A stretch of 34,710 nt of DNA from Halomicronema sp. CCY15110 (lineage in GTDB: Bacteria > Cyanobacteriota > Cyanobacteriia > Phormidesmidales > Phormidesmidaceae), in NCBI RefSeq assembly GCF_016888165.1, contig NZ_JACSWC010000249.1, positions 1-34,710 on the forward strand. The letters are read 5' to 3'. The notes beneath the pieces were generated by a model. It had not been told where the DNA came from and did no database searches. It was given only the letters and a program-made list of their open reading frames with translations. The first letter of the stretch is position 1, and every line of letters begins with the position of its first letter. Shown one piece after another: positions 1-34,710 of the stretch. Made by a program: the position numbers and the translations under genes.

Positions 1-84
1 ACGACGATAAAAGAAGCATTTCAGACCAATCTCAAGGGACTTAGGTCATCTTTGCTACGCAAAGCAACCCTTTTAAAACATCCT

Positions 85-1155
85 CTAAGTCTGACGGTGG
101 ATAAACCGATCCAAATTTGAAAAGGTCGTGGCGTGGGTCACGGTTGAAATGTCGTAGCCCTTGAGATTAACTTTGTAACGATTAAAAATCGATGCAATCC
201 CTGGCATCTTAGTCAGGTATTCATAGGTTGTTTCGCCCACGGCGACATCCAATCCCAACTGTTTGGTCGATGATTCAAACCGAAACGCCGCGTTGACCGT
301 GTCGCCGATCGCCGTGTAGTCAGGATGGCTTCCCGTGCCCGTGTTGCCTACCATGGCATAGCCTGTGTTAAGCCCAGCCCCTACTCGCAAGGGAAAAGGC
401 AGTGGAAACCGCTTATGCAGCTGGGCGGTCATCTTGGCCAGTTCATCCATTGCTTTGAGAATGGGAAGTAAGTCATCTGACCCGGCCCCTTCGGCACCAT
501 GCACCCACACCGCCATCACCGCGTCACCGATGTATTTATCGACACCGCTGCCGTGCCGACTAAGAATATCACCCGCGCAGCGAAACCAGGTGCCAATGGA
601 TTCTGACAACACGGTTTCATCGAGCTGGCGAGTTAACACCGTAAAGTCACGAATATCGACCACCATCACGGAAATCAGACGGCGCAGATGCAGCGTTGCT
701 GTCGCGGTCATCTCGGCATCGGCAAACGCAGCCTCATCAGCGGCCCGGTTGGCGGTGGAGCAAAAAAACTGTAATTCGGTTTGCCCAAATGTTAGCTGGT
801 CGCCATCGGCCAAGGTGACGGGCACACTGACGCGGCGGCCATTCACAAACGAGCCATTGCGACTGCCCAAATCAATCAGGTAAAACTCGCCCGTTTCCAT
901 CATTTGGATCATGGCGTGGTTCCGCGAGATCCAGCGATCCGGTAACACCAGATTGTTGTCATCGCTCCGCCCCACTGTCCAACAGTTCAACCCAACCAGG
1001 GATAACTGCCGAGTTCCAGACTCAGTATTGAGAATGACGTAAGGACCTTGAGGTTGAATCACGGAGTCTGGCGGTTGGAAGAAAGAGCACAACGAACTAA
1101 AGGAAAGTTCCAAAGCACTGAAGTTGGAGAACGCAACACAGCTAGCATCGGCCAA
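85..1155 (-). CDS. FHA domain-containing class III adenylate cyclase
   Basis: The protein (up to 356 residues) probably makes cAMP in the cytoplasm in response to a phosphothreonine partner. An FHA domain spans about residues 38-131, with the family signatures GRSDDNNLV (62-70), RNH (78-80) and GSRNGSFVN (97-105). A class III cyclase catalytic domain follows from about 160: metal-binding aspartates in VVDIRDF (D167) and YIGDAVMA (D211), a purine-recognising lysine in DKYIGD (K207), and the transition-state Asn/Arg in GDTVNAAFR. All catalytic residues are present, so it should be active; the lysine favours ATP over GTP. There are no membrane segments. The start is uncertain: position 1155 is a TTG without a clear ribosome binding site, and a GTG at 1062 just ahead of the FHA domain is an alternative. 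It reads away from the DUF3120 gene and seems to be a single-gene unit. Confidence 0.9.
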   Translation of the reverse strand: MADASCVAFSNFSALELSFSSLCSFFQPPDSVIQPQGPYVILNTESGTRQLSLVGLNCWTVGRSDDNNLVLPDRWISRNHAMIQMMETGEFYLIDLGSRNGSFVNGRRVSVPVTLADGDQLTFGQTELQFFCSTANRAADEAAFADAEMTATATLHLRRLISVMVVDIRDFTVLTRQLDETVLSESIGTWFRCAGDILSRHGSGVDKYIGDAVMAVWVHGAEGAGSDDLLPILKAMDELAKMTAQLHKRFPLPFPLRVGAGLNTGYAMVGNTGTGSHPDYTAIGDTVNAAFRFESSTKQLGLDVAVGETTYEYLTKMPGIASIFNRYKVNLKGYDISTVTHATTFSNLDRFIHRQT

Positions 1156-1256
1156 AGTATTGGCGTCTCACAATGGCTTCGTTCAACAGTCTAAATCAAC
1201 TGTCTACGCTAACCAACCATAAGGGCAATCAAACCACCGCAACACGTTGGTAGCGC

Positions 1257-2009
1257 TTATCGCAAGCAGAAAGCGCTGCCTAAAAACAGCAAATCAACGA
1301 TTAGCGTACTCAAAACCGCACCGCTAAAGGCCCACCAACAAGGCTGTTTCGACTGCAACGGTAGTATGCCCACGGTGAGCAATCCTAGCGCAATCAGTAG
1401 ACCCTGACTAAAACTAACAGGATTTTGGAGGGCTGCTGCCGCTTGTTGCATGATAACTGGCACCCAATCAGGGTCGGCAATCATGACTTGCCGCCATATT
1501 GGGAAAAGCCCGTTCCGGTAAATGTATAGGTCTGTAACGGCGGTGCCCAACAGTGAACCTAAAAAGAAGTAGCTGCCGACACGGCCTCGACCTTGGGCTA
1601 GGAGCCCGATCGCAATGGGAAAGCCAATGGCTTCGACGGGCAGATGCCAAAGCGGCTCAAACCGCAGCCATCCCCAATACAACGAACCGGCGAGCCAAGT
1701 CCAGCTGAAACCAGCAATGAGGTCGCCCCAGAGGTGCGTCGCGGCCCGTGAACTCAGGCTCACGCCCGCAAGCAACCAAGCTCCGGTCATGGTAAGACTC
1801 AACCAGGGCAGCGATCGCACCAGCGGCGCTTGAAAGAAGACCGGGATCACCACGAGAAATACCGCTGCTGTCCAAACTTTGGCCCTAGCGGTGAACAGGA
1901 ACGTCGGCGTCACTAAATGCATTAGTGACGGCACACTTTTACCAGCTAGCTTGGACGGAGGAGAAAAAGATGACAACAGATTTCTCAGCTTGTTAACTCT
2001 TCTTAACAT
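1257..2009 (-). CDS. DUF3120 family membrane protein
   Basis: A 250-residue integral membrane protein that I recognise as the cyanobacterial DUF3120 family; no biochemical function is known to me. About six hydrophobic segments are visible from residue 45 onward. The family-typical stretches PVFFQAPLVRSLPWLSL, LWGDLIAGFSWTWLAGSLY and LGTAVTDLYIY are present. The first roughly 40 residues are basic and Ser/Pro-rich and may be cytosolic, or the true start may be an internal Met nearer the first helix. It is divergent from uppP across a 168-base gap that must hold both promoters. Length is normal for the family. Confidence 0.8.
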   Translation of the reverse strand: MLRRVNKLRNLLSSFSPPSKLAGKSVPSLMHLVTPTFLFTARAKVWTAAVFLVVIPVFFQAPLVRSLPWLSLTMTGAWLLAGVSLSSRAATHLWGDLIAGFSWTWLAGSLYWGWLRFEPLWHLPVEAIGFPIAIGLLAQGRGRVGSYFFLGSLLGTAVTDLYIYRNGLFPIWRQVMIADPDWVPVIMQQAAAALQNPVSFSQGLLIALGLLTVGILPLQSKQPCWWAFSGAVLSTLIVDLLFLGSAFCLR

Positions 2010-2177
2010 ACCACAAGCTTTCTATGGTGATCCTTGATGGCATGCCGGTGGATGGTTCTTTCTGAGGAGTGGGTATTTCGTTGATTTCCGGGTATTCTGG
2101 CTCACAAGCCATGTGCGATCGCCCCGTCCTGGTACGGTGACGACATTAATTGAATTTTTATGTTTCTGGATTAGACC

Positions 2178-3068
2178 ATGACGCTATTACAGTCTTTTTT
2201 ATCTGTCCTATTAGTGGTGGATGAAAGTCAACCCCTCTCGTTGATGCAAGCCATCGTGATTGGCATTGTGCAGGGGATGACCGAATTTTTGCCCATCAGT
2301 AGTACTGCCCACATCAAAATGGTGCCGGTGGTGTTTGGGTGGGGCGATCCGGGGGTGACCTTTACGGCAGTGGTGCAATTGGGCAGCATCGTCGCCATCG
2401 TGGGTTACTTCTGGAGCGACATTTGGCAGCTGTTGACTGGGGTAAAAGTCGCGATCGCCGAAAAAGATTGGCAAGCCCCGGACTTTCGGGTGGCGGTTGG
2501 TATTGTCATTGGCACCATCCCCATTGTGGTGCTGGGGCTGTTGGTCAAGTTCGGCCTGCGGGATGCCTATGAAACCTTTGCCCGCAGTTCCCTGGTAATT
2601 GCCATTACCTCAATCGGGTTAGCCATCTTTTTGGGCTGGGCTGAAGTGGTCGGCAGCCGTCAGCGCGGCTATGACAAGGTGAGCCAGCGTGATGGCATTG
2701 GCATGGGGTTGGCCCAGGCGCTGGCCTTGATTCCGGGCGTTTCCCGCTCTGGCTCTACCATGACGGCAGGGTTATTTATGGGGCTGAACCGGGAAACCGC
2801 CGCCCGATTTTCCCTGCTGATGGGCATTCCGGCGATTTTGCTTTCGGGCTTGGCAGAGCTGAACGAATTGTTTGAGCCGCAAGGCACGGTGGGGATGACA
2901 GCGGCGATCGCGGGGGTCGTGGCCTCGGCGATCTCTTCCTATGTGGCGGTTTATTGGCTAATTCGCTTTTTGAAAGACCACACTACCTGGATCTTCGTCT
3001 TCTATCGCATCGGGTTTGGGCTAGCCATTCTCTGGGGAATTTTGTCGGGGCGGCTGTCCAATATTTAA
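2178..3068 (+). CDS. uppP: Undecaprenyl-diphosphatase UppP (BacA family)
   Basis: Integral membrane phosphatase that converts undecaprenyl diphosphate to the monophosphate, recycling the lipid carrier for peptidoglycan and surface polysaccharides; loss or overproduction affects bacitracin sensitivity. The two family signatures are intact: TEFLPISSTAH near residues 35-45 and PGVSRSGSTMTAGL near 186-199. About eight hydrophobic segments are seen, and 296 residues is a slightly long but normal size, the excess being a hydrophobic N-terminal extension ahead of MQAIVIGIVQG. The ATG at 2178 has no obvious ribosome binding site, so a start nearer residue 23 is possible. The next gene on the same strand begins 135 bases downstream. 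Confidence 0.95.
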   Translation: MTLLQSFLSVLLVVDESQPLSLMQAIVIGIVQGMTEFLPISSTAHIKMVPVVFGWGDPGVTFTAVVQLGSIVAIVGYFWSDIWQLLTGVKVAIAEKDWQAPDFRVAVGIVIGTIPIVVLGLLVKFGLRDAYETFARSSLVIAITSIGLAIFLGWAEVVGSRQRGYDKVSQRDGIGMGLAQALALIPGVSRSGSTMTAGLFMGLNRETAARFSLLMGIPAILLSGLAELNELFEPQGTVGMTAAIAGVVASAISSYVAVYWLIRFLKDHTTWIFVFYRIGFGLAILWGILSGRLSNI

Positions 3069-3203
3069 AGCTTGCGCCATGATGAAGAATGGTGCGTGGG
3101 GATGTGTTGCGTCAGGTTGCCAAGTTGAGTCTGTAGCTCAGCTTTACAGCGGCTAGGCGGCATTGCCATCGTTGTCACCGTTGCCATTTCACTGCGTGCT
3201 GCT

Positions 3204-4583
3204 ATGAGCCAGTCATCTACCCAGCCAGCGGTTGTGACCCGCGTGCTGCCCAACTCCATTGCCGAAGAATTGGGCTTTGAGCCGGGCGATCGCCTGGTGC
3301 GCATCAACGGTCAGGCTCCCCGCGACTTGATTGACTACCAATTTCTCTGCGCCGACGAGGATTTGTCGCTCGAAGTCGAAGATGCTCAAGGAACCCCGCA
3401 TCAGATTGACCTTGAAAAAGACTACGACGCAGACCTGGGTCTAGAGTTTGAGACGGCGCTCTTTGATGGGCTGATTCAGTGCAACAATCGCTGTCCCTTC
3501 TGCTTTATCGATCAGCAGCCTCCCGGCAAGCGTGAAACCCTGTATCTCAAGGACGATGACTACCGCCTGAGTTTTCTTTACGGCAGCTACTTGACGCTGA
3601 CCAATCTGACGCCTCCCGAATGGGAGCGCATCGCGCAAATGCGACTGTCCCCCTTATTTGTGTCGGTTCACGCGACGGAACCGGAGGTGCGATCGCGGCT
3701 ACTCAAAAATTCCCGAGCGGGTGAATTGCTTCAGCAGCTGGCTTGGTTTCAGGAACATCGACTACAAATTCATGCCCAGGTAGTGGTGTGTCCCGGCATC
3801 AACGACGGCGAACATCTGGAGCAGACCCTGCGGGATCTGGCGCAATTCCATCAGGGCGAGGTGCCAGCGGTGATCTCGGCGGCGGTGGTACCTGTAGGGT
3901 TGACGCGCTTTCGCCCCACGGAAGACGAGCTGGTGCCCGTGACCCCGGAGAAAGCACAGGAAGTGATCGATCAGGTGACAGCCCTACAGGCGGAATTTAA
4001 GCCCCAATTTGGCACCACGTTTGCTTGGTTGGCCGACGAGTGGTTTTTGATTGCGGGGCGATCGCTGCCCACCGAAGCGGATTACGAAGACTATCCGCAG
4101 TTAGGCAACGGCGTCGGTTCGATTCGCCAGTTTTTGACCGCCTTTGCCGCTGCCGCCATTGACTTGCCGCCTCGGTTGGACGAGCCAAAACGTCTCACTT
4201 GGGTGGTGGGGAATGCCGTGGAGCAGGCTTTTCAACCTATCTTGCAGCGTCTGAACCAAGTCGAAAATCTCACTGTTGAAATGGCGGCGATGAATAGTGA
4301 CTATTGGGGGCAAGAGATCACGGTTACGGGGTTGCTCACTGGCCACGACCTGTTGCATCATTTACGCGATCGCTCCCTGGGGGATGGTCTGTTGCTGCCT
4401 ACGGTACTCTTAAAGCCGACCGATCCCGGCAATCCCCAAAAGTGGCTCTTTTTAGACGATCAGAGCGTAAAATCTATCAGTGATGCTTTACAGGTGCCGA
4501 TTTTTCCGGTAGATGGTGTGGATGGACTCATCCAGGGTTGCCTACAACCCATCCGCCAAAGCGCACTTGAATATTGTCATTGA
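3204..4583 (+). CDS. TIGR03279 family PDZ/radical-SAM-like Fe-S protein (DUF512)
   Basis: A 459-residue cytoplasmic protein of the cyanobacterial TIGR03279 family. It opens with a PDZ-like module (about residues 8-65; VTRVLPNSIAEELGFEPGD), followed by a CX3CX2C cluster (C93, C97, C100 in QCNNRCPFCFIDQ) that is the classic radical-SAM [4Fe-4S] binding pattern, then a TIM-barrel-like region and a C-terminal DUF512 domain. The reaction and substrate are unknown to me. All three cysteines are present, so the cluster should form. It follows uppP by 135 bases and its stop codon overlaps the first of two direct repeats upstream of the TolC gene, so the operator-like repeats start exactly where this gene ends. 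Confidence 0.85.
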   Translation: MSQSSTQPAVVTRVLPNSIAEELGFEPGDRLVRINGQAPRDLIDYQFLCADEDLSLEVEDAQGTPHQIDLEKDYDADLGLEFETALFDGLIQCNNRCPFCFIDQQPPGKRETLYLKDDDYRLSFLYGSYLTLTNLTPPEWERIAQMRLSPLFVSVHATEPEVRSRLLKNSRAGELLQQLAWFQEHRLQIHAQVVVCPGINDGEHLEQTLRDLAQFHQGEVPAVISAAVVPVGLTRFRPTEDELVPVTPEKAQEVIDQVTALQAEFKPQFGTTFAWLADEWFLIAGRSLPTEADYEDYPQLGNGVGSIRQFLTAFAAAAIDLPPRLDEPKRLTWVVGNAVEQAFQPILQRLNQVENLTVEMAAMNSDYWGQEITVTGLLTGHDLLHHLRDRSLGDGLLLPTVLLKPTDPGNPQKWLFLDDQSVKSISDALQVPIFPVDGVDGLIQGCLQPIRQSALEYCH

Positions 4584-4621
4584 ACTAAACCGATTAGTAT
4601 ATTGAACTAAACCGACCAGTA
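4579..4621 (+). promoter_or_regulatory. Operator-like direct repeats upstream of the TolC gene
   Basis: The sequence ATTGAACTAAACCGA occurs at 4579 and again at 4601 (22-base period), each followed by a variant of (T/C)(T/C)AGTA. A related inverted half-site, TTTAGTCGGTCT, lies at 4643-4654. The ACCGA..AGT core resembles operators of TetR/AcrR-family repressors that control efflux genes. The position immediately upstream of tolC fits transcriptional control of the efflux channel, but no regulator gene is visible nearby, so the assignment is an inference. Confidence 0.45.
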
Positions 4622-4685
4622 AAGTGTTTGTGGCAAAATATTCTTTAGTCGGTCTGTGCCATCTTTACCCAGCCTAAAGGACTCT

Positions 4686-6563
4686 ATGCAGAAAGGTATG
4701 CTGTCACCCTGGTTTATGCGTCGGCGTCTGGGCCTCGCGATCACGCTACCCGCTGTCGGCCTGTTGGGAGTCGTGGCCCCCGTCTCAGCCGTCGAGGCAC
4801 GGCAGGCGGCTGACAAGGCTGTGACGGGGCGGCCAGTGGAGCGATCGCTCCAACGCTCAGGATTCATCGAGTCGCTGACTAAACCGGCTATCGCTGAGGT
4901 CAGGGCGGCGGCGGCGAAGCAGCTCAGGGATATTGAGCCGATGCTGGCTCAAGCCGATCCAGCTAGTGATGCGCCTCGTCCACGCCAGCTGATGGATTTG
5001 GTGAGCGAGGCGACTGATGCGCCGACTCCCGAGGAAATCGTGAGCGAGGCAGTTGCGAGTGATGAAGCGTCGGCAGATGAAAGCGCCACCGATGAAGCTG
5101 ACGAGGCGACTGAAGCTGCTCCGCCAGTTTTATCCGCGCCCTCTGAGAGCACCTCTAATGCGGATAATGCGGATGTCCCGATCCCTGACGAGCGAGTGCT
5201 AGATGATTTGCAGTTTCTTGATCCCGCCCCCAATCCACTGCTGATTCAAACCCAGCCCGAAGAGGTAGAAATCATCGGCACTCAGCCGCTGAACTTGGAA
5301 GAAGCTTTGGCGCTGTCATATCGCAACAATCCCGATTTGCAGGTCGTCCTGTTAGAACTCGAACGCAGTGAAGCAGCCCTGCGGGAAGCCCAGGCTGCCA
5401 ACTTTCCCACACTGTCGATCAATGGCACTGTGCAAGGGCAAAACACCACCAGCAGCGGCGATACCCAGTTGGTGCCAACTCCTGACGGCGGGTTTACCTT
5501 TGAATCAGAGACGGCGGAAGAGGTGGGCTTCTTCTACTCCACCCAAGCCGAATTGGTCTATAACCTGTTTTCATCAGGACGGCGCTCGGCGTCGATTTCC
5601 GCAGCGGCAGAGCAAGTCCAACTCGCTTTGCTAGAAGTCGAGCGACGACGGGAAGAGTTGCGATTAGCCACAGCAAATGAGTTTTACGACCTGCAAGCGG
5701 CGATCGAATCGATTCGCATTAGCCAGGCGTTTTTGAACGAAGCTGAAAGAAACCTGCAGGACACCACACTGCGAGAACAGGTGGGCGTCGGCACGCGCTT
5801 TGATGTGCTGCGGGCAGAGGTGCAAGTCGCCAATGCGCGGCAAGATGTGGTCAATGCTGAGCGATCGCGGCAAGTAGCCCAGCGATCCCTTGCCCGACGG
5901 CTAAACGTGCCACCGTCTCTAACCATCACCACGGTGCCGGTCGATATTGCGGGTAATTGGCCTCTGTCTCTAGAAGAAAGTATCGTTCTGGCTTATCAGA
6001 ATCGAGCCGAACTAGAACAGCAACTCACCCAGCGTGATGTCAATGAGCTGTTGCAGCGGGTCGAGCTAGCGGCTTTGGGGCCGCAGGTTAATTTGTTTGC
6101 GAATTACAGTATCAGCGATTTCTTCAATCAAGAAGACCGCTTTAGCGACAACTACGCCTTGGGTGCTCGCGTCTCCTGGACGATATTTGAAGGGGGGGCA
6201 GCCCAAGCCCGTGCCCGCCAGCGAGAACTCGACGCTGAAATTGCCGAGCGCAATTTTGAAGAAACCCGCAACACCGTTCGCCTCGGGGTAGAAAGCGCCT
6301 ACTACAATCTGCAAGCTAACCAAACGAATATTGGGACTGCCCGGCTTGCGGTTACTCAAGCTCAGGAGGCCCTCGATTTGGCAATTCTGCGATTTGATGC
6401 CGGGGTTGGCACCCAGTTAGATATTTTGAATGCCCAGTCAGAGCTCACCAACGCTGAGGTGAATCTGGTACAAGCGATCGTGGGCTACAACCGATCGCTG
6501 GCCGAGCTAGAACGCGCCGTGAGCAATTTGCCAGAGTCCTACTACGAAGCGCTGCCTTATTAA
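4686..6563 (+). CDS. tolC: TolC family outer membrane efflux protein
   Basis: Outer membrane channel component of type I secretion or tripartite efflux. From the ATG at 4686 (ribosome binding site AAAGGA five bases upstream) it is 625 residues; an upstream GTG at 4656 lacks such a site. An N-terminal signal peptide follows MRRRLGLAITLPAVGLL. After it come about 150 residues that are acidic and Ala/Glu/Thr/Ser-rich, then two tandem OEP repeats of long alpha-helices: the first begins near LNLEEALALSYRNNPDLQ, the second near PLSLEESIVLAYQNRAEL. Each OEP repeat has the expected Gln/Arg/Glu-rich coiled-coil pattern and family markers such as VGVGTRFDVLRAEVQVANA and AGVGTQLDILNAQSELTNA. The family is usually 430-500 residues, so the acidic linker accounts for the extra length. 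It appears monocistronic and ends in a strong terminator. Confidence 0.92.
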   Translation: MQKGMLSPWFMRRRLGLAITLPAVGLLGVVAPVSAVEARQAADKAVTGRPVERSLQRSGFIESLTKPAIAEVRAAAAKQLRDIEPMLAQADPASDAPRPRQLMDLVSEATDAPTPEEIVSEAVASDEASADESATDEADEATEAAPPVLSAPSESTSNADNADVPIPDERVLDDLQFLDPAPNPLLIQTQPEEVEIIGTQPLNLEEALALSYRNNPDLQVVLLELERSEAALREAQAANFPTLSINGTVQGQNTTSSGDTQLVPTPDGGFTFESETAEEVGFFYSTQAELVYNLFSSGRRSASISAAAEQVQLALLEVERRREELRLATANEFYDLQAAIESIRISQAFLNEAERNLQDTTLREQVGVGTRFDVLRAEVQVANARQDVVNAERSRQVAQRSLARRLNVPPSLTITTVPVDIAGNWPLSLEESIVLAYQNRAELEQQLTQRDVNELLQRVELAALGPQVNLFANYSISDFFNQEDRFSDNYALGARVSWTIFEGGAAQARARQRELDAEIAERNFEETRNTVRLGVESAYYNLQANQTNIGTARLAVTQAQEALDLAILRFDAGVGTQLDILNAQSELTNAEVNLVQAIVGYNRSLAELERAVSNLPESYYEALPY

Positions 6564-6619
6564 CCTGTGGGCTCACTCACTGGGGCCATCGTTTGCACCA
6601 ATCATTCCGTTTTGAAGAC

Positions 6620-6654
6620 AACAGCCTGCTCTGGCAGCGCCAGAGCAGGCTGTT
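6620..6654. terminator. Bidirectional intrinsic terminator between tolC and the response regulator
   Basis: A perfect 16-bp stem (AACAGCCTGCTCTGGC and its complement) with the three-base loop AGC sits between two convergent genes. A short T-rich stretch follows on the plus strand (TTAATTTG) and TTTT lies just outside on the other side, so it can serve both tolC and the minus-strand regulator gene. Confidence 0.85.
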
Positions 6655-6681
6655 AATTTGGCATGTGAAGGGCAATGGCAA

Positions 6682-7053
6682 TTAGCGCTGACTGCGCAGC
6701 AGCTGCTTGACGGTTTCGACCATTTCGTTGGGGCGAAAGGGTTTGGCAATGTAAGCATCGGCCCCTTGCTTCATGCCCCAATAGCGATCGAATTCCTCTC
6801 CCTTGGATGAACAAATCACCACGGGAACGTCTTTGGTTTTGGGATTGGTCTTAATCCAGCGGGTCAGTTCGTACCCATTCATGTTGGGCATGACAATATC
6901 AAGCACAACGAGATCAGGCGGACTCGCGTCGATTTTTTGCTGTGCCTCGGCCCCATCTTTTGCCTCTAAGATAGTCATACCAGCATTTACCAGTAGGCCT
7001 GCAATCATCTCACGCAGGGCTGAACTGTCATCTACAATCAAAACTGTGCTCAT
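6682..7053 (-). CDS. Single-domain response regulator, CheY/PilH-like
   Basis: A 123-residue stand-alone receiver domain with no output domain. The acidic pocket is seen in VDDS, the phosphoacceptor aspartate in VVLDIVMP, the conserved Ser/Thr region in VVICSSK and the lysine in IAKPF. The stretch KGEEFDRYWGMKQGADAYIAKPF is very like cyanobacterial PilH/TaxP-type regulators that act in pilus-based phototaxis; no che/pil neighbours are present here, so partner and output are unknown. The ATG at 7053 (MSTVLIVDDS) is preferred over the upstream ATG at 7077 because the receiver fold starts at once. It is convergent with tolC. Confidence 0.88.
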   Translation of the reverse strand: MSTVLIVDDSSALREMIAGLLVNAGMTILEAKDGAEAQQKIDASPPDLVVLDIVMPNMNGYELTRWIKTNPKTKDVPVVICSSKGEEFDRYWGMKQGADAYIAKPFRPNEMVETVKQLLRSQR

Positions 7054-7156
7054 GCAGTTGAACTCACTTCGGGGCACTCGCTCTCAGTGTATTATGGCCA
7101 ATTCCCTTTGTTCAAGAACAAGGAAGCCGGGATTCCAGGGCTAGCTAAGCATAACT

Positions 7157-8374
7157 TTACGCTTCGAGACAGTCCAGGATGAGTTTAGGCGTCAGCTTGT
7201 TTTTGAACCAGACGACTGTCGCGGGGACATCCGTCGTTTTGACTCCGGCCTTCTCTAGATTCAAGCGTTCAGAAACGGCCAGGATGAGATTTGTAGTTTC
7301 CGCTTTGCGGACTTGAGCAAACTTTTTGCGCAGATATTCTGGTCGCCAATAGCCGACGATTTCTAGCAGGTAGGTGCGGCCATCAGGGTGAACGAGCCGA
7401 AAGTCAGGAATCATGACGCTGCCAGGGATGGGGAGTAAATCAACTTCGCGTTCGAGTTGCCAGGGGGTCTTTTGGTGGGGCCAGCGATTGGCGAACGACT
7501 CTTCCAACATGCTGTCGTAGGGCTTGCCTGGCGGATAGTGGGAGACGAGTCCGCAGTCGGCCTCTAGGGAAAAGCGGCGCTCTTTCATTTGCTGGGTGTG
7601 GCGATCGCGCATCACCAGCGTCGCCGTCAGATGCCACTTAGTGACGTGTAAAATCGCGGGAATCAGTTTCGCCATATCCAACCCATAGCGCGTGCTGGGC
7701 TTGAAGAGACTGGTCGGCCCATCAATCTCGATGGTGAAGCCTTGGTCGGCATCGCCTTCGATGTAGGCCATCAGGCGAAACAGCTTGAGATAGCGAAACA
7801 GCAGTTTGTATTCTCCCGGATCGTTGCGATAAGCCTGGAGTTTTACCTGGGTGGCCTTGTAGAAAATACCCTGCACTTGGGACAGGTTGTAGCGGTGCAG
7901 CAACGCTTCGGGCGTCGGCGCTTCAAAGGCGGTGAGAATGTGGTTCTCTTTCAAATCGGCGTACAGCCCCTGGCGGATTTCATCGGGGACGACCTCCCGT
8001 TCCAGTTCTTGGCTGAGCTGGTCGGCCAGGGTTTGCAGGTGAGTTTGGGTAGCATCGGGACTGGGAATGGCGCGACTGGCTAAGGCAAACGCCCGTGCGC
8101 GCAGCATGGGCGGTTCCAGGGGGCTCACGGGCTCAAAGGTGCTGAAGCTCGATCGCAAAATGTGAGCCAGTCCCCGCTTGATGCGATAGTCCGTATCCTC
8201 GCCTTCAAGCACTTGCAGTTGCTGGTTGAGCTGTCCCTGGGGTGTGCCCTGGTGCGTTTGAAAGAGAGCGATTAGGTCAGCGGCGATCGCCACCCACTCG
8301 GTTTTGATGGGCAACCGCTTGGGCTGAATGGACTCCCCCCAATATCGGTGGATCAGTAAGTCGGAAGGTAACGT
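7157..8374 (-). CDS. DUF790 family protein (Bax1-like nuclease), apparent ACG start
   Basis: A DUF790 protein, the family of archaeal Bax1, a nuclease that partners the XPB helicase in DNA repair. The C-terminal part has a PD-(D/E)XK-like pattern (PDF followed by LEIVGYW), consistent with nuclease activity. The first conventional start is a TTG at 8314, but the same frame stays open for another 20 codons of clear family homology: LPSDLLIHRYWGESIQPKR. Where the family has its initial Met the codon is ACG (8374-8372), with a perfect AGGAG ribosome binding site seven bases upstream and no ATG, GTG or TTG before the next upstream stop. Either translation starts at ACG, or an ATG has mutated. From ACG it is 405 residues. 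The XPB-like helicase gene often paired with this family is not adjacent. Confidence 0.8.
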   Translation of the reverse strand, partial: TLPSDLLIHRYWGESIQPKRLPIKTEWVAIAADLIALFQTHQGTPQGQLNQQLQVLEGEDTDYRIKRGLAHILRSSFSTFEPVSPLEPPMLRARAFALASRAIPSPDATQTHLQTLADQLSQELEREVVPDEIRQGLYADLKENHILTAFEAPTPEALLHRYNLSQVQGIFYKATQVKLQAYRNDPGEYKLLFRYLKLFRLMAYIEGDADQGFTIEIDGPTSLFKPSTRYGLDMAKLIPAILHVTKWHLTATLVMRDRHTQQMKERRFSLEADCGLVSHYPPGKPYDSMLEESFANRWPHQKTPWQLEREVDLLPIPGSVMIPDFRLVHPDGRTYLLEIVGYWRPEYLRKKFAQVRKAETTNLILAVSERLNLEKAGVKTTDVPATVVWFKNKLTPKLILDCLEA

Positions 8375-8517
8375 GGGTTGGCTCCTGGTTGCGCGAAAAC
8401 GGTGGGATCAGAGCATTGAGCCGCTGCCGGTTGTTGCCTTGAGCGCTTCAATGATCACCCGGTCAACGGGCCGTTTAGACTATGAGGTGGCCCGTTGTGA
8501 CAGATTGTAGACGTGAT

Positions 8518-9135
8518 ATGCCCCAGGTTGACTTTGCCGAGTTGGTGGAACAAGTGCGGACGGGCGTGGCGCTGGCGAGTTTTCCCACTGATACGGTGCC
8601 CGCATTGGCGGCCCGCCCCGATCAAGGCGATCGCATTTACGCCACCAAAGAACGCCCCTCTGACAAGCCCCTCATCCTGATGGGGGCCACATTGGACGAC
8701 CTGCTGCCCTACGTTAAGGGTACAGACGCCGAAATTGCGGTGTGGCGGCAGATGACTGAAATATACTGGCCTGGCGCATTGACCTTGGTGCTGCCCGCCA
8801 GCGATCGCCTGCCGCCTCAAATGAATCCGCTGCAAACAGGCACCCTTGGCATTCGCGTCCCTGATCACCCACTAGCGCGTTACATTCTCAGTCAGACCGG
8901 GCCGCTCGCAACCACCAGTGTGAATCGTTCTGGTCAATCCCCACTGGAGGATATGGCTGACATTGCGACCCAGTTTCCAGAGTTAGTCTTGCTGTCTGAG
9001 GCGGCGATCGCGGCAATCAAAGCCAAAATTGGCGACTTCGCCATGACTGCTTCGGGGGTGCCGTCTACTGTGGTGCGTTGGCAACCTGACGGGTGGGAAG
9101 TTTTGCGCCAAGGCTCAGTGCAAATTCCTGAGTAG
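8518..9135 (+). CDS. tsaC: L-threonylcarbamoyladenylate synthase (Sua5/YrdC/TsaC family)
   Basis: Uses L-threonine, bicarbonate and ATP to make threonylcarbamoyl-AMP, the first step of the universal t6A37 modification of ANN-decoding tRNAs. The YrdC domain fills the 205-residue protein: the nucleotide pocket TDTVPALAARPD, the KERPSDKPL motif (normally K.R....P) and VNRSGQSP with PGALTLVLPA are all recognisable. It lacks the extra Sua5 C-terminal domain, so it is the short TsaC type. The ATG at 8518 is preferred to one at 8482 because conserved sequence begins directly after it. The 107-base gap to the divergent DUF790 gene holds both promoters. Confidence 0.9.
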   Translation: MPQVDFAELVEQVRTGVALASFPTDTVPALAARPDQGDRIYATKERPSDKPLILMGATLDDLLPYVKGTDAEIAVWRQMTEIYWPGALTLVLPASDRLPPQMNPLQTGTLGIRVPDHPLARYILSQTGPLATTSVNRSGQSPLEDMADIATQFPELVLLSEAAIAAIKAKIGDFAMTASGVPSTVVRWQPDGWEVLRQGSVQIPE

Positions 9136-9317
9136 CCATCATGACCCGGCGGCGGTTCTCCCCAGCCGGTGGCTCGCTGCGCCCTCTGCCCCCAGCCGAT
9201 ACCCGGCTCCAGGCATCTTGTCAGGACGGGGGCGACCGATTTGTAAGACAACGTTGCAACTCGCCCGATTCTGGACAACAGGCTTTAGGCTAATACCGGA
9301 GTTGACAGGAACCAGGT

Positions 9318-10079
9318 ATGGCAGAGCAACCGGCCATTGAGGCAGCTTTAACCCCTGAAGCCAATTGGCAGATGGCCTATTGTCGCGCGATGGAAATGGC
9401 AAGCTTTAAGGGGGGCTTTTTGATGCGCACGGCCCATGAGCTGCGATCGCCCCTCAACAAAATCATCAGCCTGCAACAGATGATTACGGAAGGGCTCTGC
9501 GACGACATTGAGGAAGAACGCCAGTTCGTCGCTGATGCCTACGCGGCTTCGATGCAAATGCTGGCCTACCTTGATCTAATGATCCGCGTCTCCAAAATTG
9601 AGGTGGGACGTCTGACCCCGCTGCTCCAGCCTGTGTCGTTAGCCGAAGTGCTCACGCAAGTGCAAGACCTCACACAAGTGCAAGTGGCCGATCGCAACTT
9701 ACGGCTCCAGGTGGACTTGCCCCCCGCCGATGTGATGGTTGAGGCCGACCCGGCATGGTTGCGTAACTTGCTGACGATGCTGATTGAGATCGCGGTAGAG
9801 GGGAGCGATCGCGGCACCCTCTCCCTAGCAGCTGCCCCCGCCGCCGCTCACACGTATGCCATCGGCCTGATCGATGATCGCGCGACCACGCCCTGGCAAG
9901 AACCGACCGAACTACCGCCCCCACCAGAGTTCACCCTTGATGGCAACCTCTCCACGAGCCTCCGCATGAGTCTAGTCCAGGCCATGGTGCAGGGGATGCA
10001 GGGACAACTATCCGTGATTGCTGACAAGCATGAGGGCACCCAACTGCAACTCCGGTTGCCATTAGCCTCTAACCCATGA
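9318..10079 (+). CDS. Histidine kinase-like protein with a degenerate ATPase domain
   Basis: A 253-residue soluble protein. A HisKA dimerisation domain is clear: the phosphoacceptor H40 lies in the H-box AHELRSPLNK and is followed by a helix pair ending in IRVSKIEVG. The C-terminal half aligns in layout with a HATPase domain but the N-box is degenerate (LRNLLTMLIEIAVEG has Glu where the Mg-binding Asn is expected), and the G1 box is reduced to GLIDDR. The C-terminal strand pattern GTQLQLRLPL is typical. It may phosphotransfer poorly or act only as a phosphatase or scaffold. No sensor domain, membrane segment or partner regulator is adjacent. The start ATG at 9318 follows AGGAACCAGGT. Confidence 0.75.
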   Translation: MAEQPAIEAALTPEANWQMAYCRAMEMASFKGGFLMRTAHELRSPLNKIISLQQMITEGLCDDIEEERQFVADAYAASMQMLAYLDLMIRVSKIEVGRLTPLLQPVSLAEVLTQVQDLTQVQVADRNLRLQVDLPPADVMVEADPAWLRNLLTMLIEIAVEGSDRGTLSLAAAPAAAHTYAIGLIDDRATTPWQEPTELPPPPEFTLDGNLSTSLRMSLVQAMVQGMQGQLSVIADKHEGTQLQLRLPLASNP

Positions 10080-10114
10080 AGCGACAGTCCTCCATTCCTT
10101 AGCAGCAGCAAGCG

Positions 10115-10534
10115 TCACTGACAGGGATATTTCGCTTCCATGTCGGCGACGATTTTCGTCAAGAACTTTTCCAGTTCATCCAAATCGATTTTTGCCAGAT
10201 TGGTCATGTACAAACATGATTTTGCCGTTTTGACTTTGCCGAGGCGTTTTAAGTCTTCGGCATAATCGGCAAAACCTTGCATCACATAAAGGGTAGAGTT
10301 TTGCTTGCGCGGGGCAAACCCCGTCATCAGCCAGTCATAGGTGCCTGTTGAATTGGTGTACTCATAGCTGCCAAAACCCACAATGGAGTCGCCCCACATG
10401 ACCGCCTTGCGCTGAGTCACCTTTTCAAAGAGCGCGAGCAGAGTAAACGCATCCGCTTTACGTGTCTCTTTTTCTAAGCTTTCTAGAAATTGAGTGACAC
10501 TTTTGTCATTGGGGCGGGTCTTGAGTTCGGCCAA
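10115..10534 (-). CDS. DUF1801 family protein (YdhG-like)
   Basis: A 139-residue protein of the DUF1801 family, small soluble alpha/beta proteins of no fixed function. Typical markers are VMWGDSIVGFGSYEY near the middle and the C-terminal LEKFLTKIVADMEA helix. The reading frame can be extended to a GTG at 10543, but a complete AGGAGGTGA ribosome binding site overlaps that GTG. The same site is correctly spaced (about eight bases from AGGAGG) for the TTG at 10534, which I take as the start. Convergent with the histidine kinase-like gene, 35 bases away. Confidence 0.75.
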   Translation of the reverse strand: MAELKTRPNDKSVTQFLESLEKETRKADAFTLLALFEKVTQRKAVMWGDSIVGFGSYEYTNSTGTYDWLMTGFAPRKQNSTLYVMQGFADYAEDLKRLGKVKTAKSCLYMTNLAKIDLDELEKFLTKIVADMEAKYPCQ

Positions 10535-10841
10535 TGTGTTCACCTCCTGTCAATGGGGAAACCGTAAATGGTTAAAGAATGAGGATCAAAGAACATCCAA
10601 GTTGTTAGGGCAGGCATCTTACCTACCTGGGGACAGCCGAGACGGCTATTCCAACTGATTAAATCCTCAGGCATCAGGAACGGCGTGGGCCCTGGTACAG
10701 TCTCGAGACTTGGGCCATCGGTGATTATAAAGCTGGCCTCATGAATAGTTGAAGTCTCTCTATACTCGGGGGAATCACCGAGACGATACCCCGATACATC
10801 GGGCACACTTAGACTGTACTGGTGAGCAATCAGTTAACGCT
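10535..10841. other. Gene-poor intergenic region with palindromes
   Basis: No convincing gene. It contains the repeat copy at 10628-10660 and a perfect 12-base palindrome AGTCTCGAGACT at 10699-10710, itself flanked by GGCCC and GGGCC that could form an outer stem. An 88-codon minus-strand frame runs through it but consists largely of these repeats, so I do not call it. Confidence 0.5.
10628..10660. repeat. Diverged copy of a palindromic intergenic repeat
   Basis: This stretch, core ACAGCCGAGACGGCTATTCC, matches the reverse complement of the perfect hairpin at 15522-15556 with a few mismatches and extends into the shared tail CTGATT. Its arms (AGCCG/CGGCT) can still pair. It lies in the 300-base gene-poor gap upstream of the DUF1801 gene. 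Confidence 0.6.
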
Positions 10842-11039
10842 ATGACATCTCAAAATCTTACCCTAGCTCTAGCGGAGCTACAGGCTCGCAAGGTCTCTAC
10901 GGGCAGCATCAGTGACAGCCATCGCCGAGTTCTGGCACAGGCCCTGGGTTCTCCAAACCTTGAGGCATCTGAGCGATTGGCCATTGACCGTTTACTGGTT
11001 GGGGCGATGGGCGATCGCTGTCCCCATCCTCAACAATAG
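10842..11039 (+). CDS. Small hypothetical protein
   Basis: A possible 65-residue protein starting MTSQNLTLALAELQARK, predicted soluble and helical with a Leu/Ala/Glu-rich pattern, ending in GDRCPHPQQ. I do not recognise it. Codon choice resembles neighbouring genes and it holds a HIP1 site near its end, but no ribosome binding site is visible ahead of the ATG. The frame is open upstream to 10749 without better starts. It may be a small regulatory protein or chance. Confidence 0.4.
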   Translation: MTSQNLTLALAELQARKVSTGSISDSHRRVLAQALGSPNLEASERLAIDRLLVGAMGDRCPHPQQ

Positions 11040-11434
11040 TGTGGGCTTTGAGCGATCCGTGGGGACATTGTCACCGCAACACTTCAAACTTGGCTGGCAA
11101 AGCGTGACGAGTCCAGCCCTCAATAAGACAGCGGCTACTCCCAGGCTGATGATCTGAGAATTTTTGAACGGATACCCGCGCAGGCTCGTCAATCACGACA
11201 AGCTGGAATTTTCTAGAAACGATTGTCTGAATCGCACAGGGTGAGCCTGTCGAATCCCATAGACTGAGGCGATCTTGCAAAGGCCATCTAAAATCTGCAT
11301 GGATACAAAGCCGCTGAGCGGTCAATCTCTCGCCCCCCAAATTTGTTTTAACGCCCGATAAAAGCAGCCCCCAAACACACAGGGGCACGGTAAGTTGGTT
11401 CACATCAGCGTTAATGGGTGAGGTGAGCGATCGC
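11040..11434. other. Intergenic region, no supported gene
   Basis: About 395 bases between the small hypothetical gene and the SDR gene. A 121-codon minus-strand frame spans 11071-11436 but matches nothing I know, overlaps the SDR start and includes the repeat-like string CACAGGGTGAGCCTGTCGAA at 11236-11255, so it is left uncalled. GAGGTGAG just before 11435 is the ribosome binding site of the SDR gene. Confidence 0.5.
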
Positions 11435-12100
11435 ATGGCAACTTATCTAGTCACCGGGGCCAACCGGGGTATCGGTTTAGAATATTGCCGCCAGCTACAG
11501 CAACGGGGGGATGCCGTCATTGCGGTGTGTCGCAGTAGTTCCCAAGACTTGGATGCCCTTGGGGTGCGGGTTGAAACTGGCGTAGACATCACCTCGGACG
11601 ATTCAGTGGCGCAATTGGCCGAAAAATTGCAGGACACTCGTCTGGATGTGCTCATTAATAATGCGGCCATTGTGGAACGCATTAGCCTGGCAAATTTAGA
11701 TTTTGAGAGCATTCGCCGTCAGTTTGAGGTGAATGCGATCGGCACGTTGCGGCTAACCCATGCCTTACTTCCCCAGGTGGTGACCGGCGGCAAAGTGATT
11801 ATCATGACCAGTCGTATGGGCTCCATTGAAGACAACACCTCTGGTGGTTCCTATGGCTATCGCATGTCTAAAGTGGCGGTCTCGATGGCGGGTAAGTCGC
11901 TGGCCATTGACCTCAAACCGCAAAATATCGCCGTCGCCATTCTTCACCCCGGTTTGGTGAGCACCCGCATGACCGGCTTTACCCCCAATGGCATTACCCC
12001 CGAAGAGTCAGTGAAAGGGTTGCTAGCCCGCATTGATGAATTAACTTTGGAGCATACGGGCAGCTTTTGGCATAGCAATGGTGAAATTTTGCCGTGGTAG
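11435..12100 (+). CDS. SDR family NAD(P)-dependent oxidoreductase
   Basis: A 221-residue short-chain dehydrogenase. The Rossmann glycine motif is TGANRGIG near residue 9, followed by the NNAAI motif near 75, a catalytic Ser in the IIMTSRMGSI region, and YGYRMSKVAV carrying the catalytic Tyr-x-x-x-Lys. PGLVSTRM follows as in the C-factor/carbonyl reductase-like group. The substrate cannot be told. The ATG at 11435 is chosen because it opens directly into the Rossmann strand and follows GAGGTGAG at good spacing. It looks monocistronic. Confidence 0.9.
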   Translation: MATYLVTGANRGIGLEYCRQLQQRGDAVIAVCRSSSQDLDALGVRVETGVDITSDDSVAQLAEKLQDTRLDVLINNAAIVERISLANLDFESIRRQFEVNAIGTLRLTHALLPQVVTGGKVIIMTSRMGSIEDNTSGGSYGYRMSKVAVSMAGKSLAIDLKPQNIAVAILHPGLVSTRMTGFTPNGITPEESVKGLLARIDELTLEHTGSFWHSNGEILPW

Positions 12101-12459
12101 GTCACCGATAGCCCTGAAGAAAAACGGGTAGGCGGCCATTTTGATAAAGGCGAATCGCGGTGTTTCTCTGCCACGGTTCCTTGAGTCAGCATTCGTTCCG
12201 TTCTGAGCTTTGAGCCTGGGTTAAAGCAGTGAGTTCGGGCCGATCGCTGCGATCCCTTTCAGCCAATGAGCCTGGACACCTGTTGCCATGTTCAACAGCG
12301 CTACTGAACACGGTGACAGACGCTTAGGGACTTGCGTGCAAAAAAGAGCCCCATGAACCGAGTTTCGACTCCGCTCAACTCTCGATACTGGCAGGTTGAG
12401 CGAAGTCGAAACCGGATTGCACGGGTACTTTATTTAATTGCAGTTCCCTTAGCGTTGCT
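12101..12459. other. Convergent intergenic region
   Basis: A 359-base gap between the SDR and transglutaminase-like genes. It holds the inverted repeat at 12362-12412 and no open reading frame that looks coding. Nothing else is seen in it. Confidence 0.5.
12362..12412. repeat. Imperfect inverted repeat (TTTCGAC...GTCGAAA family)
   Basis: GTTTCGACTCCGCTCAAC (12362-12379) and GTTGAGCGAAGTCGAAAC (12395-12412) are reverse complements with a single mismatch, separated by 15 bases. Repeats of this type recur in intergenic DNA of many bacteria. It lies between the convergent SDR and transglutaminase genes and might also end transcription, though it lacks a T-run. Confidence 0.75.
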
Positions 12460-13368
12460 CTAACTGGCTACCGGGAATTCTGGTAAGGTGCCAAGTTTTC
12501 GGATGCTGACGTTGACTTCCATCCCGAGGTAGTCATGGGCTTCGCCGTACCAACTGCCCGAGAGGGGCATGACTTGTCCTGGGTGGCGAGCGATCGCCAC
12601 CCGAATTAGTTCAAACCCTTCGGTAATGCGATTAGTGGGGTCATAGTTGCACCAGCCTGCCCCCGGCAGATAAACCTGCAACCAAGCGTGAGTCGCCCCG
12701 GAGCCCGTCATGCCGACTTCGCCACCATCCAGCGCCTCATCATAGAGATAACCACTCACAAAGCGACAGGCAAATCCCAGTCGTCGCAGGGCTTCGATCA
12801 TCAGCCAGGCATAATCGCGGCACGTCCCTTGCTTTTGCTTCAGCGTTTCACCGGGACTTTGGGTGCCTTCAGTTTCTCGGGCTTGATATTCCAGACTGTT
12901 CCAAAGCTCATCCATCATGCGTTCCAGTACATCTAAGGCGTCGTCGCGATCGCCCGCCACAAAGCGTTTGGCCCAGGCGGCAACGCTACCATCCTCATCT
13001 TCGGCATGGGGCCGCATAAAATTCGACAAATCGATCCATTCATCCGGCGTGTACTGAATCGGCACTTCTTTGGCCCGCTCTGACAGGGGAAAGTCTTCCG
13101 CATCTTGAATGCCAAAATGCTCTCCCCGCAGGCGATAAGTCACCTTTAACTCCGCCGCCGAGTTCTCAAACTGCAAGATGGCCACGTTGTTCGACAAGGT
13201 ATCCATCATCCAATGCACCTTGGCTGGGATGTTGATATCCAGTGAATACTGCAGAATGCGACCGCTATAGCCCAAACTCGGCAAAAAAATCGCCCGATGA
13301 TCCCCAAAAGTCACTGGCTGGCGATATCGATACGTGGTGACATGTTCTAAGTCATAAATGACAGTCAT
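12460..13368 (-). CDS. Transglutaminase-like cysteine protease family protein
   Basis: A 302-residue protein. An N-terminal beta-rich domain (bacterial transglutaminase-like N region, starting YDLEHVTTYRYRQPV) precedes the catalytic domain. The Cys-His-Asp triad is visible: Cys in GTCRDYAWLMIEALRRLGF near residue 180, His in THAWLQVYLPG near 226 and Asp in YDPTNRI near 243. Family members are putative proteases or amidases, often linked to peptide or polymer processing; the substrate is unknown. There is no signal peptide, so it is likely cytoplasmic. Upstream lie a short tandem repeat and an 18-base palindrome that could be regulatory. Confidence 0.9.
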   Translation of the reverse strand: MTVIYDLEHVTTYRYRQPVTFGDHRAIFLPSLGYSGRILQYSLDINIPAKVHWMMDTLSNNVAILQFENSAAELKVTYRLRGEHFGIQDAEDFPLSERAKEVPIQYTPDEWIDLSNFMRPHAEDEDGSVAAWAKRFVAGDRDDALDVLERMMDELWNSLEYQARETEGTQSPGETLKQKQGTCRDYAWLMIEALRRLGFACRFVSGYLYDEALDGGEVGMTGSGATHAWLQVYLPGAGWCNYDPTNRITEGFELIRVAIARHPGQVMPLSGSWYGEAHDYLGMEVNVSIRKLGTLPEFPVAS

Positions 13369-14119
13369 GGCGCATCCTTTGATGAAAGTGCAGTGCCGAC
13401 TAATAGCGATCGCTGCTCGTATTGATTGGCCGTACTCGTACCCGTTGATTAGCCGTACTCGTACCCAGTGGCTGCAGCTTAGCCACGGCTTCTCATCCGA
13501 TGGAAAGCCGTTCTGAATCTACATACCTCAATTCTTTCATGAGTGGACCAAATTTCCGCCATTTGCAGGATGCTCGACTCATGCCCGAGGAGATGCCCAG
13601 CAGTGCCGTCATCCAGTCCTCAACCACCGTTAATGGCATATTGGGGCGGATAGTAGAGCTAGCTCTACTGGGTAGTTAGAGACGAGTGGGCAGGTGAGGA
13701 CGCCTACCCAACCAGGTTTTTCCATATTTTGGAGATCGCCAAAGGTTGCTCTGGCTTTCTCGACCGACACCGTGTTTTTCGTTGAACCCATGAACGGGTT
13801 AATTTAAGCCGATCGCCTCAAGCAGGGCTAATACTGGACATGCCTCCCGGCGGTCAATGGACTCAGGATGCAGTCATCCCCCCAGCTTGAGGCCAATCCC
13901 GGCAAATCTCACAAGAACTAACCTTTCGGTCTTCTTGATGTCCTCTGGCGATCGCTAACTTGCTGTCGCTTCAAGTGCTGTGGAACATCGGTCGAATCGG
14001 CTTCCAGCCAGCCGCACTCACTGGTCGGTGAAAACAACATGTCTGAACCGCCCGGTGCTGCGATCTCGAACGGCCAGGATGGCCATTTAACAATAGAGTA
14101 GCCCCGACAGGACTAGGCT
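13369..14119. other. Long gene-free region
   Basis: About 750 bases with no plausible open frame on either strand. It holds the 23-base tandem repeat at 13422, a perfect 18-base palindrome AGTAGAGCTAGCTCTACT at 13652-13669, and a small hairpin AACCC-(6)-GGGTT at 13785-13800. I see no tRNA or riboswitch. Parts may be decayed coding DNA, but I cannot identify the source. Confidence 0.5.
13422..13466. repeat. Short tandem repeat, 23-base unit
   Basis: TTGATTGGCCGTACTCGTAC at 13422 is repeated at 13445 as TTGATTAGCCGTACTCGTAC, one substitution apart, both followed by CCC. It lies 54 bases upstream of the transglutaminase-like gene. Confidence 0.8.
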
Positions 14120-14788
14120 TCAGGCACTGTAGGGCGTGTCCAAACTATTGACGAACACATTGGTCGATAAGGGCAAACGGCCCGGATTTTTGCGGGGTTC
14201 TGCGGCAAACCCAATGGCTAGCAGCACGGCCACCACAATATCGGCGCGATCTTCTGCCCCAATCACTTTTTTGACGGCATCCTCTTGCCAACCATTCAAA
14301 AATCCTGACGATAACCCCATCGCCTCAGCCGCTAAAGCGGTGTGCGTGGCCGCGATCATCGCATCCTTGATGGCATACTCGCGGCGGCGCTCGCCCAAGT
14401 TTTCTTGAAACTGGGGAATCGCCTGCTTGAAGTAATCCACCGTTTTTTGGGGCCAAGCGCCGCGTTCTAGCGCCGTTTGATAAATCTGCTCCATCAGCGC
14501 TTCGTCTTGCCAGGCAGTGGTGCTGGCAGTGAAGACAAAGGTGACGGGGGCTTGCTGCACCTGTTGCTGCCCAAATGCGGCTTCGGTTAGCGCTTGTCTT
14601 TGCGCTGCACTCTGCACCAGCACAATGCGCCAGTCTTGCAGGTTATAACTGCTGGGTGCGGCAACCGTCAGCTCGACCAGCCGCTGTAGCATCTCTGGCG
14701 GAATGGCTTCGTCCTTAAAGGATTTGATCGCTCTACGGGTAGTAATTGCGGTGAAGGTATCTAGAGGGGATGACAAAGACGCGTTCAT
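14120..14788 (-). CDS. Nitroreductase family protein
   Basis: A 222-residue FMN-dependent NAD(P)H oxidoreductase. Family markers are TRRAIKSFKDEAIP at the N terminus (phosphate-binding Arg-Arg), APSSYNLQDWRIVLV near residue 48 and the C-terminal VVAVLLAIGFAAEPRKNPGRLPLS, where GF/GY and R contact FMN. The natural substrate is unknown. The ATG at 14788 (MNASLSSPLD) follows GAGG about ten bases upstream and is preferred to the ATG at 14806, which has no such site. Monocistronic. Confidence 0.9.
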   Translation of the reverse strand: MNASLSSPLDTFTAITTRRAIKSFKDEAIPPEMLQRLVELTVAAPSSYNLQDWRIVLVQSAAQRQALTEAAFGQQQVQQAPVTFVFTASTTAWQDEALMEQIYQTALERGAWPQKTVDYFKQAIPQFQENLGERRREYAIKDAMIAATHTALAAEAMGLSSGFLNGWQEDAVKKVIGAEDRADIVVAVLLAIGFAAEPRKNPGRLPLSTNVFVNSLDTPYSA

Positions 14789-15116
14789 CAAAAACGAACC
14801 TCTCATAATTGGTCAATTTTGCTGCCAGCGAGCGATCGCTTCAAGTGGTCGAAAGCGGTGACGCCAAACTGTCAGTCACGCAGCTTTAAACCTGCGACTT
14901 GTTAAGTCTAGTTGGTGCTCTGGCGATGTCCCTACTATCCTAAGGAGCAATTTGCGATGAGGTTTGATGCCCTTAGGCAGAAATTGAGGGTGCGATCGGC
15001 AATAGTCAGCACGTCACCAAGCAGTGTGCGCCGATTGTAGTTGAACTTTCTGATATTTCTTGCGGAAAAAGAAAGAATCAAGCTGAAAGCTATAGGCAGC
15101 AACAGATGGATGGTTG
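14789..15116. other. Divergent intergenic region
   Basis: About 330 bases between the nitroreductase gene and the small membrane protein gene, with both promoters presumably inside. A minus-strand frame crosses it but looks like noncoding shadow. No repeat or RNA gene is evident. Confidence 0.4.
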
Positions 15117-15368
15117 ATGGAAGCACTCGCTCTGCTATTTGTGATAGGAGCCTTTGTAGCGCTTTTGGTTCCTGAGAAAAAACCGAAAAAGCCCAGTGCT
15201 GGCGATGATTTGTTGAAAGGGTTGAAAGCTGTCGCTGGGGAAATCTTTGCCGACAATCTGCTGAAGGATCCGCCTCGTCCAGGCAAGAAACCAGGTAACC
15301 CGTGGGAATCACCCTGGGCTGCAATGCTCTTCACCATCCTGATCGGCATCCTGCTGACCTGTTTTTGA
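15117..15368 (+). CDS. Small two-helix membrane protein, hypothetical
   Basis: A predicted 83-residue protein starting MEALALLFVIGAFVALLV, a first membrane helix, followed at once by the basic stretch PEKKPKKP, a soluble middle segment (DDLLKGLKAVAGEIFADNLL), a Pro/Gly/Lys-rich hinge and a second helix at the C terminus (AAMLFTILIGILLTCF). I do not recognise the family. The hydrophobic-basic pattern and clean frame suggest it is real. The frame can start one codon earlier at a TTG; ATG at 15117 is the simpler choice. It stands alone. Confidence 0.6.
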   Translation: MEALALLFVIGAFVALLVPEKKPKKPSAGDDLLKGLKAVAGEIFADNLLKDPPRPGKKPGNPWESPWAAMLFTILIGILLTCF

Positions 15369-15670
15369 TGGCGACAGTTTACGCATCAGTCTGCCAAGGC
15401 TGAGGGCCAAAACGCGCCTGGGAGCAATGTCAAGCATGAGGTCTATCCGGCGTTAGCTCGTCCTCTATTGCAGAAGACGGGGTCGTCGTGTGACGCCAGC
15501 GTATATGGGATGGGGGTTGAATCAGTGGGAACAGCCGTCTCGGCTGTTCCCACTGACAGGTCTGGCATTAATTAGCCAGCATTGGGATTTATCTAATTCT
15601 GATTCTTAAATGCGATCGCATCCTGCCTGGCTGATTGACAGTGTGCTATCGCCATCGTCAGCTCGACACC
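15369..15670. other. Convergent intergenic region
   Basis: Roughly 300 bases between convergent genes, holding the hairpin repeat at 15522-15556 and one HIP1 site. No gene is seen. Confidence 0.4.
15522..15556. repeat. Perfect palindromic hairpin repeat
   Basis: TCAGTGGGAACAGCCG and its exact reverse complement form a 16-bp stem around the loop TCT. A diverged copy is at 10628-10660, so this is a dispersed palindromic element rather than a simple terminator. It lies between the convergent small membrane protein and SLBB genes. Confidence 0.8.
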
Positions 15671-16897
15671 TTAGTCATTTTCATCGTTCTCCAGATCATC
15701 CAAGACTCTGAAGATATTAAGGATTCCGTTAATGGGATCTAAAATTCCACCAGCCGCAGTCCCAACGAGTTCTAAGAAGTCTGAGGCTCGGGCCACACCT
15801 GAACGCGAAACCAGGACAATATCGTTCTCCCGCAGTGGAGGATTGTCGGCGTCGTCAATGCCAGTTGCGAGGTCAACATTGATATCGCGCTTTTCGACGG
15901 TGCCATTGGGATTAACCCGAATGAACGTGACTGTAGCCGTCCGCGCCCGCGCATCAGCAAAGCCACCCGCCGCCAAAATCGCTTGGTTGAGCGTCGAGTT
16001 TGGATCAATTTCAATCCGCCCAGGCGCTTCCACTTCGCCCACAACATCCACTTCAATAAAGTCTTGCGCAAAGTTCGCCGTTGCTAGCGTTCGCGCCTCC
16101 TCTGGGCTAAGGGCCACAGCCTGCGGCACAAACACGGTGTCCCCATCCCGTAGCAGCGCATTCTGAGATTGGTCGCCCTCTACCAACAGAGCATAAAAAT
16201 CAACCGGAATCACTTCTCTGGTGCCATCCGGTTCGGGGCGAATCAGCTCAATATTACGAATATCCGCGAGTTGGGTGATCCCACCAGCGTTTTGGATGGC
16301 TTGGGCAACGGTACGGAGTTCGGCCACCGAAACTTCAGTCGCGGCAGCCCCTTCTTGACGAGTGGTATAAGCACCTGGGGTATCCACTTCTCCGGCGACA
16401 GCAATGCGAATGGGGCGAGGGGCGGATAAGGAAAACGTCACCACCGGGTCAAAGATGAATGCTTCGTATTCTCGCGCTACTGTTGCTGCTGCTTGTTCTA
16501 AACTCAGGCCAGTGACATAAACGCTACCAATCCACGGCAGGCTAATGGTGCCGTCGGTTAGTACACGATAAATGTTGTCAGTTACCAAACGGTTGCCGCT
16601 TTCGTCGTTGGTCAGCTCTGGCACGTTGAACACATCGAAGCGAATGTCGTCCCCTGGCCCCAAGAGATATGTAGGAATACTTTGAGACGGATTGAAGGTT
16701 TGGGAATTGCTGGTAGGCAAGCGCTCGGGGCGGCGCTCTAGTGGTGCAAAGGCATCGGCATCAACCTCTTCGCGCACACTACTATCGGGCAGAGATTGGG
16801 CCCAGGCTGGATAGAGGCATCCCCAGGTCAAGAGTTGGGAAATCAGCACCGCTGAGATCGGCAACCGGGATCGCTCTAGCACCAGAAACGCATTCAT
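15671..16897 (-). CDS. SLBB domain polysaccharide export protein (Wza-like)
   Basis: An outer-membrane or periplasmic polysaccharide export protein of about 408 residues. An N-terminal signal peptide ends near CLYPAWA-Q. The Poly_export domain follows (YLLGPGDDIRFDVFNVPEL, then DGTISLPWIGSVYVTGLSLE), and two SLBB regions are visible (RIAVAGEVDTPGAYT and VDVVGEVEAPGRIEI). Such proteins form the export channel for capsule or exopolysaccharide with a Wzc-like partner; none is adjacent. Three ATG codons occur in a row at 16903, 16900 and 16897. GGGGAG is ideally spaced (about eight bases) for the third, which I choose. The frame is open upstream to 17047 but that part does not look coding. Confidence 0.9.
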   Translation of the reverse strand: MNAFLVLERSRLPISAVLISQLLTWGCLYPAWAQSLPDSSVREEVDADAFAPLERRPERLPTSNSQTFNPSQSIPTYLLGPGDDIRFDVFNVPELTNDESGNRLVTDNIYRVLTDGTISLPWIGSVYVTGLSLEQAAATVAREYEAFIFDPVVTFSLSAPRPIRIAVAGEVDTPGAYTTRQEGAAATEVSVAELRTVAQAIQNAGGITQLADIRNIELIRPEPDGTREVIPVDFYALLVEGDQSQNALLRDGDTVFVPQAVALSPEEARTLATANFAQDFIEVDVVGEVEAPGRIEIDPNSTLNQAILAAGGFADARARTATVTFIRVNPNGTVEKRDINVDLATGIDDADNPPLRENDIVLVSRSGVARASDFLELVGTAAGGILDPINGILNIFRVLDDLENDEND

Positions 16898-17485
16898 CAT
16901 CATCACTCCCCGTAGAAAATTATTCTGAAAATCTGAAAATTTTACCGTCCCTGCTATTCCACCAGAACACAGGTTTAGCCTTGATGCATCGACAATTTTT
17001 CTTGCTGCGGGGTTCCCCAGCGTTGAGGCAAACATCTGGGAACACACAGTGTCCTCTTGGCAAGATTGTCGGCATTCAATGCCAGCAAGTTTTTTGGGCT
17101 ATGTTTGTGGTGCAAAAACGCCTCAGTTAAGCAAATTAAATTTAGTAGTATCCTGTAGGCTGCGATCGCGCTGCTTAGATGCGCCATCATTTGCATACGT
17201 TAGTATCCACTGGATACCGTTGCAAATTTCGATCCCGGCGAGTTCATGAAATCTTTAAGCGCGACTCACGAAATATACGGATGGTTTACATAAATCTGAC
17301 TGCTCGACCATGAGTGTCCCACAGAGATTAGTCCTCGCTCGCAAGGCCCGCAGTCACTGGGTTGATTGATGAATAACTTGCTGAGAATGGAGGACTCGGC
17401 TCTGCCTAACTTTTGTCTGATGGGTGAGAAACCCCCATAGGCGGTTCATAACGGTACGTTGCGCTGATTTATTGAGGACTCCTGC
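16898..17485. other. Divergent intergenic region
   Basis: About 590 bases between the SLBB export gene and the flavin reductase-like gene. Short frames here look noncoding. It contains the palindrome at 17203-17217 and otherwise nothing I can name. Confidence 0.4.
17203..17217. promoter_or_regulatory. Palindrome GTATCC-ACT-GGATAC
   Basis: A perfect six-base inverted repeat with a three-base spacer, the size of a dimeric repressor site. It lies between the divergent SLBB export gene and the flavin reductase gene, about 270-300 bases from either start. No regulator is identified. Confidence 0.35.
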
Positions 17486-18136
17486 ATGGAACTAGATCCT
17501 AAGTCTCTGAACCCGAGCGATCGCTACAAGCTACTCATTGGGAGTGTGGTGCCTCGCCCGATTGCGTTTGTCTCTAGTCTGTCATCTCAAGGGGTGGTGA
17601 ACTTAGCACCATTTTCCTATTTCAACGCCGTGGGACATAAGCCATTAACGCTGATGTTTAGCGTCAGCAAAAAGCCTGATGGCAGCGACAAAGACACCCT
17701 GCGCAACGTGCGCTCCAAAAGCGAAGGGGGCCTGGGGGAATATGTGATCAATCTGGCGGTGGCGTCTTACGTGCAGCAGGTGGCCGAAGCTGCCGAACCG
17801 CTGCCCCATAGTGAATCAGAGTTTGATTATTTGGAGCTTACGAAAGCCCCTAGTCGGCTTGTAGCGCCGCCACGCGTGGCGGAGTCCCCAGTGGCGTTCG
17901 AATGCAAGACCATGCAAATTGTGCCCGTTGGCGAATTCACCATGGTCATTGGCGAGGTAGTGCATTTATTTATTCGCGATGATTTAGTAGACGATCGCTA
18001 CCACGTCGATACCGATAAACTAGGCGCAGTGGGACGTTTGGCTGGCTATGATTACTGCCATATCCGAGATCGCTTCACCATTCCCAACGGTTTTTCTGCC
18101 GAGAAAAAGGCCGCTTTAGAGCAACCCCAGCAATAG
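17486..18136 (+). CDS. Flavin reductase-like FMN-binding split-barrel protein
   Basis: A 216-residue protein of the flavin reductase-like family: PRPIAFVSSLSSQGVVNLAPFSYFNAVG near residue 22 is the classic FMN-binding strand-turn region, and TLRNVRSKSEGGLGEYVINLA and FTMVIGEVVHLFI follow as in the family. Members reduce flavins with NAD(P)H or bind FMN as cofactor; the specific role is not clear. The ATG at 17486 follows GAGGACTCCTGC, a good ribosome binding site. It precedes moaE by about 150 bases but no functional link is known. Confidence 0.9.
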   Translation: MELDPKSLNPSDRYKLLIGSVVPRPIAFVSSLSSQGVVNLAPFSYFNAVGHKPLTLMFSVSKKPDGSDKDTLRNVRSKSEGGLGEYVINLAVASYVQQVAEAAEPLPHSESEFDYLELTKAPSRLVAPPRVAESPVAFECKTMQIVPVGEFTMVIGEVVHLFIRDDLVDDRYHVDTDKLGAVGRLAGYDYCHIRDRFTIPNGFSAEKKAALEQPQQ

Positions 18137-18288
18137 GGAACTGGAGAGAGAGCCGGTTGGCGATCGCGGCGGGGAGATGCCAGAGTTGCCCAGTGATATA
18201 ACGTTCTGCTGGGAAGCACGACAGGATGGCGACCAGGGTTTGTATGCTGTACCCATAGCGGTGTTGCATGTGTCGAGGGGAATGTGTG

Positions 18289-18771
18289 GTGTTAAATTCA
18301 ACTCTGCCTTTTGTACCCAATGCGGCGACGGCGGCGGGCGATGACTTTGCTGTTACCTTTGCCCCGTTGTCGCTGGATGAGGCGTATCGCTTAGCGGATG
18401 ATTCGCGGAATGGGGCGATCGTGGTGATGAGTGGCATGGTGCGCGACCACACCGAGGGTCGTGCCGTTGCTTACCTGGAATATCAAGCCTATGAACCGAT
18501 GGCGTTGGAAGTCTTTAAGCAAATCGCCGCCCAGATTCGCCAACAGTGGTCAGACGTGACCACTGTTGTCATTCACCACCGCACGGGCAAGCTCACCATC
18601 GGCGAAATTAGCGTGTTGGTGGCGGTGGGTTGTCCTCATCGTGGCGAGGCGTTTGCTGCCTGTCAGTATGCGATCGACACCCTCAAACACAATGCCCCCA
18701 TCTGGAAAAAAGAACACTGGGAAGACGGTGCCAGCACCTGGGTCAGCATCGGTGCCTGTGAAGCGGAATGA
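18289..18771 (+). CDS. moaE: Molybdopterin synthase catalytic subunit MoaE
   Basis: The large subunit of molybdopterin synthase, which with the sulfur carrier MoaD converts precursor Z (cPMP) to molybdopterin. Family markers: GAIVVMSGMVRDHTEGRAV, LEYQAYEPMA, HRTGKLTIGEISVLVAV, CPHRGEAFAACQYAIDTLK and the catalytic Lys region APIWKKEHWEDG. The length, about 160 residues, is normal. The frame opens at an ATG at 18268, but CGAGGGGA lies between it and a tandem pair of GTG codons; the GTG at 18289 has the best spacing. moaD is not adjacent. Confidence 0.92.
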   Translation: MLNSTLPFVPNAATAAGDDFAVTFAPLSLDEAYRLADDSRNGAIVVMSGMVRDHTEGRAVAYLEYQAYEPMALEVFKQIAAQIRQQWSDVTTVVIHHRTGKLTIGEISVLVAVGCPHRGEAFAACQYAIDTLKHNAPIWKKEHWEDGASTWVSIGACEAE

Positions 18772-19006
18772 AAGAAGATTGGATAGACAGTTGAACCGTG
18801 CAGATATGGTTGAAGCAAAAGTCATTCAGCACGGGCGAATTGACTGGGGTGATGATGAAGTAGAAGTTTTCCAACTTTTAGACGGCTCTTCCCGACTCGG
18901 TTTAGGACGTTGCTGCTGATTTGATGCATGATGTTACGGCTGCATCCCTATGAAAGCTCGTTTACAACTCCGACGAATCATCTATACATTCAGCAACGCC
19001 CTGCCG

Positions 19007-19510
19007 ATACCTTCGGCCTATAGTCTTGACCTGCGCCAGAAAGCGATCGCGGCATTGGTACCGCGACGCTAACCGAATGGCATCATCGATACCGCACCAG
19101 CGGTGAGGTTGCCGCCAAACAGGGCAACCAACGCGGGCATAGTCATAAAATTACTGACTGGGAGGCGTTGCGGGCGTTGGCCGCGCGACATGGGGACAAG
19201 ACTCAGGCGGAAATGGCCCAGTTATGGTCCGCAGAAATTAGTGAAGATCACGATTGGGCGGGCATTTCAGTGGATTGACTTGACGCGCGAAAAAAGCGCT
19301 ATCCCTACGCCGAAAGAGACTTAGAGAAACGCCCAGCCGATGATGCTGAGGTCGTGCAATACGAGGAGCACCAGCGAGTTTATCTCGATGAAGCGGGCAT
19401 CAATAATACCGACAGTTATGGGGATAGCTGGTGTCCCCAAGGCAAACGGTTTGCCGCCGAGGCCGGGGCAAGCGGGCTGAAATCAGCTTCGATCGTTCTC
19501 TATAAAGCGC
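19007..19510 (+). pseudogene. IS630-like transposase remnant
   Basis: Fragments of an IS630-family transposase in several frames. The N terminus reads PSAYSLDLRQKAIAAL with ATA where the start ATG would be, then hits a stop. A second frame continues TEWHHRYRTSGEVAAKQGN and KITDWEALRALAARHGDKTQ. A third holds VYLDEAGINNTDSYG with one catalytic Asp. The C-terminal third, with the last acidic residue, is missing. At least two frameshifts and a truncation make it dead. No clear terminal inverted repeats are seen. Confidence 0.75.
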
Positions 19511-19515
19511 TTCAA

Positions 19516-19536
19516 GCCTGCGTTGAGGACGCAGGC
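19516..19536. repeat. Perfect hairpin GCCTGCGT-TGAGG-ACGCAGGC
   Basis: An eight-bp stem with a five-base loop at the truncated end of the IS630-like remnant. It may be a leftover element end or a second, weak downstream terminator for psbEFLJ. No T-run follows. Confidence 0.5.
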
Positions 19537-19590
19537 ACGATTCTTCTATTCGTCCAATATCAAAAACAACTGCAAACTGTAGGCTATTAA

Positions 19591-19619
19591 AAAGCGGCTG
19601 CTCAAGGAGCAACCGCTTT
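19591..19619 (-). terminator. Intrinsic terminator of the psbEFLJ operon
   Basis: Read on the minus strand, AAAGCGGTTGCTC pairs with GAGCAGCCGCTTT (13 bp, one G-U pair) across the loop CTT and runs into a T-rich tail. It sits 36 bases after the psbJ stop codon. Confidence 0.85.
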
Positions 19620-19654
19620 CAAGCATATTACGGCTATGGCAGCGCCTTGTAACG

Positions 19655-19774
19655 CTAAACGGCGGAACCAACGCCGGCGTAAGCTCCATAGAAGAATAGA
19701 CCTACCACGACAAGCACACCCGTGCCGGCGACGGTAGCCACAATCCACAAAGGAATCCGTCCATTCTTAATCAT
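19655..19774 (-). CDS. psbJ: Photosystem II reaction center protein J
   Basis: A 39-residue single-helix PSII subunit, [17 protein letters not shown] at the start and GSAV at the end, with a membrane helix across most of its length. It sits near cytochrome b559 and affects plastoquinone exchange and PSII assembly. The start follows AGGAGG at seven to eight bases spacing. Last gene of psbE-psbF-psbL-psbJ, just before the terminator. Confidence 0.97.
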
Positions 19775-19853
19775 TTCAATACCTCCTACTCACAAACTAT
19801 CAACACAACAACAGCGACTTAAAGTCTGATGCAACTACTTGAGCTTCCAGACT

Positions 19854-19973
19854 TTAGTTGAAGAAGTAGCTGGAAAACAATAGCCCAGTCACAAAGACCA
19901 ACAACAGCCCCAAGTAAAGGGATGTGCGATTTAGCTCGACTGGTTGCTTATTCGGATTCTGATTCCGGTCCAC
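19854..19973 (-). CDS. psbL: Photosystem II reaction center protein L
   Basis: A 39-residue single-helix PSII subunit, reading [20 protein letters not shown] at the N terminus and ending LFSSYFFN. PsbL lies at the PSII monomer interface and protects against back electron flow. The start codon is GTG, preceded by AGGAG that overlaps the psbF stop codon (TAGGAG), so translation is likely coupled to psbF. An upstream in-frame extension exists but has no family match. Confidence 0.95.
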
Positions 19974-19983
19974 TGATGTGCTC

Positions 19984-20115
19984 CTATCGCTGAATAAACT
20001 GCATTGCGGCGATCGCGCCCAAGAAGAAAACGCTGGGAACGCCAAGGGTATGTACGGCTAACCACCGCACTGTAAAAATTGGATAAACCGTCGGTTCATT
20101 GGGAGTGTTCGTCAT
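19984..20115 (-). CDS. psbF: Cytochrome b559 subunit beta
   Basis: A 43-residue PSII core subunit, starting [18 protein letters not shown] and ending AAMQFIQR. One membrane helix carries the heme-ligand histidine in LAVHTLG, which pairs with the alpha subunit His to bind the b559 heme. Length and sequence are normal. It lies 53 bases after psbE and 10 bases before psbL, within the psbEFLJ operon; the preceding AAGGAT is its ribosome binding site. Confidence 0.97.
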
Positions 20116-20168
20116 ATCCTTCTCACTGATTCATTCGACTGCACTATGGTTGAAAGTTTTAAGGACTA

Positions 20169-20417
20169 TTATTGTCCCAAAAACTCTTTAATCTGCTGTT
20201 CTGCCTCATAGCGATCAGACACAATGGGCAGTTCCATCTGGTTGCTTTGGTAGTACTCGTTAGGACGAGGCGTGCCAAAGGCGTCGTAGGCCAACCCAGT
20301 GCTTACAAACAGCCAGCCAGCAATAAACAAAGCGGGGATGGTAACACTATGAATGACCCAGTAACGGATGCTCGTAATAATGTCGCCAAAGGGCCGTTCG
20401 CCGGTATCACCTGCCAT
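20169..20417 (-). CDS. psbE: Cytochrome b559 subunit alpha
   Basis: An 82-residue PSII core subunit starting [20 protein letters not shown]. The heme-ligand histidine is in [13 protein letters not shown], followed by the single membrane helix and a lumenal tail ending QQIKEFLGQ. It is essential for PSII assembly. It heads the psbEFLJ operon; GAGG lies a suitable distance ahead of the ATG. A long stem-loop lies between it and ycf48. Confidence 0.98.
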
Positions 20418-20459
20418 ATCAACCTCACATGTAACGTGTGTATCAATCCTATTACTTAA

Positions 20460-20510
20460 TGATACGGAACTCAGGAATCCATCACAAGTTGGATGCTGAG
20501 TTCCGTATCA
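20460..20510. promoter_or_regulatory. Long stem-loop between ycf48 and psbE
   Basis: TGATACGGAACTCAG (20460-20474) and CTGAGTTCCGTATCA (20496-20510) pair perfectly over 15 bp. Inside, ATCCA (20477-20481) pairs with TGGAT (20490-20494), leaving an eight-base loop. It begins 12 bases after the ycf48 stop and ends about 43 bases before the psbE ATG. There is no T-run, so it is more likely an mRNA processing or stabilising element, an attenuator or a mobile palindrome than a plain terminator. Confidence 0.7.
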
Positions 20511-20522
20511 ACTGAGTTATCT

Positions 20523-21530
20523 TCAAACTTCTTGGGTGCCAGCATACCGCAGTAAGTAGCCGTTCTGGCCCAGAATAAAGCCCTGTTCTGGCGTGTTGAA
20601 GACAATTCTGTAAAGGTTCGAAGGTACCTGATCAACGTCGGTATCTTTAAACCAGGTCAAACCATCATCAGGACTGAAGTACAGCGTTCCACTGCCGCCC
20701 GAAACCCAAAGCTCCTCGGAGGTGCGAAAAGCCGCATCCAAAAAGCCCCAGCTGCTCGCCAACTCCGGCGTAATGGGCTCTTGCCAATCGTCTTCCTCAC
20801 CGGTGAGCGAAAACTGAATCTGCCCACCCCGCTCTAGCAGCCAAAGGCCATTATCTTTGTCAAAGCCAATGTTCTGCAAGCGGCGAGAACTCTCGCGGTT
20901 GAAGGGATGCCACTCAAGGTCGCCGGGAGACCATAGAGAGTAAAAGTTGCCCCGTGATGATACGGCGGCATAGCTACCATCGACACTACGGCTCATATTG
21001 CGCACGACGCCCACTGCGCCAAGCACTAGGCCCTTCCAGTTCTGGCCACCATCGCGGGTGCGGTAAATTGCGCCCACATCGGTCGCTAGCTCAGCTTCTT
21101 GGTCAGCTAATGCGGTGATAAGGAAAGGTTTGCCCGGCAATTTGTCGCTCAGTGGTACGCGTTCCCAGGTGTCACCACCGTTAGTGGTGTGGAGTAGGAT
21201 TTGTGGCTGCCCCGCAACCCAACCTTCATCACCGATGAAACTGACGGACGTAAAGGTGAAGCCTTTATCACCCAGATCAAGCGATCGCTGTGCCCAGGTT
21301 TCGCCCCCGTCACGGGTTTCCATCAGGGTGCTGCGACTGCCCACCAGCCAACCGTGATTGGCATCTTCAGTAAAGGCAATATCGGAAAAAGTCGCCGCCG
21401 TATCCAGGTGCACCACCTCCCAAGGATTCTCCTCAAGGTCGGGCAAAAAGGCATTACTACACCCAAAACATAGGAAAGCGATCGCCACAATCGCCCCCAG
21501 CTTCCGTAAATGAACTAATAAACCACCCAT
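20523..21530 (-). CDS. ycf48: Photosystem II assembly factor Ycf48 (HCF136 homologue)
   Basis: A 335-residue lumenal lipoprotein needed for early PSII assembly, where it binds precursor D1. The N terminus has a lipoprotein signal: a hydrophobic stretch then FLCFGC with C24 as the lipidation site. The rest is a seven-bladed beta-propeller built of BNR-like repeats; GGETWAQR, GGDTWERV, GGQNWKGL and DGLTWFKD are successive blade motifs. The arginine-rich RNMSRSVDGS and ESSRRLQN stretches agree with the known basic patch. It follows rubA and precedes psbEFLJ, a conserved order in cyanobacteria. Confidence 0.95.
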   Translation of the reverse strand: MGGLLVHLRKLGAIVAIAFLCFGCSNAFLPDLEENPWEVVHLDTAATFSDIAFTEDANHGWLVGSRSTLMETRDGGETWAQRSLDLGDKGFTFTSVSFIGDEGWVAGQPQILLHTTNGGDTWERVPLSDKLPGKPFLITALADQEAELATDVGAIYRTRDGGQNWKGLVLGAVGVVRNMSRSVDGSYAAVSSRGNFYSLWSPGDLEWHPFNRESSRRLQNIGFDKDNGLWLLERGGQIQFSLTGEEDDWQEPITPELASSWGFLDAAFRTSEELWVSGGSGTLYFSPDDGLTWFKDTDVDQVPSNLYRIVFNTPEQGFILGQNGYLLRYAGTQEV

Positions 21531-21596
21531 GGCAGCTCAACATCCTCAGCCGTAACAACATCAATACGCGGATCTCTCAACTATGCGTGCCCTGGC

Positions 21597-22043
21597 TCAT
21601 CGCAAACCGTAGAGACTGATAAAGAAGAAAAACCCGACTGCTAACGCCCCAAAAATCAGAATATTTTTCTGACCGGGCGTCAAAACATTCACCCCTAACC
21701 CGTAACTCAAATTTTCCTTAAAGCCTGAGGGAGTACCGGCTGGTCCAACATTGGCAAAGCGCTTTTTCTGGGCTCCACAAACTGGGCAACGCCAGTTGAG
21801 CGGCACCTCGTGGAAGGGGACGCCAGCCGCAATCTGACTGCGATCATCCCCTTTAGTCGGCTCGTAGGTATAGCCACAAGCCATACACTCGAATCGATCC
21901 ATTTCCTGTGGGGTTAAAGGCTTTTCCGGCTCCGGTGCCGACTCGGCATTGGTTGCCTCCATCGGTGCGGCATCGTGCTGGTCAGCCGATTGCTCATCAA
22001 GCGGGCTGCTCGGCTCAACTTGTTGATTAGGCTCAGACGACAT
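21597..22043 (-). CDS. rubA: Membrane-anchored rubredoxin RubA
   Basis: A 148-residue rubredoxin of the photosynthetic type. The N-terminal 50 residues are acidic and Pro/Glu-rich. The rubredoxin fold follows with the Fe(Cys)4 ligands in CMACGY and CPVCGAQ. The C terminus has a membrane helix (NILIFGALAVGFFFFISLYG). RubA is required for photosystem assembly (PSI and/or PSII depending on species). The frame could start at a GTG (22046), but the ATG at 22043 is preferred, with GAGG about ten bases ahead. First gene of the rubA-ycf48-psbEFLJ set. Confidence 0.93.
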   Translation of the reverse strand: MSSEPNQQVEPSSPLDEQSADQHDAAPMEATNAESAPEPEKPLTPQEMDRFECMACGYTYEPTKGDDRSQIAAGVPFHEVPLNWRCPVCGAQKKRFANVGPAGTPSGFKENLSYGLGVNVLTPGQKNILIFGALAVGFFFFISLYGLR

Positions 22044-22362
22044 CACTTATTTCCCTCGACGGCTCTACAAACAGAATCAGCTAGATAGTCTGTATTAGAC
22101 TTCCAAAGACCGATTATGAAAAATTGAAATATTTCTTACCAATTATGACATGGCGCTGAACCTTACTCTCGGCGAGGTCAATTTTGGCGAGGTTATCTAC
22201 AGCTCATGTTTGGCTATTGACCAATGATGAGACTGCCTAATCACCCGCATGGAAACTCCAAAACACTCGCGAGTGGGAACGGTCTGAAGTTCAAGCGAAT
22301 GTAAACTAATATGGAAATGCGTACAGCAAAAGATTATGTGTGATCGTGAGTGAGGATACGTA
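22044..22362. promoter_or_regulatory. Divergent rubA/ndhC promoter region
   Basis: About 320 bases between divergent rubA and ndhC, which must carry both promoters. It is AT-richer than the flanking genes near 22080-22150. I cannot place individual promoter boxes with confidence and see no riboswitch or gene. Confidence 0.5.
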
Positions 22363-22725
22363 GTGTTTGTCTTAACCGGGTACGAATACCTCTTAGTCTT
22401 TCTCCTGTTGTGTGGTTCGGTGCCGATTTTAGCCCTTGGTATCGCTTACTTTTTGCGACCAAAGCGGGAAGGAGCTAGTCGTCGAACCACCTATGAATCG
22501 GGGATGGAGCCCATTGGCGGGGCGTGGATTCAATTCAACATCCGCTATTACATGTTTGCCCTGGTCTTTGTCATCTTTGACGTTGAGACGGTGTTTTTGT
22601 ATCCCTGGGCCGTGGCCTTTAGCCAGCTGGGCATTTTGGCATTCATCGAGGCTCTGATTTTCATCGCGATTCTGGTAGTCGGTTTGGTGTACGCATGGCG
22701 AAAAGGAGCATTGGAATGGTCATGA
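22363..22725 (+). CDS. ndhC: NAD(P)H-quinone oxidoreductase subunit 3
   Basis: A 120-residue, three-helix subunit of the cyanobacterial NDH-1 complex, which takes electrons from ferredoxin into the plastoquinone pool for cyclic flow and respiration. The conserved loop [32 protein letters not shown] is split here by its glutamate/aspartate cluster as expected. The start is GTG (GTGTTTGTC), giving the family N terminus [11 protein letters not shown]. Its end overlaps the start of ndhK, the usual ndhC-ndhK-ndhJ arrangement. Confidence 0.96.
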
Positions 22726-23453
22726 ACCCTGAAAGTAAGGTGCCGATGCTGGCTCCTGATGAGCGTTTGATGAATCCCGTCGGCGCTCCTACGGTGACCC
22801 AGGATCTTTCGGAAAATGTCATTTTGACCACGGTGGATGATCTTTACAACTGGACTCGGTTGTCCAGCTTGTTTCCACTGCTATACGGCACGGCTTGTTG
22901 CTTTATTGAATTTGCGGCGTTGATTGGCTCGCGGTTCGATTTCGACCGCTTTGGCCTGCTGCCCCGGGCCTCTCCCCGACAAGCTGACCTCATCATCACT
23001 GCGGGTACTGTCACCATGAAGATGGCCCCAGCCCTGGTGCGGTTGTATGAACAAATGCCTGATCCTAAGTATGTGATTGCTATGGGCGCTTGCACGATTA
23101 CGGGTGGCATGTTCAGCATGGATTCACCCACAGCAGTGCGGGGGGTCGATAAGTTAATCCCGGTGGATGTATACATTCCCGGTTGCCCGCCCCGACCAGA
23201 GGCGATTTTTGATGCCATCATCAAGTTGCGGAAGAAAATTGCGACCGAATCTTGGGCCGACCAATCAGCGATCGCGCAAACCCACCGTTACCATACGACT
23301 CAGCATCAGATGCAGGCTGTCTCGCCGATCTTGACGGGTAAGTATTTGCAGACTGGTGCTCACGAAACGCCTCCGAAAGAGCTGATGGCGGCCATGGGCA
23401 TGTCAGTCGAACCTTCTTTAGAGGAAGCGAAGCAGGAGGAAGCCAATGGCTGA
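22716..23453 (+). CDS. ndhK: NAD(P)H-quinone oxidoreductase subunit K
   Basis: The 245-residue peripheral-arm subunit that binds the N2-type [4Fe-4S] cluster next to the quinone site. The cysteine ligands are visible in [18 protein letters not shown] and PGCPPRPEA. The frame opens at 22695, but AGGAG lies seven bases ahead of the ATG at 22716, which I choose; it overlaps the end of ndhC, and a second ATG at 22722 overlaps its stop. The C-terminal tail beyond residue 200 is variable in the family. It overlaps ndhJ by eight bases. Confidence 0.96.
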
Positions 23454-23979
23454 TGCCGATGTAAATCAGAATGCAGCACCGGAAGAAGAAGGTGCCATCG
23501 TAGAAGCTGGGCCAGTGTCAAAATGGCTGACTGAAAATGGGTTCGGTCACGATTCTCTATTACCTGATCATTTAGGTGTTGAAGTCCTGACGACTGAGTC
23601 GCAGTTCTTAATTCCCATTTGTACCGCTTTGTTTGCCTACGGGTTTAACTATCTGCAGTGTCAGGGCGCATATGACGAAGGCCCTGGTAAATCTTTGGTG
23701 AGCTTTTATCACCTCGTCAAAGTCAGCGATGATGCCACCAGTCCTGAAGAGGTGCGGGTCAAGGTGTTTCTCCCGCGTGAAAATCCTACGGTGCCGTCGG
23801 TCTATTGGATCTGGAAAGCGGCTGATTGGCAAGAACGCGAAAGCTATGACATGTACGGCATTGTGTACGAAGGTCATCCCAACCTGAAGCGGTTGCTGAT
23901 GCCGGAAGACTGGAAAGGGTGGCCTTTGCGCAAGGACTACATTTCGCCGGACTTTTACGAATTGCAAGACGCTTACTAG
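23446..23979 (+). CDS. ndhJ: NAD(P)H-quinone oxidoreductase subunit J
   Basis: The 177-residue peripheral-arm subunit homologous to the 30-kDa subunit of complex I. The family signature is [20 protein letters not shown] followed by [18 protein letters not shown]. The first 30 residues are variable. AGGAGG precedes the ATG within the ndhK coding end, so the three genes are translationally coupled. A strong terminator follows. Confidence 0.96.
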
Positions 23980-24010
23980 ATTGCTGTTCGCCTTTATGAG
24001 CTGGTTTTTG

Positions 24011-24043
24011 AAGGATGCACGGTGTTAGCTGTGCATCCTTTTT
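24011..24043 (+). terminator. Intrinsic terminator of ndhCKJ
   Basis: A perfect ten-bp stem, AAGGATGCAC and GTGCATCCTT, around a ten-base loop, followed directly by TTT. It lies 31 bases after the ndhJ stop. Confidence 0.88.
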
Positions 24044-24080
24044 AGTCTGAACATTTGGCTAACCAACACGACTTGGAAGG

Positions 24081-24869
24081 TTAGAAGTCCCTTTGGTAGA
24101 GAAAAAGCCAAGCTGGCATCAGCATCTCCAACACCTCTGTGACCGATCGCTTTGCCCCTTGTCAAGGGAAGTCTTGACGACGGGCAAGAGCGGCTCCAAG
24201 ACGTCTCGCATCAGTCCGTACTATGGCTGACCGATCGTTTGCTGAGTGTCATCCGCAAAGCTCAGTATTTCCGAGGTTTGGCCCAAAGCCAGGGCTTGCT
24301 GCAAGCGCGACTGCGCCAGATAATTTCACAAAGAAGTGGCGTTTGACTGCTTCCTCGTTGCGTAGCTGAGCCGCTTCAAAGCCCGCCACCGGCCTGCAAA
24401 ATCTCAAGCGGCCATCGATAGCTTCAGGTATTGATCATCCGTCTGCTCTCCCAGGTGAGGACATCGGTGAGCAGAAATCGCGGCGGGTCGCTCAAGTCAG
24501 GCTGTTCGTGAACCATCACCAAAGTGGTGCGCGCCCATCCTGCTTGAGGCGCAACCCTTTGGTAAAAGTCCCGTAGGATTTGACCGTACCGTTGCGCCCC
24601 GGCAGGCTGTAAGGTCGAAAACTCTCTGGATGCTCTCGGCGTAACTCCATCGACAACTGCCCTACTGCCTGCCACTGCTGGCCCCAGAAAATCAGCCGAG
24701 TCTTCTCCAACTCACTCACCCAGCGATTGCCCTTTCCAGAAGTGGCGGCAACTGACTGGTCGCGGCGGACCCTGCCCCTCAGAGTGGAGCGGAGCATTCG
24801 TGTGAGCAATGCGCTCACAACGCATGAACGCCTCAATTCCGGGGCATTAGAGCCTCTTACACCTTTCAA
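24081..24869 (-). pseudogene. Decayed DDE transposase
   Basis: Fragments of one transposase in several frames on the minus strand: GKGNRWVSELEKTRLIFWGQ, LRREHPESFRPYSLPGRNG and TVKSYGTFTKGLRLKQDGR in one, QPDLSDPPRFLLTDVLTWES in another, AQLRNEEAVKRHF in a third, then LAQSRLQQALALGQTSE with FADDTQQTIGQ and VLEMLMPA at the end. This order matches transposases common in cyanobacteria that I would place near IS701/IS4; the family is tentative. The N-terminal part is missing and several frameshifts are present. Confidence 0.7.
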
Positions 24870-24942
24870 TCAGTGGCAGGCAATATTTGGCTATCATAGC
24901 CCGATCCCTGAGCGATCGCCGACAAGGAGAGCACTCACAGCC

Positions 24943-26184
24943 TTAATTGGCGTTGGGTTGAGCGGGGCGATAGGGCACCATGCCTTCACCGAGTCCGGCT
25001 TCAGCGGCTTCATCCGACTCCAAACCAAGTGCCAAGAGAGGATTGTTCAACACATCAGCCAGGTTCGTGACCGCGTAGGCAATCAACTCATTGGGGTTGA
25101 GCAAAATCCAGCCCTGAGCCGTCAGTTCACGGAGTTCGAAGTGCAGGTGAGGGCCAGTGGAATTCCCCGTACTGCCGACCAAGCCAACGACTTCGCCCTG
25201 TTGCACAGTTTCGCCGGGGCGCACCAAGATGCGAGAGAGGTGGGCGTAGCGAGTTTCCAGTGTGCCTTCGGCGTGGCGCAAGATCACGATCAGGCCATAG
25301 CCGCCCATATAGTCGGCAATGTGGACTTCGCCGTCTTGGGTCGCCACGACTGGGGTGCCTTCGGGAGCGCCCAAGTCAGTGCCAGTGTGGAAGCGGCGAT
25401 CGCCAAAAATCGGGTGAGTACGCCAGCCAAACAGGGACGTAATCGGTGATGGCATGGCGAGCGGAAACACAAATTCTTGAGTGCCGCGCCGCATCACGTT
25501 CAGAGAACGCAGCTTTTCATTGAAGTATTCGCGACTGATGACCGTGGTATTGCCGATGGTGACGCCATTGCCGCCGACGCTCACAGGGCCGACAGAAAAC
25601 TGAGCACCTTCATCATCCGTGGCGCTGCTGTAGGCGGGCGCGTTGTCGGCCTCAGCCCCTGTTCGGCAGTTACTAGAGGATACTGATTGCCCTTCTGACA
25701 GGCTCAACTGGCAGCCAGTCGCGCGATCGGAAAACAATAGAGACGGGGAGTTTGGCGAACTTGTGGCTCCCAAGCTGTAATCAGTGGTGTCAATCAGAGG
25801 ATTGTTGAGCAGCGTTTCGGCGTTGACCTCAACTGGGGGGACGCTGTCAGCCACAGAACCACCAGGTAACGGACTCGCGTCCGCTGGTGTGGAAGATTCA
25901 AACACCGGGGTGGCAAAGGGGGGATTGGAGCTGGGAGAAGGCGCTGAGCTGAGCTGCGGCTTCAACAAGGACTCGGCTGAGGTTGCCGCCGGCGACACGG
26001 GCGGTACAACTTCGACCGCAGTGGGCATCTCCAGCGGGCGCTCGGCCTCGGCGCGGACGGGCAGGCTGCCGAGCATAAGCGTTGCACTCATCGCCCCAAC
26101 ACTGCTCAACCATAGGAGCGCATTCCCAGATATCAGGGAATGCAGATGAGCTTTTGATCGGCGGGAGAGTTGCTCCAGCTGCAT
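24943..26184 (-). CDS. M23 family metallopeptidase (LytM domain), exported
   Basis: A 413-residue envelope protein. An N-terminal membrane/signal segment (ALLWLSSVGAMSATLMLGSL) ends near PVRAEA. A long Ser/Pro/Ala-rich low-complexity linker follows, then the LytM/M23 domain from about residue 240: SLFGWRTHPIFGDRRFHTGT, with zinc ligands in FHTGTDLG (near 263) and the HLHFEL pair near 345. All metal ligands appear present, so it should be an active peptidoglycan endopeptidase, or an activator of amidases. The ATG at 26184 (MQLEQLSRRS) follows GGAG at eight bases; the longer frame from a GTG at 26208 is less likely. It lies just after birA on the same strand (32 bases). Confidence 0.9.
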   Translation of the reverse strand: MQLEQLSRRSKAHLHSLISGNALLWLSSVGAMSATLMLGSLPVRAEAERPLEMPTAVEVVPPVSPAATSAESLLKPQLSSAPSPSSNPPFATPVFESSTPADASPLPGGSVADSVPPVEVNAETLLNNPLIDTTDYSLGATSSPNSPSLLFSDRATGCQLSLSEGQSVSSSNCRTGAEADNAPAYSSATDDEGAQFSVGPVSVGGNGVTIGNTTVISREYFNEKLRSLNVMRRGTQEFVFPLAMPSPITSLFGWRTHPIFGDRRFHTGTDLGAPEGTPVVATQDGEVHIADYMGGYGLIVILRHAEGTLETRYAHLSRILVRPGETVQQGEVVGLVGSTGNSTGPHLHFELRELTAQGWILLNPNELIAYAVTNLADVLNNPLLALGLESDEAAEAGLGEGMVPYRPAQPNAN

Positions 26185-26216
26185 ATTCGCTGCTCCGTCA
26201 GATACCACGATAGACC

Positions 26217-27053
26217 TCAGTAATTGTAGCCCAGGCTAATCTCACCTGGTTTTAAAGATCGGACGAATTTTTCATCCCCGTGCTGCATTCTAACCATCAA
26301 GTCCCCCTGTAGGGAGACGCCTGCTACCCGAGCAATGTGCCCATCTACTGTAACGGTTTTTCCTTGGTGGGCCAGTTTTTGGGTATACGCGTTTACGAAA
26401 GCGGCATTGCCCTGCTGCTGCCAGTAATATACCCCCTGCATGATGCCTCGAAGGGCGATCGCGGCCAACTCTTCCAGCGTGTTTAAGGTCGGCGTTAGTG
26501 ACGTTGGTCCCCACTCGCGCAGAGAGACGGCGTTCGGGGGCAGGGGGTTATCCCAGTTGAGGCCCACGCCGATGACCACCTGCTGCAATTGCGGGGCCTT
26601 CCCTGCCGTGGAGGAGTTTGCTAGCCGACTCTCGGTTAAAATGCCGCCTACTTTTCGCCCCTGGCTAACGAGATCATTGGGCCATTTAATTTGAATGGGC
26701 AGACCCAAATTCCCCAAACTGGTGGCAATCCCCCAGGCGCTAGTCAAGGTCAGTAAGGAACTTTCGGAGAGCGGCAACTCCGGTTCCAGCACCAGAGAAA
26801 GGTACAGTCCCCCGGGTGGTGACACCCAGGTGCGGCCCCACTGTCCCCGTCCGGCAGTTTGCGCAGCGGCGATGACGACGGTACCCGCGCCACGACCCTG
26901 GTCGATGAGCTGCCAGGCGGTTTCATTGGTCGAGGGCAGTTGTTCGTAAAGGTGGAGTTGGAAATCAGGCCGCAAGGGGGCGACTTCAGCCAGTAGCCCC
27001 AACTCGGCGGGGGAGCGAGCGAGCGCCCTGGTTAAGCGTTGAGCATCGAGCAT
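26217..27053 (-). CDS. birA: Biotin-[acetyl-CoA-carboxylase] ligase BirA
   Basis: Attaches biotin to the carboxyl carrier protein of acetyl-CoA carboxylase via biotinyl-AMP. The biotin/ATP-binding loop GRGQWGRTWVSPPGGLYLSL and the KWPNDLV motif are clear; IKWPNDLVSQGRKVGGIL shows the catalytic Lys. The C-terminal SH3-like domain is present (VAGVSLQGDLMVRM). There is no N-terminal helix-turn-helix, so this is a group I ligase and not a repressor. The 278-residue length is normal. No clear ribosome binding site precedes the ATG at 27053. Confidence 0.94.
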   Translation of the reverse strand: MLDAQRLTRALARSPAELGLLAEVAPLRPDFQLHLYEQLPSTNETAWQLIDQGRGAGTVVIAAAQTAGRGQWGRTWVSPPGGLYLSLVLEPELPLSESSLLTLTSAWGIATSLGNLGLPIQIKWPNDLVSQGRKVGGILTESRLANSSTAGKAPQLQQVVIGVGLNWDNPLPPNAVSLREWGPTSLTPTLNTLEELAAIALRGIMQGVYYWQQQGNAAFVNAYTQKLAHQGKTVTVDGHIARVAGVSLQGDLMVRMQHGDEKFVRSLKPGEISLGYNY

Positions 27054-27415
27054 ACTTTAGAGAGAGAGTGGGGAAATCGGAGGCATTATTAAGTCCTGAT
27101 GTTAGGGAAGCAAGGGAGCGAGGGGGACAAGGGAGCGAGGGGGACAAGGGAGTGGGGGAGCGAGCGGGCCGGATCGGGTGCGTGATTTTCTCAACTTTGT
27201 GCTGGCGTGCTGTTCTCACTAAAGTGGCGGAACATGCAGCAAAATAAATTCGCCGCAATTATAAAGCAGTGGTAGTAGTCTATCGAGGACAGCGGGGAGC
27301 GCCGCGATCGCCCTGTTACGCTAAACGGGGTAAGGTGCGAGCTAGGGCGGATGATGTTCGCGGGTGGCGCTCAGTTCCTGGTTACCGATGCAGTGCAAAT
27401 GAGGATGAGGGGTAT
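27054..27415. other. Divergent birA/speA intergenic region
   Basis: About 360 bases holding the G-rich tandem repeat at 27114-27163 and, further on, the speA leader. The speA frame is open back to 27269 but that part does not match the family, so I treat it as leader. Confidence 0.5.
27114..27163. repeat. G-rich tandem repeat, 17-base unit
   Basis: GGGAGCGAGGGGGACAA at 27114 is repeated exactly at 27131 and then as a degraded GGGAGTGGGGGAGCGA at 27148. It lies between divergent birA and speA. Short G-rich arrays of this kind are common intergenic repeats in cyanobacteria. Confidence 0.85.
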
Positions 27416-29401
27416 ATGTCAACGACTCGGCAATCTAGCGAAGAAATGCTGCAAGCGCTGCGATCGCAGGTAAATGCAGAGCCCCACCAGAATGGTCAGT
27501 CGCGGGCTCCGTGGACGATTGAAGACAGCGAGGAGCTGTACCGCATTCATGGCTGGGGCGATCCTTACTTTTCTATTAACGCGGCGGGGCACGTGATGGT
27601 CGCTCCTCGGGGCGATCGCGGCGGCTCTCTGGATCTCTATGACTTAGTGACAGCTCTCAAACAGCGGAATCTCGGCCTGCCCATCCTGATTCGCTTTTCC
27701 GACATTTTGGAAGACCGCATCGAACGGTTGAATGCCTGTTTTGCCAAAGCGATCGCCCGCTACCGCTACAGCGGCGTTTATCGCGGCGTCTTTCCGGTGA
27801 AATGCAACCAGCAGCGGCACCTGATCGAAGATTTGGTGCGGTTTGGTCAGCCCCATCGCTTCGGGCTGGAAGCCGGGTCAAAGCCAGAACTGTTGATCGC
27901 CCTGGCGACCCTCGACAATCCCGGCTCCTTGCTGATCTGCAACGGCTATAAGGATCTGGAATATGTGGAAACGGCGATGCTCGGCCAGCGGCTCGGCCAC
28001 ACCCCAATCATTGTCTTGGAGCAATTGGACGAAGTGCCCCTAGTGATTGAAGCCAGTCGGCGGCTGAATATTCGCCCCATTCTGGGGGTGCGGGCCAAGC
28101 TCAGCAGCAAAGGCATTGGTCGCTGGGGGGGGTCAGCGGGCGATCGCGCCAAGTTTGGCCTCGCCATTCCCGAAGTGCTCAGCGCGGTGGAACAGCTTAA
28201 GGCTGCCGGTATGCTGGACTGCCTGCAACTGCTGCATTTCCACATCGGCTCGCAAATCTCTGCCATTAGCGTCATCAAAGATGCCCTGCGGGAAGCCTGC
28301 CAAATTTATGTAGAGCTGTCGGAGTTGGGAGCCCAGATGGGCTATCTCGATGTCGGGGGCGGCTTGGGCGTGGACTATGACGGTTCCAAGACCAACTTTT
28401 CCGCGTCGAAAAACTACAGCATTCAAAACTACGCCAACGATGTGGTGGCGGAAGTGCAGGAAGCCTGCTCCGCTCGTAATCTGCCGGTACCGACGCTGAT
28501 TAGCGAAAGTGGGCGGGCGATCGCCTCTCATCAATCCGTGTTGGTGTTTGACGTACTGGGTACGAGCGATCGGCCCGGCATAGAAGCGATCGATCCCCCC
28601 GCTGCCGACGACCATGCCCTGCTACGGGAACTGTACGACACCTACGCCCATGTCACCATCAAAAACTATCAAGAGGCATACCACGACGCCGTTCAGTTCA
28701 AAGACGAGGCCATCAGCCTGTTTAACTTTGGCTACCTCAGCCTGACCGAACGGGCCAAGGTGGAGCGGCTCTACTGGGCCTGCTGCCGCCGCATTTTGGA
28801 ACTGGTGCGCCATGAAGACTATGTGCCCGACGATTTAGAAGAGCTGGAAAAGAATCTGGCGTCGATTTACTACATTAATTTGTCAGTGTTTCAGTCGATG
28901 CCGGATGCGTGGGCGATCGATCAGCTCTTCCCGATCATGCCCATCCACCGACTGGACGAAGAACCGACCAACCGGGCCACCTTGGCCGACCTGACCTGCG
29001 ACAGCGATGGCAAAATCGAGAAGTTCATCGACCTGCGGGATGTGAAGTCGGTGCTGGAACTGCACCCCATTCAAGAGCACCAGCCTTACTATCTGGGGCT
29101 CTTTCTCGGCGGAGCCTATCAGGAAATTATGGGCAACCTGCACAACTTGTTTGGCGACACCAACACCGTCCACATTCACATGACGCCCAAGGGCTACCAC
29201 ATTGAGCACGTGGTGAAAGGCGACACCATGACGGAAGTCTTGAGCTATGTGCAGTACGACTCCGACGACCTGATCGAAAACATTCGCCGGCGATCGGAAC
29301 ACGCGTTGCAAGATGGCAAGATCACCATTCAAGAGGCACAACTGCTGCTCCAGCACTATGAACACAGCCTCAACCATTACACCTATCTGTCTACGGACTA
29401 A
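27416..29401 (+). CDS. speA: Biosynthetic arginine decarboxylase SpeA
   Basis: The PLP-dependent enzyme that converts arginine to agmatine, the first step of putrescine/spermidine synthesis. The 661-residue protein has the family's long two-part layout: WTIEDSEELYRIHGWGDPYF at the start, the PLP lysine in GVFPVKCNQQ near residue 128, HFHIGSQIS, and YLDVGGGLGVDYDG in the barrel, and the C-terminal beta region with GAYQEIMGNLHNLFGDTN. The ATG at 27416 (MSTTRQSSEE) is preferred because it follows GAGG and because sequence upstream of it shows no family likeness. Confidence 0.96.
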   Translation: MSTTRQSSEEMLQALRSQVNAEPHQNGQSRAPWTIEDSEELYRIHGWGDPYFSINAAGHVMVAPRGDRGGSLDLYDLVTALKQRNLGLPILIRFSDILEDRIERLNACFAKAIARYRYSGVYRGVFPVKCNQQRHLIEDLVRFGQPHRFGLEAGSKPELLIALATLDNPGSLLICNGYKDLEYVETAMLGQRLGHTPIIVLEQLDEVPLVIEASRRLNIRPILGVRAKLSSKGIGRWGGSAGDRAKFGLAIPEVLSAVEQLKAAGMLDCLQLLHFHIGSQISAISVIKDALREACQIYVELSELGAQMGYLDVGGGLGVDYDGSKTNFSASKNYSIQNYANDVVAEVQEACSARNLPVPTLISESGRAIASHQSVLVFDVLGTSDRPGIEAIDPPAADDHALLRELYDTYAHVTIKNYQEAYHDAVQFKDEAISLFNFGYLSLTERAKVERLYWACCRRILELVRHEDYVPDDLEELEKNLASIYYINLSVFQSMPDAWAIDQLFPIMPIHRLDEEPTNRATLADLTCDSDGKIEKFIDLRDVKSVLELHPIQEHQPYYLGLFLGGAYQEIMGNLHNLFGDTNTVHIHMTPKGYHIEHVVKGDTMTEVLSYVQYDSDDLIENIRRRSEHALQDGKITIQEAQLLLQHYEHSLNHYTYLSTD

Positions 29402-29410
29402 ATGTTCCAG

Positions 29411-29422
29411 AAAACGCGTTTT
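29411..29422. promoter_or_regulatory. Palindrome AAAACGCGTTTT upstream of the vapBC-type operon
   Basis: A perfect 12-base palindrome 10 bases after the speA stop and 32-43 bases ahead of the antitoxin gene. Toxin-antitoxin complexes usually bind such a site to repress their own operon; that use here is inferred from position only. Confidence 0.35.
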
Positions 29423-29454
29423 ACAATGAATTCAACAGCGTTATGGAGCAGCGG

Positions 29455-29694
29455 ATGTTGGAAACTGAGATTCTTCAAAAGATGCAAAGTGCTTCTATCG
29501 AAGAGCGCATTCGCGTCATCGAACTGCTACTGCAATCTTTAAAGCAAGAACTGGTGCAAAATCCGGAATTGCCCGCTGCCCCAACTGAGCAGCCCAGCCG
29601 TGCACCCTTTGGCTATATGAAAAATACTGGTTCTATCAAAGGAGATATTGTGTCGCCTGTGGTTCCTGAAAGTGAGTGGGAAGTTTTGCAGTGA
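29455..29694 (+). CDS. Antitoxin-like protein of a VapBC-type pair
   Basis: A 79-residue protein starting MLETEILQKMQSASIEERIR: an N-terminal helical region (IRVIELLLQSLKQEL) and a C-terminal tail (FGYMKNTGSIKGDIVSP, ending SEWEVLQ) of the kind found in DUF2281-like antitoxins paired with PIN toxins, where the tail wraps the toxin. The frame can also start at 29443, but GGAG lies six bases before the ATG at 29455. Its stop overlaps the toxin start as GTGA, so the pair is translationally coupled. Confidence 0.75.
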   Translation: MLETEILQKMQSASIEERIRVIELLLQSLKQELVQNPELPAAPTEQPSRAPFGYMKNTGSIKGDIVSPVVPESEWEVLQ

Positions 29695-30080
29695 AGCTGC
29701 TCCTTGATACCCATATCTGGCTCTGGTATGCCTTTGAAGATACTCGGCTGTCAGATGATCTACGCGGGGTAATCGGACAAGACACCACCGAGGTCTGGAT
29801 CAGCCCGATCAGCGCGTGGGAAGTTATGCTGTTGGTCGAAAAGGGTAAAGTCATTGTTGAAGCAGAACCGACCGAGTGGATTCGCGACTCCTTAACAGCG
29901 CTGAAACCTATAGACGCTGCTGTAACTCGCGAGATCGCTATCTTGAGCCGTCAGATCAAGCTACCCCATCAAGATCCCGCCGATCGCTTCATCGCGGCAA
30001 CAGCTCTGCACTACGGTCTACAGCTCGCCACCGTAGACCAGAATTTAGTCAGCGCTGAATGGCTACCAACAATCAGTTGA
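29691..30080 (+). CDS. PIN domain toxin, VapC-like ribonuclease
   Basis: A 129-residue PIN-domain protein. The first acidic residue is in LLLDTHIWLWY (D at residue 5 or 6 of the domain), followed by ISPISAWEVMLLVEKGK with the conserved Glu, and DPADRFIAATALHYGLQLATVD with the remaining Asp cluster. VapC toxins cleave tRNA or rRNA when free of antitoxin. GTG at 29691 is the start, giving MKLLLDTHIW; upstream in-frame codons do not match. The operon stops 28 bases before the convergent HEAT-NTPase gene. Confidence 0.88.
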   Translation: MKLLLDTHIWLWYAFEDTRLSDDLRGVIGQDTTEVWISPISAWEVMLLVEKGKVIVEAEPTEWIRDSLTALKPIDAAVTREIAILSRQIKLPHQDPADRFIAATALHYGLQLATVDQNLVSAEWLPTIS

Positions 30081-30108
30081 GAGCGCTGGTATTCACATTC
30101 AGTTTGAC

Positions 30109-33100
30109 CTACGCCGCTTCGCTCACTCGGCGCGATCGCAATAGCTGCACAAAGTCATCGCTGACGGTGTGGTCGCGAGTGTCGGCGGCGTAGTCAATGA
30201 GCTCTTCGCGCAGGGCTAAGGCATCTGCGATCGGCATCAGTTTGGCGAGCAGAAAATAGACGCCGCGAAAGCGAGGGTCGCTCATGTGCTGTTGGGGGCG
30301 ATCGTTGTTTTTGCCCAAAAAGGTCTGCACGATAAAGAACTCCATCACCTTGTCATGGCGAAAGTTCCACTCTTTGGTGGGCTGGCCTTCGTTATCGATG
30401 CCCTGGCGTCGGGTCACCATCTTGTGGCGTTCCATACACTGCAGTTCTTCAAAGAATTCAGCTTCGGGAATGGCGGTGTGATCCTGCAGGCGCATGTCAT
30501 AAACCTGCTGGGAAAAGGCAGCGAGGGGAAACTCACGCAGATGCAATTGCTGGTAGTCAGCGGCCATGAGCTTGTATTGCTGCTGCTGGAGTTGAAATAA
30601 ATTAGGCGGCTCTTTGTTGGCGATCATCTGCGCCACAAGGCTGAGATCCATAGGGTTGGAAAGAATGCGCCGCGCCGCCGTCAGTTCTTCGGCGGGTTGA
30701 TTGGGGTGAAGGGCTGCTTCTAGGGCGGACTGGCAGGCGGCAATGTAGGCGTCGCCTTGGATGGGCGCATCAGCTGAGAGGGTCGGCTCCCGTGAAACCA
30801 GAAAGGCTTGAATTTTGTCGCGCCTCAACGGGTTGAGTTTGTAGGTGGTGGCGGTCGCCGGGGGCCGCCACTCCAGGGGCTGAGTGGTCATGATGATGTT
30901 GCCCTTAAAGTAGCGCTCGACAAATTCGGTAATTTTGGCGCGAGTGTCGGCGGTGACTTCGTTGAGGCCATCGATGCAAATATCAATCGCGCCGCTGTAG
31001 ATCAAATCCCGCAGAAAGTGCGGATCCTTCGCCAGTCCATGTAGCTTGACTTGAATCGCTTCACTGACGCCATCGGCACAGCGATCGGCCGGTAAGAAGA
31101 CCATCGTGCGCGGCGGACGGGTGATGTACTTAATCACCTCAAAGCGGCTCCGGCCTTGACGTCTCTGCAAGGTTCTTTGGATCAGGTGACGCAGAAACAT
31201 GGTCTTGCCCAAGCCAGACTCGCCCTCTAGAATCACTTGGCCTTTGATGGCGGGAATTGCCTGTTGTAAGGGCTGTTGCTCTCCAGTGGCCTTGGTCTCA
31301 ACAGTGGAATCAGGGAAGTAGGCGGCTGGGGTAAAGCCTGCCAACCCGGCATCAGCGAGTAAGGAATCTTGAAAGGGGGCGAACAGGCGGGCCCGCAAGA
31401 ACGGAACCCAGGTGAGGGCAAAGCCGACATACCCAGCGCCAAAAATGCGCCGCATCCAGGGATTCCAAAAGAAGATGGCCTGCACCTGGGGGGAGCGGGG
31501 GTAGATAAAGACTAAAGCCAGCCAAAAGAGGGCGTGAGCCATCCACACATTGCGACCAATCCAAATACCCCGCCACCACTCTAAAGTAGCGATTTCGCTG
31601 GAAACCGCAGCCGCCTGGGTAGATCCCATCGCCTTTAGGTTTTGATGATGCTGTCGAAGTAAAGGCAAATCATCAGGTGTCCAAGTTGTTGCCTCAACAA
31701 TGCTGGCAATCTGCCGAGGCCACTCGTCATCTAGTTTAGTCAAGCTATTGATTTCATCTGTCCATGCTTCAGCAAAAACACGTAAAATCTCTCTGGCTTC
31801 TCGGTGAGTTAGTTGAGTCGCGTCAGGTAAAAATTCTTCATCACGTAACCCCAGCCACCGAATCAAGGTCATCGCATCAGCCTCTCCATCACTTAGGTAG
31901 TAAGCCATAAAGCGAAAATAGTCCGCTTCAAAGGTATTTAAGCTGACGGCATTGAGGAGATGTAATCGTGTTTCATTGCTTGCAGGGCCAAGCTGGCTAA
32001 GAGCATTGGCTGCCACTACAGATACAGTTTCATCAGCTTCGAACCTACTGCGCATCTGCCATTGCTCAGAGAGAATCCGATTCAGTTGTGAAGTTGCGCT
32101 CTTGGCTACGTCAGGCTTGATTCGATAGAGTGCTTGAGTTGCGCGATAGCGCAAACGGTGGTCAGCACGAGTATCGACGATAATTTCTCCTAACTGTTGA
32201 ACTTGCTCTGGAGTGGCTTCGCCAATGCTGCCAAACGCATGAGTAGCTGCAATACGTACATGACCATCAATATCAGGATTGGCAATTAACGCAAATAATT
32301 TTGCCCCCTCAGTGGATGCAGCCGGCCCCATCGAGCCTAAAGCCCTTGAGGCTTCGAAACTCACCTGCGGATCGATATCGGGATTGGCTACCAGGTCAAA
32401 CAATTCAGCAGCTTGCTCGATCCCAGACTCACCCATTTTGTGAAAGAGCCAGGTAAGGCTATAGCGAAAATATTCATCTTCATTCAGGTTGGCAATCAAT
32501 TCAACAATTTGAGCAGCATAGTCTGCGACTACTTCGTCCATCTCTGCCAAGGCTTTCACGGCGGCAGAGCGCACATCATCGTCTTGACTAGGGTCTGCGA
32601 TCAGTGCAAACAGTCGAGGAGCCTGATCAGCAGCAGGATTGCCTATCTCACTCAAAGCAAAAGCAGCACCGCTTCGAACGTTCTGTTCATCGGAATTGGC
32701 AATCAGCTCTGTGAGTTGAGGGGCATAATCGACCACTGCTTCACCCATATTCCCGATTGTGGCTGTAGCCGCCCAACGAAGTTCCTTATCTTCATCGCGA
32801 TTAGTAATCAACTTCATGATTTCCGGAGCATAGTCAATGGCTGCCGCTTCAAAAGTTCCGAGTGCAGACAGTGCTGCACGTCGGACGTCTATATCAATGT
32901 CAGGGTTAACAATCAGGTCTATAAGTTGGGAAGCCTGATCGATACTGGGAGTCTCCATAGTCCTTAGGGCACTAATCGCCGCCCAACGAACATTGTCATC
33001 TGTATCAGGATTTATAATTAGCTCAAAAATCTGAGGTACTTGCTCAGTCGCGGCATCTCCCATCCGTCCAAAAGCGCTGCCCGCAGCGGAACGAACATTT

Positions 33101-33549
33101 CTATGTCCTGCAACTGCTAGAGAGTCATCCTCTGTTTTTGGATCGATCATCAGTGCCCAAAGCTGGGGCGCATTTTCGCTAGCTATTGGCCCCATTGCTT
33201 CAAGCACCGCGATCGCTGTCGCGAGTGTTTCTGGTGGACAAGATCTATTGGCCTCTGCATAACAATTTCTGTCATGCAAGATGTCCACAATCTGTTCGTA
33301 AACCTTTTGTGGAATAACTGTTTCGTTGCTAAGAGTTTCTAAATCAAAGTCTGCTAATTTGCCGAGCGCTTGCGCCCAAACCAGCGGATCGGAATCTTTC
33401 AATGCCGCCATAATGCCTTTATGCTGCCAAGTTTCGAGTTTGGGTTTTTCATACTCTTCTTGAGCATGGCCACTGCTGCTCAGCCCTAACACCAGCACAA
33501 CTGTCAGCAGTGCTAATACCAGCCCCCTCCACCATCGCCGTTGCCGCAT
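30109..33549 (-). CDS. HEAT-repeat membrane protein with C-terminal NACHT/STAND-like NTPase
   Basis: A 1146-residue protein. It opens with a signal peptide or anchor (RGLVLALLTVVLVLGLSSSG, then HAQ). About ten HEAT-like repeats of near 35 residues fill roughly residues 125-485, with the consensus PQLxxLIANPDxDxxVRxAA and ALGxMG. One or two hydrophobic segments lie near 660-720 (HALFWLALVFIY; AGYVGFALTWVPFL). The C-terminal half is a NACHT/STAND-like NTPase: Walker A GESGLGKT near 780, Walker B IDICIDGLNEV near 855, sensor-1-like NIIMTTQP, and near 1063 the FRHDKVMEFF motif seen at the end of NACHT modules. The usual STAND order is effector-NTPase-repeats; here repeats come first, on the far side of the membrane if the signal is used. 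No separate effector domain is evident. Function unknown; sensing, programmed death or defence are possible. Confidence 0.85.
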   Translation of the reverse strand: MRQRRWWRGLVLALLTVVLVLGLSSSGHAQEEYEKPKLETWQHKGIMAALKDSDPLVWAQALGKLADFDLETLSNETVIPQKVYEQIVDILHDRNCYAEANRSCPPETLATAIAVLEAMGPIASENAPQLWALMIDPKTEDDSLAVAGHRNVRSAAGSAFGRMGDAATEQVPQIFELIINPDTDDNVRWAAISALRTMETPSIDQASQLIDLIVNPDIDIDVRRAALSALGTFEAAAIDYAPEIMKLITNRDEDKELRWAATATIGNMGEAVVDYAPQLTELIANSDEQNVRSGAAFALSEIGNPAADQAPRLFALIADPSQDDDVRSAAVKALAEMDEVVADYAAQIVELIANLNEDEYFRYSLTWLFHKMGESGIEQAAELFDLVANPDIDPQVSFEASRALGSMGPAASTEGAKLFALIANPDIDGHVRIAATHAFGSIGEATPEQVQQLGEIIVDTRADHRLRYRATQALYRIKPDVAKSATSQLNRILSEQWQMRSRFEADETVSVVAANALSQLGPASNETRLHLLNAVSLNTFEADYFRFMAYYLSDGEADAMTLIRWLGLRDEEFLPDATQLTHREAREILRVFAEAWTDEINSLTKLDDEWPRQIASIVEATTWTPDDLPLLRQHHQNLKAMGSTQAAAVSSEIATLEWWRGIWIGRNVWMAHALFWLALVFIYPRSPQVQAIFFWNPWMRRIFGAGYVGFALTWVPFLRARLFAPFQDSLLADAGLAGFTPAAYFPDSTVETKATGEQQPLQQAIPAIKGQVILEGESGLGKTMFLRHLIQRTLQRRQGRSRFEVIKYITRPPRTMVFLPADRCADGVSEAIQVKLHGLAKDPHFLRDLIYSGAIDICIDGLNEVTADTRAKITEFVERYFKGNIIMTTQPLEWRPPATATTYKLNPLRRDKIQAFLVSREPTLSADAPIQGDAYIAACQSALEAALHPNQPAEELTAARRILSNPMDLSLVAQMIANKEPPNLFQLQQQQYKLMAADYQQLHLREFPLAAFSQQVYDMRLQDHTAIPEAEFFEELQCMERHKMVTRRQGIDNEGQPTKEWNFRHDKVMEFFIVQTFLGKNNDRPQQHMSDPRFRGVYFLLAKLMPIADALALREELIDYAADTRDHTVSDDFVQLLRSRRVSEAA

Positions 33550-33665
33550 ACCAACCCCTTGCCACTGCTCAGGTCTATCCTAGGGCCGCTCTACAGTCTT
33601 GGTCTAATTTCTCACAAAGACTTTGGTAGTGCTGTGCTTGAATGCTGGCAATCAGACAATGTTCT

Positions 33666-34445
33666 CTAAAATTGGCGACGGGCAAAGATAAACACGGCGA
33701 TCGCCAACAACAGCGCAGTGTAGAGCAAGCCATAAAGTAAGTGGCCGAGCAGTTCTGGTGGGGCGGGAAAGAGCGTCATGCCGTACACCGCCTCGTTGCG
33801 AAAGTTGAGGCGCTCTAGATCGGGCAGCACTAAGTACATGGCACTCGTCACCCGTTGAAAGAGGGGGCTCTCGGTCAGCTCGCCCAAGGCCACAATGTCT
33901 TGGCTCAAATGCCCCATGAGGTAAACCCCAATGGTCAACAAAGTGGCGAGCAAGGAACTGGTGAACACCCCAAATAGCAAGGCCGCTGCCGTTAACAACA
34001 TCAACTCGATAAACGTGTAGAAAATGGCGAGGAGCAAACTACCCGCGGTGAACTCAATTTGATTGAGAAGGAGCACACCAAAATAAATTGCCGTCAAGCA
34101 GGCGAGGAGCACTGCCAGCACCGCCGAGAGTCCGAAATGCTTGCCCCAGATAAATTCGAGGCGGCTGATGGGCTTGGAAATGAGCACCAGCACCGTCTTT
34201 TTCTCAATTTCTTTGTTAATCAGGCCCGTGCCCACAAAGACTGTGACCACGAGACCGAGCAGGTGAATGCCCGCCATGCCCAGGTCAAGGATAATTTTGT
34301 CTTGGGCGTTGGCCGCTACGCTGGGCAGCAGGGCCGCTGCGGCAAACATGAAGACGGCATACAACCCCATTAGATACAAGACGCGATCGCGAATCACTTC
34401 CTTGTAGACGTTGGTGGCGACGACAAAAATACGCGACAGACTCAT
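33666..34445 (-). CDS. ABC-2 type transporter permease
   Basis: A 259-residue integral membrane protein with about six hydrophobic segments, typical of ABC-2 permease subunits that work with a separate ATPase, moving drugs, lipids or polysaccharide. Markers: FVVATNVYKEVIRDRVLYLM at the N terminus, KEIEKKTVLVLISKPISRLE (the coupling loop that meets the ATPase) and the C-terminal helix ending VFIFARRQF. The ATG at 34445 (MSLSRIF) is preferred over the longer frame from 34505, whose first 20 residues are polar and unlike the family. The partner ATPase is not within the window. Confidence 0.88.
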   Translation of the reverse strand: MSLSRIFVVATNVYKEVIRDRVLYLMGLYAVFMFAAAALLPSVAANAQDKIILDLGMAGIHLLGLVVTVFVGTGLINKEIEKKTVLVLISKPISRLEFIWGKHFGLSAVLAVLLACLTAIYFGVLLLNQIEFTAGSLLLAIFYTFIELMLLTAAALLFGVFTSSLLATLLTIGVYLMGHLSQDIVALGELTESPLFQRVTSAMYLVLPDLERLNFRNEAVYGMTLFPAPPELLGHLLYGLLYTALLLAIAVFIFARRQF

Positions 34446-34568
34446 AGCTCTCAAACACTCGCTTTGCCTCAGACTGCAATGATACGTCTCTTTGTCCAGA
34501 CGCAACGACTGAAAGAGCGATCGCGGTTAGCGCCTTTGGGTATGTGTTTAGCATCAAGCTACCGTCGA

Positions 34569-34634
34569 TCCCCCTTTATCCCCCTGAAAAAGGCGTTCAT
34601 ATACTTCGCGCACCAAGTCCCCCTCATCCCCCTG
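34569..34634. repeat. C-rich TCCCCCT repeat pair
   Basis: TCCCCCTTTATCCCCCTG at 34569-34586 and TCCCCCTCATCCCCCTG at 34618-34634 are near-copies separated by 31 bases. This kind of heptad-based repeat recurs in cyanobacterial intergenic DNA. It lies upstream of the ABC-2 permease gene, near the window edge. Confidence 0.7.
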
Positions 34635-34710
34635 CCCCTTCTCCCAAAACTGGGCTACTAAGTACACACAAGTCATGTTGTAGTAGGATGCTGCCAGAAA
34701 ACATGGGGTC

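Follow-up and report, generated by a model that had tools for sequence, protein, structure and literature searches.

Conserved AUU and AUA start codons are already established in bacteria. The E. coli chromosomal gene pcnB, which begins with AUU, is said to be limited by inefficient initiation. For infC, which encodes IF3 (AUU or AUA), and for the Staphylococcus aureus genes ccpN (AUA) and cvfC1 (AUU), one report describes conserved non-canonical starts with strong or extended Shine-Dalgarno motifs, and the S. aureus codons were shown there to lower initiation (PMC13009471). A survey covering 61,358 AUG starts inferred to be ancestral lists switches to GUG, UUG, CUG and a single AUU, with ACG unmentioned in the text (PMC5622118). 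A putative ACG start does occur in the tape-measure gene of mycobacteriophage Corndog, where relatives have ATG; peptides were found from the next residue onward and the authors left translational bypassing open (PMC4351075). Chloroplasts, too, have organelle genes of cyanobacterial origin with ACG where the start codon stands (PMC9845219). Our search of the open-licence literature yielded the Corndog gene as the bacterial-world precedent for ACG and otherwise cases from plant organelles. It revealed no ACG start conserved in a chromosomal gene, a weak negative as most subscription journals lie outside such a search, and on this footing a conserved chromosomal ACG start appears to be new.

Here we analyse a DUF790/Bax1-like nuclease gene of the cyanobacterium Halomicronema sp. 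CCY15110, situated in a 34,710 nucleotide contig (NZ_JACSWC010000249.1), hereafter called the window. Our preferred reading, which we hold with good confidence, is that an ACG is the true, long-conserved start of this gene across most of an order of Leptolyngbya-like cyanobacteria; that confidence includes the mechanism, whereas the purpose is held more loosely.

The gene lies on the minus strand of the window, in a genome of 6.1 Mb, and in its proposed full extent runs from ACG to stop at 7157-8374. The proposed start codon ACG (8374-8372, minus strand) is followed by LPSDLLIHRYWGESIQPKR and directly by a DUF790 protein of 404 residues. This protein matches Pfam profile PF05626 with 506 bits, the cut-off being 28.8, over positions 2-386 of 387. 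The first conventional in-frame start is a TTG at codon 21 (8314-8312, minus strand), without a Shine-Dalgarno motif and not kept as a start among relatives. The 20 codons that precede it, ACG included, had been described in a sequence-only reading as still encoding family-typical sequence, and this is borne out by the profile alignment, which begins at profile position 2, immediately after ACG. That reading had also placed ACG at the position of the expected methionine with AGGAG seven bases ahead, which is indeed the arrangement found: the Shine-Dalgarno motif occupies 8386-8382 (minus strand) and the seven bases 8381-8375 separate it from ACG. It had further reported that the frame contains no ATG, GTG or TTG back to the upstream in-frame stop. 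This too is correct, as none occurs in frame between ACG and the TGA at 8410-8408 (minus strand), 12 codons upstream. On the plus strand a divergent neighbour of the Sua5/YrdC family occupies 8482-9135, so the nuclease gene has its own leader in the window. Signs of a pseudogene are absent from the window's gene, which sits in an open frame of 416 codons without internal stop, and change among the family orthologues is biased to synonymous sites, contrary to what a pseudogene or relaxed constraint would give.

Orthologues were collected from 63 family genomes; an order-level search returned the identical 63, so that the family equals the whole order in the collection used. DUF790 was found in 57 genomes and the start was readable in 56. 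Left out were G080, whose N-terminus lies off the contig, G054, whose start was not alignable, and six family genomes without a match; the draft assemblies G002, G021, G027 and G084 have internal stops or split matches and were retained for the start codon. The alignment with related DUF790 proteins that the sequence-only reading had proposed shows ACG to be typical of the family: it is present in 45 of the 56 orthologues and in 12 of 14 genera, namely g1 (6/6), g3, g4, g6, g7 (3), g8, g9, g10 (2), g11, g12 (20/22), g13 (7) and g14. ATG is tolerated in the other 11 members, which comprise all eight of g2, the one of g5 and two of the 22 of g12. In a sample of the class, DUF790 was detected in 135 of 194 genomes, with 115 matches outside the family, 77 of which were fetched from 30 families and 76 aligned at the start. 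These 76 have ATG (70) or GTG (6) and never ACG; three further outside loci have ATG (Spirulina, L084) and TTG (Poribacteria, L088 and L091), and loci of that further set which duplicate family genomes were counted only once. On a tree of 68 sequences, built by a quick method and with many weak branches, the contrast between ACG and ATG or GTG takes four changes, compatible with a single ancient gain of ACG at the family's base plus about three changes to ATG.

Codon 1 evolves differently from the remainder of the gene. Steps were counted on 52 full-length family orthologues. Bases 1, 2 and 3 of codon 1 changed 0, 3 and 0 times, respectively, base 2 being only C or T, whereas codons 2-20 (8315-8371 in the window, the conserved protein sequence omitted by a TTG start) together show 80, 32 and 277 changes, as is typical of translated sequence. 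At 49 fourfold sites of conserved residues the mean is 16.2 steps, with three or fewer at a single site, and the other threonine codons of the ACG genes are ACC (535), ACG (142), ACT (122) and ACA (54). Since fourfold sites are fast and only 142 of 853 other threonine codons are ACG, an ordinary internal threonine would not stay ACG. Elsewhere in this gene, twofold C/T sites (n = 42) changed a median of 10 times against three times at base 2 of codon 1, with four of the 42 changing as rarely as that base (three times or fewer). This suggests that C at base 2 is retained and that mutation to ATG is selected against. As a separate observation, codon 2 (8369-8371 in the window) reads TTA or CTA in 42 of the 45 ACG genes, compared with 26 of 76 outside the family and three of 11 family ATG genes, and the hexamer ACGYTA looks constrained beyond the start codon.

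The ACG is coupled to a strong Shine-Dalgarno motif, defined here as AGGA, GGAG or GAGG between -20 and -5. Such a motif precedes 43 of 45 ACG genes, two of 11 family ATG genes and eight of 76 genes outside the family; matches of at least five bases precede 36/45, 2/11 and 8/76. For the latter, Fisher tests give 8e-15 for ACG genes against outside genes and 2e-4 within the family, values that are nominal as the sequences are related. Both g12 ATG genes keep the motif and the nine other family ATG genes lack it. Among the ACG genes, that of G007 has no Shine-Dalgarno match of four bases and eight more have a match of four bases only. As a chance baseline, 800 kb of G001, a close relative, were examined, where internal ACG codons have an upstream five-base match in 95 of 1802 and 87 of 1563 cases; the combination of ACG and Shine-Dalgarno motif exceeds chance, judged by its recurrence, at the homologous position, in most family members. 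Against expectation, the predicted single-strand openness of the Shine-Dalgarno region is lower in ACG genes (0.37) than in the others (0.54-0.60), G-rich motifs being more prone to pairing. An alignment of the leaders of six genomes of the same genus shows good conservation only from the Shine-Dalgarno motif to codon 10. No Rfam family scored above cut-off at 8200-8700, the best below-threshold chance match having an E-value of 0.63. Translational coupling was considered and rejected: only seven of 56 family members (six ACG, one ATG) have a same-strand ORF of at least 80 codons whose end is no more than 30 bases from the start, most have none, and many have a divergent neighbour as in the window.

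The gene resembles infC, ccpN and cvfC1 in that a non-canonical codon is kept at the homologous start between species and in that a strong Shine-Dalgarno motif stands at normal spacing. Its motif enrichment parallels the extended motifs at the S. aureus AUA and AUU starts (PMC13009471) as well as the trend, given in the survey, that weaker start codons accompany stronger Shine-Dalgarno motifs (PMC5622118). It differs from the three genes in codon type: theirs are third-base changes from AUG, whereas ACG is a second-base change and thus not of the AUN type, for which reason we file it as a variant and not as a member of the infC/ccpN kind. It also encodes a nuclease rather than a translation factor or regulator, and the weakness of its start is a proposed one. 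E. coli pcnB is likewise a chromosomal gene with a weak start, but with AUU rather than ACG. The Corndog case concerns a phage gene in three phages and is not conserved across an order of bacteria, and many of the chloroplast ACG codons in plants are edited C-to-U to AUG, whereas the DUF790 codon is probably read unedited.

In the preferred reading, ordinary initiator tRNA (anticodon CAU) would read ACG with a mismatch at the middle base, and the first residue would be formyl-methionine. Owing to that mismatch, initiation should be inefficient, and it would be policed by IF3. The strong and well-spaced Shine-Dalgarno motif would keep the ribosome at ACG and offset part of the weakness, leaving a low but steady output. 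Selection seems to keep ACG over ATG because excess nuclease would be harmful or wasteful. That ribosomes initiate at ACG we consider highly probable, whereas its role as a selected brake on production is only somewhat favoured. The use of a rare ACG start, one of the two options that the sequence-only reading had offered, thus gains support from the family-wide conservation, the coding evolution after the codon and the Shine-Dalgarno motif; the initiation event itself we infer from these.

Several other explanations were weighed against this reading. Translation might start elsewhere, at a downstream ATG, GTG or TTG (here the TTG at 8314, which annotation software would pick) or in an upstream frame followed by frameshifting or bypassing. 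Upstream in-frame ATG, GTG or TTG codons before the stop do exist in 23 of 45 ACG members, and an ATG-, GTG- or TTG-started frame enters ACG from another frame in 26 of 45. Neither the alternative starts nor frameshifting nor an upstream extension offers a position common to the family, whereas ACG is common to it, and they were rejected on that ground. The first conventional downstream start varies from codon 6 to codon 49, three of 45 members having none within 80 codons; seven of 45 genomes (in g1, g3, g8, g12 and g13) have an in-frame stop two or three codons upstream of ACG; and in 19 of 45 neither other frame contains a candidate. Codons 2-20 moreover evolve as coding sequence. A start elsewhere is improbable in our estimation. 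In 15 of the 20 g12 ACG members an in-frame GTG lies three codons upstream, formed by the Shine-Dalgarno motif GGAGGTGAG (L036, L040-L043, L062, L063, L069, L070, L072, L075, L076, L094, L100 and L104). Automatic annotation would probably take this GTG as the start, but it is unlikely to serve as one in those genomes, since a GTG inside the motif leaves no spacing to it.

A recent ATG-to-ACG mutation that damaged the gene, which the sequence-only reading had put forward as its second option, or a sequencing error that mimics damage, has in its favour that a single transition separates the two codons and that ATG or GTG stands at this place in relatives outside the family. The identical ACG in 45 of 56 members from independent assemblies, the intact and conserved frame and the mere four changes on the tree contradict recent damage, and the same independently assembled genomes speak against a correction to ATG at read level; we regard this explanation as practically negligible. 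Editing of a genomic ACG to AUG in the RNA would take one C-to-U change, of the kind that acts on plant chloroplast ACG starts and is known from plant organelles. An edited AUG would have no need of a strong Shine-Dalgarno motif, which the ATG orthologues lack, and we know of no C-to-U start editing of such kind in cyanobacteria; editing is very improbable. The strongest competitor accepts ACG as the start and holds that history rather than selection has kept it, as a tolerated weak start of a gene that matters little. The some three changes to ATG, the persistence of the ATG lineages and the six of 63 genomes without a match are in keeping with it. Synonymous C/T changes are, however, about three times commoner in the same gene, and genes with ACG retain the Shine-Dalgarno motif, which most of those with ATG lack (43/45 versus 2/11), so that we rate maintenance by history as rather unlikely, though clearly ahead of the other alternatives.

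Archaeal Bax1 acts in complex with the XPB helicase, and in archaea the two genes form an adjacent pair. The window's protein shares its family with archaeal Bax1, of the XPB-Bax1 helicase-nuclease, by sequence and by whole-chain fold. Solved Bax1 structures match by sequence with E-values from 5.9e-31 to 1.3e-24, and a predicted model (mean pLDDT 86.6; 88-90 over the first 20 residues) aligns end to end with five archaeal Bax1 entries at Z 20.3-22.0 and rmsd 9.6-11.0, the next unrelated hit having Z 6.8. In 35 aligned sequences D324 and E338 are invariant, and we take these to be residues of a predicted PD-(D/E)XK nuclease site. The present protein is a bacterial form and differs from the archaeal arrangement in that XPB-like helicase genes are elsewhere in the genome. 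XPB-like helicase profile PF16203 has a match in 56 of 60 family genomes and, with E 3.5e-14, in the window's genome; in most family genomes these matches are frames of about 500 codons that lie apart from the nuclease locus (G000:C38:3323-3673 in the window's genome). The model N-terminus has a short helix at residues 4-6 and a beta-hairpin with strands at residues 9-12 and 15-18 (about 8350-8321 in the window), within codons 2-20. The N-terminal domain of A. fulgidus Bax1 opens with a beta-hairpin that contacts XPB, as described in PMC7293015, and on the evidence of the model a start at TTG 8314 would remove the N-terminal hairpin part. As gene finders allow ATG, GTG and TTG, and sometimes AUN, an ACG start shared across an order is invisible to annotation, and missing it would truncate the putative XPB-contacting N-terminus in databases. 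If the start is real, a middle-base mismatch joins the few weak starts known to be natural and under selection, and cyanobacteria offer a ready-made reporter of IF3 stringency, while ACG and ATG sister lineages would allow a clean comparison on why a repair nuclease stays scarce.

The scope of ACG starts was explored in the 800 kb of G001 already mentioned, about 14% of its 5.7 Mb, with 311 + 348 (659) coding-like ORFs. Upstream of the first conventional start, an ACG with at least five bases of Shine-Dalgarno match occurs five times, the DUF790 gene included. The other four were discarded: two have no coding-like upstream sequence, C2:359686 has a negative coding score and C2:59520 lies inside an IS110-type transposase frame (PF02371). 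DUF790 alone among the five combines coding-like upstream sequence with the lack of another explanation. Four-base matches add several weak candidates, one of which is an HTH protein behind GATC. On this portion of the genome, ACG starts are rare and not general in G001. The window's genome contains 43 tRNA matches, and those inspected with ARAGORN are ordinary except for one stretch without a call; ordinary genes for tRNA-Met (three, CAT) and tRNA-Thr are present, and among the inspected matches none was recognised as an initiator-like tRNA with anticodon CGU.

A further reading, which we offer tentatively and consider doubtful, extends the brake: the start would be an IF3-gated control of a repair nuclease, the first conserved chromosomal bacterial ACG start, fixed once at the base of the order, and by sensing initiation stringency it would link the state of translation to DNA-repair capacity. 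This same tentative reading includes a rearranged IF3 set in the lineage, where about half of the sampled genomes seem to have lost the usual IF3 and to keep a divergent copy that apparently starts with AUC, AUU or AUA. Of the 30 sampled genomes of the family, 13 carry the usual cyanobacterial type, 16 only the divergent one and one (G025) a fragment; the usual IF3 is present in 56 of 59 genomes of the class sample. The type of IF3 does not track the DUF790 codon among the sampled genera: ACG occurs with the usual IF3 (g1, g3, g6, g8 and g11) and without it (g4, g10, g12, g13 and g14), as does ATG (with it in g5, without it in g2). For this reason we treat IF3 as context and not as cause.

A non-canonical start of the infC type is a classic target of autocontrol by IF3, and a start of that kind seems to coexist with the ACG gene, again as context. 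The divergent IF3 of this and several other cyanobacterial families (loci L190-L204 and L317-L323; G000:C42:20830-21303 in the window's genome) has an apparent start of ATC at 19, ATT at two and ATA at one of 22 loci. These starts, which stand behind GAG-type motifs, were judged by homology and by the fact that a conventional start is usually absent from the vicinity, although a few loci have an upstream ATG, GTG or TTG. The usual IF3 has ATG at the expected place in all 11 loci parsed.
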